Positions 1 to 64,000 of a DNA stretch of 64,000 bases are shown piece after piece. The notes beneath the pieces were generated by a model that did no database searches, was not told where the DNA came from, and worked only from the letters and a program-made list of their open reading frames with translations. The position numbers were made by a program, and so were the translations under genes. The number at the start of each line of letters is the position of its first letter. Positions within the stretch are counted from its first letter, which is position 1. Source of the stretch: Methanoregula boonei 6A8 (GTDB lineage: Archaea; Halobacteriota; Methanomicrobia; Methanomicrobiales; Methanospirillaceae); NCBI RefSeq assembly GCF_000017625.1, contig NC_009712.1, positions 1,302,001 to 1,366,000 of the forward strand, written 5' to 3'.

Positions 1-460
1 CATTTGCCACACCGTCAGGAAGCGGGTTCTCAATGATGATCACAAGCTTCGGGTCCTCCGAGAGCTGGGGATCGGTGACAAAGATCTGGCGGATCGCAAG
101 CGAATGGTTTGAGAGTACCCGGAGTGCGGCGCTGACAATCCCGCGCTCGTTTGCGTCCTTAGGCATCACCACAATGACCGAGTAGCCAAGGGTTTCAGCC
201 ACCCGGCTCAGGTCGGGTGTGGCCCGCATATTCAGGAAGATCTCGCGCAGGGAAGTCTTTTCAAGGATGCGCCGGGCAGTTGAATCCACAACGCGCCTGT
301 CCGATCCAATGGCCTTTGCAATGGAGGTGGCGGGGATCTCGATACCGTTACAACAGACTCTTCCTTCCTCGTTGATGCCAAACCCGTTTTCGAGAAGAAA
401 CCGGACCACCCGGGACTGGGAGGGCGAGTCGGCAAATTCGCGGATGATATCAGCCCACAT
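1..460 (-). CDS. ACT-domain regulator, 3' end cut by window edge
   Basis: The minus frame is open from an ATG at 458-460 to the left edge, giving 153 visible residues with no stop, so the C-terminus is missing. The N-terminal part (about residues 1-75) looks like a winged-helix region with the stretch ATSIAKAIGSDRRVVDSTAR. Residues 85-153 look like an ACT fold (YSVIVVMPKDANERGIVSA). This two-part layout matches the archaeal family described as predicted regulators of amino acid metabolism with an ACT domain (COG2150), usually about 165 residues, so only a few residues should be lost. The ligand and target genes are unknown. Family assignment is from memory of sequence style. Confidence 0.75.
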   Translation of the reverse strand, partial: MWADIIREFADSPSQSRVVRFLLENGFGINEEGRVCCNGIEIPATSIAKAIGSDRRVVDSTARRILEKTSLREIFLNMRATPDLSRVAETLGYSVIVVMPKDANERGIVSAALRVLSNHSLAIRQIFVTDPQLSEDPKLVIIIENPLPDGVAN

Positions 461-713
461 GTATGCACCGGGTATAACGCAGGAAAATATACATGTATGC
501 ATCGGTGCTGCCATCAGCGTATACGATTGCAGCGATCGCCCGTTTCTTCCGCGGCAAATGCTGGATCGTCGGCCCCTGGTGAGTTTCCTGACAGGGGCAG
601 GACGGAATCGGCCATAACATTCTTTTAGATAGACAACCTTTTTGTTATGGCACAAAAGGCAGGCCAGAGCACATTCTCCGGCGAAAAGCCACAGTGCAGT
701 AATTCTTCATTGG

Positions 714-798
714 GCGAGGGTAGCCAAGCCAGGTCAAAGGCGCTAGGTTGAGGGCCTAGTCTCGTAGGAGTTCTTGGGTTCGAATCCCATCCCTCGCA
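714..798 (+). tRNA. tRNA-Leu (anticodon GAG)
   Basis: The acceptor stem GCGAGGG (714-720) pairs with CCCTCGC (791-797), with discriminator A at 798. The anticodon stem CTAGG/CCTAG encloses the loop TTGAGGG, giving anticodon GAG. A long variable arm and the T-arm GGGTTCGAATCCC confirm a class II leucine tRNA. No CCA is encoded. A T-run starts right after the gene (about 801-805) and probably ends transcription. No intron is seen. Confidence 0.96.
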
Positions 799-1031
799 CT
801 TTTTCTGATTTGATTGAGCGTTATCTGGGTTCTGTCATGTCTGAAGGATTTGGAAAGATATCAACATCGAAAAGAGAGAGTCAGATCCCGCAGCCTTGAA
901 AGAACCATCTTTAAGACTGTTTAAATATTTGGCGGGGTAGTGATTGACGGAGTCTTTTCTTCGGGTCACAACAACGCACCAGAACCGGCAGCTCTTTCCT
1001 GACAAGGATAACCTCTGAAAATTCCAGCCGG

Positions 1032-1925
1032 CTATCCCTCAACAACCTTGATAAGTGATTCTATAACCTTGTCTACACTTGCCCACGTGGCACTGTCTCC
1101 GCGCCGGATAATAAACGGTCGTCCTTCGTCACCGGCCTTCCGCATATCAATATCCAGGGGGATCGCACCAAGGAAGGGAACCGAGAATTCTTCTGCAATC
1201 TTTTTACCGCCACCTTTACCGAAGAGATCGATCTCCTCGCCGCAATGGGGGCAGATCATGCCGCTCATGTTCTCGATGACCCCAAGCACCGGGATGTTGA
1301 GTTTTTCCACAAATTTTATGGCCTTTTTGGAATCAAGCGTAGCAACATCCTGAGGTGTTGTTACAATCACTGCACCCCGTACATTAGGCGCAAGCTGGAC
1401 TATACTAAGAGCCTCATCACCCGTGCCCGGGGGAAGATCCACAACGAGATAGTCAAGCGAACCCCAGTTGACATCTTCAAGGAACTGACGGATTGCCGCC
1501 GTCTTCATGGGTCCGCGCCAGATAATCGGTGTACTCGTATCCGGGAGAAGGAGTGCCATGGAGATAACCGAGAGCGAGCCGGTAACGTGAACCGGTTCGA
1601 TCCTCTTTCCTAATGTAAGAAGTTTATGGCTTTCAATGCCCAGCATTTTCGGAATAGTTGGGCCGTGGAGATCGAGGTCAAGAAGTCCGACATTGTAGCC
1701 ATGGCCGGACAAAGCATAAGCAAGGTTGACTGAAACAGTCGATTTTCCCACACCTCCTTTCCCTGAGAGCACAAGGATTACATGGTTAACCCCGATATTT
1801 GCTTTTGAAGGAAGGCCGGGTTTTGCTTCGGAGCAACTGCTCGCAGAGGGGCAACCGGCGCACGTATGTGAGCAGGTCTCTTTTGTGGGTTTTTCCGGGG
1901 GTGTACCATTAGTTTGTTCTGCCAT
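1032..1925 (-). CDS. Mrp/NBP35-family Fe-S cluster carrier ATPase
   Basis: A 297-residue P-loop ATPase of the Mrp/ApbC/NBP35 family, which binds and delivers Fe-S clusters in the cytoplasm. The deviant Walker A GKGGVGKS lies at about residues 55-62. The N-terminus carries Cys18, 22, 25 and 31, a pattern like eukaryotic NBP35, and a CPHC motif near residue 225 is the expected bridging cluster site between two subunits. The start is ATG 1925 behind GGGGG about 6 nt upstream. It lies 65 nt downstream of the GAPDH gene on the same strand and may share its transcript. Methanogens carry many Fe-S proteins, which fits a housekeeping role. Confidence 0.92.
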   Translation of the reverse strand: MAEQTNGTPPEKPTKETCSHTCAGCPSASSCSEAKPGLPSKANIGVNHVILVLSGKGGVGKSTVSVNLAYALSGHGYNVGLLDLDLHGPTIPKMLGIESHKLLTLGKRIEPVHVTGSLSVISMALLLPDTSTPIIWRGPMKTAAIRQFLEDVNWGSLDYLVVDLPPGTGDEALSIVQLAPNVRGAVIVTTPQDVATLDSKKAIKFVEKLNIPVLGVIENMSGMICPHCGEEIDLFGKGGGKKIAEEFSVPFLGAIPLDIDMRKAGDEGRPFIIRRGDSATWASVDKVIESLIKVVEG

Positions 1926-1990
1926 GGATTACCCCCGGACAACGAATCCATAGAGAAGATTGTATCTTCGTAGATTCTCCGTTTGTGCTC

Positions 1991-3007
1991 TCATCCGGCC
2001 TCCATGCGACCTGCAATATATGACGCGAGATCCAACAGTCGCCTCGCATAGCCCCACTCGTTGTCGTACCAGGCCATCACTTTGACCACATTCCCGTTGA
2101 CAACAGCGGTCGATGAGGCATCGATGATTGCGGAATGCGGATTCCCGATGATATCGGCCGACACCAGCTCATCCTCGCAATACTCCATGATGCCGGCCAA
2201 CTCGTTTTCGGCTGCCATCTTCAGGATATCATTGACCTCCTGAACGGTGACGTGCCGTCCGACATGCACTACGATATCGGTGATCGCCCCATCCGGGACG
2301 GGAGCACGGATTGCCATCGCGTGCATTTTACCCTTCAGTGCCGGGATGGTCAATGCCGTCGCCTCTGCGGCACCGGTTGTCGAAGGGACCAGTGATACTG
2401 CCGCAGCCCGTCCCCGCCGTTTGGTTCGTGCCGAGTCGTCAACCAGCGCCTGACTCGCGGTATATGCGTGAACGGTTGTCATCATCAGGGATTCGATACC
2501 GAACGCATCATTGAGCACTTTAGCCACGGGAGCGAGACTGTTTGTCGTACAAGATGCATTCGAGACTATGTGGTGTTTTTTCGGATCGAAGGACCTCTCG
2601 TTGACACCGATTACGAAGGTCGCATCAGCATCCGCTGACGGGGCGCTGATGATAACCCTGGAAGCACCTGCTGTGATATGTGCAGCAGCCGCTATCCGCT
2701 TCGTGAACACACCGGTGCATTCGAGCACTATATCGATACCGTGTTCCTTCCATGGGATCCGGGCCGGATCACGGTTATTCACGACGTCAAGCCGGTGGGA
2801 TCCGAGCGTGAGGTAATCCTCGCCATACGACACCGGAAATGGGGCTTTGCCATGAACTGAATCGTATTTGATCAGGTACGCAAGATCCTCCAGGGATGTC
2901 GAGGAATTAGCGGTAGTAAGCCGGATATTACCCGGCGGGTTTTCTGCATAATGCCTGAGCACCAGCCTCCCGATTCGTCCAAGACCGTTAATTGCAATAG
3001 TTTTGAT
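1991..3007 (-). CDS. gap: Class I glyceraldehyde-3-phosphate dehydrogenase, no canonical start codon
   Basis: Oxidises glyceraldehyde-3-phosphate with NAD(P) and phosphate. The bacterial/eukaryotic-type active site SNASCTTN places the catalytic Cys near residue 153, and WYDNEWGY lies near the C-terminus. The nucleotide-binding start AINGLGRIGRLVLR is encoded only upstream of the first canonical start (GTG 2962). Reading back, the frame reaches a TGA with no ATG, GTG or TTG. Two ATC codons (3010-3008 and 3007-3005) follow a perfect GGAGGT at 3020-3015 by 4 and 7 nt, so I place the start at 3007. The usual acidic NAD-selecting residue after beta-2 is replaced by a TANSSTS stretch, which suggests NADP use (inference). 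Most methanogens use the unrelated archaeal GAPDH, so lateral transfer is likely. Confidence 0.85.
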   Translation of the reverse strand: MKTIAINGLGRIGRLVLRHYAENPPGNIRLTTANSSTSLEDLAYLIKYDSVHGKAPFPVSYGEDYLTLGSHRLDVVNNRDPARIPWKEHGIDIVLECTGVFTKRIAAAAHITAGASRVIISAPSADADATFVIGVNERSFDPKKHHIVSNASCTTNSLAPVAKVLNDAFGIESLMMTTVHAYTASQALVDDSARTKRRGRAAAVSLVPSTTGAAEATALTIPALKGKMHAMAIRAPVPDGAITDIVVHVGRHVTVQEVNDILKMAAENELAGIMEYCEDELVSADIIGNPHSAIIDASSTAVVNGNVVKVMAWYDNEWGYARRLLDLASYIAGRMEAG

Positions 3008-3014
3008 GATGGCA

Positions 3015-3020
3015 ACCTCC
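3015..3020 (-). promoter_or_regulatory. Strong Shine-Dalgarno of GAPDH gene, deciding a non-ATG start
   Basis: On the minus strand this reads GGAGGT, complementary to the 16S rRNA 3' end. No canonical start lies downstream in the GAPDH frame at normal spacing. The only in-frame candidates at 4-7 nt are the two ATC codons, which precede the conserved AINGLGRIGR segment. A TTG overlapping the motif is in another frame. Confidence 0.6.
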
Positions 3021-3187
3021 TGTCATTACCGGCGTGATCACTACGTTTGCGGCCTAATATCAGTTGGCGTTCGAATCAGATTTTAAAACAAATTTTGAAA
3101 AATAACGAAATCTATAACTGTGCTATTAGCATCTCAACCGGACTGAAAGAGATTTGAGAAAAATAGGTGAAATTCGGGGGGAATCTG

Positions 3188-3334
3188 GTGGTAAACGTCC
3201 AGAAATCCGGTGAAATATACCGGTGCATGATATGCGGAAATGTCGTTGTGGTAAAAGAAGCAGGTGGCGGGGAAATTACCTGCCACAACGAGCCGATGCA
3301 GCTGGTAGAATCACCAGAGAACAAATCCGGGTAG
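3188..3334 (+). CDS. Desulforedoxin-like small metal-binding protein
   Basis: A 48-residue protein starting at GTG 3188, 6 nt after a GGGGGG run. The sequence YRCMICGNVVVVKEAGGGE followed by ITCHNEPM is the desulforedoxin fold, the N-terminal Fe(SCys)4 domain of desulfoferrodoxin. The family normally has CxxC and then CC; here the final Cys is His (CH), giving a Cys3His or altered site. It stands alone, so it is not the N-terminus of a superoxide reductase. Role in oxygen defence or electron transfer is inferred. Confidence 0.8.
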   Translation: MVNVQKSGEIYRCMICGNVVVVKEAGGGEITCHNEPMQLVESPENKSG

Positions 3335-3636
3335 ATGAGAGATAAAATCAGCCTTCCCCCTAGAATGGAGACGTCATACGGTTCGAAGTTGCGTTGCTCT
3401 TGTATTAAAGGGACTTAATGAAAATGATATTGTCGTGATACATTATCCTTGACTATATAAACATCCCGACAACGCAACAGAACCACGGTGTATTTCTCTA
3501 AAAATATGCAACTCCGCTGCCAAAGATTCCTGAGAAAAGCCCGGTCCGCGATCCATCAATTGCCGAAAATTATCACCCTGACGATGAACAGGGTAAACCC
3601 CACCCCCCCCCAAATCCACCCTGATCACTTACCCCC

Positions 3637-3900
3637 ATCCGGGCCCGATTTGAGCCCGGATGACCCTTTTTTGGATCCATCGGAGCCCGTATCGGGCTCC
3701 GTTTCCCCACTTTCCAAAATAAGCCCAAATTGGCCATATTTTTGCAATCGGACGATTTTAATGACCCTCATAAAGGCCCTTTCCTGCTCGTTTCCGGATC
3801 AAAACGGGTTTTTGTATGATCCCGGAAAAAGGTGCCAAAAAAAGGCCTCTATGGGCCGATTATGGGCATTATATGGGGCTCAATTTGGGCTTATTTTTGA
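3637..3900 (+). repeat. Structured intergenic repeat, copy A
   Basis: About 264 bp that recur in inverted orientation at 23112-23364. A core of more than 50 bp around 3776-3830 is identical. Hairpins visible here: ATCCGGGC (3637-3644) with GCCCGGAT (3654-3661); a perfect 9-bp CGGAGCCCG-TAT-CGGGCTCCG palindrome (3681-3701); and TTCCGGATCA (3792-3801) with TGATCCCGGAA (3817-3827). No long ORF is shared between the copies. A mobile MITE-like element or a structured RNA family both fit. Confidence 0.9.
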
Positions 3901-4100
3901 GAATGAGGGCCATTAAGGGGTTTAAAATTTGAAGATGGCGATCGGGCGGTTTTACGGGCTTATTTTCTCCCGGTTTTTGGAATAAATATCCTAATGCGTA
4001 TTCGTAACCCGGCATATGCCTGCCCGGCAAAACCGCAATCACACCATTTTTCCTCTGAGTGCAAGATTGCCCCGGCACCATTTTTTCGCGGGAAGACAAA

Positions 4101-4114
4101 GAGTAATATTAATA
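4101..4114 (+). promoter_or_regulatory. Candidate TATA box for mgtA
   Basis: An AT-rich TAATATTAATAC element lies about 105 nt upstream of the ATPase start, which would give a leader of roughly 80 nt. A leader of that length could hold a magnesium-sensing element, but no known fold was recognised. Confidence 0.4.
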
Positions 4115-4217
4115 CACTTACCTTGGAACATCAGCTAACAGGATTTTTCCGGGGAATGCGAAATCTGCACCGGAGTATCAGGAACTTTGCAGGAGATTTA
4201 ACAAGGGTACGTGAGTC

Positions 4218-6812
4218 ATGTTCGGCAAAAAGACAAAGCAGGATCAACAACAGGGTAACGAACAGGACACGCAGCTGCATGCCCTTCCCGTGGAAGGCGT
4301 ATTTGCCCGGCTTGGCACCTCTCCCCAGGGACTCTCCTCCGCGGAAGCGACCGCCCGAGCGGCAAAGTACGGGCCAAACGATATCTCGCAGGTAAAAAAG
4401 CGCCCGATCCTGCTCCAGTACCTGGAGCACTTCAAGAATTTCCTGATCATCATCCTGCTTTTAGCGGCTGTACTCTCCGCGTTTACCGGCGGGGTCACAA
4501 GCGCGATTATTATCATTATTATCGTTTTTATCAGCGTCACCATCGACTTTTTCCAGGAATACCGGGCCGGACAGGCAGCCGAGCTCTTAAGAAAAAAGAT
4601 CATCACCAATGCCTCGGTGCTCCGTGACGGGACCGTGCAGGAAGTCCCCATCTTCGAGCTTGTCCCGGGTGATATCATCTTCCTGTCTGCCGGGGATATC
4701 GTGCCCGCGGATGCGCGGATGATCACCGGCCGGGACCTGTATGTGAACCAGTCTGCCCTGACCGGTGAACCCTACCCTGCAGAAAAAATGCCCGGCGTTT
4801 CAGATCCTGCAAAACCCCTGGCAGAGGCAGAGAACTACATCTTTCTTGGAACCTCGGTCGTGAGCGGGACCGCGACTGCCGTTGTCACAAAGACCGGCGC
4901 TGCAACCGAGTTTGGGAGCGTGGCAAAGACGCTTGTGGCCCGCCCTCCCGAGACCGAGTTTGAGCGCGGCCTGCGGCACTTCAGCTACCTAATGACCCAG
5001 TTCGTTTTTGCCCTGGTCATTTTTGTCTTCTTTGTGAACGCGCTTATCAAGCAGGACATCTTAAACTCCCTTCTCTTCTCGGTCGCTCTTGCAGTAGGAA
5101 TGGTGCCCGAGCTTTTGCCCATGATCCTCTCCCTCAATCTCTCCAAGGGTGCGATTGCTATGTCGGAGAAGGGGGCGATTGTCAAGCACCCGGCCTCGAT
5201 CCAGAACTTCGGGAGCATGGACGTGCTCTGCACTGACAAGACCGGGACCCTTACCGACAACCAGATTGCACTTGTCCGGCATCTTGACACGGAGGGAAAC
5301 GACAGCGAAGAGGTGCTCACCTACTCCTACATCAACAGCACTTTTGGCACCGGCCTCAAAAGCCCGCTCGACGAAGCGGTGCTCAGGTTCCGGCATATCG
5401 ATATCGGCGACTATACCAAGATCGATGAGATCCCGTTTGACTTTGTCCGGAAAAGGGTCTCTGTTGTCGCAAAAACAAAAGGCGGATCGGTGATCATTGC
5501 AAAAGGCGCTCCTGAAGAGGTCCTGCGGATCTGTACAGCCGAGGATAAGGGCGGCCTTATCCAGTCACTGGACGATGAGGCCCGGGCCCGGATCCAGAAG
5601 ATCTATGACGAGCAGAGCACCCAGGGTTTCCGGACGCTTGCAGTCTGTTACCGCACCCTGACCGGGGACCAGACCGCATTTTCCATAGATGACGAAAAGG
5701 AAATGATCCTTGTCGGGCTCATCACCTTTATTGACCCGCCAAAGGAGAGCGCCCGCGAATCAGTAGAACTCCTTGCCCGGTCCGGGATCGAACTCAAGAT
5801 CCTGACCGGCGACAACGAGCTGGTCACAAGGAAAACCTGCGAGCTGATCGGCCTTCCCATAAAAGGTGTCCTCACCGGAGCCGAGATCGCAAACCTCGAT
5901 ACAGAAGGGCTCTCGCGGGTAGTAAACGACATTACCATCTTTGCGCGGGTAACCCCGGTCCAGAAAAACCGGGTGATGAATGCCTTAAAAAAGAACGGCC
6001 ACGTGGTCGGGTTCATGGGCGACGGGATCAACGATGCACCTTCCATACGGGAGGCAGATGTCGGGATCTCGGTGGCAAACGCTGTGGATATCGCAAAAGA
6101 GTCCGCGGATATCATTCTCCTGAAAAACGATCTCCGGATACTCCATGACGGGGTGATTGAAGGGAGGAAGACGGTGGGGAACACCATGAAGTACATCCTC
6201 ATGAACACCAGTTCCAATTTCGGGAACATGTTCAGCGTTGCCGGGGCCTCGATCTTCCTTCCCTTCCTTCCCATGCTCCCGATCCAGATCCTGCTCAACA
6301 ACCTCCTCTACAGCCTATCCCAGGTGGCGATCCCGACCGACAACGTGGATGCGGATTATACCAAAACTCCCAAGAAATGGGACATAGGCTTCATCAAGGA
6401 CTTCACCATCCTCTTTGGCCCTTTGAGTTCGATCTTCGATTACATCACCTTCTTTATCCTGCTCTATTTCTTCGAGGCCAACTCTGCGCTCTTCCAGACC
6501 TCGTGGTTCGTGGAATCGATCTGCACTCAGACGCTGATCGTCTTTGTTATCCGGACACGGGTTGTACCGTTCTATACGAGCAGGCCAAGCAAACTCCTTG
6601 TAATCTGTGCAGGAATCATTACCGCTGTCGGGTGCATCCTGCCGTTTACGATCCTCGGGGCATTCTTCGGGTTTGTCCAGCCGCCCCTGACATTCTATGC
6701 CGCATTAATTCTCATCGTGGGCGGGTACATCCTTCTCGTCGAACTGGCGAAACGGTGGTTCTACCGGAGATACGCATCCTCTGTTGAGAGAAAGAAAATG
6801 CCGAGTGCCTAA
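4218..6812 (+). CDS. mgtA: Mg2+-transporting P-type ATPase (MgtA/MgtB type)
   Basis: An 864-residue P3B-type ATPase that brings magnesium across the membrane at the cost of ATP. The phosphorylation motif DKTGTLT lies near residue 339, the actuator motif TGEP near residue 180, and the hinge motif GDGINDAP near residue 603. Pairs of membrane helices precede the actuator domain and flank the catalytic core, with six near the C-terminus, matching MgtA length and topology. The start is ATG 4218. It stands alone between the repeat region and the TetR operon, so it probably has its own promoter at about 4105. Methanogens rarely need MgtA at normal Mg2+, so induction on limitation is likely (inference). 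Confidence 0.93.
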   Translation: MFGKKTKQDQQQGNEQDTQLHALPVEGVFARLGTSPQGLSSAEATARAAKYGPNDISQVKKRPILLQYLEHFKNFLIIILLLAAVLSAFTGGVTSAIIIIIIVFISVTIDFFQEYRAGQAAELLRKKIITNASVLRDGTVQEVPIFELVPGDIIFLSAGDIVPADARMITGRDLYVNQSALTGEPYPAEKMPGVSDPAKPLAEAENYIFLGTSVVSGTATAVVTKTGAATEFGSVAKTLVARPPETEFERGLRHFSYLMTQFVFALVIFVFFVNALIKQDILNSLLFSVALAVGMVPELLPMILSLNLSKGAIAMSEKGAIVKHPASIQNFGSMDVLCTDKTGTLTDNQIALVRHLDTEGNDSEEVLTYSYINSTFGTGLKSPLDEAVLRFRHIDIGDYTKIDEIPFDFVRKRVSVVAKTKGGSVIIAKGAPEEVLRICTAEDKGGLIQSLDDEARARIQKIYDEQSTQGFRTLAVCYRTLTGDQTAFSIDDEKEMILVGLITFIDPPKESARESVELLARSGIELKILTGDNELVTRKTCELIGLPIKGVLTGAEIANLDTEGLSRVVNDITIFARVTPVQKNRVMNALKKNGHVVGFMGDGINDAPSIREADVGISVANAVDIAKESADIILLKNDLRILHDGVIEGRKTVGNTMKYILMNTSSNFGNMFSVAGASIFLPFLPMLPIQILLNNLLYSLSQVAIPTDNVDADYTKTPKKWDIGFIKDFTILFGPLSSIFDYITFFILLYFFEANSALFQTSWFVESICTQTLIVFVIRTRVVPFYTSRPSKLLVICAGIITAVGCILPFTILGAFFGFVQPPLTFYAALILIVGGYILLVELAKRWFYRRYASSVERKKMPSA

Positions 6813-6913
6813 AAAAAAGACAATCGGCACGAAAAATTTTTCCCGATGCAGGATTTGCAGATTTCTCTTTTTGCCCGGTTCTGTAACCGGTGTTTCACGA
6901 AAGAACCGGAATG

Positions 6914-6939
6914 CATATATGGACTGACTGACCAGTCAA
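6914..6939 (+). promoter_or_regulatory. Promoter with TetR-type operator before the aldo/keto reductase operon
   Basis: A TATA-like GCATATATGG (6914-6923) is directly followed by the inverted repeat TGACTG-AC-CAGTCA (6926-6939). The ATG lies at 6959. The dyad sits where the transcription start is expected, so a bound repressor would block RNA polymerase. This type of TGACTG/CAGTCA dyad is common for TetR-family operators, and the operon itself encodes a TetR regulator (8869-9516), so autoregulation is the simplest reading. Confidence 0.65.
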
Positions 6940-6958
6940 TTTAATCACAGGTGCACCC

Positions 6959-8191
6959 ATGCTCTACCGTACCGTTCCAAAAACCGGCGAACAGCTTTCC
7001 GCGCTTGGCTTTGGCTGCATGCGCTACCCGTCAAAGAACCGGGGGATTGATGAAGAGCGGACGATCCGCCAGATCCGCCACGCGATCGATAACGGGGTCA
7101 ATTATTTCGACACCGCTCCGCTCTACCACCTGGGAAAAAGCGAACCGATCCTTGCAAAGGCGCTCCAGGACGGGTACCGCCAAAAGGTAAAGATTGCAAC
7201 AAAGCTTCCCCACTGGACGGTCAAGGAGCGTGCCGACATGGACCGGATCCTTGCAAAGCACCTGGCAACCCTCCAGACCGATCATATCGATTACTACCTG
7301 CTCCACAGCCTTGCCGGAGAGAGCTGGGAGAGACTCCTGAAGCTTGGGATCCTTGAGTTCCTCGATTCGGCAAAGGCATCCGGGAAGATCAAAAATGCCG
7401 GGTTCTCGTTCCACGGAAATTTCGAGGAATTTAAACCAATCGTGGACGGGTACGACTGGCAGTTCTGCCAGATCCAGTACAATCTTCTTGACGAGCACAA
7501 CCAGGCCGGGACCGCCGGGCTCCGGTATTCCGCAGGAAAAGGACTCGCGGTGATGGTGATGGAGCCCCTGCGGGGGGGAAGCCTTGCCGGCCATGTACCG
7601 GACGAAGTGCAGAAGATCTATGACCGGGCACCGGTAAAAAGATCCGCGGCCGAATGGGCCCTGCGCTGGGTACTTGACCACCCGGAGGTGACCGTTGTCC
7701 TCTCGGGCATGAACGACGAGGCCCAGATCGACGAGAATATCCGTACAGCAGGTGCGGTCCTTCCCCGGTCACTCACACCCGAAGACCGGGCCATCCTGGA
7801 CGATGCAAAGGCTGCATTCAGACAGCTCATGAAAGTGGGCTGCACCGGCTGCGGGTACTGCATGCCCTGCCCGGCCGGGGTGGATATCCCGGGTTGTTTT
7901 GCATTCTACAATGCCCGCCACCTCTTCCCCAAAGACAAAAATCCGCGTTTCCAGTACATCGGCCACCACGGAGGCCTCTTAAACAAGCCCTCAAATGCCG
8001 GCCTGTGCAAGAACTGCGGCAAGTGCGAGAAGGCCTGTCCCCAGCACCTGCCGATCCCCCGGCTCCTAAAGGATGTGAAAGCCGACATGGAGGGCATGGC
8101 AATGCTGCTTGTCCCGGTTCTTAAGGGAGGACTCTGGTGCATGAACGCGGCCTCGGGCATCCGCTCGGTCTTTTCCCGGGAGAAAACGTAA
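6959..8191 (+). CDS. Aldo/keto reductase with C-terminal ferredoxin-like domain
   Basis: A 410-residue protein. Residues 1-280 form the aldo/keto reductase barrel, with the tetrad visible as Asp and Tyr in YFDTAPLYH, Lys in KIATKL and His in LLHS. Residues 295-365 carry two cysteine clusters (CTGCGYCMPC and CKNCGKCEKAC) typical of 4Fe-4S binding in the COG1453 family. The substrate is unknown; electrons may come from ferredoxin instead of, or besides, NADPH (inference). It is the first gene of the TetR-linked operon, and its TAA directly abuts the next ATG at 8192. Confidence 0.9.
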   Translation: MLYRTVPKTGEQLSALGFGCMRYPSKNRGIDEERTIRQIRHAIDNGVNYFDTAPLYHLGKSEPILAKALQDGYRQKVKIATKLPHWTVKERADMDRILAKHLATLQTDHIDYYLLHSLAGESWERLLKLGILEFLDSAKASGKIKNAGFSFHGNFEEFKPIVDGYDWQFCQIQYNLLDEHNQAGTAGLRYSAGKGLAVMVMEPLRGGSLAGHVPDEVQKIYDRAPVKRSAAEWALRWVLDHPEVTVVLSGMNDEAQIDENIRTAGAVLPRSLTPEDRAILDDAKAAFRQLMKVGCTGCGYCMPCPAGVDIPGCFAFYNARHLFPKDKNPRFQYIGHHGGLLNKPSNAGLCKNCGKCEKACPQHLPIPRLLKDVKADMEGMAMLLVPVLKGGLWCMNAASGIRSVFSREKT

Positions 8192-8872
8192 ATGACCACA
8201 GAGGTAAAGCCTTTAGTTATTCCCATCCCGCTTGGCCACGTGAATGCATTTTTGATTCGGGGCACCCGGCCGGTTCTCGTTGATACCGGTTTTCCGGGAA
8301 GCACCCCTAAGATCCTTTCCGCCCTGCAGAAAGAGGGGTATAAGCCGTGGGAACTCGGCCTGATCGTGATTACCCATGCACATCTCGATCACACCGGGAG
8401 TGCAGCGGCACTTGCCGGCGCCACCGGGGCACCCGTGCTCGTCCACAAAGCTGAAGCGGAATACCTCTCGTCCGGGGCAGGCGCACCGGTTGTCCCGGCA
8501 ACACTGACCGGCCGCGTTCTCCGTATGATGATCGGGAAACTCGCCCCCCGGCCCGAGTTGGGAGTGACACCGGTGATCCGGATCGATGCACCGTACCGGC
8601 TCGATGCGTACGGGATTGACGGCGCGGTTATTCCCACGCCGGGCCACACGAAAGGATCGCTTTCTGTTGATCTTGCAACCGGGGAGTGCATTGCCGGCGA
8701 TCTCATTACCGGCCTTTTCCCGCCCCGTAAGGCCCGGCTGCCGATCTTTGCCGAAGATACAGCGCTCGCCCGGGAGAATATCCGGGCGCTCCTGGACCGC
8801 CACCCGTTGATTATTTATACCGGCCATGGCGGGCCGTTTTCTGCACCGGAGACAGAGGCCCTCCTGAGGTGA
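8192..8872 (+). CDS. Metallo-beta-lactamase-fold hydrolase
   Basis: A 226-residue metallo-hydrolase. The zinc motif HAHLDH lies near residue 62, followed by GHTKGS near residue 150, a GD metal-bridging Asp near residue 169 and a C-terminal GHGG. Such proteins act as glyoxalase II-like thioesterases, lactonases or oxidoreductases; nothing here fixes the substrate. It starts immediately after the aldo/keto reductase stop and its TGA overlaps the GTG of the TetR gene, so it is translated as part of the operon. Pairing with a reductase suggests detoxification of a reactive carbonyl (inference). Confidence 0.88.
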   Translation: MTTEVKPLVIPIPLGHVNAFLIRGTRPVLVDTGFPGSTPKILSALQKEGYKPWELGLIVITHAHLDHTGSAAALAGATGAPVLVHKAEAEYLSSGAGAPVVPATLTGRVLRMMIGKLAPRPELGVTPVIRIDAPYRLDAYGIDGAVIPTPGHTKGSLSVDLATGECIAGDLITGLFPPRKARLPIFAEDTALARENIRALLDRHPLIIYTGHGGPFSAPETEALLR

Positions 8873-9516
8873 GCGGAACGGAACCGGCACACGAGAAAAG
8901 GGACGCGATTCTCAGAACGGCGCTCGTGCTCTTCTGCGAGCGCGGGTTTCACGGCACGCCGACATCGCTTATCTCCCGCGAGGCCGGGGTGGCAACCGGC
9001 ACGCTCTTTTTTTATTTCCCCACAAAGGAAGAGCTCATCGACACCCTGTACCGCCAGATCAAGGGAGAAGCCGGCGCGGCTTTAAAAACTGGCATTGACA
9101 ACGAACCAGCCATACAACAGAAGCTCTGCCGGGTATGGGAAAATGCAATTGCCTGGGTAACAGAAAACCCGGACAAATACCGGTTCATGGAGCAGTTTGC
9201 CCATTCGCCGTTTGTCTCCTCCACCGCACACGAAGAGGGCATGTCCCATTTTCTCTTTTTGCTGGAGCTGATCCGGGAGGGGATACGGGAGGGCATTATC
9301 CGGGACTACGACCCTGCACTTCTCTGCTCGATCCTTGCAACCTCACTTTCCGGGATTGCCCCCCGTATCACTGCAGAAAAAGATTCTGCACAAAAAACCC
9401 TTCTTACCCGGCAGGCCCTGGCATTCCTCTGGAACGGGCTTGCAGCACATCCTGATGCCTGCGCCAGCCCAGAAGATCAGGAAACAAAAAAGAACAAACG
9501 AGGCAAAAGACCATGA
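8869..9516 (+). CDS. TetR/AcrR-family transcriptional repressor
   Basis: A 215-residue regulator starting at GTG 8869, overlapping the preceding TGA. The N-terminal 60 residues are a TetR helix-turn-helix (HGTPTSLISREAGVATGTL followed by FFYFPTKEELIDTLY). The rest is a helical ligand and dimerisation domain. It ends in a lysine/arginine-rich tail. The likely operator is the dyad at 6926-6939, so the regulator would control its own operon, including the ABC exporter downstream. The inducer is unknown. Confidence 0.92.
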   Translation: MSGTEPAHEKRDAILRTALVLFCERGFHGTPTSLISREAGVATGTLFFYFPTKEELIDTLYRQIKGEAGAALKTGIDNEPAIQQKLCRVWENAIAWVTENPDKYRFMEQFAHSPFVSSTAHEEGMSHFLFLLELIREGIREGIIRDYDPALLCSILATSLSGIAPRITAEKDSAQKTLLTRQALAFLWNGLAAHPDACASPEDQETKKNKRGKRP

Positions 9517-9659
9517 ATACACATCTCCCTGCCATTCCTCATTCCGGTGATCCTTTCATGAACAACGTCCCCAAAAAAACCACCCGGCCCGGGCAGTTAC
9601 CCCGCTGCCATGCACCGACACCAGACTACCCGTGCCTTCCCACCGGAGGCGTTCCATGA
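9513..9659 (+). CDS. Microprotein (48 residues) coupled to both neighbours
   Basis: The ATG (9513-9515) overlaps the TetR stop as ATGA, and the stop (9657-9659) overlaps the ATP-binding gene's ATG as ATGA. The product is Pro/Thr/His-rich with two Cys, begins MNTHLPAIPHSGDPFM and ends PTGGVP. It has no membrane segment or known domain. Double ATGA coupling argues for real translation: either a small functional protein or a leader whose translation feeds ribosomes to the ABC gene. The GGAGG of the ABC gene lies inside it at 9645-9649. Chance open reading cannot be excluded without homologues. Confidence 0.5.
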   Translation: MNTHLPAIPHSGDPFMNNVPKKTTRPGQLPRCHAPTPDYPCLPTGGVP

Positions 9660-10384
9660 GCGAACACGTGATCGCAGCCACCGGCCTTACCAAGAAGTAC
9701 GGCGACCTTGTTGCCGTAAACGGTGTCAGCCTTTCTGTGGAGAAGGGCGCACTTTACGGTCTCCTGGGCCCCAATGGCTCCGGCAAGTCTACGATGATTA
9801 AGATGCTGACCGGCCAGATCCGGCCTACGGCCGGAACCGCAACCGTGCTTGGGGTTGATGTGCAGCAGGACCCTGTTGGGGTTCGGGAGCGTGTCGGGAT
9901 CATCCCCGAACAGGAGACCCCACCCAGCTTCCTGACTGCACATGAATACCTACAGCTGGTAGGCGCAATCCGGAAGATCCCCGATATCGAAGAACGGGCT
10001 GCATGGTGGTTTGATTTCATGGACTTTGGGGACAAAAAAGACGTGCTCTGCAAGGATCTCTCCCGCGGCACCCGGCAGAAACTGATGTTTGCCCAGGCCT
10101 TCGTCCACCAGCCCGCGCTCGCGCTTATTGACGAACCACTCATCAACTTCGACCCCATCATGCAGCACCAGGTCAAGGACTACCTTGCTGAATACACAAA
10201 GAAGGGAAACACCATCTTCCTCTCCACCCACATCCTTGAAGTGGCCGAGGAGATCTGCTCGGATTTTGTGATCCTGCACAAGGGAAACATCCTCCATACC
10301 GGTACAGTCGCAAGCCTTGTCGCGGAGCACCGCCACCTTGACGATTTCTTCCTCGAACTCGTGCAGAGGACTAGGAATGTTTGA
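9656..10384 (+). CDS. ABC transporter ATP-binding protein
   Basis: A 242-residue ATPase subunit, taking ATG 9656, which has GGAGG 6 nt upstream, in preference to GTG 9632. Walker A GPNGSGKST lies near residue 38, the signature is the divergent LSRGTRQK, and Walker B is ALALIDEPL. The missing LSGGQ glycines are typical of some export ATPases. It overlaps the permease gene by 8 nt, and together they form an exporter of the CcmA/DrrA type. Placement under a TetR regulator suggests drug or metabolite efflux (inference). Confidence 0.92.
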   Translation: MSEHVIAATGLTKKYGDLVAVNGVSLSVEKGALYGLLGPNGSGKSTMIKMLTGQIRPTAGTATVLGVDVQQDPVGVRERVGIIPEQETPPSFLTAHEYLQLVGAIRKIPDIEERAAWWFDFMDFGDKKDVLCKDLSRGTRQKLMFAQAFVHQPALALIDEPLINFDPIMQHQVKDYLAEYTKKGNTIFLSTHILEVAEEICSDFVILHKGNILHTGTVASLVAEHRHLDDFFLELVQRTRNV

Positions 10385-11783
10385 GCTCTTCATTGCCATG
10401 ATAAAAGAGGAGTGGCGGATCCATTCCACGATGTTTGGGAGCATCTCGTTTGCGCTCTTTCCCATCCTCATTTTCTGGATCGCATTCATGGGATCGTTTC
10501 TTCTTCCCTTAATGCGCCAGGCCCTCCCGTCAGGAGAACTCTCGATTGTCCTGCACGCGAACTACCTGATGCTTGGCTTTATGGTCGGGGCGTTCGGGCT
10601 TCTCGGCTCCGAGGTCATGAACCGGCGCTTCGGACAGGCAAGCCTGCTTGCCTATGCAGCCCGGAGCCTCCCGCTCTCGGAGCGCTTCATCTTTGCAAAC
10701 TTTGTTATAAAAGACACGCTCTACTACTTTGTCCTCTGGGTGCTCCCGCTTGCGCTCGGATTTCTGCTTGCATCTCCCTTTATCGGCGTGCCGATCACGC
10801 TCCCGCTTCTTCTCTCGCTTACCCTCACCCTCGCGTTTCTTTCCGGCCTCTGCCTGGTCTTTTTCCTCTCTTCCCTGTATTCGCGTTCGAAACCGGCACT
10901 TGCCGCCGTTCTTGTATTCCTTGCACTTGCAGCAGGGGCAATTGCCTTTGTTACCCACGAGAACCCGGCCCAGCTCTTCCCGCCGGTGATGCTCTTTAAT
11001 GCATTTTCGTGGGCCAATCTCCTCCTGTGCTGTGCCACGATCGTAATCCTCTTTACGGTCTCCATCTGGCTCTTTACCCCGGAGACTGCCGATTCAACAA
11101 AACATTATCACGATATGCTCATGCCGCTTGCAAAGAAACTCTCCTTTTTCCCGACACCGCCGCTTACGGCAAAAGACATTATCGACATGTACCGAAGCGG
11201 AGGGATGGTAGGCCAGACGCTCTTTTCCTTTGTCATCCCGCTTGTGGTCATCTGGTTCTTTTTGTCGCTCCTCAACGGCTACCTGCCCACTTACGGGGTG
11301 CTGCTCGAATTTGCCCTGGTCACCGGTGTGATTGCGTCAACCATGTACACGTGGCTGACCATGTTTGACACCTTCGGGGCCTATGCCTGCCTGCCGGTAA
11401 GCGTCCGTACGGTCATAAAAAGCAAGATTGCAAGTTTTACGGTCCTCCAGATCATCCCGGCGGTCTTTGTCGCGCTTGCTGCCCTGCTCTCCGGCCAGGC
11501 GCTCTACCTTCTCCCTGCAGTCGTACTCACCCTCTCGGTTTCGTTCTACAGTCTCGGTGTCACGGTCTGGCTGACCGGTCTTTCGCCCAGCGTGATGGTG
11601 TACAGCGTTAAAGTGATGGTCACGTACCTTGCCCTTGTCGGGGTGGTGCTTCTTGCACTCTCGGCAGTGGCGTTTTCGAGCCCGTTTGCGGCTCTCGGCG
11701 CAGTTGTTCTCTTTATCCCGGCCATCTTCTTTGCCCGGCTCGGGTTTGCAAAATGGGAAGCCCGCGAGCAGCCGGGCTTCTGA
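10377..11783 (+). CDS. ABC exporter permease subunit
   Basis: A 468-residue integral membrane protein with about ten to twelve hydrophobic helices and a short cytoplasmic N-terminus (MFELFIAMIKEEWRIH). ATG 10377 overlaps the end of the ATPase gene and gives this clean N-terminus; the frame could open earlier but only inside the ATPase gene. No family-specific motif was recognised. It is the membrane partner of the preceding ATPase by position and overlap. The transported compound is unknown. Confidence 0.85.
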   Translation: MFELFIAMIKEEWRIHSTMFGSISFALFPILIFWIAFMGSFLLPLMRQALPSGELSIVLHANYLMLGFMVGAFGLLGSEVMNRRFGQASLLAYAARSLPLSERFIFANFVIKDTLYYFVLWVLPLALGFLLASPFIGVPITLPLLLSLTLTLAFLSGLCLVFFLSSLYSRSKPALAAVLVFLALAAGAIAFVTHENPAQLFPPVMLFNAFSWANLLLCCATIVILFTVSIWLFTPETADSTKHYHDMLMPLAKKLSFFPTPPLTAKDIIDMYRSGGMVGQTLFSFVIPLVVIWFFLSLLNGYLPTYGVLLEFALVTGVIASTMYTWLTMFDTFGAYACLPVSVRTVIKSKIASFTVLQIIPAVFVALAALLSGQALYLLPAVVLTLSVSFYSLGVTVWLTGLSPSVMVYSVKVMVTYLALVGVVLLALSAVAFSSPFAALGAVVLFIPAIFFARLGFAKWEAREQPGF

Positions 11784-11833
11784 TCTCTTTTCATGGGAAT
11801 CTTTCTATGAGAGAAACACAGAATAGCAGGTAA

Positions 11834-12889
11834 ATGTCATTTCCCTCTTCCCTCTCCGTGACCGAGCGCGTCCTGCTCTGCCTTGGGCTTCTGGTCATTA
11901 TTGTCCTTGGGATAAAAATGACCGGCTCGGTTGTTACCATTCTTCTGGTCGCACTCGTGCTTGCCCTCCTGCTTTACCCGGCAACACGATGGCTGCAGCA
12001 GCGGGGCCTTCCCTATCCGGCGGCAGTTGGCATGGTGACACTCATTGCCGTGATCTGTGTCGTACTCTTCGTAGAGCTCACGGTCATGTCCTTTAATGTT
12101 ATTATCACCGATCTCCCCCTGTACCAGCAGGAACTTGCGCTCAGGCTTGGCGATATCTCGACGTTCCTTGGATCCTACGGTATCAGCACCGGGTTTCTCT
12201 TTTCATCCGTACCCAACCTCGCAGCCATTATCCCGGCACTGGTCTCATCACTTGCAAACCTCAGCGCCGATATGATGGACCTTTTCTTTATCGCGGTTAC
12301 CACGTTTTTCATCCTGCTCGAAGCCCCGCCAATGATTAGCCGGACAGAAGAGATGCTCAAAGAAAGCCCGGAGAAACTCTGGCACCTGGCAAAGATGAGC
12401 GGGTTTGTCGTGGATTTCATGGTCGTGCGCACCGAGACAAACTTCGTTCACGGGATACTTTTTGGCGGATCGCTTGCGCTGATGGGGGTGCATGCCGCGG
12501 TCCTCTGGGGGATTTTGACCTTTGTCCTTGGCTACATCCCGTACTTCGGCCTGATTCTCGCTGCGATCCCGGCCATTTTCTTTGCCTGGCTCCAGTTTGG
12601 AATCTGGGGAGCGGTTGCCGTTGTTGCCATTGTCTGCGTCCTCAACCTGATCGTGGAAAACCCGGTCTTCTCCTACCTTGCATCCCGCAAGTTCGAGATC
12701 CCGGCACTCGTTGTCATCTTCTCCGTGATCTTCTGGGGCTGGCTGCTTGGCCTTGCAGGGATGCTCTTTTCTGTTCCCTTCACCTTAATGGTAGTCACGC
12801 TCGTTTCGTTCTCCGATGAACTTTCGTGGGTCAACACCCTGCTCGGGCTCGATCCTCTTTTTGTGGAAAAAGAGGGGCGGGGTACATAA
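11834..12889 (+). CDS. AI-2E family transporter (PF01594-like permease)
   Basis: A 351-residue membrane protein with about eight helices: hydrophobic pairs at the N-terminus, a soluble stretch around residues 150-195 and a conserved C-terminal block (LWGILTFVLGYIPYFGLIL, then a helix pair ending in LVSFSDE). This matches the AI-2E / PerM family, whose members export signalling molecules or exchange ions; substrate assignments are usually unreliable. It starts 50 nt after the permease and is the same strand and probably the same operon. Confidence 0.87.
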   Translation: MSFPSSLSVTERVLLCLGLLVIIVLGIKMTGSVVTILLVALVLALLLYPATRWLQQRGLPYPAAVGMVTLIAVICVVLFVELTVMSFNVIITDLPLYQQELALRLGDISTFLGSYGISTGFLFSSVPNLAAIIPALVSSLANLSADMMDLFFIAVTTFFILLEAPPMISRTEEMLKESPEKLWHLAKMSGFVVDFMVVRTETNFVHGILFGGSLALMGVHAAVLWGILTFVLGYIPYFGLILAAIPAIFFAWLQFGIWGAVAVVAIVCVLNLIVENPVFSYLASRKFEIPALVVIFSVIFWGWLLGLAGMLFSVPFTLMVVTLVSFSDELSWVNTLLGLDPLFVEKEGRGT

Positions 12890-12962
12890 CTGCGTTGCAG
12901 GATCCTGTTTGGGAATCAGGAGGAGTCGAAACCCTTTTGGGAGCAAAAGACAACCACCGGGT

Positions 12963-13394
12963 ATGCTCTCCCGTGAAGAACAGCAGGAGTATGCAGATTT
13001 TATCGAATCGCAGGTCCAGGAATTCTCCCTGACCCGCCGGATCCGCCGGAAGATCCGCGGCGTCTTTACCAGTCCCGCAGCAATCGAGACGATCCGGGGG
13101 AATTTTATCCGGAAAAGCGAGCCGCGCTTTACCGAATATATCAAAAACCTGTCCGGTCACGACACCCTGATAACCGATCTCCAGATCCGTTATTTCGAGC
13201 GGCGGATCCATACGCTGCCAAAAGACACCCTGATCCGGCTGCATGATGAGCTTGAACAAATCGAACAGGTCAGATCTCCTGCAGTACGCGAGCGGCTGCT
13301 TGCCCAGTTCTGTAACTCCATCAGCCTGACCTACAGCCTCAACGGCTGGTTCCTCCATATCTTTGCAGAGGAACTCAGGAAAAAACAGGAGTAA
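12963..13394 (+). CDS. Unknown helical protein
   Basis: 143 residues from ATG 12963 (MLSREEQQEYADFIESQ). An upstream extension to 12816 is open but overlaps the AI-2E gene and has no protein-like character. The sequence is highly charged and helical, with no cysteine pair, signal or membrane segment, so it is probably a cytoplasmic soluble protein. I do not recognise the family. It is the last gene of the rightward run that begins at 6959, 73 nt after the AI-2E gene. Confidence 0.6.
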   Translation: MLSREEQQEYADFIESQVQEFSLTRRIRRKIRGVFTSPAAIETIRGNFIRKSEPRFTEYIKNLSGHDTLITDLQIRYFERRIHTLPKDTLIRLHDELEQIEQVRSPAVRERLLAQFCNSISLTYSLNGWFLHIFAEELRKKQE

Positions 13395-13745
13395 CCGGAC
13401 AGGATTGGAAACCTGACGGAAAGAGCCACACCCCTCCCGGGAGACTTACCGCGGACCGGAGGATCTCCCGGTCTTTGGCGGGGCATGCATAATCGCGTTT
13501 TTTTGGGACCTGATTTCACGGACTGCCGGAAACCTTCCGGGACAGACGACAATCCCGTGTCCCGGGGGAGGGGGAAAAATACTGCACCGGATCCCGGATA
13601 GTGCGCCCCCGTATGTCCGGTTACGGGCGATGAATTCCAGAGACGCAATTGTAAATTAAACATTCTAAATTGTCTGTTTTAAATTACACATTCTATTTCG
13701 CAATTCTTATTTAGTTAATGAAAGTAAATATGATCCCGGGTTATC
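13395..13745 (+). other. Intergenic region before cbiM
   Basis: About 350 nt without a gene. The left half is GC-rich, with the pattern of a transcript end. The right half (from 13650) turns AT-rich and holds a pair of direct repeats and the presumed cbiM promoter. An open frame on the minus strand (13331-13663) has no protein-like character. Confidence 0.6.
13652..13695 (+). promoter_or_regulatory. Tandem direct repeats upstream of cbiM (candidate operator)
   Basis: TAAATTAAACATTCTA (13652-13667) recurs as TAAATTACACATTCTA (13680-13695), one mismatch in 16, with a 28-nt period (nearly three helical turns). They lie 50-95 nt before the cbiM ATG. A metal-responsive repressor or activator could bind both on one face of the DNA. 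No regulator gene is adjacent. Confidence 0.55.
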
Positions 13746-14444
13746 ATGCACATCATGGAAGGATACTTACCCCTGAACTGGTGCATCTTCTGGTATATTG
13801 TATCTGCACCGTTCATCATCTATGGAATTTATCTGCTGAACAAACAGGTGAAGGAACACCGTGAGACCCTCTCGCTTCTTGCGGTTTCCGGTGCTTTTAT
13901 CTTCCTGCTCTCGTCGCTGAAAATGCCCTCTCCGGTAGTGGGCAGCTGCTCCCACCCTACGGGGACCGGGCTATCGACCGTCCTCTTTGGCCCGTTCATC
14001 ACCTGCGTTCTCAGCGCCATCGTACTTATATTCCAGGCACTTTTCATGGCCCACGGGGGGATTACCACGCTCGGGGCCAATGACTTCTCGATGGGAATTG
14101 CCGGGCCGCTCCTCGGGTATCTGGTATACCGGGTGGCAAAGAAAGTGAATCTGAACATATTCGTAAACATCTTCCTCGTCGCATTTGTTGCAGATCTCTT
14201 TACGTATGTTATCACGGCAATCGAGCTTGCCGCGGCCTTCCCGGCAACGCACGGCGGTTTCCTGGTCTCTTTTGAAACATTCTTTGCAATCTATGCAGTT
14301 ACCCAGGTTCCCCTTGCGATCGTTGAAGGACTCCTTATCGCGCTCGTGTTCAAATATATCGTCCAGAGCCGGGGCGACATTCTCGTTAAACTCAAAGTGC
14401 TCACCCCGGAACAGGTGACAAAAATTATGGAGGGTTTTAAATGA
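13746..14444 (+). CDS. cbiM: CbiM, cobalt/nickel ECF substrate-binding subunit
   Basis: A 232-residue membrane protein that captures Co2+ or Ni2+. The mature N-terminus MHIMEGYLP is diagnostic: the CbiM/NikM N-terminal Met-His segment folds into the membrane to coordinate the metal. About seven helices follow. It is the first gene of a CbiMNQO operon, overlapping cbiN by ATGA. Cobalt is needed for corrinoid methyltransferases and nickel for F430 and hydrogenases; the sequence alone does not tell which metal is carried. Confidence 0.94.
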   Translation: MHIMEGYLPLNWCIFWYIVSAPFIIYGIYLLNKQVKEHRETLSLLAVSGAFIFLLSSLKMPSPVVGSCSHPTGTGLSTVLFGPFITCVLSAIVLIFQALFMAHGGITTLGANDFSMGIAGPLLGYLVYRVAKKVNLNIFVNIFLVAFVADLFTYVITAIELAAAFPATHGGFLVSFETFFAIYAVTQVPLAIVEGLLIALVFKYIVQSRGDILVKLKVLTPEQVTKIMEGFK

Positions 14445-14749
14445 TCCCCGGATTCTTCAAAAAATACAAACTCGAGATCATCTTCATTGTGTTTATCGTT
14501 GCATTCGCAGTTCTATTCCTTTACGAGCAGAATACCCAGGCCCAGGCAAAATGGGAGGGATCGGACGATCAGGGCAGTGCAGCCATTGAGGCAACAGGAT
14601 ACACACCGTGGATTCAGCCGCTCTGGACCCCGCCCAGTTCCGAGGTTGAGTCGCTGCTCTTCAGTATTCAGTCCGGCCTTGGGGCATTTGTAATAGGGTA
14701 CTTCTTCGGATTTTACCGGGGAAAACGGGATAGTGGGAACCAAGCGTAA
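14441..14749 (+). CDS. cbiN: CbiN, small subunit of the cobalt/nickel transporter
   Basis: A 102-residue protein with an N-terminal membrane helix, an extracellular stretch (about residues 30-65, including a conserved YTPWIQPLW) and a C-terminal helix (VESLLFSIQSGLGAFVIGYF). This is the CbiN layout; CbiN helps load metal into CbiM. The ATG overlaps the cbiM TGA. Presence of CbiN rather than NikN mildly favours cobalt as the substrate (inference). Confidence 0.93.
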   Translation: MIPGFFKKYKLEIIFIVFIVAFAVLFLYEQNTQAQAKWEGSDDQGSAAIEATGYTPWIQPLWTPPSSEVESLLFSIQSGLGAFVIGYFFGFYRGKRDSGNQA

Positions 14750-14800
14750 CTCCCCATTTAATTTACTGACGTCCGGGACGTCCGAAGATAGGTACTCACT

Positions 14801-15592
14801 ATGACATTTATGGAAGAGAACCTGGATTATTATGCACAGACAAATGCCTTACGTGACGTAAACTGTTATCTCAAACTCGCGCTTGGTCTGGGAGCGATAC
14901 TCGTCTGCGTTGCTTCCCCCGCCCCGCTTGCCCCGCTTTTTATTCTCATTACTCTTTCAGCAATTACCCTGGTATTCGCAAAAATTCCGGTACGGGTGTA
15001 TGCGGAACTCCTTCTTATTCCCGTAATTTTTGCGCTCTCTTCCGTGATCGTTATCCTGTTTTTAAGCGGGAGTGGAGATACCCTCCTTACATTTACCGTT
15101 GCAAATGTTCCGCTGACCATCACGACAGGCTCCGCAAACCTTGCATCCCTCGTCCTTGTCCGGACATTCGGCGGGATGTGCGGGCTCTTCTTCATTGCGC
15201 TGACAACTCCTATGATTGAACTTTTTTCTGTCATGCACAAACTGCGTGTCCCCCCCGTTGTGGTCGATCTCTCCATGCTGATTTACCATTTTATCTTCGT
15301 CTTTATCGCCCAGACGATCGCAATCCATAACGCACAGACTATCCGGCACGGGTATACCACGTTCAAACGATCCCTGAATTCGATGGCGATGCTTGGTGCT
15401 ATGCTTTTCATCCGTGGATGGAAAGAAGCTGAAGACTTGATCATCGCTATGGATTCGCGGTGCTATGACGGCAAACTGGCATTGCCGGGCCGGCAGAATC
15501 CTCCGAAACCGGCGGCAATTGCCTCTGTCGCGATCTATCTGGGTCTCTGCATTGCCGTTGCAATTATGACCAGCACAATAGTGCCTTTTTAG
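14801..15592 (+). CDS. cbiQ: CbiQ, ECF transporter T component
   Basis: A 263-residue membrane protein with about five to six helices and the cytoplasmic coupling region containing IRHGY and AMDSRCYDG, which correspond to the two Ala-Arg-Gly-type coupling motifs of EcfT proteins that touch the ATPase. The second is visibly altered (SRC). It sits between cbiN and cbiO with 51 and 7 nt gaps. Confidence 0.92.
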   Translation: MTFMEENLDYYAQTNALRDVNCYLKLALGLGAILVCVASPAPLAPLFILITLSAITLVFAKIPVRVYAELLLIPVIFALSSVIVILFLSGSGDTLLTFTVANVPLTITTGSANLASLVLVRTFGGMCGLFFIALTTPMIELFSVMHKLRVPPVVVDLSMLIYHFIFVFIAQTIAIHNAQTIRHGYTTFKRSLNSMAMLGAMLFIRGWKEAEDLIIAMDSRCYDGKLALPGRQNPPKPAAIASVAIYLGLCIAVAIMTSTIVPF

Positions 15593-15599
15593 GTGAACC

Positions 15600-16811
15600 A
15601 TGACAAACCTGCTCGAATTTGACAATATACATTATGCCTACCCGAATTGCCGGGAATCACTCTCCGGAGTAACTTTCTCGATAAAAAAAGGAGCCAGGGT
15701 TGCGCTGGTCGGCCCGAACGGTGCCGGTAAAACCACCCTGATGCTGATGGCAAACGGGGTTCTTGAACCCTCAAAGGGGCGTGTGCTTCTCGATGGAGAA
15801 CCGCTCAGGTACGACAGCAGATCGCTTCGTGAGGTGCGGAAAAAAGTCGGTATGGTCTTCCAGAATTCGGATACCCAGCTCTTTGCTCCAACGGTATACC
15901 AGGATGTGGCGTTCGGGCCGCTCAACCTTGGCATGGAACCCGGCGAGATCGAGAAGGTCGTCCGCCGGGCCCTTCTTGAGGTGGGGCTGGCAGGATTCGA
16001 AAAACGCCCGCCACACCAGCTGAGCGGCGGGGAGAAAAAGCGGGCTGCGATTGCAGGGACGCTTGCGATGGACCCGGAGATTCTCGTATTTGATGAACCA
16101 ACCAGTTCGCTCGACCCTGCCGGTGCTGCGGATCTTATGGAACTGCTTGACGAGCTCCATGCAAAAGGCGCGACGATCATTATCTCCACGCATGATGTAG
16201 AGCTTGCATACCTGTGGGCGGACCAGATCATCCTCATGAACAAAGGAACAGTTCTTCATTCGGGAACTCCTGAGGAAGTCTTTACGGATCCGGCGCTTGT
16301 AACGTCCTCGAATCTCCGGATGCCCGCCGTGCTGGAAGTCTACACGGAGCTCCTCTCGCGAAAGATGGTGGAAAAGACGCAGTCGCCAAAGTCCGTTCTG
16401 CAGCTGGTCAGTTCGCTCGAACAGAATTTTAGTAAACCACGGGCAGACAGGGCCCTTGGGACCATCGCGGTCTGCAATGTGGATGCGACAGGGGCCGATG
16501 AAATCAAGGCGTGGGTGGCTGACAATCCCGGGCACAAGCGTGGGGCAATGGGAACCCGGGCGAAGAACCTTGCCGAGCAGAAATCGATAGCGCTTGATTT
16601 TACGTATGGCGTAATCGATAAAAGCATCCTGCGGGCACTTGTCGGGGAATGCTCGGTGCTTCTCACACCGGCATCGATGGTGCCGCATGTATTCCGCCGG
16701 GTTAAAACCTATTGTCAGGAGAGTGGCAATACGATTGCCGTTGTCCCCATGAATGCAAAAACTGCGTCTCTTACTTCCGGGGCCCTGAAAAAACAAGGTC
16801 CGGCAGAATAA
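15600..16811 (+). CDS. cbiO: CbiO ATPase with a C-terminal extension
   Basis: A 403-residue protein. Residues 1-270 are a standard ECF ATPase: Walker A GPNGAGKTT near residue 38, Q-loop region MVFQNSDTQLFAPTVYQDV, signature LSGGEKKR and Walker B ILVFDEPTS. Residues 275-403 are an extra domain not needed for ATP hydrolysis, containing TIAVCNVDATGADEIKAWV and a Rossmann-like alternation; it could be regulatory. The start is ATG 15600, 7 nt after cbiQ. Confidence 0.92.
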   Translation: MTNLLEFDNIHYAYPNCRESLSGVTFSIKKGARVALVGPNGAGKTTLMLMANGVLEPSKGRVLLDGEPLRYDSRSLREVRKKVGMVFQNSDTQLFAPTVYQDVAFGPLNLGMEPGEIEKVVRRALLEVGLAGFEKRPPHQLSGGEKKRAAIAGTLAMDPEILVFDEPTSSLDPAGAADLMELLDELHAKGATIIISTHDVELAYLWADQIILMNKGTVLHSGTPEEVFTDPALVTSSNLRMPAVLEVYTELLSRKMVEKTQSPKSVLQLVSSLEQNFSKPRADRALGTIAVCNVDATGADEIKAWVADNPGHKRGAMGTRAKNLAEQKSIALDFTYGVIDKSILRALVGECSVLLTPASMVPHVFRRVKTYCQESGNTIAVVPMNAKTASLTSGALKKQGPAE

Positions 16812-16924
16812 TCTTTCCCGCCGGACACCACGGATATCCGGATGATTACCGGGATCCGGACTTTTCCTGTACCCAAAACAAAGCTTGCAATAATTATATC
16901 TGAACCAAAAAGACGAGATTATCT

Positions 16925-17608
16925 ATGGCTCCTGATCTTATCGAACTCCTGTTCCGGCCCGATGCATTTTTCCAGAAACGGGCAGCAGAACCCGAAAACC
17001 TCGTTTTCCCTGCAATCATTATTCTTGCCGGTGCAATAATTGCCGCAGCCTCCGGCTACCTGGCCTCAAGTATGACCACACAGATGATGGGGTTGGCCGG
17101 ATTTGGTCCCGGATTGGTCCTGATCCTCTCGGTGATCGGTGCATTTGTCGGCGTTTTTATTTACTGGGCGATTATCACCGGGATATTTTACCTTATCTCC
17201 CTGCTCTTTGAAGGGAAGGGCACCTTTGCCCGCAGTCTGGAAACAATCGGGTACGGGTTTTTACCCCTGGTGCTTGGCTACCTGGTAACACTTGCCACGG
17301 GCCTTGTGTACATTCCCCGGCTCACCGCCGAACACCTCTTCCAGGGTTCCCTGTCCGATCCCGCAGCAGCCCTGAGCGCAACACAGGCTTTCATGAACAA
17401 CCCGGTAGTGGTGCAGTACACCCGGATCACGATGATCGTTGCCATCATCTTCCTGCTCTGGAGCACATACTGCTGGATCTTTGGTATGAAACATGCCCGG
17501 CAGCTGACAGCCCGGAACGCTGCAATCTGCGTGGGGGCACCGGTCCTTATCTATATCCTCTACCTTCTTTCGGTACTGTTCCTCTTTTCCACCTTTTTTG
17601 CATCATAA
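16925..17608 (+). CDS. Yip1-family membrane protein
   Basis: 227 residues with about five to six membrane helices, starting MAPDLIELLFRPDAFFQKR, the typical amphipathic lead-in of archaeal Yip1 (PF04893) proteins. The central helices with a P-x-x-L-G-Y segment (GFLPLVLGYLVTL) fit the family. Function unknown. A TATA-like ATAATTATATC at about 16889-16899 lies only some 30 nt before the ATG, so the mRNA may be leaderless. A second Yip1 gene follows. Confidence 0.8.
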   Translation: MAPDLIELLFRPDAFFQKRAAEPENLVFPAIIILAGAIIAAASGYLASSMTTQMMGLAGFGPGLVLILSVIGAFVGVFIYWAIITGIFYLISLLFEGKGTFARSLETIGYGFLPLVLGYLVTLATGLVYIPRLTAEHLFQGSLSDPAAALSATQAFMNNPVVVQYTRITMIVAIIFLLWSTYCWIFGMKHARQLTARNAAICVGAPVLIYILYLLSVLFLFSTFFAS

Positions 17609-17626
17609 GGAAACACTTTTTTTTAT
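17609..17626 (+). terminator. T-run after Yip1 gene
   Basis: An eight-T run (17617-17624) starts about 8 nt after the stop. Oligo-T tracts of this kind act as archaeal transcription terminators. Confidence 0.5.
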
Positions 17627-17726
17627 AATGCATGGTTGTTGCAGCCCGGATACCGGGAGTGTACTCCCATAAAACGGCCGGAAAAACGGATTTATTAAAT
17701 AGGCATAGCGGGTATTCGATCCTTAT

Positions 17727-18332
17727 ATGACCTATGCACTTTTTGAACGGGCCCGGGGGCTTATCGCAAACCCTGTGGAGACCTTTGTGGCATCAAAGGA
17801 GGATCCGGGGAAAACGGTGGTCGCGTACTTCGGGATCCTCCTTCTGTTTCTTGCGGTCATGTCCGCACTCATGAATGCGCTCCTGTTTTCTGCATTAAGC
17901 TCATCGGGTTTTTTTGGGACAATGAATCCGTTTGCTTCAAAATTTATGGCGGTAATGCCGGTAATCGTCTTTCTTGAGATCCTCATCTTCGGGTTTGTCT
18001 TTTCCGGCCTCTTTGGGCTTTGGGTCCATCTCTGGGTATGGATTCTTGGCGGGAGAAACGGGGCGGGGCAGACACTCAAGGCATTCCTGTACGGCCTGAC
18101 ACCCGCGCTCATCTTCGGGTGGATTCCTGTTGTAGGTATCCTTTTTGCAGTCTGGTCGTTTATCCTTGATATCCTTGGCCTGCGCGAACTTGCAGGATTA
18201 AGCCCTGCCCGGGCGGCACTTGCAATGGTTATTGCGGTTCTCATCCCGCTCGTGGTCGTGGCGGTTTTCCTTGTGGTCTTTTTCCTGCCCATCATACACG
18301 CGGCAATGATGAGCTCGCGAATGGGATACTAA
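17727..18332 (+). CDS. Second Yip1-family membrane protein
   Basis: 201 residues with five to six membrane helices, opening MTYALFERARGLIANPVETF, again the Yip1 lead-in. The mid-region ILGGRNGAGQTLKAFLYGLT is the family's conserved loop. TATA-like TTTATTAAAT (17691-17700) sits about 30 nt upstream of the ATG, consistent with leaderless expression from its own promoter. It is similar in design to the preceding gene but not a close duplicate. Function unknown. Confidence 0.8.
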   Translation: MTYALFERARGLIANPVETFVASKEDPGKTVVAYFGILLLFLAVMSALMNALLFSALSSSGFFGTMNPFASKFMAVMPVIVFLEILIFGFVFSGLFGLWVHLWVWILGGRNGAGQTLKAFLYGLTPALIFGWIPVVGILFAVWSFILDILGLRELAGLSPARAALAMVIAVLIPLVVVAVFLVVFFLPIIHAAMMSSRMGY

Positions 18333-18415
18333 AAAATCTTTTTTCGGATACCAGTCCGGACATTAAGATACCGGGAAATATCCCGCTTATTGTGCAAAAA
18401 GAAAAGAAAAACAAG

Positions 18416-18489
18416 AGCCTAAGGCGAGATTTGAACTCGCGACTTCCTCCTTACCAAGGAGGTACTCTGCCGGGCTGAGTCACTTAGGC
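18416..18489 (-). tRNA. tRNA-Thr (anticodon GGT)
   Basis: Read on the minus strand, acceptor GCCTAAG pairs with CTTAGGC, with discriminator U at 18416. The anticodon stem CCTCC/GGAGG encloses TTGGTAA, giving anticodon GGU, which reads ACC/ACU. The T-arm GCGAGTTCAAATCTCGC is intact. No intron and no encoded CCA. A TATA-like TTTTATAAGG on the minus strand at about 18578-18588 implies a roughly 65-nt precursor leader. Confidence 0.95.
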
Positions 18490-18661
18490 ACAGCATGCTT
18501 TTTCTGCAGGTCTGGAACAAGACGGTTTGCACCGGCTGGGCCACACTGGCAGATTGCCTAGATACATTGTAGGTTTTCCTTATAAAATATTGCGGAAACT
18601 CCCCAAATCCCTGCGTAAATCGCTGTGGATTTCTGCCTGTTTGACCCACCCCAACACATCG

Positions 18662-19375
18662 TTACAGCATTCCCTTCAACAACCGGTAGCTTGCCACCGC
18701 CCCGTCAAAGTCTGCCACCTCAATCACCGGCGATCCCCGGCTCTCTTTTACCGCCGCCATCACCGGCCCGAAATCTATGGTTCCCCTCCCCACGGCAAGA
18801 TGGGAATCTGCCGTGGAGTCATTGTCGTGCAGGTGGTAATGCTGCGCGGGGTGTTTGAGAAATCCGGCAAGGCAGTGGTTCTGGTGCGCATGCCCCACGT
18901 CAAGGGTAAAACCGCAGTCGCCAATCAGGGAACGCTCGGCCGGGGTCTTGAACAGGAAATGCTCCCAGTCACCCATGTTCTCTACCGAGTACGTAATCCC
19001 ATAGTCACGGGCGGCTGCCGAAAGCTCCGCGAGCGACCGGGATAACTGCACCTGTGAAGGTTCCTGTTCTCCGGGCCAGGCAATGTAGCCGGGATGGACC
19101 ACGACATGCGCATCGACCTCGGCAGCAATGGCAAAACATTCTGTAATCACTTCCGCGCTCGCCCGCCGGATCGGTTCGAGAAGGCTTGCAAGGTTTGTCC
19201 CCCGGCTGGGCGAATGAAGAGAAAAGGTACAGGTATGGGAAAGAAGAGGTTCGGCATTTGTAAGGAAATGGCGTCCCTCGTCCATCACCTCGATTACACC
19301 GGTAACCCCTGCAATACGATCCAGCGCTACGGGGAGCGGTTCATCAAGGAGGCAGAGCGTGGAGATGCCAAGCAT
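18662..19375 (-). CDS. Sugar phosphate isomerase/epimerase-like TIM barrel
   Basis: A 237-residue protein of the xylose isomerase-like / AP endonuclease 2 superfamily (COG1082). Metal-ligand positions are visible: HPGYIAW, a Glu in YSVENMGD, LDVGHAHQN, HYHLHDND and a final EV Glu (PVIEVADF). Such enzymes isomerise or epimerise sugars with a divalent metal. The substrate cannot be assigned. It is monocistronic between tRNA-Thr and a candidate structured RNA. Confidence 0.83.
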   Translation of the reverse strand: MLGISTLCLLDEPLPVALDRIAGVTGVIEVMDEGRHFLTNAEPLLSHTCTFSLHSPSRGTNLASLLEPIRRASAEVITECFAIAAEVDAHVVVHPGYIAWPGEQEPSQVQLSRSLAELSAAARDYGITYSVENMGDWEHFLFKTPAERSLIGDCGFTLDVGHAHQNHCLAGFLKHPAQHYHLHDNDSTADSHLAVGRGTIDFGPVMAAVKESRGSPVIEVADFDGAVASYRLLKGML

Positions 19376-19479
19376 TTTAGAAGAGTGTGTGGGAACTCAT
19401 CGGCATAAACGTGCTGATCCGGGATTTGGGGAGAAGAGATCAGACTCATTGCAAAACATTATCTTCAAAAAATAGCCCG

Positions 19480-19586
19480 GAGAGCGATGGGGCGCTCTCA
19501 CATCCCTGACTCGTGAGATGGATGCCGCTGCCCCCCGAAAGGGGCCCTGATGTAGGGGACCCTCGTAATTATCCAAATTCTGGATA
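19480..19586 (+). ncRNA. Candidate structured RNA
   Basis: A compact run of hairpins in a 248-nt gap: GAGAGCG (19480-19486) with CGCTCTC (19493-19499), 7 bp; CATCC (19501-19505) with GGATG (19520-19524); CCCC-GAAA-GGGG (19533-19544) with a GNRA tetraloop; and TATCCA (19570-19575) with TGGATA (19581-19586). The GNRA loop is oriented as + strand RNA. No gene follows on the + strand for over 1 kb, so it would be a free-standing RNA. The family is not recognised; coordinates are approximate. Confidence 0.4.
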
Positions 19587-19623
19587 CATATCTGAAATGA
19601 AAACCCGATAGGGGCCTAAAAAA

Positions 19624-20655
19624 TTATTTCCTCACATGCACATCGATCTGCGGGAACGGGATCTCGATTCCCTCTGCCGCGAATCGTGCCGCGATCCGGG
19701 TGTTGATCTCATCTTTTGCCTCATCAGAGACATTGTAGGCTTTTGCCCAGACATAAATAATAAAATTGAGGGCCGAATCCCCAAACTCCTGAAAAAACAC
19801 TTTCGGGACCTGATCCTTATCAAAAAAATCCGTATTTTTTATTGCATCGTTTGCGACTTCAAGAAGAACCTGTTTGACCCGGGAAATATCGCTTCCGTAC
19901 GCCACAGTAATGGGGATGGTGTACCGGATCCGGGGATCCGGTTCGGAAAAGTTCACGACGCTGTTGGTGGTGATCTTATTGTTTGGGAGGGTGACGATCT
20001 TCCCGTCAAGGGTCCGGAGCCGTGTGCTCCGCGTCCCGATCACGAGCACATCGCCATAATAGGTATCAACCTCGATCCGGTCGCTCACCTTGAAGGGCTT
20101 GTCCACCGTGATAATGGCCCCGCCAAAAAAGTTGGAGATCAGGTCCTGTGCAGCGAGCGCAAGGGCAATACCTGCGATACCCGCACCGGCAAGGAAGGGA
20201 GTAATGTTGATCTCCAGGTTGACCATGACAAGCATGATCCCGGCAAACCAGACCACGTAGCGCACGGCAAGTTCGAGAAGGTCGACAATACGATCATCCA
20301 TGTCCCCTTCGGTTGACTCGGCAATCTGCCGCCCATAGATCCGGACAATATCGTGGAGGAGGGATGCAGCGATCCAGGTCCCGAGCAGGATGTAGATCGA
20401 ATCGAGAACCTTACCGGAGAGGATCCAGGCGTACTGGGCCGGCACGATGTCATAATATTTCAGGGCAATGTAAAGGGAAAACGCGATGATACCGATCTGG
20501 ACCGGGGTACCTATTGCGGCGACGATAATATCGTCCCACTTGGTCTCGGTGGTTTCGGCAAACTTCTCCAGCCACCGCACGATAATCCGTGCGATGATTG
20601 CCACCACAACACCGGCAATAATGGTTGCGATGGCAAAAAGCAGGTTATCATTCAT
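19624..20655 (-). CDS. MscS-family mechanosensitive channel
   Basis: 343 residues from ATG 20655 (MNDNLLFAIATIIAGVV); the frame opens further upstream to 20784 but would overlap hypD and lacks a membrane-protein N-terminus. About five N-terminal helices precede the pore helix GAGIAGIALALAAQDLISNF, the Ala/Gly-rich MscS signature, followed by the beta domain (VDKPFKVSDRIEV) and a mixed C-terminal domain. It releases solutes under osmotic downshock. Divergent from hypD with only 45 nt between starts. Confidence 0.92.
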   Translation of the reverse strand: MNDNLLFAIATIIAGVVVAIIARIIVRWLEKFAETTETKWDDIIVAAIGTPVQIGIIAFSLYIALKYYDIVPAQYAWILSGKVLDSIYILLGTWIAASLLHDIVRIYGRQIAESTEGDMDDRIVDLLELAVRYVVWFAGIMLVMVNLEINITPFLAGAGIAGIALALAAQDLISNFFGGAIITVDKPFKVSDRIEVDTYYGDVLVIGTRSTRLRTLDGKIVTLPNNKITTNSVVNFSEPDPRIRYTIPITVAYGSDISRVKQVLLEVANDAIKNTDFFDKDQVPKVFFQEFGDSALNFIIYVWAKAYNVSDEAKDEINTRIAARFAAEGIEIPFPQIDVHVRK

Positions 20656-20700
20656 ATGAGTACTCTTATGTCTGGCAGCGGTAAATAAGTGTAAGATACC

Positions 20701-21729
20701 ATGGCGACGGGAAACGAGATTGCAGAAACACTCCGGGGGCTGGTGGACCGGGATATGACCTTTATGCACATCTGCGGGACGCACGAAGCGGCAATTGCCC
20801 GCACCGGCCTGCGCAGCATCCTACCGCCGCAGTTAAAGATTGTCATGGGCCCCGGCTGCCCGGTCTGCATCACGCCGCAGGGAGAGATTGATGCTGCCCT
20901 CGATCTCGTGGAGAAGGGCTGCATTATTGCAACCTATGGCGACCTGCTCCGGGTACCCGGCTCGAAAGGATCGCTTGAATCGTGCGGGGGCGACATTCGC
21001 GTTGTCCAGGGAATCCACAAGGCTGTAGAGATCGCAGAAAAGACCGATAAAGAGGTGGTCTTTATCTCGGTGGGTTTTGAGACCACCGCTCCAACCGTAG
21101 CTGCGTCAATTCTTTCCAATCCCCCGAAAAACTTCTCGATCCTTTCCTGCCACCGTGTTGTCCCGCCGGCTATGAAGTGGCTGCTCGAACAGGGCGAGGC
21201 AAAACTTGACGGGTTTATGCTCCCCGGCCATGTCTGCGCCGTGATGGGCTACGATGAGTATGAACAGTTCCCTGTCCCGCAGGTGGTTGCAGGCTTTGAG
21301 GCCGAGGATATCCTTCTGGGTCTGCTCATGCTCGTGGAGCAGGTCCGCGAGGGAAAGCACCGGGTGGATAACGCCTACCCCCGGGTAGTCACCCGGGAAG
21401 GAAACGCAAAAGCAAAGAAGATCATGTACGAGGTTTTTGAACCATCGGATGTTGAATGGCGGGGATTTCCGGTTATCCCGCAGTCAGGTCTCCGGCTCAA
21501 AGAAGAATTCGGGCAGTACGATGCGCAGAAGAAGTTTGGCATCGTGTACAAAAAGGTCAGCAAGCACTCGGCCTGCATCTGCGACAAGGTTTTGCGCGGG
21601 ATTGCCGAACCCACGGACTGTAAGCTTTTCGGCAAGGTCTGCACGCCCCGGACCCCGGTGGGGCCCTGCATGGTCAGCCACGAAGGAGCCTGCAAGATCT
21701 GGCACCTGTACCAGGTTAAAAAGCAGTGA
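20701..21729 (+). CDS. hypD: HypD, hydrogenase Fe(CN)2CO maturation factor
   Basis: 342 residues. HypD with HypC assembles the cyanide and CO ligands on the iron of NiFe hydrogenases. Conserved motifs seen: MHICGTHE near residue 22, GPGCPVC near residue 51 and GFETTAPT near residue 123. The C-terminal 4Fe-4S cysteines appear in KHSACICDKVLRG, CKLFGKVCTP and GPCMVSHEGAC. Other hyp genes are not in the window. Needed for F420-reducing and energy-converting hydrogenases of a hydrogenotroph. Confidence 0.96.
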   Translation: MATGNEIAETLRGLVDRDMTFMHICGTHEAAIARTGLRSILPPQLKIVMGPGCPVCITPQGEIDAALDLVEKGCIIATYGDLLRVPGSKGSLESCGGDIRVVQGIHKAVEIAEKTDKEVVFISVGFETTAPTVAASILSNPPKNFSILSCHRVVPPAMKWLLEQGEAKLDGFMLPGHVCAVMGYDEYEQFPVPQVVAGFEAEDILLGLLMLVEQVREGKHRVDNAYPRVVTREGNAKAKKIMYEVFEPSDVEWRGFPVIPQSGLRLKEEFGQYDAQKKFGIVYKKVSKHSACICDKVLRGIAEPTDCKLFGKVCTPRTPVGPCMVSHEGACKIWHLYQVKKQ

Positions 21730-21748
21730 GGGGCCGGTGAACCTTCTC

Positions 21749-21758
21749 TTTTATAAGG
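21749..21758 (+). promoter_or_regulatory. TATA box of tRNA-Arg
   Basis: TTTTATAAGG lies about 35 nt before the tRNA, and about 20 nt after the hypD stop, so the tRNA has its own promoter. Confidence 0.6.
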
Positions 21759-21788
21759 AAGTACACAAGATTAAGTAAGGTAAATTTT

Positions 21789-21860
21789 GCCTCGGTAGGG
21801 TAGTGGACATCCTAGAAGCCTCCGGAGCTTTTGACCCGGGTTCAAGTCCCGGCCGAGGCG
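21789..21860 (+). tRNA. tRNA-Arg (anticodon CCG)
   Basis: GCCTCGG (21789-21795) pairs with CCGAGGC (21853-21859), with discriminator G. The anticodon stem GAAGC/GCTTT encloses CTCCGGA, giving anticodon CCG, which reads CGG. T-arm CCGGG-TTCAAGT-CCCGG is intact. No intron, no CCA. AT-rich, gene-poor DNA begins immediately after it. Confidence 0.95.
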
Positions 21861-22046
21861 CTCCGTTTTCTTTTCAAGTGAGATTTCATTTGCCCAATTG
21901 ATTATTCCCTATTAATTCCAAAAATGATATCGTTTCTCACAAACCTCAGCTCGGTAGATTATTTTGTCAAGGTTCTACAACATTAAAGCTTCTCAATTTA
22001 CTCTAAATGCGCATATCGTACCTATTTCAAAATAGGTTGCTGAAAA

Positions 22047-22517
22047 TTAAGATTTATTCTCATCTGCTGGAAACAAACGAGTCATTACTAGATAGGTTAC
22101 TCCAAAACTTGTAACTGTTATAAAGACCGCTATCGCAAGAAATATTTTCGCTTCATCATACGAAAAAGCCGAAAGTATCAATGATAATAAACTAGAGCCT
22201 ATTCCCAAAAAGGGTATTATCGAACCTGTTAAGCAAGAACGAATTCTACTTTTTTGTTTGATTTCAATCGTATCTTTTTGAGAAACAACAATTGCGATAA
22301 CTGCATAAATTGTTGCTATTATTACAGACAATACAACAATGCAGGCATTCGCAATTTGACTGAAATAATCATTAGGAAAAGTGGGCGTTACATTCAAAGA
22401 TTCAATTAGAACTGCAAGTATAAAACCACAAATATAACAAGGGATAAAAATAGTCACTTTATTTACAATTGTAACGAAAAAGCAAATTTCACTATTTGCC
22501 TTTTTACCCGAATTCAT
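22047..22517 (-). CDS. Unknown AT-rich four-helix membrane protein
   Basis: 156 residues with about four hydrophobic helices (for example near residues 22-38, 58-78 and 95-115) and a charged mid-loop (SQKDTIEIKQKSRIRS). I do not recognise the family. The gene is conspicuously AT-rich compared with all neighbours, uses many ATA/AAA/TTT codons, and stands alone downstream of tRNA-Arg, which suggests recent acquisition. Start ATG 22517. Confidence 0.6.
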   Translation of the reverse strand: MNSGKKANSEICFFVTIVNKVTIFIPCYICGFILAVLIESLNVTPTFPNDYFSQIANACIVVLSVIIATIYAVIAIVVSQKDTIEIKQKSRIRSCLTGSIIPFLGIGSSLLSLILSAFSYDEAKIFLAIAVFITVTSFGVTYLVMTRLFPADENKS

Positions 22518-22831
22518 ATAACGATACTAATCTCTTCTGAATTATAAATTTTCACAGTAATCTCATCTTATTGCTCAATTTGGTTTCTCTGTTCGGTTAA
22601 ACTTCTGACAGATCTCCCCAACCGCGACCGCGCCCTCCCAGGGGCAAGCACGGCTACGGCCTCACGGGCGCAGAATCGGGCTGTTCCGGCATGCGATAAC
22701 AATCACACTTACCCGCGTGCGACAAAAAAAATCTTGCCGCTCATTCATCCTTATTCCCGCGATCGTGTTATTTTCGCGAACCGGCACGTTTGAGCCTCAT
22801 ACAAACAAGCATCAGCCGGATTTCATGATGC

Positions 22832-22857
22832 AATGATTATGTGATAATCATTTTTTA
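22832..22857 (+). terminator. Hairpin with T-run
   Basis: AATGATTAT-GTG-ATAATCATT is a perfect 9-bp stem (22832-22852) running into a T-run (the stem's last two Ts plus four more to 22856). It resembles a bacterial-type intrinsic terminator on the + strand. No + strand gene precedes it closely. Confidence 0.5.
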
Positions 22858-23111
22858 CAATTTGTCCGGTAGATTATCGTGATCGTAAGAAAAGCGTACA
22901 AAATCCAAATGATGCACGATCAAAAAGGATCATCGCAACGCGAAAATGTCTGCCGTGATCGCGTCGAAACGGGGATCAGGGCAGATTCGGGATCATGGTT
23001 GGCGGGTGCCCCGGCCCACCTGCTTTTGGCATAACCGGCCTAAAAAAATACGCCCGTAAAACGCTCCGTTTCGATTCGCGTGGAGAAAACCCATTTTAAT
23101 CACTCTTTTCA

Positions 23112-23364
23112 TCAAAATAAGCCCAAATTGAGCCCCATATAATGCTCATAATCGGCCTATAACGGCCTTTTTTCGGCATCTTTTTCCGGGATCATACAAA
23201 AACCCGTTTTGATCCGGAAACGAGCAGGAAAGGGCCTTTTCGTGAACCTTTTATTTCGTCCGTTTGACAAAATACGGCCATTTTGGGCTTGTTTTAAAAA
23301 GAAGCCCGATACGGGCTTTTTGGGATCTAAAAAAGGGTCATCCGGGCTTAATTTGGGCCCGGAT
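23112..23364 (-). repeat. Structured intergenic repeat, copy B (inverted)
   Basis: About 253 bp, reverse complement of the copy at 3637-3900. The central block is identical, and flanks diverge by substitutions and small indels. The palindrome here is AAGCCCG-ATA-CGGGCTT on the + strand (23302-23318). Relative to copy A, two stem positions changed on both sides (G-C to A-T and C-G to A-T), which keeps pairing. It ends about 217 nt before the second ECF operon's 3' end. Confidence 0.9.
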
Positions 23365-23580
23365 TAGTTCAGCTTTCTACCTCCTTTCTGAGGGGAGGTC
23401 TTGTTTGGAGGAAATCCGGTTCAAACCTTGGCATTGGGTATTCGGGCACTGTTTTCGTTCCGGTACCGGAAAATTTTTTGATGCGTGGTTGCAGGTGTAA
23501 AATGGAAATCTCCGGATCGCTGGAAGAGTGCCGGCAAAAATATCCGGAGCATGAAAAGTCGATGAAAAATTTGGAGAAAA

Positions 23581-24384
23581 TCAGAAGATCATTGCCGGTG
23601 CAAGAATCACAGCCACGGCAAAACCAGCAGCAGCAACCACAATACCGGAGATCATGACATAATCCCCGGTCCCGAACCGGTGCTCCCGCACCCGGGTCCG
23701 TGTCCCGGTCCGGTACCCCCGCATATCAATGGTGAGGCCAAGCACCGTAGATCGTAGCAGGGCATTTGAAACCAGCGGGACAACAATGGGCTGGACGCTC
23801 CGGAATTTCCCGAGCAGGCCGGTCCCCGGGTTATAACCCCGGGCCAGCTGCGCCTCGTGGATCCGTTTCCCTTCAATCTGGAGGGTGGGGATGAAACGCA
23901 GCGCAATAATAAACATCAGGATATAGTCCACCGGCATGTGGAGCCGGTCCAGCGTATGCACGAGGTCGCGGGGCTGGGTGGAGATGAGGAAGAGCTGGAA
24001 GGCAAAGATCAGCACCACAAACCGGAGGGCAAGAACGATACCGATCATCACCGCCCCGGCAGTAACCGGAATAGCCCCACCGATCAATGGCACGCTTTGA
24101 GGTATGACCGTGCCGACAACCGGGCCGTTTGGCATGGTCAGCACGGTGATCACGATAAAGATCACGCTCATCACGAGCAGGAGCCTGAGTTGGCCAAAGA
24201 GCTCGCGGTGGAGGTTGCTTGCAACGGCAAGAACGATGAGAGCCGCAACCAGCAGGAGCAGGAAGGGGATGCCGGTGGCAAGCACGCACATCACGGCAAT
24301 GACAATGATGAGAAGGATCTTCGAAAACGGTGAGAGCCGGTGGAAGAGGCCGTCCTTATGCACGTACTGCAGGATCTCGGCCAT
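23581..24384 (-). CDS. ECF transporter T component (EcfT)
   Basis: 267 residues with about six helices and cytoplasmic coupling motifs AQLARGYNPG and DMRGYRTGTR, close to the canonical Ala-Arg-Gly pair of EcfT. It couples the ATPase to the S component. It is the third gene of an operon read leftward (S component, dual ATPase, T component) with 1-nt and 4-nt overlaps. Confidence 0.92.
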   Translation of the reverse strand: MAEILQYVHKDGLFHRLSPFSKILLIIVIAVMCVLATGIPFLLLLVAALIVLAVASNLHRELFGQLRLLLVMSVIFIVITVLTMPNGPVVGTVIPQSVPLIGGAIPVTAGAVMIGIVLALRFVVLIFAFQLFLISTQPRDLVHTLDRLHMPVDYILMFIIALRFIPTLQIEGKRIHEAQLARGYNPGTGLLGKFRSVQPIVVPLVSNALLRSTVLGLTIDMRGYRTGTRTRVREHRFGTGDYVMISGIVVAAAGFAVAVILAPAMIF

Positions 24385-25829
24385 TATCCCTCTCCTCCCG
24401 CCCGGGTATCCGAAAGTACACGTCCCTGGTCCATGGCAATGATCCGGTCTGCGCAGTCCCGGGCAATCTCCCGGTTATGGGTGATGACCACGACCGTGTG
24501 CCCGCGCTGCTGGTGCTTCTTTAGGATCTCCATAACGAGGCGTGCTTCATCTCCGTCAAGGCCGGTGGTAGGCTCGTCAAGCACAATGATCTTCGGCCGC
24601 ATGGCCACCACACAGGCAATGGCAAGCCGCTGGCGCTCGCCCCGGGAAAGCCAGCGGGGATAGAGATCTTTTGAGTGCAGGAGTCCGGCCTCAGTAAGCG
24701 CTGCATCGATAACGGCATCCCGGTCCGTGATACCGAGGTTTTCAAGCCCGAATGCAACCTCCTCCTTTACCGTATCGGCAAAGAACATGTGGTCCGGATT
24801 CTGGAATACCAGGCCCACATCCCGGGCAAGATCCGTAACCGTGCACTCCTTTGTATTCCTTCCATGGATGAAGACATCTCCTGCTGTGGGAGTGAGAAGG
24901 CGGTTGAACTGCCGGACAAGCGTGGTCTTGCCAGAACCATTCTCCCCGACGATCGCCACGAACTCGCCGGGCGTGAGGGTAAGGTTCACATCGTGCAGGG
25001 CCTCTACCTCGCCGTACGAGTACGAGAGGTGCCGGATATCGATGGCAGGAACCGTACCTGCTGCCGGCGCCGCGGGGATAATCCCGTCTCGGATCCCGGA
25101 GAAGTCAGGGATCACCATCTTCCGGATCCGGTCGTTTTTGAGAACCTCGTCGGGCTGACCGATGGAAGTAATGGCACCGTGCTCCATTACGACCAGGGTA
25201 TCGATGATCTCATGGAAGTGCGAGAACTTGTGTTCTACGATAAGCAGGGTCTTTCCCAGACTTTTGAGGTTTTTAAGAATAGAGACAATCCGCCGGGTGG
25301 CATGCTCGTCGAGTTCTGATGTCGGCTCATCGAGAATAAGGACATCGTTTCCCAAGGCAAGTGTTGCCGCAAGGGCCACGCGCTGCTTCTGGCCACCGGA
25401 GAGATGATGAGGGGAGCGATCCTTGAGGGACGTAAGGTATGTAATCTCAAGGATCTCAGAAAGGCGCTTTTCAATCTCTTCCGGGGAAAGGCCGCGGTAC
25501 TCAAGCGCGGAGAGGATCTCTTCTTCAACTGTCGTGAAGATCATCTGGGCTTCGGCATCGTCAAAGACGATCCCGATTGTCTCTGCAATGGCGGAAAGAC
25601 CGGGATAATCAGCAACATTTTTGCCGTTGATCGTCACTATGCCGGCCTTTTTCCCACCGTACTCATGGGCAAGGATCCCGGCAGCTGCAAGGCAGAGCGT
25701 GGTCTTGCCGGCACCTGAAGGGCCGGTGACCATGATGCAGTGACCTTTCTCCAGAACAAGGGAGAGCTGGTGCAGGGCTTCCTGCACCGTGTGGGGGTAG
25801 GTATAACTGACTTTGGAGAGTTCGATCAT
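24384..25829 (-). CDS. Dual ECF ATPase (fused EcfA1-EcfA2)
   Basis: 481 residues with two ABC ATPase domains in one chain. Domain 1: Walker A GPSGAGKTT, signature LSGGQKQR, Walker B LILDEPTSELD. Domain 2 (from about residue 268): Walker A GENGSGKTT, divergent signature LSRGERQR, Walker B IIVLDEPTTGLD. Fusion of the two ATPases is common in archaeal ECF transporters. The altered second signature may make one ATP site weaker. It overlaps both neighbours. Confidence 0.95.
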   Translation of the reverse strand: MIELSKVSYTYPHTVQEALHQLSLVLEKGHCIMVTGPSGAGKTTLCLAAAGILAHEYGGKKAGIVTINGKNVADYPGLSAIAETIGIVFDDAEAQMIFTTVEEEILSALEYRGLSPEEIEKRLSEILEITYLTSLKDRSPHHLSGGQKQRVALAATLALGNDVLILDEPTSELDEHATRRIVSILKNLKSLGKTLLIVEHKFSHFHEIIDTLVVMEHGAITSIGQPDEVLKNDRIRKMVIPDFSGIRDGIIPAAPAAGTVPAIDIRHLSYSYGEVEALHDVNLTLTPGEFVAIVGENGSGKTTLVRQFNRLLTPTAGDVFIHGRNTKECTVTDLARDVGLVFQNPDHMFFADTVKEEVAFGLENLGITDRDAVIDAALTEAGLLHSKDLYPRWLSRGERQRLAIACVVAMRPKIIVLDEPTTGLDGDEARLVMEILKKHQQRGHTVVVITHNREIARDCADRIIAMDQGRVLSDTRAGGEG

Positions 25830-26353
25830 TCGGATCCTCGTACAAGCACCCGGCTCGCGGGGAGGTAGAGGATCTGAACGATAATCGCATTAAACACTGC
25901 CGTTATAACCACGATCGGGACAAAGACCACGACAAATGCGCCGAGACTGCCATTGAACGTGGAAAGGATGGTGGCAGCAACGCAGATGATCGCAACAGCC
26001 GCAAAGGAAAAGCCGCTCACGAGCGTTGCAAGGAAGGTGGTGACAGTCGGGGCAAACTTTGTCCGGGACGAGAGGAGCGCGTACAGGCCAAAGCAGGAGA
26101 GGGCACCCAGCGGTTCGCTTATCAGGTTTGCCGGGGGGAATATGGAACTGGATATCAGCATCGAGAGAAGGCCGGCCACGATACCTATTCCGAGGGCCTC
26201 GTATACTCTTGGACGGACCAGGATGATCGCAAGGCAGTAGAACGCAATGATCATGTTGGGCGTCAGCGGGGTATGGAGCATGGCAAGGAAATACCGCAGG
26301 ATAGCCCCGATGGCAAGCAGGATACCGACAATGGCAATGTCTTTTGACTTCAT
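25826..26353 (-). CDS. ECF transporter S component, substrate unknown
   Basis: 175 residues with five to six helices (MKSKDIAIVGILLAIGAILRYF at the start), the size and topology of an ECF substrate-binding subunit. No vitamin-specific signature (for example the ThiT or BioY patterns) is recognised. The operon is divergent from moeA, but the gap is over 600 nt, so a cofactor link is only suggestive. A TATA-like element on the minus strand near 26470 would give a leader of about 95 nt with a CCGCC/GGCGG hairpin (26417-26432). Confidence 0.82.
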   Translation of the reverse strand: MKSKDIAIVGILLAIGAILRYFLAMLHTPLTPNMIIAFYCLAIILVRPRVYEALGIGIVAGLLSMLISSSIFPPANLISEPLGALSCFGLYALLSSRTKFAPTVTTFLATLVSGFSFAAVAIICVAATILSTFNGSLGAFVVVFVPIVVITAVFNAIIVQILYLPASRVLVRGSE

Positions 26354-26986
26354 GATAATTTCACACCGGAATTAAGGCACTGGATCGAGAGGGGCATACA
26401 CAAACGTGATGCGATACCGCCTGTCATGGCGGGGAAACCGTACCTGATGCATACTTTTGTTCATTGATGTATTAAAATGTAACTTTGTCGGACTCTGCCA
26501 GCCGGTTGCCAGAACTGGGACTGGATCTGCCATATGCGCTAATCTCATGATCAATCGCTGCTGAGTACTTAGCGCATTGTCTCCACCGCAGAAGTACATC
26601 CTTAATCCTTTTCTTAACAGGTGTCGGAAATATGGATTCATGCGGTGGCAGATCGCATACGTGGGAGAATAGAACACAACTGCCACGGTCTTTTTTGCCT
26701 TCTTCACCCGCACTTCCCACGTGAGATCGGATCCCTCCCGGGAACCAGATCCGGCGAAATATTCTCTTCCGAAACACACTCCGGTAATCCAAAGATGTGA
26801 CAATCACCGGGGTTAGTGATTCCCCCGGGGTCTGATGAAAAAATGATCCTGCATCGAATTCTTTATTGAGGATCACCGGGAAACGGTACTAAAACCGGCC
26901 CCGCACCGGCACGGACCGTATTCCATGTCCCGCACGAAACTCCTTTTAGCCGCTCCCGCTGCTACAGAACAGACCGGGGGTGCCGC
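26354..26986 (+). other. Intergenic region between S component and moeA
   Basis: About 630 nt. Open frames on the minus strand (26372-26803 and 26472-26876) overlap each other in different frames, start with poor codons and do not look like proteins. It contains a leader hairpin at 26417-26432 and the dyad at 26802-26821. It may hold a decayed gene; I see no recognisable remnant. Confidence 0.5.
26802..26821. promoter_or_regulatory. Inverted repeat, candidate operator
   Basis: AATCAC (26802-26807) and GTGATT (26816-26821) form a 6-8-6 dyad. A second overlapping stem, CCGGGG (26807-26812) with CCCCGG (26823-26828), is mutually exclusive with it as RNA. It lies between two divergent transcription units, so a DNA-binding site is plausible. 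Confidence 0.3.
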
Positions 26987-28897
26987 ATGGTAAAACGCTA
27001 CCTTTCCCTTACCTCGTTTGACGAGGCATTGTCCCTTCTCAAATCCACGTTTCCCGGTCCCGGCCGGACCGAGATAGTCCCGGTTATCCGGGCATTGGGA
27101 CGGGCCGTGGCACAACCGGTGTATGCCCGGTACGCGGTTCCCGAGGTAAACCTTGCTGCCATGGACGGGATTGCTGTAAAGAGCCGGGACACGATCGGGG
27201 CCTCGGAACAGCACCCGGTCACGCTCGGGCAGGCAGCACGGGTCAATACCGGAAACGTTCTCCCTGAAGGATTCGATGCAGTGATCATGATTGAGGACAC
27301 TTGGGAGGTAGGTGATAAATTCCAGATCCGGAAAAGTGCCTCCCCCTGGCAGCACGTTCGCCCGGCCGGGGAAGACATCCGGGAGGGACGGCTTGTCCTC
27401 CCCAAAGGGCACGTAGTGCGGGCCTTTGATATCGGGGCCCTTGCCACCTATGGGATCACTGAGATCGAATCCACCACCGCAGGTGTAGGCATCATCCCCA
27501 CGGGAAGCGAGCTTGTCCCGCTCGGGGTCCACCCGCGGCCTGGGCAGGTGGTGGAGAGTAACACTATCATGGCGCAGGTGCTTCTCGAATCTATGGGGGC
27601 TTCCTGTACGCGCCTGCCCATTGTCCGGGACGATCCCACCCTTATTGAAGAAGCACTCAGGGCCGCTGCAACCGCAAACGACCTGGTTATTATCTCCGCC
27701 GGTTCCTCGGCCGGCACTCGCGACTTCACAGCCGGGGCAATTGCTGCGGTCGGCGAGCTGATCTTCCATGGGGTTGCAGTAAAACCGGGTAAACCGATGA
27801 TGCTAGGGAAGATTTCAGGAACACCGGTTATCGGTCTGCCCGGCTATCCCCTTGCAGCCCAGACCGTGCTGCGCGAGTTTGCCGTCCCGCTCTTGGAACA
27901 CTGGGGGCTTGCACCCTTCGCGAAACACGTGGTCCGTGCACGTCTTGCCACACCCCTTGCATCAGATCTCGGGTTTGACGAGTTTGTCCCGGTCTCTGTG
28001 GGAAGAATCGGCACCCGGCACTGGGGGATCGCCCGCTCCCGGAGCGCGGTTGTACAGATGTCCACTGTCAGGTCCAACGGCTATGCCCATATCCCGGCCC
28101 GGATCGAGGGGTACGATGCAGAACATGAGCTCGATGTTTTCCTCACCACCGACCCGGCCAATATCGAGAGGACGCTTCTCTTCTCAGGTGCCATCGACCC
28201 GGTGCTTGAGGAACTGGGCAACCTTGCCCATGACCGGGGACTCTTCATCCATACGGCAAATGCGGGAAACACCAGTGCCATCCTTTCGCTCAAACGGAAT
28301 GCCTGCCATGCAGCGCCCATGAGCTTGCCGGCCTTCTCCCTGCTCCGGGAAAACGCTACCCTTTTTTCCCTGCTTGAATCCATGGATCTTGTCTTTGTCA
28401 ATATCGCCACCCGGGAGCAGGGAATTGTTTCGTCAAAGGGAGTTAGTCCCGATACCCTTGATACTGTCTGCTGGGTCAACTCGGGCAGGGACACACCGGC
28501 CCGGCTCCTCTTTGATACACTGCTTGCCTCACACCACCTTTCCCCGGCCCAGGTACGGGGATACACAACTGAAGCAGCAACCCCGGGTGCGATAGCGGCC
28601 GCAGTCCAGGCCGGACAGGCCGATGCGGGCATCTGCTCGGAGGGGCTGGCCACATCCCACGGGCTCCGGTTCTTCCCCCTTGCAAAGGAGCAGTACGAAC
28701 TGGTGATGCGCAGGGAGATGCTCGGCGATCCCCGGATTATCTCCCTTATTTCCCTTGTCCAGGGCCGGGAGTTTAAGGCCCAGCTTGAACGAACCGGGGC
28801 CTATCATACGGCACTGACCGGCAGGATCCGCAGCCTCTCATCGGATACTTCCGATATTGATATTCCCTCATCTGCTCCTCCGTCCGTCATCCCATAA
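26987..28897 (+). CDS. moeA: MoeA-type molybdopterin protein fused to a periplasmic-binding-like domain
   Basis: 636 residues. Residues 1-400 are MoeA, which inserts molybdate or tungstate into molybdopterin: AMDGIAVKS near residue 55, PTGSELVPLG near residue 170, and SAGSSAGTRD near residue 240, where MoeA has SGGxSxG. Residues about 400-620 resemble the PBP-like (COG1910) domain that binds oxyanions or regulates; this fusion is common in archaea. The start is ATG 26987 behind GGGGGTG. It supplies the cofactor for formylmethanofuran dehydrogenase, fitting the nearby FmdE-like gene. Confidence 0.92.
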   Translation: MVKRYLSLTSFDEALSLLKSTFPGPGRTEIVPVIRALGRAVAQPVYARYAVPEVNLAAMDGIAVKSRDTIGASEQHPVTLGQAARVNTGNVLPEGFDAVIMIEDTWEVGDKFQIRKSASPWQHVRPAGEDIREGRLVLPKGHVVRAFDIGALATYGITEIESTTAGVGIIPTGSELVPLGVHPRPGQVVESNTIMAQVLLESMGASCTRLPIVRDDPTLIEEALRAAATANDLVIISAGSSAGTRDFTAGAIAAVGELIFHGVAVKPGKPMMLGKISGTPVIGLPGYPLAAQTVLREFAVPLLEHWGLAPFAKHVVRARLATPLASDLGFDEFVPVSVGRIGTRHWGIARSRSAVVQMSTVRSNGYAHIPARIEGYDAEHELDVFLTTDPANIERTLLFSGAIDPVLEELGNLAHDRGLFIHTANAGNTSAILSLKRNACHAAPMSLPAFSLLRENATLFSLLESMDLVFVNIATREQGIVSSKGVSPDTLDTVCWVNSGRDTPARLLFDTLLASHHLSPAQVRGYTTEAATPGAIAAAVQAGQADAGICSEGLATSHGLRFFPLAKEQYELVMRREMLGDPRIISLISLVQGREFKAQLERTGAYHTALTGRIRSLSSDTSDIDIPSSAPPSVIP

Positions 28898-28962
28898 CCG
28901 GGCCGGATCACCGCTGCCCTTTTAAAGGTGGCTTGCGGACAGATCCGGCAGGGGTCATTTGT

Positions 28963-30393
28963 ATGGAGATGCTTATCAACGGGAAAGCGGACGCAGGTAA
29001 CGGTTCCGCATGGATTGAGGTAATAAACCCGGCAACCGGGGAACTGGTCGAGCGGGTACCGGCCGGGTCAAAGGATGATGTGAATGCGGCAGTTGAATCT
29101 GCGGATCTCGCATTTGGGGCATGGTCGGAAAAAACCATGAGGGAGCGTGGCCTTCTCCTTGGCCGGGCCGCAGAACTGGTGCGCCGGGACCACAAACAAC
29201 TGGCCGAATTGTTAACCCGGGAACAGGGAAAACCGATCCGGGAAGCCATTGATGAGGTACGGGGCTGTGCCAATATCCTTGAGTACTATGCCTCTATTGC
29301 AGGCAAGCCGGCCGGCGAAGCGGTCAGCCTGGGTAAAGCCGGCGACTGCCTGGTGACACGTGTCCCCTTGGGAGTCTGCGGCGCGATCATCCCATGGAAC
29401 ATGCCGGTGATCATCATGGGCTGGAAGGTGGGCCCGGCGCTCCTTTCCGGAAATACCCTTGTCCTCAAACCGGCATCCACTGCACCCCTCACAAATCTGA
29501 AGATCGCCGGGCTCTTTTCCGAGGCGGGTCTCCCGGCCGGAGTGCTCAACGTGGTGACCGGATCAGGAGAGATCGCAGGAGAGGCGCTCGTGCAGCACAA
29601 GAGGGTAAAAAAGATCTCTTTTACCGGGAACGGAATCACCGGCCGGAGGATTCGGGAGCTTACCGGTAACCGGCTTGCAGCGCTCACGCTGGAGCTGGGC
29701 GGCTCAGACCCGATGATTGTGATGGCCGATGCAGATGTAAAAAAAGCGGTCGAAGGGGCGATCCGGGGCCGGTTCTATAACGCCGGACAGGTCTGCACTG
29801 CGGTAAAACGGCTGTACCTGCACGAGAAGATTGCCGAAGAGTTCATGCGCGAGCTGACTACAAAGGTCGAGGGGCTGAAAGTTGGAAACGGGCTTGTACC
29901 GGGAACCGATATGGGCCCGCTCAACAGCCCTGCCCAGCGCGACCGGATCGCAACCGTGGTCCATGAGATAACTGCAAACGATGAAGGAAAGATTCTGACC
30001 GGCGGCTGTCCGGTACCGGGAAAGGAGTATGAGCGGGGTAATTTCTATAAGCCTACACTGGTCGGGGACGTGCCCCCGGATGCGGCACTGCTGAAAAACG
30101 AGATCTTCGGACCGGTCTTACCGGTGATGACCTTCCCGGATCTTGCCACCGCGATTGCCGAAGCAAACCGCTCGCTGTACGGCCTTGGTGCGTCGGTCTG
30201 GACCCGGGACCTTGCCACGGTTAAAGAGTTTTTTACCCATGTTCACGCCGGGATCGTCTGGGTGAACCGCCACCTCACCCTCCCTCCCGAGGTGCCGTTT
30301 GGCGGTACCGAAGAGAGCGGGATAGGGCGAGAGAACGGCTTCCATGCCATAGACAGTTACACCCAGACAAAGACGCTCTTTTTAGGCTGGTAA
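28963..30393 (+). CDS. NAD(P)-dependent aldehyde dehydrogenase
   Basis: 476 residues from ATG 28963 (MEMLINGKADAG), with AGGGG upstream; TTG 28933 would add ten unlikely residues. The motifs are IIPWNMPVIIMGWKVGPAL, the LELGGSDP Glu and the nucleophile in AGQVCTAVKR. The usual SFTGS is SFTGN. Substrate unassigned: candidates include lactaldehyde (F420 biosynthesis) and non-phosphorylating glyceraldehyde-3-phosphate oxidation. A TTTTAAAG element near 28920 suggests its own promoter, 66 nt after moeA. Confidence 0.9.
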   Translation: MEMLINGKADAGNGSAWIEVINPATGELVERVPAGSKDDVNAAVESADLAFGAWSEKTMRERGLLLGRAAELVRRDHKQLAELLTREQGKPIREAIDEVRGCANILEYYASIAGKPAGEAVSLGKAGDCLVTRVPLGVCGAIIPWNMPVIIMGWKVGPALLSGNTLVLKPASTAPLTNLKIAGLFSEAGLPAGVLNVVTGSGEIAGEALVQHKRVKKISFTGNGITGRRIRELTGNRLAALTLELGGSDPMIVMADADVKKAVEGAIRGRFYNAGQVCTAVKRLYLHEKIAEEFMRELTTKVEGLKVGNGLVPGTDMGPLNSPAQRDRIATVVHEITANDEGKILTGGCPVPGKEYERGNFYKPTLVGDVPPDAALLKNEIFGPVLPVMTFPDLATAIAEANRSLYGLGASVWTRDLATVKEFFTHVHAGIVWVNRHLTLPPEVPFGGTEESGIGRENGFHAIDSYTQTKTLFLGW

Positions 30394-30402
30394 AAGAGGA
30401 GT

Positions 30403-31488
30403 TCAGGAATGCCGGCGCAGCAGGAGGGCTGCGGCACCAATCCCGGCAAGGCCAAAGGCTGCCGGGAAAGAGGCGCTTTTGGTGGTTGCCGGGAGCGCTG
30501 CCGTGGCCGCGGTTCCGCCTGCTACTACTGCCGTAGCATTGTTCCCGGTAACATCCGCTGCTGCGCCAGTAGCGGTTGCATTGGAAGAAACAAGGCCGGG
30601 GATCGGACAGGTACCTGATGTATCGTTGCAATCCGTTGTTGCCGGAACAACGGTAAATTTCGTGGACGCAGTCGCACTCTGGGTAATCGCGCTAACGGTC
30701 ACCAGATATTCATCGGGAGCAAACGTCGATGTATCCACCGGGAATGACCAGGTATTGAGCCCTGATGTCCCGGGCTGCACCGCGACCACACCTGAGGCAC
30801 CCGAAAAACCGGAGGAATCTGTCTTTTTTGTCGGCGTAAACGAGGATGAGGTGATATCCACTTTCAGGTTATCGCCCGCAGCGAGGCTCGTTGTACCGTT
30901 GAGGGTAAAGGAAGTCCCCTGCGGGACAGTGCCGGGAGATGCAATGCCTACGGTAGGCTGGCCGACAAAGAACGTGACCGTGGCAAAGGTGTCGTCGATA
31001 TTCTGGCTCCCGATAGCGGCAAGGAGTGCAGTTGCCGCATTCGTGCTCTGGAGGCTGCCGCTGCCGGTGAACTGGAAGACCGTTTTTCCGGTCTGTACAT
31101 TCTCTACCGCACCGGTTGAGGAATCATACACGATATCGAACCGCCCGTTTTCCATGGGATGCTGGACGATCACGAAGTACTGCCCTGGTGCAAGGTTTGC
31201 AGTATCGGCACTCTGGAGCTGGTACGAGTAGGTGTTGTCGTCGTTTACCGGGATGGTTGTAACCTTGGCGAAATTATACCCGATAAACCAGATCTGGAGC
31301 CCTACCAATGGGTGCCCGGTGGCGATCCCGCTGATCGTAACCGGGTCACCCTGTGCGATCACTGCGGACGAGCTGGTGCTCCCGGGTGTGAGGGTGATCG
31401 CGGCTGAGCCGGGAAACATGAGTACCCCGGCCAGCAACAGCAGGCAGACCGGCAGGCAGAATTTTATGATTCCGGGGAGGGCATTCAT
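30403..31488 (-). CDS. Secreted S-layer-like surface protein with C-terminal sorting segment
   Basis: 361 residues. An N-terminal signal peptide (LPVCLLLLAGVLMFPGSAA) precedes beta-rich repeats (SSSAVIAQGDPVTISGIATG and VGIASPGTVPQGTSFTLNG), a low-complexity Ala/Thr linker with a CNDTSGTCP segment, and a C-terminal helix followed by LLLRRHS. The end resembles the PGF-CTERM-type anchors of Methanomicrobiales surface proteins, but reads SASFPAAFGLAG instead of PGF. Extracellular and probably glycosylated (many N-x-T sites). It resembles the MEMAR-type S-layer family. Confidence 0.78.
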   Translation of the reverse strand: MNALPGIIKFCLPVCLLLLAGVLMFPGSAAITLTPGSTSSSAVIAQGDPVTISGIATGHPLVGLQIWFIGYNFAKVTTIPVNDDNTYSYQLQSADTANLAPGQYFVIVQHPMENGRFDIVYDSSTGAVENVQTGKTVFQFTGSGSLQSTNAATALLAAIGSQNIDDTFATVTFFVGQPTVGIASPGTVPQGTSFTLNGTTSLAAGDNLKVDITSSSFTPTKKTDSSGFSGASGVVAVQPGTSGLNTWSFPVDTSTFAPDEYLVTVSAITQSATASTKFTVVPATTDCNDTSGTCPIPGLVSSNATATGAAADVTGNNATAVVAGGTAATAALPATTKSASFPAAFGLAGIGAAALLLRRHS

Positions 31489-31697
31489 GGCAGGACTTCC
31501 TTATTGCGGGGTGTGGCCTGTCCTGTTGCAGGACAGGGTTTGAGTGCTCATCCTGTACTGGGACGGGCTCCTTAAAATAACCGGCTCACACCTCATTCTC
31601 TTTCCTTCCTTCAGTGTGCATCATCGCTATCTCGCGGGTCTGCGGGGCAAAAAGGAAACATAAAACGTTTAATGGCCTGAAAAACCAAGTACTTTTC

Positions 31698-32357
31698 ATG
31701 GACCACGAACATCACCAGGGCCACCACCCGGCGCATCACCACCACGGTGGGGAATTCGAGGCCCGGATTGCGGCCTGCAATGTTCCCGAACCGGTGCGTA
31801 CCTATCTTACCCGGTGCGCACATTTCCACTCCGCCCCGGCCCCGGGACTTTTGATCGGCGCCTTCATGGTGGACTATGCCCTCGAACTCCTGAATGCAAC
31901 CCCGGACGACAAGCTCTTTGCAGTCAGCGAGACACCCAAGTGTCTTCCCGATGCAGCTCAGGTAATCGCCCATGCCACCACCGGGAACGGGCGGCTCAGG
32001 GTCGTTCCCATCGGGCGCTTTGCGATCACCATGAACCGGGTCTCAACAGAAAAGACCGTAGATGGGTTCCGGGTGTACGTGGACATGGAGAAGATCAAGC
32101 AGTTCCCCATCATTGATGCGTGGTTCTCAAACAGTCCCGTATTCAGCAAGCATGCCCAGGGTAACGCCCTTCAGGAGCAGATCTTTATTGCGGGCAGACA
32201 ACTCCTCTCGTACGAGAAGGTCCGGGTGCCGGTTACACTCAAGGAGCAATGGAAGCCGGTGAAGTGCCCGACCTGCGGCGAGACGGTGCCGGACTACATG
32301 GTTGTGGACGGGAAATGCGGGGCATGCGGGCCGATGAAATACTATGAGAAGATCTGA
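31698..32357 (+). CDS. fmdE: FmdE-family protein (formylmethanofuran dehydrogenase subunit E region)
   Basis: 219 residues from ATG 31698. A His-rich N-terminus (HEHHQGHHPAHHHHG) precedes the FmdE fold (COG2191) and a C-terminal zinc ribbon (VKCPTCGETVP, then GKCGACGP). FmdE proteins accompany molybdenum-type formylmethanofuran dehydrogenase but are not a proven catalytic subunit. The His run could bind or store Ni or Zn (inference). A TATA-like element near 31660-31670 lies about 30 nt before the ATG. No other fmd gene is in the window. Confidence 0.85.
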   Translation: MDHEHHQGHHPAHHHHGGEFEARIAACNVPEPVRTYLTRCAHFHSAPAPGLLIGAFMVDYALELLNATPDDKLFAVSETPKCLPDAAQVIAHATTGNGRLRVVPIGRFAITMNRVSTEKTVDGFRVYVDMEKIKQFPIIDAWFSNSPVFSKHAQGNALQEQIFIAGRQLLSYEKVRVPVTLKEQWKPVKCPTCGETVPDYMVVDGKCGACGPMKYYEKI

Positions 32358-32666
32358 AAACGAGTTTAATTTTTTTCCTTTTTAAAAGAGAGACATACCA
32401 CTTTTTTTCTAAATTTATTTCATCACACACTTCAGAGGCAACTGATGTTGTTTACATCCCGCATCAGGACATTTCGCGGGACATAACGTGGTAAGCAGGA
32501 GTGCGGGAAAAACCTTGTTACTCCGAGAGGTAGCGGCGCTCCTCGCTCACGGGGATAGCGAGGGAGTACCTCGCAATACTCCAATATCCGGATAACTTCG
32601 AATAAAATCGCAGTTAAATCAAAGTTTATAGGTTACACTGATGAAATGCACAGTGAAGGAATTACC
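32358..32666 (+). other. Intergenic region with hairpins before lipoprotein gene
   Basis: About 310 nt. A T-rich stretch right after fmdE (32370-32385) is a likely terminator. Two overlapping, mutually exclusive hairpins follow: CCTCGCT (32541-32547) with AGCGAGG (32557-32563), and GGAGTA (32563-32568) with TACTCC (32577-32582). A TTTATAGG element at about 32625 is the probable promoter of the next gene. Confidence 0.45.
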
Positions 32667-33299
32667 ATGAAATCACTTTTCATCTGCGCATCTGTTATTA
32701 TCCTGATTATTATTTCCTGTATGGCGGGGTGTATCGCGAACCAGAATGCATCGGGAAATTCGCAAACGTCAACGTCTGTATCACCCGCTTTAGCAATGGT
32801 TACAACATCGGCATCATCAGGACAGAGCCAGGAAAACTCCAGCGATTGTTCAATCCCATCTCTGGTTTTCAATACCAGCCAGGAAACAACGAATGTCTCA
32901 TGGGGTTTTAGTTTCAGCAACGATAATGGGAGTTACGCGCTTCCCTATGGCTCCATCATCTATCACGGTTACGATGGGCTCACCCGGATATTTGACCGTA
33001 ACGGTACACAGATACTCATCGCAAATGATTCAGATAATCTGTCACCCACACCGGGTGGTTTGCTGCAGTCAACAAAGGTTGTGCAGGTTCCAAGCGGCGC
33101 ATTTCTCCAGGATAATGGGAATATGACGCAGATCCTCCTGAGTGGTACCTGCATTGGGACAATTATTAACGCAAACAGTTCATCGGTAGGGTCACCGGCA
33201 CCTTCCCGCCAGATCTGTCACTGCCCCATGGCGCCTGCGATAGCAACAACAACGACACAACAATCTACCCCAACCGATGGCCTTTGTCATTGCCAGTAA
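32667..33299 (+). CDS. Predicted lipoprotein, unknown
   Basis: 210 residues from ATG 32667 with GAAGGA 7 nt upstream. A signal peptide (KSLFICASVIILIIISCMAGC) ends in a lipobox-like CMAGC, so the protein is probably anchored outside the membrane. A Ser/Thr-rich linker leads to a beta-rich domain (residues about 60-165, including NVSWGFSFSNDNGSYALPYG) and a Cys/His tail (ICHC and LCHC). No family recognised. Confidence 0.7.
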   Translation: MKSLFICASVIILIIISCMAGCIANQNASGNSQTSTSVSPALAMVTTSASSGQSQENSSDCSIPSLVFNTSQETTNVSWGFSFSNDNGSYALPYGSIIYHGYDGLTRIFDRNGTQILIANDSDNLSPTPGGLLQSTKVVQVPSGAFLQDNGNMTQILLSGTCIGTIINANSSSVGSPAPSRQICHCPMAPAIATTTTQQSTPTDGLCHCQ

Positions 33300-33915
33300 C
33301 AAACGAGGTGACAATTACAGTTCCACTTACGCCATCGGTCAGAATGTCTCAAAAATCGATCGGCCCGATCTATTTCAGTATTTCAGCATTGATAGGGACC
33401 ACTATCTCTCATAATACCCGCCCCAGAAGAAAGGGGCAGGGGGCCCTGGCAAATTCTTTTCAGCGGGGGTACCCCTCAGTCAATTCCGGGAGGTTTGATT
33501 CCCGGACTCATGGATCCATATCAGGAACAATGACTAATCACATCCCCAGAAGCACTGGACGTACTCGCTGCACCAGAAATGGCAGTATTGTGCCAGATGG
33601 ACCTGAGTAGTGGCAATGCCGAGACAGCCTGTACTGCAAGGGCGGTCATGGCGGCAACCGCCACCAGGGACAGGACAAAGACCACCCTGTTTGCAGGAAA
33701 AGAAGTAAGGATTTGATTCGTACGTATTCTCCCGCCGGGTTAAGCTGATCTTCCCCTTACCCCTAATAAGGGCCATCGTTGAGTGCAGCATTTTTTTAAT
33801 CATGGTACCAGAATGGCCAGCTTGTATCGGGAGGGACTGTACAGCAAAAGTACGCAGATAACAAACATTTATTAAAAGGTGCCATAACTCATTGAACAAT
33901 AATTCAGGGAAAACC
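33300..33915 (+). other. Intergenic region with possible small minus-strand gene
   Basis: About 615 nt. It contains a GATC palindrome (ATCGATCGGCCCGATC near 33350-33365) like those at 42.4 kb, a 7-bp hairpin TCCGGGA/TCCCGGA (33485-33506) and one small candidate gene on the minus strand (33521-33685). A TTTATTAAA element at about 33866-33874 is the likely promoter of the response regulator. Confidence 0.45.
33521..33685 (-). CDS. Possible small membrane or secreted peptide
   Basis: A 54-residue frame from GTG 33685. The N-terminal half is a single hydrophobic helix (VVFVLSLVAVAAMTALAVQA) and the rest is Ser/Ala-rich (SGAASTSSASGD). The hydrophobic run looks like a signal or membrane segment. 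Against it, no ATG and no clear ribosome site are present. A hairpin at 33485-33506 lies just past its stop and could be its terminator. Confidence 0.3.
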   Translation of the reverse strand: MVFVLSLVAVAAMTALAVQAVSALPLLRSIWHNTAISGAASTSSASGDVISHCS

Positions 33916-34938
33916 ATGCCACAGGCATCGATCTTTATCGTGGAAGACGAGCTCATCGTAAGCGAGGATCTCCGCCAGACCCTCGAAGACCTTGGCTATA
34001 CTGTAGGCGGGGTCGCACATTCGGGAGAGGACGCCCTTGCAGGAATAGGAAGTGCCCTCCCCGATCTTGTGCTTATGGACGTGCGCCTTGCGGGAGCCAT
34101 GGACGGGATAGAGACCGCGGGCCTCATCCGGGACAGGTTCGGTCTCCCGGTTATCTTCCTTACTGCCCATTCCGACAAAGCCAATGTCGCCCGCGCCAAA
34201 CTGACAGGACCCTACGGTTACCTGCTCAAGCCGTTTAGCGATCGCGAGCTTCACACCACAATAGAGATGGCACTCTCCCGGTACCACCTGGATCTTCTCA
34301 CCCGGGAAAAGGAGCGGACCATACGGGTGCTCGCAAATGCCATCCCCGATCCTGTCATGCTCCTGGACCGGCGCCTGAAGATCCTTGCCGCAAACGATGC
34401 CATGGTCCACAACCTGCGTACCGACCGGCCAGACGAGTGGCAGACGCCGGTCTTCCTGCCTGAAAACAGTGGCAGGTACGCGGCCCTTCTTCCCCGGATC
34501 GCAAAAGCCCTTTCCACCCTTGTCCCGGGAGTATTCGAGGAGCAGGAGGGTGACACATGGTACGAGATCTCACTCTTCCCCGTAGCGGGCCCGGACCCGG
34601 AAGACCCCCTGCTCCTGATCCAGTACCACGACATTACGGCCCGCAAGAGATTTGAGGAGGAACTCCGGACCGGCGGGCTCTCCCAGATCGAGCAGAACAT
34701 GGAGCAGTTCCAGATCCTCAACGATGAGATCCGGAACCCTCTTCAGGCTATCCTCGGGTACGTCAACATGGACTGCCGGAAACACCAGGGCGATATCATA
34801 GAGCAGGTCAGGGCGATAAACAATCTTGTCCACCGCCTTGACCACGGATGGATTGAATCCGGGAAAGTCCGCCAGTTCCTTATCCGGCATTACCTGGAAG
34901 AGGTACACCCGGGCAGGTCAGCCCAAAAAGAGTCCTGA
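33916..34938 (+). CDS. Response regulator with PAS and degenerate histidine kinase dimerisation domain
   Basis: 340 residues from ATG 33916 (AGGGA upstream). Residues 1-120 are a CheY-like receiver with the phospho-Asp in DLVLMDVRL, Thr in FLTAHS and Lys in LLKPF. A PAS-like domain spans about 145-260, ending in QYHDITARKR. Residues 270-325 resemble a HisKA helix pair, but the H-box reads LNDEIRNPLQAIL, with Asp where the phospho-acceptor His belongs, and no ATP-binding domain follows. It cannot be a kinase; it probably relays through protein contacts. Confidence 0.85.
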   Translation: MPQASIFIVEDELIVSEDLRQTLEDLGYTVGGVAHSGEDALAGIGSALPDLVLMDVRLAGAMDGIETAGLIRDRFGLPVIFLTAHSDKANVARAKLTGPYGYLLKPFSDRELHTTIEMALSRYHLDLLTREKERTIRVLANAIPDPVMLLDRRLKILAANDAMVHNLRTDRPDEWQTPVFLPENSGRYAALLPRIAKALSTLVPGVFEEQEGDTWYEISLFPVAGPDPEDPLLLIQYHDITARKRFEEELRTGGLSQIEQNMEQFQILNDEIRNPLQAILGYVNMDCRKHQGDIIEQVRAINNLVHRLDHGWIESGKVRQFLIRHYLEEVHPGRSAQKES

Positions 34939-35025
34939 ATCCGGAGCGCCCGACCCGACCGTCAGTACCTGGATACATCTACGTTACCCGCAGGTACATT
35001 TGTAATCCGATAAGACTGAAGAAAA

Positions 35026-35375
35026 GTGAGTGGGAGGAGTAAGCCTCCTTCTGTTCGTGCGGCATTCAGCTCTGCACCATACCCGGGCGGATACCGGACG
35101 ATCCATTGCCCTGTTCTGGCTTGCACCCGCAGGGATTCGCCGTTTCATCGTATCCTGTTCCGTTAAAGCGCTCAACGGGTTACTCACGCGGCAACAACCG
35201 CGTTTCTCGCCCCGGGGGGCTCGGCCGCATCATAACTGGGAACAGGCCGTGTCGTTTCTGTGCCATTGCCGTGACTCTCGCCACCCGTACTTGCATACGG
35301 CTGCGTGTCCGGAAGGTGGGGGGACTTTCCTCAGCGATCATAAAAGACCACCGTCAGCCGCTCTCTCCCTCTCAC
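35026..35375 (-). ncRNA. rnpB: RNase P RNA
   Basis: Read on the minus strand, GAGGAAAGTCCCCCCACC (within about 35317-35337) is the conserved region I of RNase P RNA. The P1 helix is visible: 5' GTGAG-A-GGGAG pairs with 3' CTCCC-A-CTCAC, placing the ends near 35375 and 35026 and giving a length of about 350 nt. The ACAGAA motif and further archaeal-type helices follow. A TTTATTAA box (35406-35399 on the minus strand) sits 25-30 nt upstream. It is the catalytic RNA that trims tRNA 5' ends. Open frames crossing it are not coding. Confidence 0.92.
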
Positions 35376-35396
35376 GAGAACATATGCGCGAACGAT

Positions 35397-35408
35397 CCTT
35401 AATAAAGG
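35397..35408 (-). promoter_or_regulatory. TATA element for rnpB
   Basis: CCTTTATTAAGG on the minus strand. Its centre lies about 27 nt from the inferred RNase P RNA 5' end, the expected archaeal spacing. The element is nearly symmetric, so it might also serve the divergent AMMECR1 gene. Confidence 0.6.
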
Positions 35409-35480
35409 TACCGCTGCTTCACCGGAGGGATAACTACTTTAACGGCCCCTGCAGAATGTGTCACAACAGAGGTACGTGCC

Positions 35481-36056
35481 ATGCAGCTCCTGACACCAGA
35501 TGAAGGCATCCTTGCCATCCGGCTCGCCCGCGGGGCCATTGAATACACCATTGCCAAGAGACCCAAACCGATGGTTCACCTGACACCGGTCTTTGCGGAG
35601 AAGCGGGGGGTCTTTGTAACCCTGACCAGGAACCATCAGCTCCGGGGCTGCATCGGCTTTCCCTACCCGGTGATGCCACTCGGGGACGCGATCGAGGACG
35701 CCGCGGTTGCTGCAGCCCTCGAAGACCCCCGGTTTCCCGGTGTGAAAAAAGACGAGCTTTCATCACTTGATTTCGAGGTGACCGTGCTGACCCCCCCGGT
35801 CCCCCTGGAATGTGCGCCTGAAGATCGCCCGGCCCATATAGAGATAGGGCGCCACGGCCTGATTGCCCGGGGCTTTGGCACAAGCGGACTTTTGCTCCCA
35901 CAGGTGGCAACCGAGTACGGCTGGGATGTAAAAACCTTCCTTGATCATACTTGCGAGAAGGCCGGGCTCTCACGGGACTGCTGGACAAAGAAGAATGTGG
36001 AGATCCTTACTTACGAGGGCCAGATCTTTACCGGTTCCTTTAAGGAATCACTTTAA
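35481..36056 (+). CDS. AMMECR1-domain protein
   Basis: 191 residues. The family signature LRGCIGFPYP lies near residue 55, with DLSSLDFEVTVLTP-type sequence (ELSSLDFEVTVLTP) in the middle and ATEYGWDVKTFLDHTC near residue 145. AMMECR1 proteins are universal in archaea and found in eukaryotes; the biochemical role is unknown, with suggestions of RNA or protein modification. The start is ATG 35481 with GAGGT upstream. It precedes the two archaeosine genes and may be co-transcribed with them. Confidence 0.93.
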   Translation: MQLLTPDEGILAIRLARGAIEYTIAKRPKPMVHLTPVFAEKRGVFVTLTRNHQLRGCIGFPYPVMPLGDAIEDAAVAAALEDPRFPGVKKDELSSLDFEVTVLTPPVPLECAPEDRPAHIEIGRHGLIARGFGTSGLLLPQVATEYGWDVKTFLDHTCEKAGLSRDCWTKKNVEILTYEGQIFTGSFKESL

Positions 36057-36101
36057 CAGACGGGACAGCCAATTTGTTAGGCACAGGAGTACCCTTTGGG
36101 C

Positions 36102-37550
36102 ATGGCGATCACCTTCGAAAGTCTGGACAGCGATATTGCAGGACGCACTGGCAAACTGGGCGCGGGAAAACGGATCATAAAGACCCCCGCGCTGCTGCCG
36201 GTCATCAATCCCCACCTGATGCTGGTCACCCCCAAAGAGCTCCGAGCCATGGGAGTCGAGGCCCTGATCACCAATGCCTATATCTTTTCCCAGAGCCGGC
36301 AATATAGCGAGCGGGTAAAGGAAGAAGGTCTGCACAAACTCCTTGACTTTGATGGGCTGATCATGACCGACTCCGGCTCGTTCCAGCTCTCGGTGTACGG
36401 CCAGGTTTCATTCACGAATAAACAGACCCTCTCCTACCAGCGGGATATCGGAAGCGACATCTGGGTGCCGCTCGATATTCCCACCTCCCCGGATGCGGAC
36501 AGGCCAACAACAGAACGGGAGCTTGCGATCACTATGGAGCGCCTTCGCGAGGCAAAGGAACTCTTCGGGAACGATGCCCCGCTGGCCGGGCCGGTGCAGG
36601 GCGGGATCTTCCCGGACCTCCGCGAGCGGGCAGGAAAGGAGGTCGGGGATCTTGGCTTTTCCTTCTGTCCCATCGGCGCAGTAGTTCCCCTCATGGAATC
36701 CTACCGGTACCGGGAACTTGTTGACGTGGTAATGGCAGCAAAGAGCACCATTCCCCGCTCCGCGTGTGTTCACCTCTTCGGGGCCGGTCACCCGGCCATG
36801 TTTGCACTCGCCGCTGCAATGGGATGCGACCTATTCGATTCCGCCGCGTACGCGCTTTATGCCAAGGATGGACGGTACCTCACCACCCACGGGAGCTTCA
36901 GGATAGACGAACTCACCGATCTTCCCTGCGCATGTGCAGTCTGCCGGAGCCATACAGCCGAGGAACTCTGCACAGCAAAGGACCGGACACGCCTTCTGGC
37001 CCTCCACAACCTGGCAGTCACCCTTGCCGAGATCTCGCGGATCCGGCAGGCAATAGCTGACGGGACGCTCTGGGAGCTTGTTGACGAGCGCTGCCGGACC
37101 CACCCGCAGCTCCTCTCGGGATACCGCAGGCTCCTCTCCCACGCAGCTGACCTCGAACTTTATGACAGGGCCTCCAAAAGGCGGTTCTTCTACCGGGGAG
37201 ACGAGAGCTGTGCCCGGACCGAGGTGCTCCGGTACCAGAGGCAGCTTGACCGTCTCCGCCTCGGGAAAACCGTGCTCGTGGCCTGCGATGGGAAGGAGCG
37301 CGAGGGTTATGACGACGTCCTCTTCTTCAAGCCCCCATTTGGTCCCTACCCGCCAGCCTTAAAGGAAACTTTTCCCATTGGCCCGGCCGAGATTCCCCCG
37401 TGGGACGAGGCCATGGTCCGGCAGGGCTGTCGTGGCATACGGATGCTTGCCGAGAGCCATAAGGAGAGCAGAATCATGGTCTCGGGCCTTCTTAACTGGG
37501 AGGAGATCTTTACACAGGAAGCCGGCGATGCAGCGGAGCTGGTGAGATGA
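36102..37550 (+). CDS. tgtA: Archaeosine tRNA-guanine transglycosylase
   Basis: 482 residues from ATG 36102; TTG 36096 has better spacing from AGGAG (36085-36089) and would add two residues. The enzyme exchanges guanine 15 of the tRNA D-loop for preQ0. The base-recognition motif [10 protein letters not shown] lies near residue 90 and the zinc site CACAVCRSH near residue 280. It is the first archaeosine-specific step. Its TGA overlaps the arcS ATG. The RNA-binding PUA domain usually at the C-terminus seems absent here and is present in ArcS. Confidence 0.95.
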
Positions 37551-39187
37551 TCCGGTTCGAGATCAAAAAACGTGACGGCCTTGCCCGGGCCGGCATCATG
37601 TCTGGGGATGAGTTGCCAAAGTCCCCGCTTGCGTTCCCTGCCGTGCTCGATACGGCCGCAGTCTTCCCGGCCCTCTCTTTGCGGAGCGGCACCAGCGTTC
37701 CACTCCCTGCACCGCCGGCCTTTGCTGCGGATTATGTACCAAAAGATGCGGGCCAGCCGGTCACCATTCACCCGGCGCTTGATAACCCTTCAGTGAGCGG
37801 GGACGTGGTGATGGTGGCGGGCTGGCACACGGCGCTTGCAAACCCCCGGCAATATGTCCTCTGGCTCAAGGCACTTCGGGATAAAACCCCTCCCGACACG
37901 CTCTGGTATGCCCCGGCTGCGGCATTGCCCTCAACCGTCCACATTCTCTGCTACACGGGGTTTACCCTCTTTGATTACACGGGCGTGGATCTCAAATCCG
38001 CGCAGGGGCTTTTCTGCACTCCCGAAGGCGAATTTCCCGCGGACGCACAGGCCGCCGGCCTCTGCGGATGTGAAGGCTGCCGGAACGGCGACCTTGCGCT
38101 GCACAACCGGCTCGCACTGGAGCACGAGGTGGCTCTTGCCCGGTACTTTACCGGGCTGCAGAAGCTCCGCGAACTTGTGGAGGCCAGGTGCCGGATGAAC
38201 GCAAATTCTGTTGCTATCATGCGTCACCTTGACCAGGATTATACCTGGTCCGAACCCTTCTCCCCGGTTGCACGCAGCGGTGTCATGCGGGCAAACTCCG
38301 GCGAGTCCATGCAGCGGGTGGAGGTCCGGCGCTTTGCAGAACGCCTCCTTTCACGCTATAAGCCTCCGAAAGCTACTGTGGCCGTTCTCCTGCCCTGCTC
38401 GGCGAAAAAACCCTACTCGCTCTCCCAGAGCCACCGCCGGTTCCAGATGGCGATAGCAGGGCGTGCACACGAACTCATTGTCACCTCCCCGCTCGGCCTT
38501 GTCCCCCGGGAGCTTGAGTGCGTGTACCCGGCCATGCACTACGATGTTCCGGTCACCGGCTACTGGGATGCAGAGGAGTGTGCATACATCGCGGACATCC
38601 TTGCCCGCTACCTTGCGCTCCATTCCTACGAGCGCGTGATAGCCCACCTTGAAGGCGGGGCGCTCAAAGTGGCGGAGATGGCAGCGGAACAGTGCGGGAT
38701 CACGCTTGAATATTCCTGCCGGGACCACCCTACCGGGGAAGAGGCTCTTACCCGGCTCAGCCATGCCCTGGACTGCGAGCGCCGGGTCAAGGACGACCGG
38801 CTCCACGGCATGCTCTCGTACCAATTCGGGAGTGATATAGATACCAAAGGCATGCTCTCCCGTGGCCACTTCCCGGAGATCTTTTATTCAAGGAACAACC
38901 AGCAGCTCTTCTCCATTGACACCGGTACCGGCCTTCTCCGCCCCACATTCGAAGGCTGGGGCCTTGTCCCGGAGGGCTACCGCGTGACCATCAGCGACTT
39001 CCTTCCTGAAGGGGACGTGCTTGTCCCGGGCATTGTGGAGGCCGATCCCGCCATCCGTGAAGGGGACGAAGTGCTCGTGGTGGGGTCAAAGGCCCTGGCC
39101 ACGGGAAGAGCCGCTATGACGGGTGCGGAGATGAAAGGATCGAAGCGCGGTGTTGCCGTCCGGGTGCGTAAAGTAAAGAAGTTGTAG
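37547..39187 (+). CDS. arcS: Archaeosine synthase ArcS (TgtA2) with PUA domain
   Basis: 546 residues. A degenerate transglycosylase-like part is followed by the ArcS core motif [19 protein letters not shown] (near residue 280) and a C-terminal PUA domain (about residues 470-546, [19 protein letters not shown]). ArcS transfers lysine to preQ0 in tRNA position 15 on the way to archaeosine. ATGA overlap with tgtA shows an operon. Confidence 0.94.
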
Positions 39188-39276
39188 GACGAACCTGTAG
39201 GATACAACTGCAGATCATCCTATGGAGTGAAGTACTTGTTTTGCTCTGATATGACCAGACAGGCCCGGTGGGTGCC

Positions 39277-40422
39277 ATGACCGGGCTTCTTGTGATTGCT
39301 ATCCCAAAGGAACTCGCACCCGGGGAACAGCGGGTGGCGACCGTACCGGACGTGGTCCGGAACCTGAAGAAATCGGGCTGTGAGGTCCGGGTGGAACACG
39401 ATGCCGGTGCAATGGCCTACTATACCGATGCTGCTTTTACCGCTGCGGGAGCTACAATCGTCTCCGACCGGGACGCACTGCTGGCCGGTGCCCGGATCGT
39501 TCTTGCGGTTCAGCCACCTACCGTTGCAGAGGCAGAGCAGCTGCCGGAAGGTACCATTGTCATCGGGTTCATGAACCCGGCAGGCAACATTGAGGCCATC
39601 AAAAAGATGCGCGACCGCAAGATCACCGCGTTTGCCCTTGAACTGGTGCCAAGGATCTCCCGTGCCCAGAGCATGGACGCGCTCAGCTCGCAGGCAACCG
39701 CCGGGGGGTATGTCGCAGTCATCCTCGGCGCTGAGCACTGTCCCAAATTCCTCCCTATGCTCACGACAGCGGCCGGAACGATCCGTCCCTCCACGGTGCT
39801 CATCCTTGGTGCCGGTATTGCCGGCCTTATGGCGATTGCCACCGCAAAGCGTTTGGGCGCCCTTGTCGAGGCCTACGATGTCCGGCGGGCCGCAGGCGAA
39901 CAGGTAAGAAGCCTTGGTGCCAAGTTCCTCGAACTTGAGATAAATGCTGAGGGCCAGGGAGGTTATGCCCGTGAGCTTACGGCAGAGGAGAAGATAAAGG
40001 AGCAGGAGATGGTCTCTGCCGCTGTTGCCCGGGCAGACATCATCATTACCACCGCAGCCATTCCCGGCCGTAAGGCCCCGGTCCTTGTCACAAAAGAGAC
40101 CGTTGCCACTATGAAGCCGGGCGCCGTCATTATCGATATGGCTGCAGAGACCGGTGGTAACTGCGAGCTTACGCAGGCCGGAAGAACCGTCCAGGCTCAT
40201 GGGGTTACCATCATCGGGCCAAAGAACCTCCCGGCAAAGGTACCCTTCCACGCAAGCCAGATGTACGCAAAGAACCTGCAGTCGTTCCTGACTCTCCTTG
40301 TGGACAAGAATGGGGTGCTCGTCACCGAATATACCGATGAAATTCTTACCGCCAGCCTCCTTGTCCATGGCGGACAGGTCCGGCACCAGCCCACAAAAGA
40401 CCTCCTGGAGAAGACACCATGA
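39277..40422 (+). CDS. pntAA: NAD(P) transhydrogenase subunit alpha 1 (NAD-binding)
   Basis: 381 residues from ATG 39277 (MTGLLVIAIPKELAPGEQRV). This is the dI domain: the alanine dehydrogenase/PntA fold with the RDRKITAFALELVPRISRAQ loop region and the Rossmann motif LGAGIAGLMAI near residue 182. It binds NAD(H) and works with pntAB and pntB to drive hydride transfer to NADP using the ion gradient. ATGA overlap with pntAB. Confidence 0.95.
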   Translation: MTGLLVIAIPKELAPGEQRVATVPDVVRNLKKSGCEVRVEHDAGAMAYYTDAAFTAAGATIVSDRDALLAGARIVLAVQPPTVAEAEQLPEGTIVIGFMNPAGNIEAIKKMRDRKITAFALELVPRISRAQSMDALSSQATAGGYVAVILGAEHCPKFLPMLTTAAGTIRPSTVLILGAGIAGLMAIATAKRLGALVEAYDVRRAAGEQVRSLGAKFLELEINAEGQGGYARELTAEEKIKEQEMVSAAVARADIIITTAAIPGRKAPVLVTKETVATMKPGAVIIDMAAETGGNCELTQAGRTVQAHGVTIIGPKNLPAKVPFHASQMYAKNLQSFLTLLVDKNGVLVTEYTDEILTASLLVHGGQVRHQPTKDLLEKTP

Positions 40423-40736
40423 TCGACACCACCATGCTCTGGACCGCGATCTACATCGTGATGCTGGCGGCCTTTGCCGGCTATGTCATTATCAGCAGAG
40501 TCCCCGCACTCCTCCACACGCCGCTCATGAGCGGTTCGAACTTTATCCACGGTATCGTCCTTGTGGGTGCGATGGTCGCACTCGGCCTTGCCACAACCCC
40601 GCTCGAACAGCTTATCGGTTTTATTGCAGTCATACTCGGGGCTGCAAACGTAACTGGCGGCTACGTGGTGACCGAGCGGATCCTCCAGATGTTTGACCGC
40701 TCGAACAAGAAACCTAAAGAGGAGGCAAGGAAATGA
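40419..40736 (+). CDS. pntAB: NAD(P) transhydrogenase subunit alpha 2 (membrane)
   Basis: 105 residues with three to four membrane helices (AIYIVMLAAFAGYVIISRVP near the start) and a Lys/Glu-rich tail. It is the split dII part of the alpha subunit, as in bacteria with three-gene pnt operons. ATGA overlaps on both sides. Confidence 0.95.
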   Translation: MIDTTMLWTAIYIVMLAAFAGYVIISRVPALLHTPLMSGSNFIHGIVLVGAMVALGLATTPLEQLIGFIAVILGAANVTGGYVVTERILQMFDRSNKKPKEEARK

Positions 40737-42115
40737 TCGACTTTGCCTGGCTTATTGACCCGGTCTACATCGTGACGATCTTCTTCTTTATCATCGGCAT
40801 GTACCGGATGAGCCATCCGCTCACGGCACGCAGCGGGATTGTCTGGGCCGGCGCTGCCATGCTGATCGCAACGCTCGCCACGTTCCTGACCGCAAACCTC
40901 AATAACATTGCCCTTATGGCGATCGCAATCGTGATCGGCGGCGGTTTTGGCTATATTGCCGCAAAGCGCGTGGCCATGACCGGTATGCCCCAGATGGTAG
41001 CCCTCTTTAACGGTATGGGCGGTGGGGCAGCAGCCGGAATCTCGGCAGTCGAGCTCCTCGGCACCATTGATGTGACCAGTTCGCTTGCCATTATCGGTGG
41101 TATTATCGGTGCGGTCTCGTTTGCAGGGAGCATCATCGCATTTATGAAGCTCCAGGGCTGGATGCGCCCGCGGCCGGTTACATTCCCGGGCCAGCAGATC
41201 GTTAATACCGCAGTGCTTGTACTTGCCATCCTTTCGGGTGCGTTCATCATTCTCACCCCTGCCTGGCTCCCGCTGGGAATTGCTACGTACCTCCCGCTCT
41301 TCTTTGTCCTCTCGCTCCTCTTTGGCGTGCTCATGACACTGCCCATTGGCGGGGCGGACATGCCGGTTGTCATCTCGATGTACAACGCATTTACCGGCCT
41401 TGCAGTAGCCCTTGACGGTTTCTCGTTTGCAACCCCCAACTACGCGATGGTGGTTGCCGGGATTATCGTAGGTGCAGCAGGTTCGCTCCTGACCCTCCAG
41501 ATGGCAAAGGCAATGAACCGCTCGATCACCAACGTCTTTTTCGGCGCATTCGGTGCAACCGAAGAAGACGGCGCTACGATCCAGGGCAGCATGAAGCCGA
41601 TCGAGGCGGACGATGTTGCCGTGATGCTTGCCTACGCAGACAAGGTTGTCGTTGCCCCCGGATACGGTATGGCAGTGGCCCAGGCCCAACAGAAGGTCAA
41701 GGAACTTGCCGACCTCCTCGAAAGCCGGGGCGTCACCGTAAAATTTGCCATCCACCCGGTGGCCGGCCGGATGCCCGGGCACATGAACGTACTCCTTGCC
41801 GAAGCCGGAGTTGCATACGACAAGCTCTTTGACCGCGACGAGATCAACCCGGAGTTTGCCGGTACCGATGTTGTGCTTGTTATTGGGGCAAACGACACGG
41901 TCAACCCTGCCTCCCACCGGCAGGGAAGCCCGCTCTACGGCATGCCGGTTCTGGATGTGGAGCAGGCCAAGAACGTGATTGTGCTCAAGCGCGGGCAGGG
42001 CAGGGGCTTTGCCGGGATAGAAAACGACCTGTTCTACCGGGACAATACCCGGCTGCTGTACGGCGATGCGCAGGAAACTGTGGCAAAGGTCGTTACGGCG
42101 CTCAAGAAACTATAA
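40733..42115 (+). CDS. pntB: NAD(P) transhydrogenase subunit beta
   Basis: 460 residues. About eight to nine membrane helices (residues 1-260) are followed by the dIII NADP-binding domain (residues about 285-460) with VAPGYGMAVAQAQ, HPVAGRMPGHMNVLLAEA and GANDTVNPAS, which bind NADPH. It completes the proton-translocating transhydrogenase. A rare complex in methanogens, where F420 reduces NADP. Confidence 0.96.
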   Translation: MIDFAWLIDPVYIVTIFFFIIGMYRMSHPLTARSGIVWAGAAMLIATLATFLTANLNNIALMAIAIVIGGGFGYIAAKRVAMTGMPQMVALFNGMGGGAAAGISAVELLGTIDVTSSLAIIGGIIGAVSFAGSIIAFMKLQGWMRPRPVTFPGQQIVNTAVLVLAILSGAFIILTPAWLPLGIATYLPLFFVLSLLFGVLMTLPIGGADMPVVISMYNAFTGLAVALDGFSFATPNYAMVVAGIIVGAAGSLLTLQMAKAMNRSITNVFFGAFGATEEDGATIQGSMKPIEADDVAVMLAYADKVVVAPGYGMAVAQAQQKVKELADLLESRGVTVKFAIHPVAGRMPGHMNVLLAEAGVAYDKLFDRDEINPEFAGTDVVLVIGANDTVNPASHRQGSPLYGMPVLDVEQAKNVIVLKRGQGRGFAGIENDLFYRDNTRLLYGDAQETVAKVVTALKKL

Positions 42116-42447
42116 GGATCTCCGGGAAATTCTGGGCTAATATCTTCTTTTTTAGAAAGGTCGCAGGTAACAACCTTTTATTTCCCAAAAAATAACCGGC
42201 TCAGTGTAAAAGATTTTTCAAAAAAAAAGCCGGTCGCGTTCCGGCAATTTCCAAAAAAGATCGACCACCCTGCCCCCCTCAATCAAAAAAAACTGATCTC
42301 CCCCTCTCCCCACAGTTTCCAGTTGCGAAAAAAATTGACCGGTCCGATCAATTCCGGAATCGATCGGGGTGACCGTTTATTTCCATTGTAAAAACATGTC
42401 CTTCCACGGGATGTTCAGAAGTAACGTGGAGATCGGTCCGATCGTTT

Positions 42448-42574
42448 TCAAAATCGATCGATCCGGCCAATTCCGGAGATGGTCGGGCCGATCGATCGTA
42501 CAGCAGAATCAAAGATGGCCCCTCCCCCCCACTTCACGGTCCGCAAAAAAATCGGTCGGATCGATCGATTTTGA
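42448..42574. repeat. Inverted repeat pair, 21-nt arms
   Basis: The arm at 42448-42468 contains AAAATCGATCGATCC; the arm at 42554-42574 is its reverse complement with one mismatch, 85 nt apart. The motif ATCGATCGG also recurs near 33350. The arms could form a stem in RNA or cruciform in DNA, or be paired protein sites. Confidence 0.7.
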
Positions 42575-42613
42575 GATGGGTCGCTCCGCCATCCCGTGAG
42601 ATTACTCCGCCCA

Positions 42614-42623
42614 CATATTTAAG
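42614..42623 (+). promoter_or_regulatory. TATA element of the small Gly/Ser-rich protein gene
   Basis: CATATTTAAG lies about 50 nt before the ATG, with AAGGAG at 42658-42663 as the ribosome site. Confidence 0.55.
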
Positions 42624-42672
42624 AACAAATATTGCCAATATGTAGAGAAAACATTACAAGGAGTGTATTAAA

Positions 42673-42939
42673 ATGGACTTTGGAAATCTTGGCGGCCTTG
42701 GCGGCTCGCTTGCCGGATTCATTGCAACCCCCGAAGGGCAGGCTGCGGTAAAGAACTTCCTTTCAACCCCTGATGGTATGAACCTGCTCAAGAGCTTTGC
42801 AGCGTCCTCACAGGGCCAGCAGGTGATCATGAGCATTCTTCCTTCCGTTGTAGACGGGATGAACCTTCCTGAACCGGTGAAGGCAATGATCAAGAGTGCG
42901 GTCCCGGCCGGTTCCACAACGACCACCCCCTCCCAGTAA
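42673..42939 (+). CDS. Small unknown protein, 88 residues
   Basis: A short soluble protein opening MDFGNLGGLGGSLAGFIATP and having repeated P-(E/D)-G segments (ATPEGQAAVKNF, STPDGMNLLKSF) that suggest an internal two-fold repeat of a short helix-turn. It ends in a Thr/Ser/Pro tail. No membrane helix or cysteine. I do not recognise a family. Strong TATA and ribosome sites suggest good expression. It precedes the TerY-type operon by a T-rich terminator and 170 nt. Confidence 0.75.
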   Translation: MDFGNLGGLGGSLAGFIATPEGQAAVKNFLSTPDGMNLLKSFAASSQGQQVIMSILPSVVDGMNLPEPVKAMIKSAVPAGSTTTTPSQ

Positions 42940-42941
42940 AA

Positions 42942-42962
42942 ATTTTTGTTTTTCCTTTTTTT
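42942..42962 (+). terminator. T-rich terminator after the 88-residue gene
   Basis: Three T-runs in 21 nt directly follow the stop (42937-42939). It separates this gene from the vWA operon, which has its own TATA-like TTATATGG at about 43027-43034. Confidence 0.65.
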
Positions 42963-43110
42963 GCGCCTCCCGGTGAGGGCGCATCAGCATTCCAAGCCTT
43001 TTGGACAGTCCGCCTGACCGGTGATCTTATATGGTAGCCGGATAGATTGAGTACCAAGGTAAAAAGGGGGAGTTTTTATCGAAGATGCGATTCCTATCCC
43101 TGACGGTCAG

Positions 43111-43800
43111 GTGGCCCGCAAGCAGCTCCACTTTTTCTGGCTTGCTGACTGCTCCGATTCCATGCGGGGAAAGAAGATTGCAACGCTCAACCAGGCTATC
43201 CGGGAGGCACTTCCCGAGGTCCAGAAGGCTGTTGCCGCCTACCCGCAAGTCGATATCCGCATGCGGGCAATAAAATTCTCCAATGATGCCGCATGGCATG
43301 TGGGCCCTGACCCGGTTCCCATAAATGAATTTGTCTGGCCTGAGCTCGAAACCGAGGGCCTGACTGCCACCGCAAAGGCCATCCGCCTCCTTACCGGTGA
43401 ACTCTCTATCGAACGCATGCCACGCCGCGGCCTCCCCCCAATCTGCATCCTTATCTCCGATGGATTCTGCACGGATCCCCGCGAGGAATACGATACCGCG
43501 ATTGCCGAACTTGGGAAGATCCCCTGGGGAATCAAGGCCGTCCGGCTTGCTATCGCCATTGGAGACGAATCAGATTACAATGCCACAGAACTGCTCAAGT
43601 TCGCAAACCAGGAATCCGTTGGCCTTTTAAAGGCGCACTCTCCTGAGGAACTTGTGGCGTACATCAAGTGGGCGTCAGTAAGCGCGTCGGTTGCCTCGTC
43701 CCGGGGCCGGAGCAGGGGCGCTCCCGCTGAGGAGGATACCTCCAACGTTGCCCTCGAGTCCCCGCCGCCGATGATCACATCCAACACCGACCTGTTCTAA
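43111..43800 (+). CDS. TerY-type vWA-domain protein
   Basis: 229 residues from GTG 43111, the first canonical start. A vWA (metal-dependent adhesion) domain: DxSxS as DCSDSM, Thr in LTATAK and Asp in LISDGF, as in TerY-like proteins. The GTG has no ribosome site. The frame stays open upstream, encoding EDAIPIPDGQ, back to an ATC at 43078 that is 6 nt after GGGGGA (43066-43071); family members as I recall begin with a similar PxGxxARxxLHF segment, so the protein probably starts at 43078. It is the first gene of a kinase-phosphatase operon. Confidence 0.88.
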   Translation: MARKQLHFFWLADCSDSMRGKKIATLNQAIREALPEVQKAVAAYPQVDIRMRAIKFSNDAAWHVGPDPVPINEFVWPELETEGLTATAKAIRLLTGELSIERMPRRGLPPICILISDGFCTDPREEYDTAIAELGKIPWGIKAVRLAIAIGDESDYNATELLKFANQESVGLLKAHSPEELVAYIKWASVSASVASSRGRSRGAPAEEDTSNVALESPPPMITSNTDLF

Positions 43801-43807
43801 TTCCCCT

Positions 43808-44716
43808 ATGCCGTCTCCTGAAGAATTCTCCTGCACCTGCGAGACCGGCCTTGGCTGGGCATTCGGGTGCAGCCGGACAGGGGCTGCCCACCTGCGGGCC
43901 GGGCGGCCCTGCGAGGATGCATATGCCCTCTGGAGCGGTGCTGCCGGGGCAACGCCCTGCATTGCTTTTGCTGTTGCTGACGGACACGGAGACCCCCGCC
44001 ACGACCGGAGCAGGACCGGTTCTGCTCTTGCCGTGGAAGCGGCCACGGCAGAACTGGTAACATTCCACCGTTCGTATGCTGACGGGAACATTCCCCGCCA
44101 GCAGTTCCGTGCGGCTTTCAAGGCAGATTTTCCCCGGCTTGCCACCCGGCGCTGGCGGGAACTGGTGAGCCTTGACGGACAGCGACGGGACCCTGCCGTC
44201 AGTCCGGCAGATGCAGGTTTTACCCGGTACGGGACAACGCTGATGGCAGGGCTGGTGGTCGATGACAGCATTCTCCTTGCCCAGATCGGCGACGGGGACA
44301 TGATGCTTGTCCGGCCAGGGGGGGAGATCGAGTTCCCCCTCCCGCATGACCCGCTCCTTGCGGGTAACGAGACACGATCGCTCTCTTCTGCCGATGCCCA
44401 CCTGCTCTGGCGAACGGCAATTCTTGACCGGAGTAAAGGGGGCGTCCTCCTTGCTGCAACTGACGGGATATCGGATTCCTTTGCCGGTGCAGAGAGCGAG
44501 GAGTTTGCGGTTTTTATCAGGAGCCTTGCCGACCGGATTCACACCTACGGGAACGAGGCAGTGGCCCATGCAATGGGAGGCTGGCTCGACCGGTTCTCAC
44601 AAATAGCAAGCGGGGACGATATGACGCTTGTCTGGGCCTGTGTCCGCCCGCGGGAAGTGCCGCAGGTGGCGGAAACCAACCGGGACGATTTCTTCTCCTC
44701 CGGGGAGGAATGGTAG
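43808..44716 (+). CDS. PP2C-type protein phosphatase
   Basis: 302 residues. PP2C metal motifs: AFAVADGHGDPRHD (near residue 60), YGTTLMAGLVVDD, AQIGDGD and LLAATDGISDS, supplying the Asp ligands for two Mn/Mg ions. It removes phosphate from Ser/Thr and likely opposes the kinase encoded next. It starts 7 nt after the vWA gene and overlaps the kinase gene by 7 nt. Confidence 0.93.
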   Translation: MPSPEEFSCTCETGLGWAFGCSRTGAAHLRAGRPCEDAYALWSGAAGATPCIAFAVADGHGDPRHDRSRTGSALAVEAATAELVTFHRSYADGNIPRQQFRAAFKADFPRLATRRWRELVSLDGQRRDPAVSPADAGFTRYGTTLMAGLVVDDSILLAQIGDGDMMLVRPGGEIEFPLPHDPLLAGNETRSLSSADAHLLWRTAILDRSKGGVLLAATDGISDSFAGAESEEFAVFIRSLADRIHTYGNEAVAHAMGGWLDRFSQIASGDDMTLVWACVRPREVPQVAETNRDDFFSSGEEW

Positions 44717-46068
44717 CAGTGCCTCTTTCTTCCGGCCAGCGCCTCCGGGCCCGCCAGCTTCAGACCGACCTGCAGGTAATAAAAAAGATCGGAGAGGGCA
44801 CTCAGGGCGAGGTGTATCTCGTGGACGGCCCGCAGGGATACCAGACTGTGAAATGGTACCGCCCTGATCAGGCAACCCCGGAGCAGAAGGATGCCATTGC
44901 CTACCTGGTCCGGACCGGCCCACCGTACGGGGCAGCGGGCAGGAGATTTATCTGGCCGCTCGACTTGGTTACCGCTGATGAAACCAGACAGTTCGGGTAC
45001 CTTATGGCCCGGATAGACACGGAGCGCTTTGCCGAGCTTGGCGAGATCTGGGCGCATCTCAAGCCGGTCCCGGGGATTGCGGCGCTCTGCGAGATCTCCT
45101 ACCAGCTGGCAAACAGTTACCGGGCGCTCCACCTTTCAGGCCACTGCTACCGGGACATCTCGGCCGGGAACCTGATGTTTGATCCAAAAACCGGTGATGT
45201 ACTTATCTGTGATAACGATAACGTGGGCATCAACCGTCAGTCACAAAGCCAGGTCTGGGGGACACTGGAGTATATGGCTCCCGAACTTATCCGTGGGGAG
45301 TGCGATCCTTCAACTGAAACCGATCTCCATGCTCTTGCGGTCCTGCTCTTCTATCTGTGGGTCTGGCACCACCCATTCCATGGCGAAATGGAGTACCGGT
45401 ATCACTGCTGGGATATCCCGGCAAAAAAGCAGGTGTACGGCATTAACCCGGTATTTGTCTTTGACCCGGAGAATACGACAAACCGCCTTCCCTATGATCC
45501 GGATTATGCGATTGCCCGCCGCCGCTGGGAACTCTGTCCCCCGGGACTCAAAGCACTCTTTACCCGGGCTTTTACCGAGGGTCTTTCCACTCCGGGCCGT
45601 CGGGTTACCGAAGGAGAATGGCAGGGGCTCTTTTCCTCCCTCAAGGACCGGGTGATGCCCTGCCCCCGCTGCCGGGCTGAGAACATTGCCGGGGAAAACG
45701 GGGCGGACTTTTCCTGCTGGAACTGCAAAAGCCCGATTCCTCCGCTGCCGTTTCTCCTGATCCGCCGCCCTGGAGGGAATGCCTCTATTGCACTAGCCCT
45801 GGGCACTACCCTGCACGCTTATCATACCGACCCGGGAAACAGCAACGGCGGAGGTACTACGGAGATTGGCCGGGTGGTCTCCCATCCGGCAATTCCGGGC
45901 GCTGCCGGGATCCGGAACCTCTCCGAAAGTACCTGGAGGGTAACGTTTCCTGATGGGACAATCGCTGCTGTCCCCCCGGGTAAGGCCGTGCCCCTTCACC
46001 CGAAAACCTCCATTATCATTGACGGCATATCCTGTACCATCATGCCGCCGGGCCGGGAGACTTCATGA
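44710..46068 (+). CDS. Ser/Thr protein kinase with zinc ribbon and C-terminal beta domain
   Basis: 452 residues. The kinase core has the glycine loop IGEGTQGEVY, Lys in TVKWY, a catalytic loop YRDISAGNLMF (Tyr for His of HRD) and DND in place of DFG (ICDNDNVG). A zinc ribbon (CPRC near residue 318, CWNC near residue 336) follows, then a beta-rich domain of about 100 residues that may be FHA-like. This is the kinase of the TerY-P triad described for tellurite/stress-type systems. Overlaps both neighbours. Confidence 0.92.
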   Translation: MVAVPLSSGQRLRARQLQTDLQVIKKIGEGTQGEVYLVDGPQGYQTVKWYRPDQATPEQKDAIAYLVRTGPPYGAAGRRFIWPLDLVTADETRQFGYLMARIDTERFAELGEIWAHLKPVPGIAALCEISYQLANSYRALHLSGHCYRDISAGNLMFDPKTGDVLICDNDNVGINRQSQSQVWGTLEYMAPELIRGECDPSTETDLHALAVLLFYLWVWHHPFHGEMEYRYHCWDIPAKKQVYGINPVFVFDPENTTNRLPYDPDYAIARRRWELCPPGLKALFTRAFTEGLSTPGRRVTEGEWQGLFSSLKDRVMPCPRCRAENIAGENGADFSCWNCKSPIPPLPFLLIRRPGGNASIALALGTTLHAYHTDPGNSNGGGTTEIGRVVSHPAIPGAAGIRNLSESTWRVTFPDGTIAAVPPGKAVPLHPKTSIIIDGISCTIMPPGRETS

Positions 46069-46901
46069 ACGATACCGCACGAACCATGCTTGTCCGCCTG
46101 GTCAGCCTGTACGGGGTATCGATCGCTCATGATGCCAACAGGTGCGAAGGTCTGCTGCGCGATACCTGCCCGGAGTGCAACCGGGAGATCTTTGTCCTTG
46201 TCCACACGGTACGCCAGCATATCCCTGACGATCTCCTCACCCCCCGCCACACCCTTCCTCTTGCCCTGACCGAGGCGTTTCTTGTAAAGAGGCTGGAGGA
46301 TGAACTGGGGTTTTCCGTTGATGTGGCACGTTGGGCGGTCACCAGCTGGGCCGAGGCCCTTGGCCGGGCAGACCCGGCTCCTGCGCCGGTGCAGGAATTA
46401 GTCAGGGTGGCACCGGAGCCCGTTTCTGGGAGTACTGACCCGGCACTGCGTGCCCAGTGGACCGAAAAACTCAGGAATGCAACCCGGCCGGTCCGGCTTG
46501 GGATCATCGCAAATCTCGCGGCAGCACCGGATGCTACTAATTCCCGGCTTCTCATTGCAACTCTGGAAAACGATGACTGGGCTGTAAGGGAGGCAGCATT
46601 CGACACTCTCTGCGATCCCGGAACCAGTGCATCCGGGCTGCTTATCGACGCCCTCCACGAGGCGCCCGAAGGGCTGACTTGGCGGATCGTTCTGGTTCTT
46701 GGGGCCCTGAAAGCCCGGGATGCCGTAGGATCCTTACTCCCCCTTCTCGACTGCTCACCACGGGTCAGGGATGCCGCCATCTGGGCGCTGGGGGAAATCG
46801 GGGATACAAGAGCAGCAACCGCGCTGATGGACCTGATACGCCATGCCGACAGCGCCACCGGACATGCCGCAGAGGATGCACTCAGGAAGATCGGCAGATA
46901 A
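46065..46901 (+). CDS. HEAT-repeat protein of the TerY-type operon
   Basis: 278 residues. The N-terminal ~100 residues are an unassigned domain with CPECNRE. From about residue 140, HEAT-like repeats are visible (LRNATRPVRLGIIANLAAAP, DDWAVREAAFDTL, DAVGSLLPLLDCSPRVRDAA), ending in a RIGR tail. HEAT arrays are protein-binding scaffolds. The ATG overlaps the kinase TGA, so it belongs to the same system and may be an adaptor or a kinase substrate (inference). Confidence 0.85.
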   Translation: MNDTARTMLVRLVSLYGVSIAHDANRCEGLLRDTCPECNREIFVLVHTVRQHIPDDLLTPRHTLPLALTEAFLVKRLEDELGFSVDVARWAVTSWAEALGRADPAPAPVQELVRVAPEPVSGSTDPALRAQWTEKLRNATRPVRLGIIANLAAAPDATNSRLLIATLENDDWAVREAAFDTLCDPGTSASGLLIDALHEAPEGLTWRIVLVLGALKARDAVGSLLPLLDCSPRVRDAAIWALGEIGDTRAATALMDLIRHADSATGHAAEDALRKIGR

Positions 46902-46991
46902 CTCTTATTTTATCCCGGAGAGATCTCCTTAAACGAAAGTCCCGGGACGTGGATCGCAACTCACAAATAATTCCGCCGATCATTTTCTGGT

Positions 46992-47480
46992 ATGAAAGCG
47001 AGCACGGTTGTTGTACTGATTATTCTTGTCTCTTTAGCTGCGATCCTTGCCGGCTGCACCAGCTCCCAGAATGCCGCGTCTTCACCTTCTTCGGGTAGCT
47101 CCGCTGCCGGTACTTCCTCCGCGGTCTCGTCACTGACAACGAGCCCCACAGATGCCATGCCCCAGAACATGGGGGTCACGGTCACCGTTGGCGAGAAGGA
47201 TTACCTGGGCAATATCCCGGTCACCTTTAACGGGGGCGCCGGCCAGATTAATGTGAATTCCATCCAGGTCGTCCTCACCAAGGCGGACGGAACAACCCAG
47301 ACAGCAACTCTCGGATCTGATGCCGGCGATACAGTGAACCTTGCCGGGACACGCGGGACCGGATCCCTTGCCGGGGAATTCGATCGCGTGCAGGTCTATG
47401 TCACCATGAACAACGGCCAAACCTACAAGGTAGCTGATGTCCTGCGGCAGTACCGCTCGCGGAGCGGAAGCGGGGAGTAA
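46992..47480 (+). CDS. Predicted lipoprotein with beta domain
   Basis: 162 residues. The signal peptide and lipobox VVLIILVSLAAILAGC give a lipid-anchored Cys. A Ser/Ala/Thr linker leads to a beta-rich domain (residues 65-150, VTVTVGEKDYLGNIPVTFNG) typical of small archaeal surface lipoproteins. No family recognised. Lies alone between the HEAT and radical SAM genes. Confidence 0.72.
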   Translation: MKASTVVVLIILVSLAAILAGCTSSQNAASSPSSGSSAAGTSSAVSSLTTSPTDAMPQNMGVTVTVGEKDYLGNIPVTFNGGAGQINVNSIQVVLTKADGTTQTATLGSDAGDTVNLAGTRGTGSLAGEFDRVQVYVTMNNGQTYKVADVLRQYRSRSGSGE

Positions 47481-47525
47481 CCGCCCCCCTTCTGATCCAG
47501 GGTCCACAATAACGGAAATGACGGA

Positions 47526-48635
47526 ATGCAGGTAAACTGGAGGGAGATCCCAGCCGCACGGAATTCCTATGCCGTCCTTTCTGCGGCATGCGCGGCAGGA
47601 GGCTGGAATCTCCAGCCCGTGGAAAAGCCGGAGGCTGACGTTACCTGTTATTCGCTTACGTCGATAAGCGTGCGGAGATACCGCGACGAGATCGCCGGGG
47701 CCGGCTGCATCACGATCGCCGGGGGGCCGCATGCGACAGCCTGCTGGCATGAAGTCGCAGAGTATACCGATTATGTGGTCGTGGGGGAAGGGGAATATAC
47801 CCTTCCGGCACTCCTTGCCGATCTTGAGGCCGGGGGAAGCTGCAGAATTCCCGGAGTAGCAACCCGGGAGGGATACGAGCCGGTAAAAAGCAGCGTCCGA
47901 CTCGACGCCTACCCGGCTTTTTCCGAGGTAAAAGGCTACGTGGAGATCTCACGCGGCTGCCCCTTTGCCTGCGGGTACTGCCAGACTCCACAGATCTTCG
48001 GACACTGCATGCGGCACCGCTCGATAGACGAGATCGCGAAATATGCCAACCGGTACGGGCAGGCACGGTTTGTTTCCCCCAATGCCTTTGCCTATGGATC
48101 GGACGGGATCCACCCGCGTTTTGACAAAATCGAACGCCTCTTACAAAAGATCAAAAAAGAGATCTTTTTTGGGACATTCCCGAGCGAGGTCAGGCCGGAA
48201 TTTGTCTGCGAAAAGTCACTTGCCCTTATCTCCGAATACTGTACCAATACAAAACTTCACTTTGGCGCCCAGTCGGGGAGTGATGCGGTGCTCAAACGAC
48301 TCCGCCGGGGACATACCGTGGATGACGCGATTGCGGCAGCAGAACTCTGCGCCGTTGCCGGGATCACCCCGGTGATTGATTTTATTGTCGGATTTCCCTT
48401 TGAGACTGACGAAGACCAGGAGGCTACTATTACCGTGATAAAAGATCTCTCGCGGATTGGGAAGATCCATGTCCACCGGTTCATACCGCTCCCCGGAACA
48501 GACCTCACCGGAACATGTGCGCGTCCGCTCCTTCCTGCCACAGAAAAAATCTGCGGGGATCTCGCCTTCGGCGGTAAACTGACCGGCTCATGGAACGACC
48601 CTGAGATAAGGTTTTTTAAAAGCCGTTCTCAATGA
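47526..48635 (+). CDS. B12-binding radical SAM protein
   Basis: 369 residues. An N-terminal Rossmann-like B12-binding region (residues about 1-110, ITIAGGPHAT and VVVGEGEYTLPALL) precedes a radical SAM domain with the 4Fe-4S motif CPFACGYC near residue 149 and GAQSGSDAVLKRLRRGH. This arrangement matches the archaeal TIGR04013 family (MJ1487 type). The reaction is unknown; likely methylation or C-C chemistry. ATG 47526, 45 nt after the lipoprotein gene. Confidence 0.9.
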   Translation: MQVNWREIPAARNSYAVLSAACAAGGWNLQPVEKPEADVTCYSLTSISVRRYRDEIAGAGCITIAGGPHATACWHEVAEYTDYVVVGEGEYTLPALLADLEAGGSCRIPGVATREGYEPVKSSVRLDAYPAFSEVKGYVEISRGCPFACGYCQTPQIFGHCMRHRSIDEIAKYANRYGQARFVSPNAFAYGSDGIHPRFDKIERLLQKIKKEIFFGTFPSEVRPEFVCEKSLALISEYCTNTKLHFGAQSGSDAVLKRLRRGHTVDDAIAAAELCAVAGITPVIDFIVGFPFETDEDQEATITVIKDLSRIGKIHVHRFIPLPGTDLTGTCARPLLPATEKICGDLAFGGKLTGSWNDPEIRFFKSRSQ

Positions 48636-48641
48636 TATACC

Positions 48642-49283
48642 ATGAAAGATGTGCTTTTGATAGCAGATCTCCATGGTCAATTCGGTAAAATTGATTCATT
48701 TCTGGAATTGAATCCGGAAGCTGTATTTATCGCCGGCGATATCACCAATATGGGTCCGGTGGACATGGTTGATGATGTACTTTCCCGTATCGATGTACCC
48801 TGTTTTGCGGTACCGGGCAACTGTGATCCCAAAGAGATCCTCGATACGCTCGAACACTCGGACGCTGTATGCCTGCATGGTGCACAGATAAACCTTGGCC
48901 CCATGACGATCGTGGGGGTGGGCGGTTCCAATCCCACGCCGTTTAACACGCCGTTCGAGCTTACCGACAAGCAGATCGATGACTTGCTCGTCCATGGCAT
49001 GGCAAAGATGGAAAAGACCGTGCACAACGTGCTCATCTCCCACCCACCGCCGTTCGAGACCCTGGATGTGGTCAATGGCGAGCATGTGGGCAGCCAGAGC
49101 GTGCGCCGCCATATGAAAAACTTCGACCTTGTCTGCTGCGCCCACATCCACGAGCAGCGGGGCGTAAAAGAGGTCGATGGCGTGAAGATTGTCAACCCCG
49201 GTCCTGCAATGGACGGCTACTGTGCCATGCTCCATTTCGGGAACGAGGCAAAAGACATCAAGATCGAACTGCTCACCGTGTAG
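48642..49283 (+). CDS. Metallophosphoesterase
   Basis: 213 residues of the calcineurin-like superfamily. Metal ligands are visible in order: ADLHGQ, GDITNMG, GNCDPK, SHPP and CAHIHEQRG. Such enzymes hydrolyse phosphodiesters or phosphomonoesters; no substrate is indicated. It starts 6 nt after the radical SAM gene and is probably co-transcribed. The end overlaps the converging cyaB-type gene by 11 nt. Confidence 0.92.
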   Translation: MKDVLLIADLHGQFGKIDSFLELNPEAVFIAGDITNMGPVDMVDDVLSRIDVPCFAVPGNCDPKEILDTLEHSDAVCLHGAQINLGPMTIVGVGGSNPTPFNTPFELTDKQIDDLLVHGMAKMEKTVHNVLISHPPPFETLDVVNGEHVGSQSVRRHMKNFDLVCCAHIHEQRGVKEVDGVKIVNPGPAMDGYCAMLHFGNEAKDIKIELLTV

Positions 49284-49800
49284 ATAGGAGCAGTTCGAGA
49301 TACGAGGCGAGGATCGGCTCGCCCCCAATTCCCAACTCTTTTGCAAGTTTCATAATTTCTGCAGTGGCAGCTTCACCATTGTTCTCGGCCATGATCTCGA
49401 TCTCGGCAAAGGTACCCAGGCCCTCGACGGTATCGAGCGCAAAGGAAGCGTTCCCCAGTCGGTAGTTCTCCCGCCACTTGTTCACTTCTGCGGTTTTGGT
49501 AAACCCGAGCCGGTTCAGGATCGTCTCGAAGACCTCGCCGGATTCCACGCAGGTGTTAAGCTCTTCCCGTGCTTTGAGATTCAGTTCGGGGATCTTCTTT
49601 CCTTTGTAAGTCACAAGAGCCGGGCCATCGGTGTACCGGACCCGCAGGGCCTCATCCGTGGTGCCGAAATCGCGGTGCGGGGCATTGTAATAGATATCGT
49701 GCTCGTGCTGCTTTCCGGTGAACTCAGCATGCCGGGCAAGGAGGTTCTTACGGAGGGGATCGAGCGCATCTACGCGTACCTTGAGTTCTATTTCGAGCAT
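49273..49800 (-). CDS. cyaB: CyaB-type class IV adenylate cyclase / CYTH protein
   Basis: 175 residues. The CYTH signature ExExK is present at the N-terminus (EIELK). The tunnel residues KGKK, EELNT and EIEIM fit the family. In archaea these proteins are probably triphosphate hydrolases rather than proven cyclases, so the function label is by family. Convergent with the phosphoesterase gene, divergent from the FKBP gene. Confidence 0.9.
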   Translation of the reverse strand: MLEIELKVRVDALDPLRKNLLARHAEFTGKQHEHDIYYNAPHRDFGTTDEALRVRYTDGPALVTYKGKKIPELNLKAREELNTCVESGEVFETILNRLGFTKTAEVNKWRENYRLGNASFALDTVEGLGTFAEIEIMAENNGEAATAEIMKLAKELGIGGEPILASYLELLLSTR

Positions 49801-49857
49801 GATCGTGCCACACTTTTATCTGTCATTGTTGCGATTTAATATAGTCAGGTGAAGATT

Positions 49858-50535
49858 ATGACAATAAAAGAAGGAGATTTTGTAAAACTCAGTTATACGG
49901 GCAGCGCAAACGGTATTGTTTTCGATACCACCGATGAGGCTGTAGCAAAGAAGGCAGATATCCACAGCCCGTCCGCGATCTATGGCCCGGTCACAATCTG
50001 CATTGGCCAAAAGCACGTGATCACCGGCCTTGACGAGGAACTGGTAGGAAAGAAGGTAGGTACCGAGGCTGATGTCACCGTCCCACCGGAAAAGGCCTTT
50101 GGGGAGCGCGACCCGAAAAAGGTCCAGTCATTCCCCAAGAGCAAGTTCCAGGAAAAGCCCGTCCGCGGGATGCGCATCTCTGTTGAGGAGCACGGCGAAG
50201 GTGTAGTTGTTGATGTGATCGGCTCCCGGGTTCTCGTTGACTTCAACGCCCCCCTTGCCGGCCAGACCCTCACGTATCACTACAAGATTGAGGAAGAAGT
50301 CACCGATCCGCTGGAGCAGCTCAAGGGGATTATCCGGCTCTATGCGGGGAAGGACATGGAGGCTTCGCTTGATGAGGGCAAGGCCACCATCACCCTCCCC
50401 CCTGGCATCAACTACGATCGGCGCTGGCTTCTCTGGCGCGGCCGGATCATTCACGAAGGCTTCGAGAGTGTTAAGGGGATTAACGAGATCACGCTCGTTG
50501 AGACCTACAAGAAGCCGGAAAAGAGGGAAGAATAA
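49858..50535 (+). CDS. FKBP-type peptidyl-prolyl isomerase (long archaeal form)
   Basis: 225 residues from ATG 49858, with a GGTGA ribosome site at 49848-49852. A SlyD-like FKBP domain (GDFVKLSYTG, FDTTDEAVAKK, GLDEELVGKKVG) with the inserted chaperone flap (VTVPPEKAFGERDPKKV) is followed by a C-terminal domain of about 80 residues. Long FKBPs of this type occur in many methanogens and help protein folding. No neighbour shares its transcript. Confidence 0.93.
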   Translation: MTIKEGDFVKLSYTGSANGIVFDTTDEAVAKKADIHSPSAIYGPVTICIGQKHVITGLDEELVGKKVGTEADVTVPPEKAFGERDPKKVQSFPKSKFQEKPVRGMRISVEEHGEGVVVDVIGSRVLVDFNAPLAGQTLTYHYKIEEEVTDPLEQLKGIIRLYAGKDMEASLDEGKATITLPPGINYDRRWLLWRGRIIHEGFESVKGINEITLVETYKKPEKREE

Positions 50536-50550
50536 ACCGGTTAATTCGAA

Positions 50551-50567
50551 TCTTTTTTTTGTTTTTT
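50551..50567 (+). terminator. T-rich terminator after FKBP gene
   Basis: A T8 run, G and T6 run start about 16 nt after the stop. No stem is needed in archaea. Confidence 0.6.
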
Positions 50568-50734
50568 CAAATCAAAAACTTCACAGAACACATTTCACCG
50601 TTTATCCGGAAATATCTGCTTATTCTGCTCGGGATAAATCACCCCGGGAGAGGTATCTTTCTCAAGCCGGAAAAGAAGATGGGCTCCCACCAGAATTAAA
50701 TATTGTATCCGGCTAAAATTTAATCTGTTAACAG

Positions 50735-52012
50735 GTGTTTTCAATAGCATCGGTAAAATATTCTAAAAAGGAAAAACAAAGGAAAAAATCAGGGCTTTTA
50801 CCACCTTCCCAGAATCCCTGGAAGATCCTCTACATTGGGCTGTGCCTCGTTCTTATCGCTCTGACAGCATTCCAGTTTTTTGTGATATTCCGGGAACCCA
50901 CATATGGTGAAGATTACCGCGTTTTTGAAGGTGCTGTTTTGGCATTTGACCATATGCAGAATCCCTATGTTCTCGATAACATTAACCAGTATGTTGGGCA
51001 CTATACGGGAGAGGTTCTTCCCTTCACCTACCCCCCTCATACGCTGTATTTCTTCGTGATTCTCGATCAATTCCTCGTATTCCAGAATATCGGAATATAT
51101 TATGTATTGCTGATCCTCCTCCTGATACTCAGCGGATATCTTATCGTGACCTTGGATCAGGATCCGGATTATCTTTTCCTCATTACCCTGATAGTAGCCG
51201 GATTTATGGGAACTGCATGGAACCTTGTAACCGGTAACAAGGATATTTTATTCCTGTTTTTATTTGCCCTCATCTTTGTTTTGCTGCTAAAAGAGAGATT
51301 CTGGGAATCTGCTATCATAACCGGCCTTGCTGCTGCCGTTTCGCTTATCACAGCGCCCTTTGCAGCACTGTACCTTATCGTAAAGCGCCCTCTCCCGCAT
51401 CGTTTCGCATACATATGCATCGCGGGAGGAGTTGTTGCGGCATTGTTTGTTGTGAGCTATTGCATTAACCCGGCATACCTTGGATCCTATATCAGTACCC
51501 TGCAGGGGACCTCAAGCCCCCTGTATGATCAGGGAGGAACTGATACACCCACACCCTTCCTCCTGTTCGGGGATCTCCTAAAAGAGATAAATATCAATGG
51601 CATTTTGCCGGTCGCCATTGTTGCATGCATTTACGCCGGCCTTATCCTGTATGCGACAGGGATATTTTTTACCAGCAACGAAAAGAATACGCTCAAAATG
51701 TATTCCATTGTTTTTCTTGCTATCTTTATGATGCTGCCACGAATAAAACCCTATGACTTTATTATCACGGTCATACCGCTTTACTTTTTATGCAAGGATT
51801 ACAGTTACCGGATGAAATGCCTGATGTTGGGGGTTATTTCTCTGCCGATCTTTTTCTGGTTCCTTAATTTTTTTTCCGTTTATACTCAGGGATTTCCTCT
51901 CAAGTTGGGAGGATATATCCAGGCATACAGCCTCATCCTTGTCTTTATTCTGATAATTTTGTACGATCGATGGCTCCCTGTAACGCTTAATGGGGAGGGC
52001 ATAGCAAGTTAA
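50735..52012 (+). CDS. GT87-like membrane glycosyltransferase
   Basis: 425 residues with ten or more membrane helices. The N-terminal cytoplasmic Lys-rich part precedes FREPTYGEDYRVFEGAVL, whose acidic residues fit the D-x-D/E-type catalytic site of polyprenyl-phosphate-mannose transferases (GT87/DUF2029), and PFTYPPHTLY follows. It probably adds a sugar to a lipid-linked or surface glycan outside the membrane. The GTG start is uncertain. The gene stands alone. Confidence 0.75.
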   Translation: MFSIASVKYSKKEKQRKKSGLLPPSQNPWKILYIGLCLVLIALTAFQFFVIFREPTYGEDYRVFEGAVLAFDHMQNPYVLDNINQYVGHYTGEVLPFTYPPHTLYFFVILDQFLVFQNIGIYYVLLILLLILSGYLIVTLDQDPDYLFLITLIVAGFMGTAWNLVTGNKDILFLFLFALIFVLLLKERFWESAIITGLAAAVSLITAPFAALYLIVKRPLPHRFAYICIAGGVVAALFVVSYCINPAYLGSYISTLQGTSSPLYDQGGTDTPTPFLLFGDLLKEININGILPVAIVACIYAGLILYATGIFFTSNEKNTLKMYSIVFLAIFMMLPRIKPYDFIITVIPLYFLCKDYSYRMKCLMLGVISLPIFFWFLNFFSVYTQGFPLKLGGYIQAYSLILVFILIILYDRWLPVTLNGEGIAS

Positions 52013-52090
52013 AGAGATCTGATATCACAGGAAATGTTATTTTTCTGAATAATAGGGATAGGAAATAGCCTTGATGCTGTAAATGAGACA

Positions 52091-52102
52091 ATCTTTTTTT
52101 TA
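52091..52102 (+). terminator. T-run after GT87-like gene
   Basis: A nine-T run about 80 nt after the stop. The converging pelota gene ends just beyond (52129). Confidence 0.5.
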
Positions 52103-52128
52103 TTGTAGGATATTTCTCATTGCACCCT

Positions 52129-53154
52129 TCATCCCATTTTATATCTCAGCAGCGCCGCAATTCCGCCGAGTGCAGCAAGCCGCTCGCCGGGCTCAAACTC
52201 AGTGGAGAGCACGATAATCTTTGCCTGCATTCGCTCGGCACTCTCGATCAGGGGCACAATCGCCCTGTCCCGCAGGAGGGAATCAGCAAGCAGCACCTCA
52301 TCTACCGCTCCATACTCTATCGCGGTGGCAACATCCTTGTACCCGTAGGCTATTGCTCCGTCACGGGAAATCCGCAGGAGCACTTCGTCCATTAACCGGA
52401 CCTCCCGGGAGAGCTGGAGATCGCCGATCAGTTTTTCAAGTGTTCCCGCCCCGATCACGTCCTGCACCGCACCGCGCCCGATCCGGCGGGTTTCAGCCAC
52501 GATTGCCCGGCCGGCCGGGGCACAATTCTTGTTCTTTGCATACCGGACAAAATCCTCTTTTACAAACCCCGGCCCGGCAATGACCATCGGCCCGGATACC
52601 TCGGCGATGCTCTTTATAACCGTATCAAAAAAGCCGGTCCGGGTCTCGGTCTCGCCACCCTTGCCGCTCCCTGCAGTGATTGTGATCACACTCTCGGGGC
52701 CGTACTGCCGGAGACGGAAGAGCTCCGCCTCTCCTTCCTCTAAGGTAAGGATGTGGATCACCCCATAGACCGAGGCCTTGACCGCACGATCAAGGCGTTC
52801 GAGGTCTACCGGCCGCCAGCGACGGATCACCGAGATCTCGTAACCGGTCTCCACATTGATCGTGTGGTAAGCACCGGTATCCATTCCGTGCTCGATAATC
52901 CCCGAGATCCGCAGGCGCACACCGTGATGAGAGAATTCCACCTTCTCCACCCGAACCCCGAGCCGGACCGGGCGTTTTTCCACTTTCTCCGGCCGGATCT
53001 TGTCGGTGGCCCCTTCCACGCTCCGGAACGTAGTGGCAAAGACCAGATCCCCGGGGGAGACCAGATGCTGGAGATGCCAAAGGTCGTCGATGCTCTCTGG
53101 GAAGAGCCGGATCTCGCCATAATTATCCTTAATCTCACCGTACTCCGCTTTCAT
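52129..53154 (-). CDS. pelA: Pelota (aPelota), ribosome rescue factor
   Basis: 341 residues, opening MKAEYGEIKDNYGEIRLFPE, with an eRF1-like architecture: an Sm-like N-domain with GATDKIRPEKVEKR, a central domain lacking the GGQ motif, and a C-domain ending in ALLRYKMG. It binds stalled ribosomes at the empty A site and, with ABCE1, splits them. Its start overlaps the rqcH stop on the same strand (ATGA). Confidence 0.95.
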   Translation of the reverse strand: MKAEYGEIKDNYGEIRLFPESIDDLWHLQHLVSPGDLVFATTFRSVEGATDKIRPEKVEKRPVRLGVRVEKVEFSHHGVRLRISGIIEHGMDTGAYHTINVETGYEISVIRRWRPVDLERLDRAVKASVYGVIHILTLEEGEAELFRLRQYGPESVITITAGSGKGGETETRTGFFDTVIKSIAEVSGPMVIAGPGFVKEDFVRYAKNKNCAPAGRAIVAETRRIGRGAVQDVIGAGTLEKLIGDLQLSREVRLMDEVLLRISRDGAIAYGYKDVATAIEYGAVDEVLLADSLLRDRAIVPLIESAERMQAKIIVLSTEFEPGERLAALGGIAALLRYKMG

Positions 53155-55046
53155 GGCGTCCCTGCTATATCGGATCCACCCGGCGGGACAAATGCGGCAA
53201 CAGATTCGGTATTGAGGATCCCTTTGAGCAGTTTCTCCTCTTCAGGTGTTATCTTCTCGCGCAGCTGGCGAAGCACCTTCTTTGCCACATCGTTTGGCTC
53301 GAACCGGCCGGGCTTTAACTCGGCAAAGGTCTTTGTCCGCGAGCGGATCACGGCCGGTGGCCCCCCGATCACGGCCGCATATGGCTCCAGCACAAGGCCT
53401 ATCCCGACAGACAGAGGGACATCGCGGTAATAGGTGCGCTCCCCCCGGACGATAAACGATCCCCGGGCAACAAATTCGCCGGCCTGCGGGGTCTTGCTGA
53501 CCTGAGTTGGCTGTGCGCTGAATACATCTGCCGTAAAATGCCCACTCCTCCAGGCACCCGAGTACGATGCGGCAAACTGCGCCACCTCATCCATTTTTTC
53601 CGTTTTACCTTTGACGATCACCACACTTGCCCCATGTACGTCCGCATGGACAAAGAGATCGCCGCCGGTCATGTACTTCTTGACCAGTTCCTCGTTCTGC
53701 CCGGCGTCCCGGCCGCCCAGCACTACCACGCCGTCACTGGTGATAAACCACCGGAACCGGTGGTACCAGAGTTTTTTCATCGGGACGATATCGTGGCGGA
53801 TCACCTTCTTCCGGGGTTTTACCGTTTTCATCGCAAGGAGGGCGCCTTCTTTTTTCTTTTTGAACTTCTTGATCTGGTCGTAGTAGTGCCCGGCGTTCTG
53901 CTCAACAGTCTCGTGGACAAAGATCTTTACCTTTTTGCCGATATCAACCTCGACTGCGGCCTCACCGGGGAAAAAGGCGGTGATCCGTTTTGCATCGGTC
54001 GATGAGGTATCTTTAAGATGATGTTCAATTTCCTGCCAGGAAAGGCGTTTACTTGCGGCGGCAAGGGAGGTGATTACCTGAGAGATAAACGGATAGTTCT
54101 CGTAGATCGCTGCCACAACCTCCTCGGCCTTTGCGACCTTCTCGTCGAACTTTTTGATCGCGGCCTCCTGGTACTTCCGGATCCGCTCCCCTTCTGATAG
54201 TTTGGGCCTCGCTGCCACCTTTACCTTCTCGGCTTTAGTCATCGGGTAAAAGACTTCGAGCGCGTCAGAGAACCCGGCAAACTGGTTCTCATCCTGCGGG
54301 GCATTTTCAGCAAGCACCACCGGCTCGCAGCTTGATTTGGAGATCACCGGGTGCACATGGTGCTCCACCCGGTCAAAGAGTGAGGTCACCGCATCAAAGA
54401 GCAGGGCTGGATCTGCCTGTGCGGCAGGCATGGCCTTATCCGCGCCGGCAGTCCTGCAGACCCATTCGGCATACGTACCGCCCAGCATGCAGGCAATCGC
54501 AAGCGCCCGTACCAGGTCGCGCTCATCTCCGGCGAGAACTGCCGCAAGGTTCTCCCGGGAGCCGGTCGGGTCAGTGCCACTCGTTGCGTAAACCGCATCG
54601 GGAACAATATCCCGGTCCTTGAACCGGTGGTGGCGAAGCGGTTTGATGATCCGGTATGCTTCATCGGCAAGGATCACATTTCCCTCGTCAAAGAGCTCAA
54701 TGATGAGCCGGTAGGTAAGCGCACCCTTCCCGATATCGAAAATGAGAATCCGTTCCAGACCGTGCTGGCGGATCGCAAGCACCTTACCTCCCGTCAGGTA
54801 CTTGCGCAGGAACATGGCAAACTGCGGGGGATTCTTGGGCGGCTCGGGAGCATTTTTTACCAGGTGTGCCCGACGCCCGGCCTCGATGAGCAGCAGGTAC
54901 TTCGCATGCGCCTCCCCGTTTAAGCGGATACCAAGCGTGCGGGAATCAAACTGATACACCTTGTCGATCCAGAGCGGCTGCTTTCCGGCAAGCTCGTACG
55001 TGACCGCCCGTACATCGATCCCGCTCATCCCCTGTGCTGTCGCCAT
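53151..55046 (-). CDS. rqcH: RqcH/NEMF-type ribosome quality-control protein
   Basis: 631 residues. An N-terminal NFACT-N/FbpA-like domain, a coiled-coil middle with EKVKVAARPKLSEGERIRKY, and a C-terminal NFACT-R domain (GGRDAGQNEELVKKYM, then DLFVHADVHGASV). RqcH/NEMF binds split 60S/50S subunits with peptidyl-tRNA and elongates C-terminal tails. It is the first gene of the pair with pelA, and its start is ATG 55046. Confidence 0.93.
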   Translation of the reverse strand: MATAQGMSGIDVRAVTYELAGKQPLWIDKVYQFDSRTLGIRLNGEAHAKYLLLIEAGRRAHLVKNAPEPPKNPPQFAMFLRKYLTGGKVLAIRQHGLERILIFDIGKGALTYRLIIELFDEGNVILADEAYRIIKPLRHHRFKDRDIVPDAVYATSGTDPTGSRENLAAVLAGDERDLVRALAIACMLGGTYAEWVCRTAGADKAMPAAQADPALLFDAVTSLFDRVEHHVHPVISKSSCEPVVLAENAPQDENQFAGFSDALEVFYPMTKAEKVKVAARPKLSEGERIRKYQEAAIKKFDEKVAKAEEVVAAIYENYPFISQVITSLAAASKRLSWQEIEHHLKDTSSTDAKRITAFFPGEAAVEVDIGKKVKIFVHETVEQNAGHYYDQIKKFKKKKEGALLAMKTVKPRKKVIRHDIVPMKKLWYHRFRWFITSDGVVVLGGRDAGQNEELVKKYMTGGDLFVHADVHGASVVIVKGKTEKMDEVAQFAASYSGAWRSGHFTADVFSAQPTQVSKTPQAGEFVARGSFIVRGERTYYRDVPLSVGIGLVLEPYAAVIGGPPAVIRSRTKTFAELKPGRFEPNDVAKKVLRQLREKITPEEEKLLKGILNTESVAAFVPPGGSDIAGTP

Positions 55047-55108
55047 GGATTATACCAAGGTACATATGGCTTGCGCACTAAAAAATAAGACTACTGGGTG
55101 AATTATTC

Positions 55109-55462
55109 ATGACCGACGAGGTACACGAAGAGGAACAGGTTGCTCTTCCAAAGAAGAAGAAGACCAAACTGGAGAAACAGGCAGAACATATCGTACGGAT
55201 CAAAAAGACGCTTGTAGCCTGCATTGCCGGTATTTTCGTCGGGATTCTCTCATGGTATCTCCAGGTGACCGTGAAAAATGATATTGGCCTCCTGGCCTTC
55301 ATGCTGATGGTTGCGGCCATCGTCCTCCAGCGGCACATCTTTATCCTGCTAAAAATTGATTCCACGAAAATGGGGGCAAAGGACTGGTTCTACCAGGCAT
55401 TCATGACCTTTGCGTTCTGGTTTCTGTCCTGGACCATCCTGCTGACCACCGTATCCCACTGA
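55109..55462 (+). CDS. EMC6-like membrane protein
   Basis: 117 residues with a Lys/Glu-rich N-terminal tail (EEQVALPKKKKTKLEKQAEH) and three membrane helices. The helices, with ISW-type YLQVTVKNDIGLL, fit the archaeal EMC6-like family (PF07019). Eukaryotic EMC inserts membrane proteins. It starts divergent from rqcH and 24 nt upstream of the ABCE1 gene, so it may be co-transcribed with it. Family call is from length, tail and topology. Confidence 0.75.
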   Translation: MTDEVHEEEQVALPKKKKTKLEKQAEHIVRIKKTLVACIAGIFVGILSWYLQVTVKNDIGLLAFMLMVAAIVLQRHIFILLKIDSTKMGAKDWFYQAFMTFAFWFLSWTILLTTVSH

Positions 55463-55486
55463 TTTTTTTTAAAAACGAAGATTATC

Positions 55487-57259
55487 ATGAGAATTGCCAT
55501 TGTCCACAAGGATCGCTGCCACGCCAAAAAGTGTGGAACCGAGTGCATCATCTATTGTCCCCGGGTCAGGACCGGTGACGAAACTGTTAGTATCGGTGAG
55601 GATGGCAAGGCACTCATCTCCGAAGAACTCTGTGTTGGCTGCGGTATCTGCATTAAGAAGTGCCCGTTTGATGCCATCGATATCGTGAGCCTTCCCGAGG
55701 AACTCGAACATCCCACTCACCGGTACGGCAAAAACGGGTTTGCATTGTACGGCCTGCCCATACCGGTCCAGGGAAAAGTGACAGGCATCCTTGGCGCAAA
55801 CGGTATCGGGAAGAGTACGGCAGTGAAGATCCTCTCAGGACAGCTCCGCCCCAATCTTGGCAGTTTTGATTCCGAGGTGGCATGGGAGGAGATCCTCAAG
55901 CGCTACACCGGAACAGAACTTTTCGATTACCTCCAGACGGTCTCCAAAAAGACTAAGAAGATTGCAGTCAAGCCCCAGTACATCGACTTTATTCCGAAAG
56001 TGTTTACCGGCACGATCCGCGATCTCCTTAAAACCACTGATGAGCGGGGGAAACTTCCCGAACTCGTCTCCGCACTCAGGCTGGATGCCATTCTCGAACA
56101 CGAGATCAACACCTTAAGCGGCGGAGAACTCCAGCGGGTGGCTATTGCCGCATGCCTTGCACGAAATGCCGACCTCTACTTCCTCGATGAGATCACCCCG
56201 TTTTTGGATATCTACCAGCGTATTTCAGCGGCAAAACTGATCCGCGAGCTTGCGGCTGAAAAGCCGGTTGTGATTGTGGAGCACGACCTCGCTATTCTTG
56301 ACATGCTTGCTGATACCGTGCACGTTGGCTATGGCAAACCGGCAGTCTTTGGTGTCATCACCCGGCCCAAGGGCGTCCGCGTCGGGATCAACCAGTACCT
56401 CGAAGGCTACCTTGCCGAAGAGAATGTGCGGTTCCGGGATTCACAGGTGGTATTTGAAAAACGGGCACATGAGAAGGGATCCAAGCGCGAGGATCTTGTC
56501 GAGGTCCCGGCACTCTCAAAAAAATATGATACTTTTCACCTTACGGTCTCGGGCGGGACCATCCGAGCTGGCGAAGTTCTTGGTGTCATTGGGGCAAATG
56601 GTATGGGAAAGAGTACCTTTGCAAAACTCCTTGCCAGCGTGGAAAAGCCGGACACCGGCAGCATGGACTCAAAGATCCGGATCTCCTACAAGCCACAGTA
56701 CATCAAGGCAGATACCACAGTCTCGGTGGAGATGTACCTGCGTTCATGCACTACCAAATTTGATAGCTCGTATTACCAGCATGAGATCCTTGAACCCCTC
56801 TCGCTCCAGTCCATCCTCCAATCCCCCGTTGATACCCTGAGCGGGGGAGAACTCCAGCGAGTGGCTATTGCTGCCTGCCTTTCGCGCGATGCCGACCTCT
56901 ATATTCTTGACGAACCAAGTGCTCACCTTGACGTGGAACAGCGTGTGAAGGTAACAAGGCTCATCAAACGCCATGCAGAGGGAAAAGCGGTGGCGATCCT
57001 TGTCATTGACCACGATATCTACCTCATCGATATGATCAGCGAGCGCATCCTTGTCTTTGAGGGCGAACCCGGCATTGCCGGTACCGCGGCAGGTCCCTTC
57101 GAGATGCGGGACGGCATGAACCGGTTTTTAAAAGCGCTGGATGTAACCTTCCGGCGCGATCAGACCGGCCGGCCCCGGATTAACAAGCCCGACTCCTTCC
57201 TGGACAGGGACCAGAAGAGCCGGGGAGAATACTACTATTATGCGGCAGAAGACGAATAG
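55487..57259 (+). CDS. rli1: ABCE1/Rli1, ribosome-splitting ATPase
   Basis: 590 residues. N-terminal Fe-S domain: CHAKKCGTECIIYCP and CVGCGICIKKCPFDA give eight cysteines for two 4Fe-4S clusters. Two ABC domains follow (GANGIGKST and GANGMGKST; LSGGELQR twice), plus a hinge. The protein splits ribosomes after termination or after Pelota-mediated rescue. Start ATG 55487. Strong conservation makes this the most secure call in the region. Confidence 0.98.
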   Translation: MRIAIVHKDRCHAKKCGTECIIYCPRVRTGDETVSIGEDGKALISEELCVGCGICIKKCPFDAIDIVSLPEELEHPTHRYGKNGFALYGLPIPVQGKVTGILGANGIGKSTAVKILSGQLRPNLGSFDSEVAWEEILKRYTGTELFDYLQTVSKKTKKIAVKPQYIDFIPKVFTGTIRDLLKTTDERGKLPELVSALRLDAILEHEINTLSGGELQRVAIAACLARNADLYFLDEITPFLDIYQRISAAKLIRELAAEKPVVIVEHDLAILDMLADTVHVGYGKPAVFGVITRPKGVRVGINQYLEGYLAEENVRFRDSQVVFEKRAHEKGSKREDLVEVPALSKKYDTFHLTVSGGTIRAGEVLGVIGANGMGKSTFAKLLASVEKPDTGSMDSKIRISYKPQYIKADTTVSVEMYLRSCTTKFDSSYYQHEILEPLSLQSILQSPVDTLSGGELQRVAIAACLSRDADLYILDEPSAHLDVEQRVKVTRLIKRHAEGKAVAILVIDHDIYLIDMISERILVFEGEPGIAGTAAGPFEMRDGMNRFLKALDVTFRRDQTGRPRINKPDSFLDRDQKSRGEYYYYAAEDE

Positions 57260-57289
57260 GTCCGCAGAAGCACTAGCACCAGGTATTCT

Positions 57290-58498
57290 TTAGCGGGAAT
57301 GAGGTAAAAAGCCGAAGATCCCGCCAAGAAAAGTCCTGATATTGTCGATAAACGAGGGACTGGGCGCAGGGGTCGCCGTTACCACCGGTCCCGTGGTCGG
57401 GATGCTGGTGGGCAGGACCGGTGTTGGCGTCGGGGTCATGGTTTCAACCGATATCGGGGGAGCGGTTGAGATATCCCCGGTATAATATCCTACAACATCC
57501 ATGGTGGAGAACCAGAGCCGGCCCCGGGCATCGACAAAAACCATCTTGACGTTGTGCGCGGCACTACTAAATCCTTCAAACGTTCCCAGATGTCGGGTGA
57601 CTGCCCCGTTCTGCCATACATAGATGCCGTTTTCCGTTGCCACATAAACCGCCCCTCCCGGGCCGGCTGCCACATCGTCAATGATATACGGCCCCCCGTA
57701 GAAATCACCAGATGAGAGAACCGGGGTAAATCCCCCGGCCTGACTGTAGTGAGCCACATCTGTTTCATTAAAGAAGTACGCCCCGCCCAGCGGATCTTTC
57801 CTGACGTGGCCAAGCAGGCCATAGGGATCGTCCCGGTTCTGGATCCGGGTAAATACGATTGTGTTGTTGGCTTCGCTCACGGCCCAGAGACCTTCTTTGA
57901 GGGTTCCCACAAGAAGGGTGTCTGCGGCCGAGTCAAGGGTCATACTGTCAGCCTCGTAAAACCCTGGGCCCCCGGGAGAGTACGGGGCATACCAGGTCCA
58001 TGTTTCGTTATAGTACCGGCTCAGGCCAGAGTTCCCGGTAGCGATCCACATCCCATCATTCCAGCGCTGCAGAGCCCGTATTTGGAGGCTCTTTAAGAGC
58101 TGCTGGTCAGTGATCAATTGGTAAGTACGGCCATCGTAGATCTGGATCCCACCAGCGTAGCCTATCCAGAGATGGCCGGAACTGTCATAAGCGAGTGCAG
58201 TAACAAAATTATCTAAAAGACCTTCAGAAAGATTGCTCCGATCGATATGCCGGGTGCTCCACGTACCATCGTAGCTCGAAAGGCCCAGAGGGGTTCCCAG
58301 CAGGACTTCTCCCTGCAGGCCGTTGATAATAGCATTTACCTGTGTGGACGGGACAGAATCAGAGGCAGGGCGAAACAGGGTGATATTTGCAGAATATTCC
58401 TGCCCGGCAGCACCGGTACCCACCGCCCCGGCTCCTGAAACAACCGGAACCAGACCGCAAAGGATGAGGAGGATAAGAAGGAAATATTCAGATCTCAT
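57290..58498 (-). CDS. Secreted beta-propeller-like protein at the end of the che operon
   Basis: 402 residues from ATG 58498 (MRSEYFLLILLILCGLV), a signal peptide. Repeated blades resembling two-component regulator propellers (LAYDSSGHLWIGYAGGIQIYD, VFVDARGRLWFSTMDV) suggest a seven-bladed sensor. A Pro/Thr-rich stretch (VLPTSIPTTGPVV) and a C-terminal hydrophobic segment follow. The ATG overlaps the cheD stop by 11 nt, so it is co-transcribed with taxis genes. Possible extracellular ligand sensor (inference). Confidence 0.78.
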   Translation of the reverse strand: MRSEYFLLILLILCGLVPVVSGAGAVGTGAAGQEYSANITLFRPASDSVPSTQVNAIINGLQGEVLLGTPLGLSSYDGTWSTRHIDRSNLSEGLLDNFVTALAYDSSGHLWIGYAGGIQIYDGRTYQLITDQQLLKSLQIRALQRWNDGMWIATGNSGLSRYYNETWTWYAPYSPGGPGFYEADSMTLDSAADTLLVGTLKEGLWAVSEANNTIVFTRIQNRDDPYGLLGHVRKDPLGGAYFFNETDVAHYSQAGGFTPVLSSGDFYGGPYIIDDVAAGPGGAVYVATENGIYVWQNGAVTRHLGTFEGFSSAAHNVKMVFVDARGRLWFSTMDVVGYYTGDISTAPPISVETMTPTPTPVLPTSIPTTGPVVTATPAPSPSFIDNIRTFLGGIFGFLPHSR

Positions 58499-58982
58499 GG
58501 GCGGCGCCATCAGCGCTCCTGACCGTCACTTTCCCGCCCTCGTCCGGGTAAAATGCCACGGTCCGGCCTGCCTTCCCGCCCACTTCCTCAGCATGAAGGC
58601 GGAGATTGTGCTCGGCAAGGACAGCTCGCACACGCTCTGCATTTCTTTCGCCAATATTGAGGTTATTGCCAAAATATTCAAACATGCAGGCCCCACCCGC
58701 CATCTTGACCACAAGAGATGACCGACGGGATCCTTTTTCCACCAGTTTGCTGATGAGAAGGGGTATGGCGGTATCCGCGTATTTCCCCGGCCGGTCAGTA
58801 CGCCCCGAACTGTCCGGTAACATAATATGGACCATAGCCCCGATGCGAAGATCGCGGTCATACAGGGTCAGGCCAATGCAGGAGCCAAGACCGATCGTCA
58901 TCATCGGCCCTGAACCTACGTGGTACTCGCCTATACCAATCATTACGGGCGTTTTTATCTGGGGGGCGGCTGGGTCAGTCAT
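58488..58982 (-). CDS. cheD: CheD, chemoreceptor deamidase
   Basis: 164 residues. The catalytic Cys in GLGSCIGLTLYD and His in AMVHIMLP define CheD, which deamidates receptor glutamines and is stimulated by CheC binding. It begins 17 nt after cheC in an operon read leftward. Confidence 0.94.
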   Translation of the reverse strand: MTDPAAPQIKTPVMIGIGEYHVGSGPMMTIGLGSCIGLTLYDRDLRIGAMVHIMLPDSSGRTDRPGKYADTAIPLLISKLVEKGSRRSSLVVKMAGGACMFEYFGNNLNIGERNAERVRAVLAEHNLRLHAEEVGGKAGRTVAFYPDEGGKVTVRSADGAAHEI

Positions 58983-58999
58983 TCCTTGTCAGATACGGT

Positions 59000-59611
59000 T
59001 CAGCTGGGATTCATCAGGTTTTCCAGGCGGTCGACAAATGTCTGGAGCATGCTTGATTCCGGCATCATGATGATGTCGCTGTCAATCCGGTGCTCCGCGC
59101 ACATGAGCTCGGTGGAGAAGAGCATGACTTCATCGATCTCTTCCTGCATCTGGGCAATAAGCGACTCCATGGCGGCATGCGCCATATCAATGGTTAGTGA
59201 CGGAGGGGAGGGGAGCATGACCAGGCCCAGAAGTTCAGCGGTCGCGTCAAGAAAGGCAGATGCCATGATGTTTCCGACTTCAAGCAGCGCACTTTCGTCC
59301 ATCTCGTTGAGGGATCGATCCGGATCGGTCAGGCCGAGCATAGTATTGGTCAGGCGGACTGCAGAAGCTCTCGAGATATAGAAGATGATATACCCGCCAT
59401 GCGGGATCTCACCCTGCAGTTCAAAAACCACGAGCGCAGCCGGTTCCTCCCCGATATGTTCTGCCAGCTGTGCAACGTCCACGACCTTGATCTTGGGGAC
59501 GCTCATCTCCACCGTACTCGAAAGCATCTGGGAAAGGGTGGTAGCGGCGTGCGCAGCCCCGATGTTTCCCAGTTCCTGCATTGCATCTATCTGAACTGAC
59601 GATAACTTCAT
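59000..59611 (-). CDS. cheC: CheC, CheY-P phosphatase
   Basis: 203 residues. The two family motifs are ELGNIGAAHAATTL and EVGNIMASAFLDA, each supplying the Glu and Asn that activate water for CheY-P hydrolysis. It pairs with CheD. 7 nt separate it from cheA. Confidence 0.94.
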   Translation of the reverse strand: MKLSSVQIDAMQELGNIGAAHAATTLSQMLSSTVEMSVPKIKVVDVAQLAEHIGEEPAALVVFELQGEIPHGGYIIFYISRASAVRLTNTMLGLTDPDRSLNEMDESALLEVGNIMASAFLDATAELLGLVMLPSPPSLTIDMAHAAMESLIAQMQEEIDEVMLFSTELMCAEHRIDSDIIMMPESSMLQTFVDRLENLMNPS

Positions 59612-59618
59612 GGTTGGT

Positions 59619-61592
59619 TCATTCCTGCATCGTATTTACATCAAGCACCGGCACCACATCCCCATCCCCCAGAATGGTGACCCCGCTGATACCTTTGGTG
59701 GTCCCGATAAAACTGCTCAACGGCTTTACCACAACTTCCTGTTTCCCTTCAACAGCGTCAACCGGGATACAGCATTTCCGTTTCTGGTACTGGACGACAA
59801 TGAGGATCTCGCACCGGTCCGAGCTCCCGACCATCTCATCAAGCCTGAGGATCTGGAGCACTTCATCCCTGATAAGCGTCACATCGCCTTTACCGATATG
59901 GTGCATGGTATCTTTCCTGAAATTGGCTACCTCCACAATGCTGCTGATGGGGATTGCAAGGCGCCGGCCATTGAGCCGCACTATCATGACATCAACAATC
60001 GCCATGGTGGGTGGGAGGAGGAGCTCAAACGTGCTTCCCTGGCCGGGCGTTGTCTCAACCTTGATGGTGCCCTTAAGAGACTCAATTGAACGTTTCACCA
60101 CATCCAGCCCCACCCCCCTTCCCGAGATATCCGTGATGGTATCCGCAGTGGAGAATCCTGGCTGGAAGAGCAGGTCGATCGCCTCGTCCGTGGAAAGGGT
60201 TGCCGCTGTCTCGGCGGTGATAAGTCCCTTTTCTATGGCTTTCTTTTTTACCTTCTCGACATTGATACCGGCACCATCGTCGGTTAGTTTGATAATGACA
60301 TTGTCACGGTCGCGGTAGGCGCTCAGCTTTACCAGACCTTTTGCGGGCTTGCCAGCCTCCACCCGTACCGCCGGGTCCTCTATCCCATGGTTTACGGCAT
60401 TTCGTATCAGGTGCAGGAGCGGATCGTTAAGCCCGTCCATCACACTCCGGTCGAGTTCCGTCTCCCCACCTTCCATGATAAATTCGACCTCCTTATGGTC
60501 ATACTGCGCCACATCGCGCACGACCCGGGGGAGGCGGTTGAAGATATGCGAGAGAGGGATCATCCGGATCATCATCATGAGGCTCTGGAGCTCGGAGACC
60601 GATCGCTCGACCATGCTAATCGCCTCGTCCATCTCTTTTATTTTCTTCTCCTCAGCGATCTGCTTGAGCCGGCCCCGGTTGATCACGAGATCCTCGACCA
60701 GGTTCATGATGTGATCGAGCTGGGCAATATCCACCCGCAGGTTCTTAATCTCCCGGTTCTTATCCGGTGCCGCTGCCGCCGGCTTTCGTTCGGGTTCTGT
60801 CGGCTGTCTCCCAGCAGGTATCCCTGCTGCGCTGTCCCGGTCCTTTGGAGCTCCGGCCGCCTCCTTGATCTCCACGGTCGCGATCTCGCTCCCCTGTGCT
60901 GCAGTCCTGAGTGCCTCTTCCCCGGCATCGCTTGCAATGGTGAGGTGAATGGTTCCTTCACATTTCCCCTCGTCAATTGCCTCTTTCGAGGGCTCAATCG
61001 ACCGGATAGTCCCGAGCGCTTCCAGGTTCTGGATCGCAATCATTGCCCGGACATCCTTCATCATGCATTCCGGGGCCACGGTGATTGTCATCGCATATTC
61101 GGGCCGATCCTCCGGTGCAGCAACTTCCCCGTCAGGAAGCGTCTCACGGCTCTCTTCGGCAGGCTCTTTGCAGCCCAGCTCCTCACCCTTCCCGGCAGAT
61201 TCAATGTCCTGCTGCCCCAGCCATGCATGCAGCGCCTGGACCTGATGGTCGGGGTTTTTGGAGGAGGAGTCCCCACCAGCTTCGACATCGTCGAGCATCT
61301 CTTCAAGCAGATCAGTGCAGGAAAGGAGTATATTTTCAAGATCGGCAGACATCTCGGAACTGCCGCCCCGGATCAGCTGCAATGCATCTTCCATAGTGTG
61401 GCAGAGGCGCTCCATGTCTGCAAATCCCATGGACGCTGACGCTCCCTTAAGCGTATGGATCGAACGGAAGCTCTCATCAATAGCATTCTGGTCGGAGCCT
61501 TTTTCAAGGATAAGGAGATTGTTGACCAGATTTTCAAGGTTTTCTCTGGATTCCGCCACAAAGAGCGATCGGTACTGCTCGAATTCAGACAT
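59619..61592 (-). CDS. cheA: CheA, chemotaxis histidine kinase
   Basis: 657 residues from ATG 61592, with AGGG upstream; an earlier GTG (61622) overlaps cheB more deeply. The order is Hpt with the phospho-His in IHTLKGASAS, a P2-like response-regulator binding part, a dimerisation domain, an ATPase domain (NAVNHGIEDP, DDGAGI, GRGVGLDVV) and a CheW-like C-terminus (VVVKPLSSFIG). It phosphorylates CheY and CheB. Confidence 0.96.
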   Translation of the reverse strand: MSEFEQYRSLFVAESRENLENLVNNLLILEKGSDQNAIDESFRSIHTLKGASASMGFADMERLCHTMEDALQLIRGGSSEMSADLENILLSCTDLLEEMLDDVEAGGDSSSKNPDHQVQALHAWLGQQDIESAGKGEELGCKEPAEESRETLPDGEVAAPEDRPEYAMTITVAPECMMKDVRAMIAIQNLEALGTIRSIEPSKEAIDEGKCEGTIHLTIASDAGEEALRTAAQGSEIATVEIKEAAGAPKDRDSAAGIPAGRQPTEPERKPAAAAPDKNREIKNLRVDIAQLDHIMNLVEDLVINRGRLKQIAEEKKIKEMDEAISMVERSVSELQSLMMMIRMIPLSHIFNRLPRVVRDVAQYDHKEVEFIMEGGETELDRSVMDGLNDPLLHLIRNAVNHGIEDPAVRVEAGKPAKGLVKLSAYRDRDNVIIKLTDDGAGINVEKVKKKAIEKGLITAETAATLSTDEAIDLLFQPGFSTADTITDISGRGVGLDVVKRSIESLKGTIKVETTPGQGSTFELLLPPTMAIVDVMIVRLNGRRLAIPISSIVEVANFRKDTMHHIGKGDVTLIRDEVLQILRLDEMVGSSDRCEILIVVQYQKRKCCIPVDAVEGKQEVVVKPLSSFIGTTKGISGVTILGDGDVVPVLDVNTMQE

Positions 61593-62637
61593 GGCTGCCC
61601 TCCGCGGCCATCTTCCCGACAATACGTTCGATGGCCTCCGGGATCTTTGATAAGGGAAGGACCTGGTCTACCGCGTTATGCTGGATCGCCGATCTCGCCA
61701 TTCCGTACACAAGACAATCCTTCTGGTCGCACAGGATAATTGTCCCTCCGGCTTCCTTGATGGCTGCCGCCCCGGCACCGGCATCATTTCCCATCCCGCT
61801 TAAGATGACAGCCACGGCATTCTTCCCAAAGACCTGTGCCGCGGACTCAAACGTCTTATCCACGGCAGGCCGCACCCCATGGATCGGGGGAGCGCTGGAA
61901 TGGATAACCCGGCCTGTCCGTTTCCCGTCTGCGGTCAGCGCAGCTCCTATCATGGTGTGGACACCGGCTTTTGAGAGAAAGACCGAACCTTCCCGGAGCA
62001 TATCCCCGTTCTCTGTCTCCTTGACCGGCATGTGGGCCAGGCGGTTGAAGCGGGCGGCAAGAGGGGCAGTAAAACCCACCGGCATATGCTGGGTGAGTAC
62101 CACACAAGCAGGGAAGTCGGCGGGCAGTTTAGCCAGAATAGCGTCAAGCATGGGAGGACCGCCGGCCGAAGAGCCAATCAGGACCACGCGCTCAGCACTC
62201 CCCTCCCGGTGCGAAACGGTCAATGCCTCTTTTTTTGAGGCGGGGGGCGATGAGGTAAGGTGGTGGATTGTGGCTACCAGCTCATCTGCTATCAACCGGA
62301 GCTGGGGGACATCCTTTGGCTTGAGCATGAAATCGTCAGCCCCCAGTCGTATCGCCTCGGCGGTCATCTCGGCACCTTCCGAAGTAAGCGATGAGAGCAT
62401 GAGCGTCCGGGGGTGCCATGCCGCTTTCTTGAGCTCGCGCAGCACCTCAAGACCATTCATGCGGGGCATCTCGATATCCAGAGTTATCAGATCGGGCCGG
62501 AGGGACTTTATCTTCTCCAGTGCCTCAAGGCCATTGGAGGCGGTCCCCACGATCTCGATCGAAGGATCCTTCTGCAGCATGTCCCGGATGACCGTCCGCA
62601 TAAAAACGGAGTCATCAACAATGAGAACCTTTACCAT
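61585..62637 (-). CDS. cheB: CheB, receptor methylesterase
   Basis: 350 residues. The receiver has its phospho-Asp in DLITLDIEMP. The methylesterase triad appears in IGSSAGGPP (Ser), TQHMP (His) and GNDAG (Asp). It removes methyl groups from chemoreceptors on CheA signal. It lies between cheY (5 nt) and cheA (overlap). Confidence 0.96.
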   Translation of the reverse strand: MVKVLIVDDSVFMRTVIRDMLQKDPSIEIVGTASNGLEALEKIKSLRPDLITLDIEMPRMNGLEVLRELKKAAWHPRTLMLSSLTSEGAEMTAEAIRLGADDFMLKPKDVPQLRLIADELVATIHHLTSSPPASKKEALTVSHREGSAERVVLIGSSAGGPPMLDAILAKLPADFPACVVLTQHMPVGFTAPLAARFNRLAHMPVKETENGDMLREGSVFLSKAGVHTMIGAALTADGKRTGRVIHSSAPPIHGVRPAVDKTFESAAQVFGKNAVAVILSGMGNDAGAGAAAIKEAGGTIILCDQKDCLVYGMARSAIQHNAVDQVLPLSKIPEAIERIVGKMAAEGSHV

Positions 62638-62642
62638 AGCCG

Positions 62643-63005
62643 TCAGGATGCAAGCACGTTTTTGACTTCTTCAAGGACTTTTGGGGCCTGGAACGGTTTG
62701 ACAATGTATCCCTTGGCACCGCTTTTTATGGCAAGCTTGACCATCTGTTCCTGGCCGACTGCGGTGCACATGATAACGCGGGCGGCAGGATCCAGCTGCT
62801 TAATCGATTTTAACGCTTCGATCCCGTTCACCTTGGGCATCACCACATCCATTGTAACAAGATCGGGCTTGAGTTCCTTGTATTTTGCAACCGCCTCTTC
62901 CCCGTTTGCAGCTTCACCTGCTATGGTATGACCGCCCGAGAAGAGGATGTTTTTAAGGAGGGTTCGCATGAAAAGCGTATCGTCCACGATCAGAATGGTT
63001 CCCAT
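62643..63005 (-). CDS. cheY: CheY, taxis response regulator
   Basis: 120 residues, a single receiver domain. Acidic pocket DD at residues 8-9, phospho-Asp in DLVTMDVVMP, Thr/Ser in IMCTA and Lys in IVKPF. It carries the signal to the archaellum motor through CheF. Confidence 0.95.
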   Translation of the reverse strand: MGTILIVDDTLFMRTLLKNILFSGGHTIAGEAANGEEAVAKYKELKPDLVTMDVVMPKVNGIEALKSIKQLDPAARVIMCTAVGQEQMVKLAIKSGAKGYIVKPFQAPKVLEEVKNVLAS

Positions 63006-63071
63006 GGAGTATCAGACAGAGTGTTTGCGTATCATGCTATAAATGGGTAATGGAGAAAAATCAGGCGTAAT

Positions 63072-63881
63072 TTAATTTGTCTGGGTCTTTGTGGCATCAG
63101 AGATGTAACGGACCCCTTTGGTGGTGAGCTGGACCTCACGCCGTATAATGGTCACTTCGGCAATGCCGAGCTTGATTATCCGGTCGTAGATCTCATCGAG
63201 TTGCTTATGGGGGATATTGAGCATGTTCTCAATTGCATGGGAGTCCATCCCGGAATATACGAGCATGGCTACCTGCTGGTCAATCGCATCAAGCTCCGTG
63301 CCCGCCATATCGATTCCCTTAGTGGCATCCTTGAGGAAGTTTGCAAGTACCTGCAGGGTGGAAAGAGGACAAAGGACAAGGCTTGAGACAACCTCACCGG
63401 ATTCCACATGATCGATCCGGACCACATCTGTCTGCTTGCCCTGGACATCCCTTTTGGTCAGCTCGATCGCAGCTACATCGGGAAGCGGGACGCAGATCTG
63501 TTTTGCAGCGCTTGCAAACCAGATCCCGCTCTTGACCACAACGATGCTGCCTTTCTCCCACTGGGCATTCTTGGCAAGCACGCCTCCCCGTATTGCCGGT
63601 GACATGAAATACGCCATGAGCCGATACGCATTACAGCTGGCAAGGATCAGGCGCTTGAGGACAATGAGAACCTTTTCCACGCTTGCGATCCGTATGATCG
63701 CATCAGGGTTTCCCTTGACCGTCAGTACAAGAACACTCTTTTTTTCTTCCAGATCAAAGATCGATTTAAAAAGGATCTCCTTATCTACCGGTGCGGGAAG
63801 CGTGATCCGGTCTTCGCCAACGGCAGCTTTGACAACGACCCATTTTCCGTCATGTTCAACTTTCAGGGGGACTTCAGTCAT
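63072..63881 (-). CDS. cheF: CheF, archaeal taxis adaptor
   Basis: 269 residues from ATG 63881 (MTEVPLKVEHDGKW). This is the archaea-specific DUF439 family, which links CheY-P to the archaellum. The N-terminal half is beta-rich and the C-terminal part is a winged-helix-like region (AIENMLNIPHKQLDEIYDR). It is the most upstream complete gene of the che operon in this window, 66 nt before cheY. Confidence 0.93.
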   Translation of the reverse strand: MTEVPLKVEHDGKWVVVKAAVGEDRITLPAPVDKEILFKSIFDLEEKKSVLVLTVKGNPDAIIRIASVEKVLIVLKRLILASCNAYRLMAYFMSPAIRGGVLAKNAQWEKGSIVVVKSGIWFASAAKQICVPLPDVAAIELTKRDVQGKQTDVVRIDHVESGEVVSSLVLCPLSTLQVLANFLKDATKGIDMAGTELDAIDQQVAMLVYSGMDSHAIENMLNIPHKQLDEIYDRIIKLGIAEVTIIRREVQLTTKGVRYISDATKTQTN

Positions 63882-64000
63882 GGCACACACAGGGATTTCT
63901 TACTTGGGAAACGGAGGACAGAGCGGTACGAGTATGCAAAAGAAGCAGGTCATTTAATTCCCATTGCGGGGGAATCCCGTTTTTTTGCACCATTGCTTGC

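Follow-up and report, generated by a model that had tools for sequence, protein, structure and literature searches.

Enterobacterial ERIC sequences are about 127 bp long, and the SM1-SM4 elements of Sulfolobus have ends that link them to known IS elements. ERIC sequences are intergenic and palindromic, number in the tens in E. coli K-12 and have been classed in a recent review among the MITEs, a class that in Sulfolobus is represented by SM1-SM4 at 25-44 copies per genome (PMC10969869). REPs are 20-40 bp long (PMC3733652), and REPINs have been linked to RAYT (Y1) transposases (PMC3116915). A family of dispersed repeats that invites comparison with all three groups was found in the methanogen Methanoregula boonei 6A8.

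The window analyzed here is a stretch of 64,000 nt from the complete, single-contig genome of this archaeon (2,542,943 bp). It holds two related sequences, copies A and B, in opposite orientation and about 19 kb apart, which align end to end (A recovers B at E = 1.6e-75), are identical over 60 nt when one is reverse-complemented and have no ORF in common (Table 1). Direct comparison and alignment thus bear out the initial annotation, which had described an inverted, hairpin-rich and non-coding pair without a shared ORF and with an identical core of more than 50 bp. Its placement of the element was also correct, but the copies extend beyond the approximately 260 bp that it had assigned to them, and the pair, although real, accounts for only 2 of the 32 full-length copies that the genome contains. 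These copies, recovered with a sequence-only profile (R1) and here called family I, are approximately 345-350 bp long and intergenic, with 19 on the plus and 13 on the minus strand; a fragment of the same family lies near 2.44 Mb. Weaker R1 matches, of which there are approximately 18, represent a related second family that has the 3' module "...TTTCGGCAAACGGGGCGATTATAGGGCTTATTTTCCACGCGAACCGAAACGGAGCGTTTTACGGGC" in common with family I.

Copies A and B belong to a family of approximately 350-bp dispersed intergenic repeats that is specific to the Methanoregulaceae. Searches of the genome and its relatives returned many copies, 32 of them here and others more widely in the Methanoregulaceae; the first refuting condition of the initial annotation, that there are only two, is false. 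Within the genus Methanoregula, 38 of 39 genomes contain a match at E <= 0.01; full-length family-I copies are numerous in three relatives (G003, G009 and G032, from which 11, 22 and 4 were fetched) and single in other genomes. Among 110 genomes sampled evenly from the order, matches at E <= 1e-5 were confined to five genera of the Methanoregulaceae, the other families giving none at that threshold. No covariance model in Rfam matched the element, and neither Rfam nor the searched literature yielded a name for it. A viral origin was considered and rejected, the core motif being absent from IMG/VR. That A and B resemble each other by chance, or as fragments of a duplicated gene, is virtually precluded by the E value of their alignment, by the copy number and by the finding that no copy overlaps a called gene. 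The suggestion of a dispersed, unnamed repeat is supported by the number, both orientations and intergenic location of the copies, by the second family and by the spread across the Methanoregulaceae. As a separate observation, family II has the core GGCCCTTGGTGGCCAATAGCTGACATCGAAATCGGGCGAATTTCGGCAAACGGGGCG and was located at G000:C1:1002664-1002867 (-), 970623-970817 (+), 1671121-1671318 (-), 1623314-1623507 (+) and approximately 14 further positions in M. boonei (G000; loci numbered L148-L163), and weak matches that resemble it were seen in nearly all Methanoregula genomes searched.

The resemblance to ERIC is claimed as one of kind: both are intergenic, palindromic and present in tens of copies, whereas ERIC is well conserved and the methanogen family, found in another domain of life, is approximately 350 bp long, 60-75% identical and composed of exchangeable modules. 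Like SM1-SM4, the Methanoregulaceae repeat is archaeal, dispersed and non-autonomous, but no partner was found for it in the partial-copy clusters inspected, and neither a consistent terminal repeat nor a target duplication was found. With REP, BIME and REPIN sequences it has in common an intergenic mosaic of palindromic and variable modules; it differs from them in the short length of REPs and in that no Y1_Tnp protein was found in the M. boonei genome.

Table 1. Coordinates of the repeat copies and of their conserved parts within the 64,000-nt window.
Feature	Position	Strand	Basis
Copy A, family I, model positions about 5-344	3619..3967	+	nhmmer profile 332 bits; Infernal 261.9 bits, E 3.3e-78
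Copy B, family I, model positions about 11-345	23043..23376	-	327 bits; Infernal 257.4 bits, E 8.1e-77
5' extension of copy A, common to L005, L012 and L014	3497..3618	+	blastn, 74-82% identity over the 5' flank
Hairpin 1, ATCCGGGCCC...GAGCCCGGAT; 5' arm is a conserved block	3637..3661	+	folds
Hairpin 2, the central palindrome CGGAGCCCG-TAT-CGGGCTCCG	3681..3701	+	folds
Long stem, 5' arm, AAAATAAGCCCAAATT, a conserved block	3716..3731	+	folds, pair counts
Long stem, 3' arm, AATTTGGGCTTATTTT	3882..3897	+	folds, pair counts
60-nt A/B-identical core in A	3772..3831	+	direct comparison; module swaps here at orthologous sites
60-nt identical core in B	23180..23239	-	direct comparison
Most conserved block of the family, GGGCATTATATGGGGCTCAATTTGGGC(G/T)TATTTT	3864..3897	+	column conservation, 71 copies
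3' block (A)ATCGGGCGGTTTTACGGGCTTATTTT, present in family II too	3940..3966	+	column conservation, family comparison

One reading offered by the initial annotation was that base pairing in these copies is under selection. At two positions in the stem of the central palindrome, A has C-G and G-C while B has A-T, a covariation that is real at these positions but atypical of the family, as pair counts in 48 copies revealed; at a third position of that stem, B has an unpaired A.C. A structured non-coding RNA family, present at many loci and with pairing held by selection, would account for these matched changes, for short blocks of high conservation and for the strong self-complementarity of single copies on both strands relative to shuffles (z of -5.1 for the plus strand and -7.5 for the minus strand). 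Against it stands the lack of a consensus structure: RNAalifold gave -19 kcal/mol for the 31 own-genome copies and -5 for 27 copies from relatives, compared with about -130 for a single copy, and base-pair probabilities averaged over the copies of either strand reached a mean support of 0.23-0.35, with no common fold. In the three obvious helices, 80.1% of cells were paired across 48 copies versus 80.3% after shuffling, and the covariation score was 0.062 versus 0.064. Hairpin 1 has 88% of its cells paired in these copies and not one pair with a two-sided change; in hairpin 2 the inner stem is conserved and the outer stem is broken in approximately half of the copies. The first of the two cited positions was CG in 17 of the 48 copies, AU in 4, UG in 1 and unpaired in 25, with both sides changed in 4, and the second was GC in 21, AU in 2 and unpaired in 24, with both sides changed in 2; summed over both, pairing was absent 49 times and a two-sided change was seen 6 times, the 3' arm (CTCCG) being constant while the 5' arm varies. 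Substitutions disrupt pairing no less often than they preserve it, which is the second of the two refuting conditions named in the initial annotation.

When the 31 own-genome copies were taken alone, pairing slightly exceeded that of shuffles (81.6% versus 80.7%; 2/500), as did the 11 double-change cells (6/500) and the covariation score (7/500), but this excess was gone at 48 copies. Because the trend vanishes across all copies, matched stem changes between two palindromic copies cannot be taken as evidence for a conserved RNA, and the present case may serve as a worked warning. In helices restricted to Watson-Crick pairs in 58 copies, single mismatches were 53 G.T and 67 A.C, a balance that favors neither strand as an RNA; the copies also have no preferred orientation relative to genes and no counterpart in Rfam. 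With RNAalifold, averaged pair probabilities, pair counts and wobble asymmetry all failing to support it, the structured RNA was rejected as a candidate and is considered very unlikely. The arm-to-arm similarity, including the double changes between A and B, is better explained by palindromic ancestry together with exchange between copies. Template switching during replication, which can yield compensatory changes in one event (PMC8794818), is possibly an added source of this similarity at hairpins; loop inversions, its most distinctive footprint, did not exceed the control in the copies.

Exchange between copies is suggested by their sequences and sites. Pair identity averages 0.70 within the genome and 0.60 between M. 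boonei and G003 or G009, and with no within-genome pair above 0.89 there are no near-identical copies, a level of divergence from which the copies appear to be old. They are mosaic by the PHI test (p <= 0.002). The approximately 120-nt 5' extension of copy A is one among several alternative 5' modules (window positions 3497-3987 match L005 at 79%), and the 60-nt core of A lies inside the region most frequently exchanged among copies. Five sites are common to G003 and G009 as judged from 1.5-kb flanks, which are 77-90% identical, and the elements at these sites are identical at 0.88, 0.64, 0.58, 0.78 and 0.66, compared with 0.65 for all G003-G009 pairs. At three of the five, the nearest copy sits at another site and the bodies are no closer than those of random copies. 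In the L071/L082 pair the 5' halves match and the 3' half is of a different module type, while L084 retains the first approximately 22 nt of the ancestral element followed by a second, new 5' end, which argues for replacement of the body. Because G003 and G009 are metagenome-assembled genomes, some of these body swaps could be artefacts of assembly or strain mixing. At the L084 site in M. boonei the flanks are 12.5 kb apart, each adjoining a family-II or partial match, which is consistent with the repeats acting as points of rearrangement.

Mobility was assessed through the ends and insertion sites of the copies. The proposal of a MITE-like element holds insofar as the repeat is short, lacks a common ORF and has many dispersed copies, and is weakened in that target duplications, consistent terminal repeats and recent copies were not found. 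Target-site duplications, which the initial annotation had put forward as a mark of a mobile element, were not detected: across 49 copies, no choice of boundaries produced an excess of flanking direct repeats. The ends vary among copies, most carrying AATCCGGGCCC at one terminus and TTTTACGGGCGTATTTT at the opposite one, and inverted ends of the form AATCCGGGCCC...GGGCCCGGATT are found in a few copies of relatives (L064, L068, L070 and L079). These inverted ends, together with the length, the imperfect palindromes and the tens of geneless intergenic copies, would suit a MITE that is or was recently active and is mobilized in trans by the transposase of an IS. The variable ends, the missing target duplications and the absence of young copies make this rather unlikely. 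So do the searches for a transposase: for Y1 (PF01797), the one family covered, the genome gave no match although the controls, Methanosarcina acetivorans among them, did, and the partial-copy clusters that were inspected have no transposase ORF flanked by repeat ends. The clusters at 1002-1010 kb and 1669-1676 kb contained ordinary genes, and an autonomous partner in them was rejected; a coding-like stretch 3' of L005 was likewise dropped, its protein matches being marginal. A search for empty sites at two G003 loci encountered occupied orthologous sites or broken synteny, and no clean empty site.

The placement of the copies raises the alternative of a chromosomal element that functions as DNA, for example as binding sites for chromosome-organizing or repair proteins, with blocks under selection. 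By gene calls from a simple codon-score caller of our own, the neighboring genes converge at 21 copies, run in one direction at 27 (split 14 to 13 by the orientation of the element, hence no bias) and diverge at 3, copy A among them; the sign test for convergent versus divergent placement gives about 3e-4, with copies at orthologous sites not fully independent. All 32 genome copies are found in the two thirds of the chromosome from 93 kb to 1.80 Mb; the remaining arc of 838 kb is empty (P = 2e-4 by simulation) and includes a cdc6 gene at 0.4 kb. Conservation is block-like, the variance over 12 columns being 0.0128 where shuffles reached at most 0.0055, and the conserved blocks (hairpin arms, GGGCATTATATGGGGCTCAATTTGGGC and TTTTACGGGCGTATTTT) are separated by exchangeable modules. 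These features, the near avoidance of divergent promoter regions and the retention of sites across species would all suit such an element, and the block-like conservation and the empty arc are compatible with a candidate role at the DNA level. Its probability is nevertheless low, since copy number of the strong family varies from one to more than 30 among species of the genus, neither a known motif nor a binding protein was identified, the empty arc extends to one side of cdc6 and is not symmetric about it, and insertions would avoid promoters as well.

The family is probably an old, MITE- or ERIC-like dispersed intergenic repeat, likely once mobile, that is now largely fixed and has been reshuffled by ectopic exchange. 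It would first have spread as a non-autonomous mobile element, next have become nearly or wholly immobile and been inherited at fixed sites, and within each genome ectopic exchange, by gene conversion or recombination, would keep the copies alike. Since neither a transposase nor a consistent terminal repeat nor a target duplication was found, we infer former mobility from copy number and scatter only. Two points sit uneasily with this account: block-like conservation is not expected of a decayed repeat without constraint on some blocks, and ordinary homologous recombination should be inefficient at 65-75% identity. A variant that we regard as unlikely is a cassette-like replacement among scattered sites, in which sites are fixed over the lifetime of a species, bodies are repeatedly replaced by other family members and the conserved blocks are the exchange points, possibly tied to a chromosomal function that would also explain the empty arc. 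The family offers a marker of genome change in a methanogen family that includes peatland species and, if body swapping holds in isolates, a natural system for the study of ectopic exchange between archaeal repeats of approximately 70% identity.

Several other repeats were noted beside the family-I copies. Short blocks, CCTCGCTTTGCTCGGAGTCGCTCGGGCGCCTCGTCGGGCCCTCGCTGGGCAAGTGC and GGATCCCGGTAAGTGCGTAGCGCAAAACCCGACGAGGCGTTTTGCGCGTC, are 80-98% identical among copies and species (L016 at -310..-150 relative to the element start, L025, L011, L030, L062 and L072) and are mutually complementary (CGCCTCGTCGGG/CCCGACGAGGCG); they resemble a conserved structured element more closely than the A/B repeat itself does. 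Degenerate tandem arrays of an approximately 32-bp unit (GATCGGTTGCTGAGGATTTTCAAAAAAGTTCGGGTCACGAGCTGAGGATTCCGGAAAA) occupy intergenic positions in several species (relative positions +450.. at L023, +440..800 at L072, -310..-130 at L064 and +410..570 at L010). Inverted copies of the tandem-array repeat bound a segment of approximately 750 bp that carries the element and is inverted relative to the flanking genes between L070 (G009) and L079 (G003), M. boonei (L023) having the orientation of L070. A GC-rich intergenic repeat, GCCGCGGGGGCGCCCCGTCGGGGGCGGCGGC..GGGGGTGTGGGGGCGACAGCCCCCACGATATCCCC, at L011 and L014 of M. boonei and L062 of G009, is 97% identical in the two species, far more than their genes are. 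The window also contains an archaeal RNase P RNA gene (RF00373) at 35028-35373 on the minus strand; the family-I element that lies just beyond the end of this gene in G009 (L199) is absent here. A further dispersed intergenic sequence, at window positions 42185-42588, is 73% identical to the flanks of L026 and L027 and contains a GATC-rich inverted repeat of 39 nt (CGATCGATCCG).
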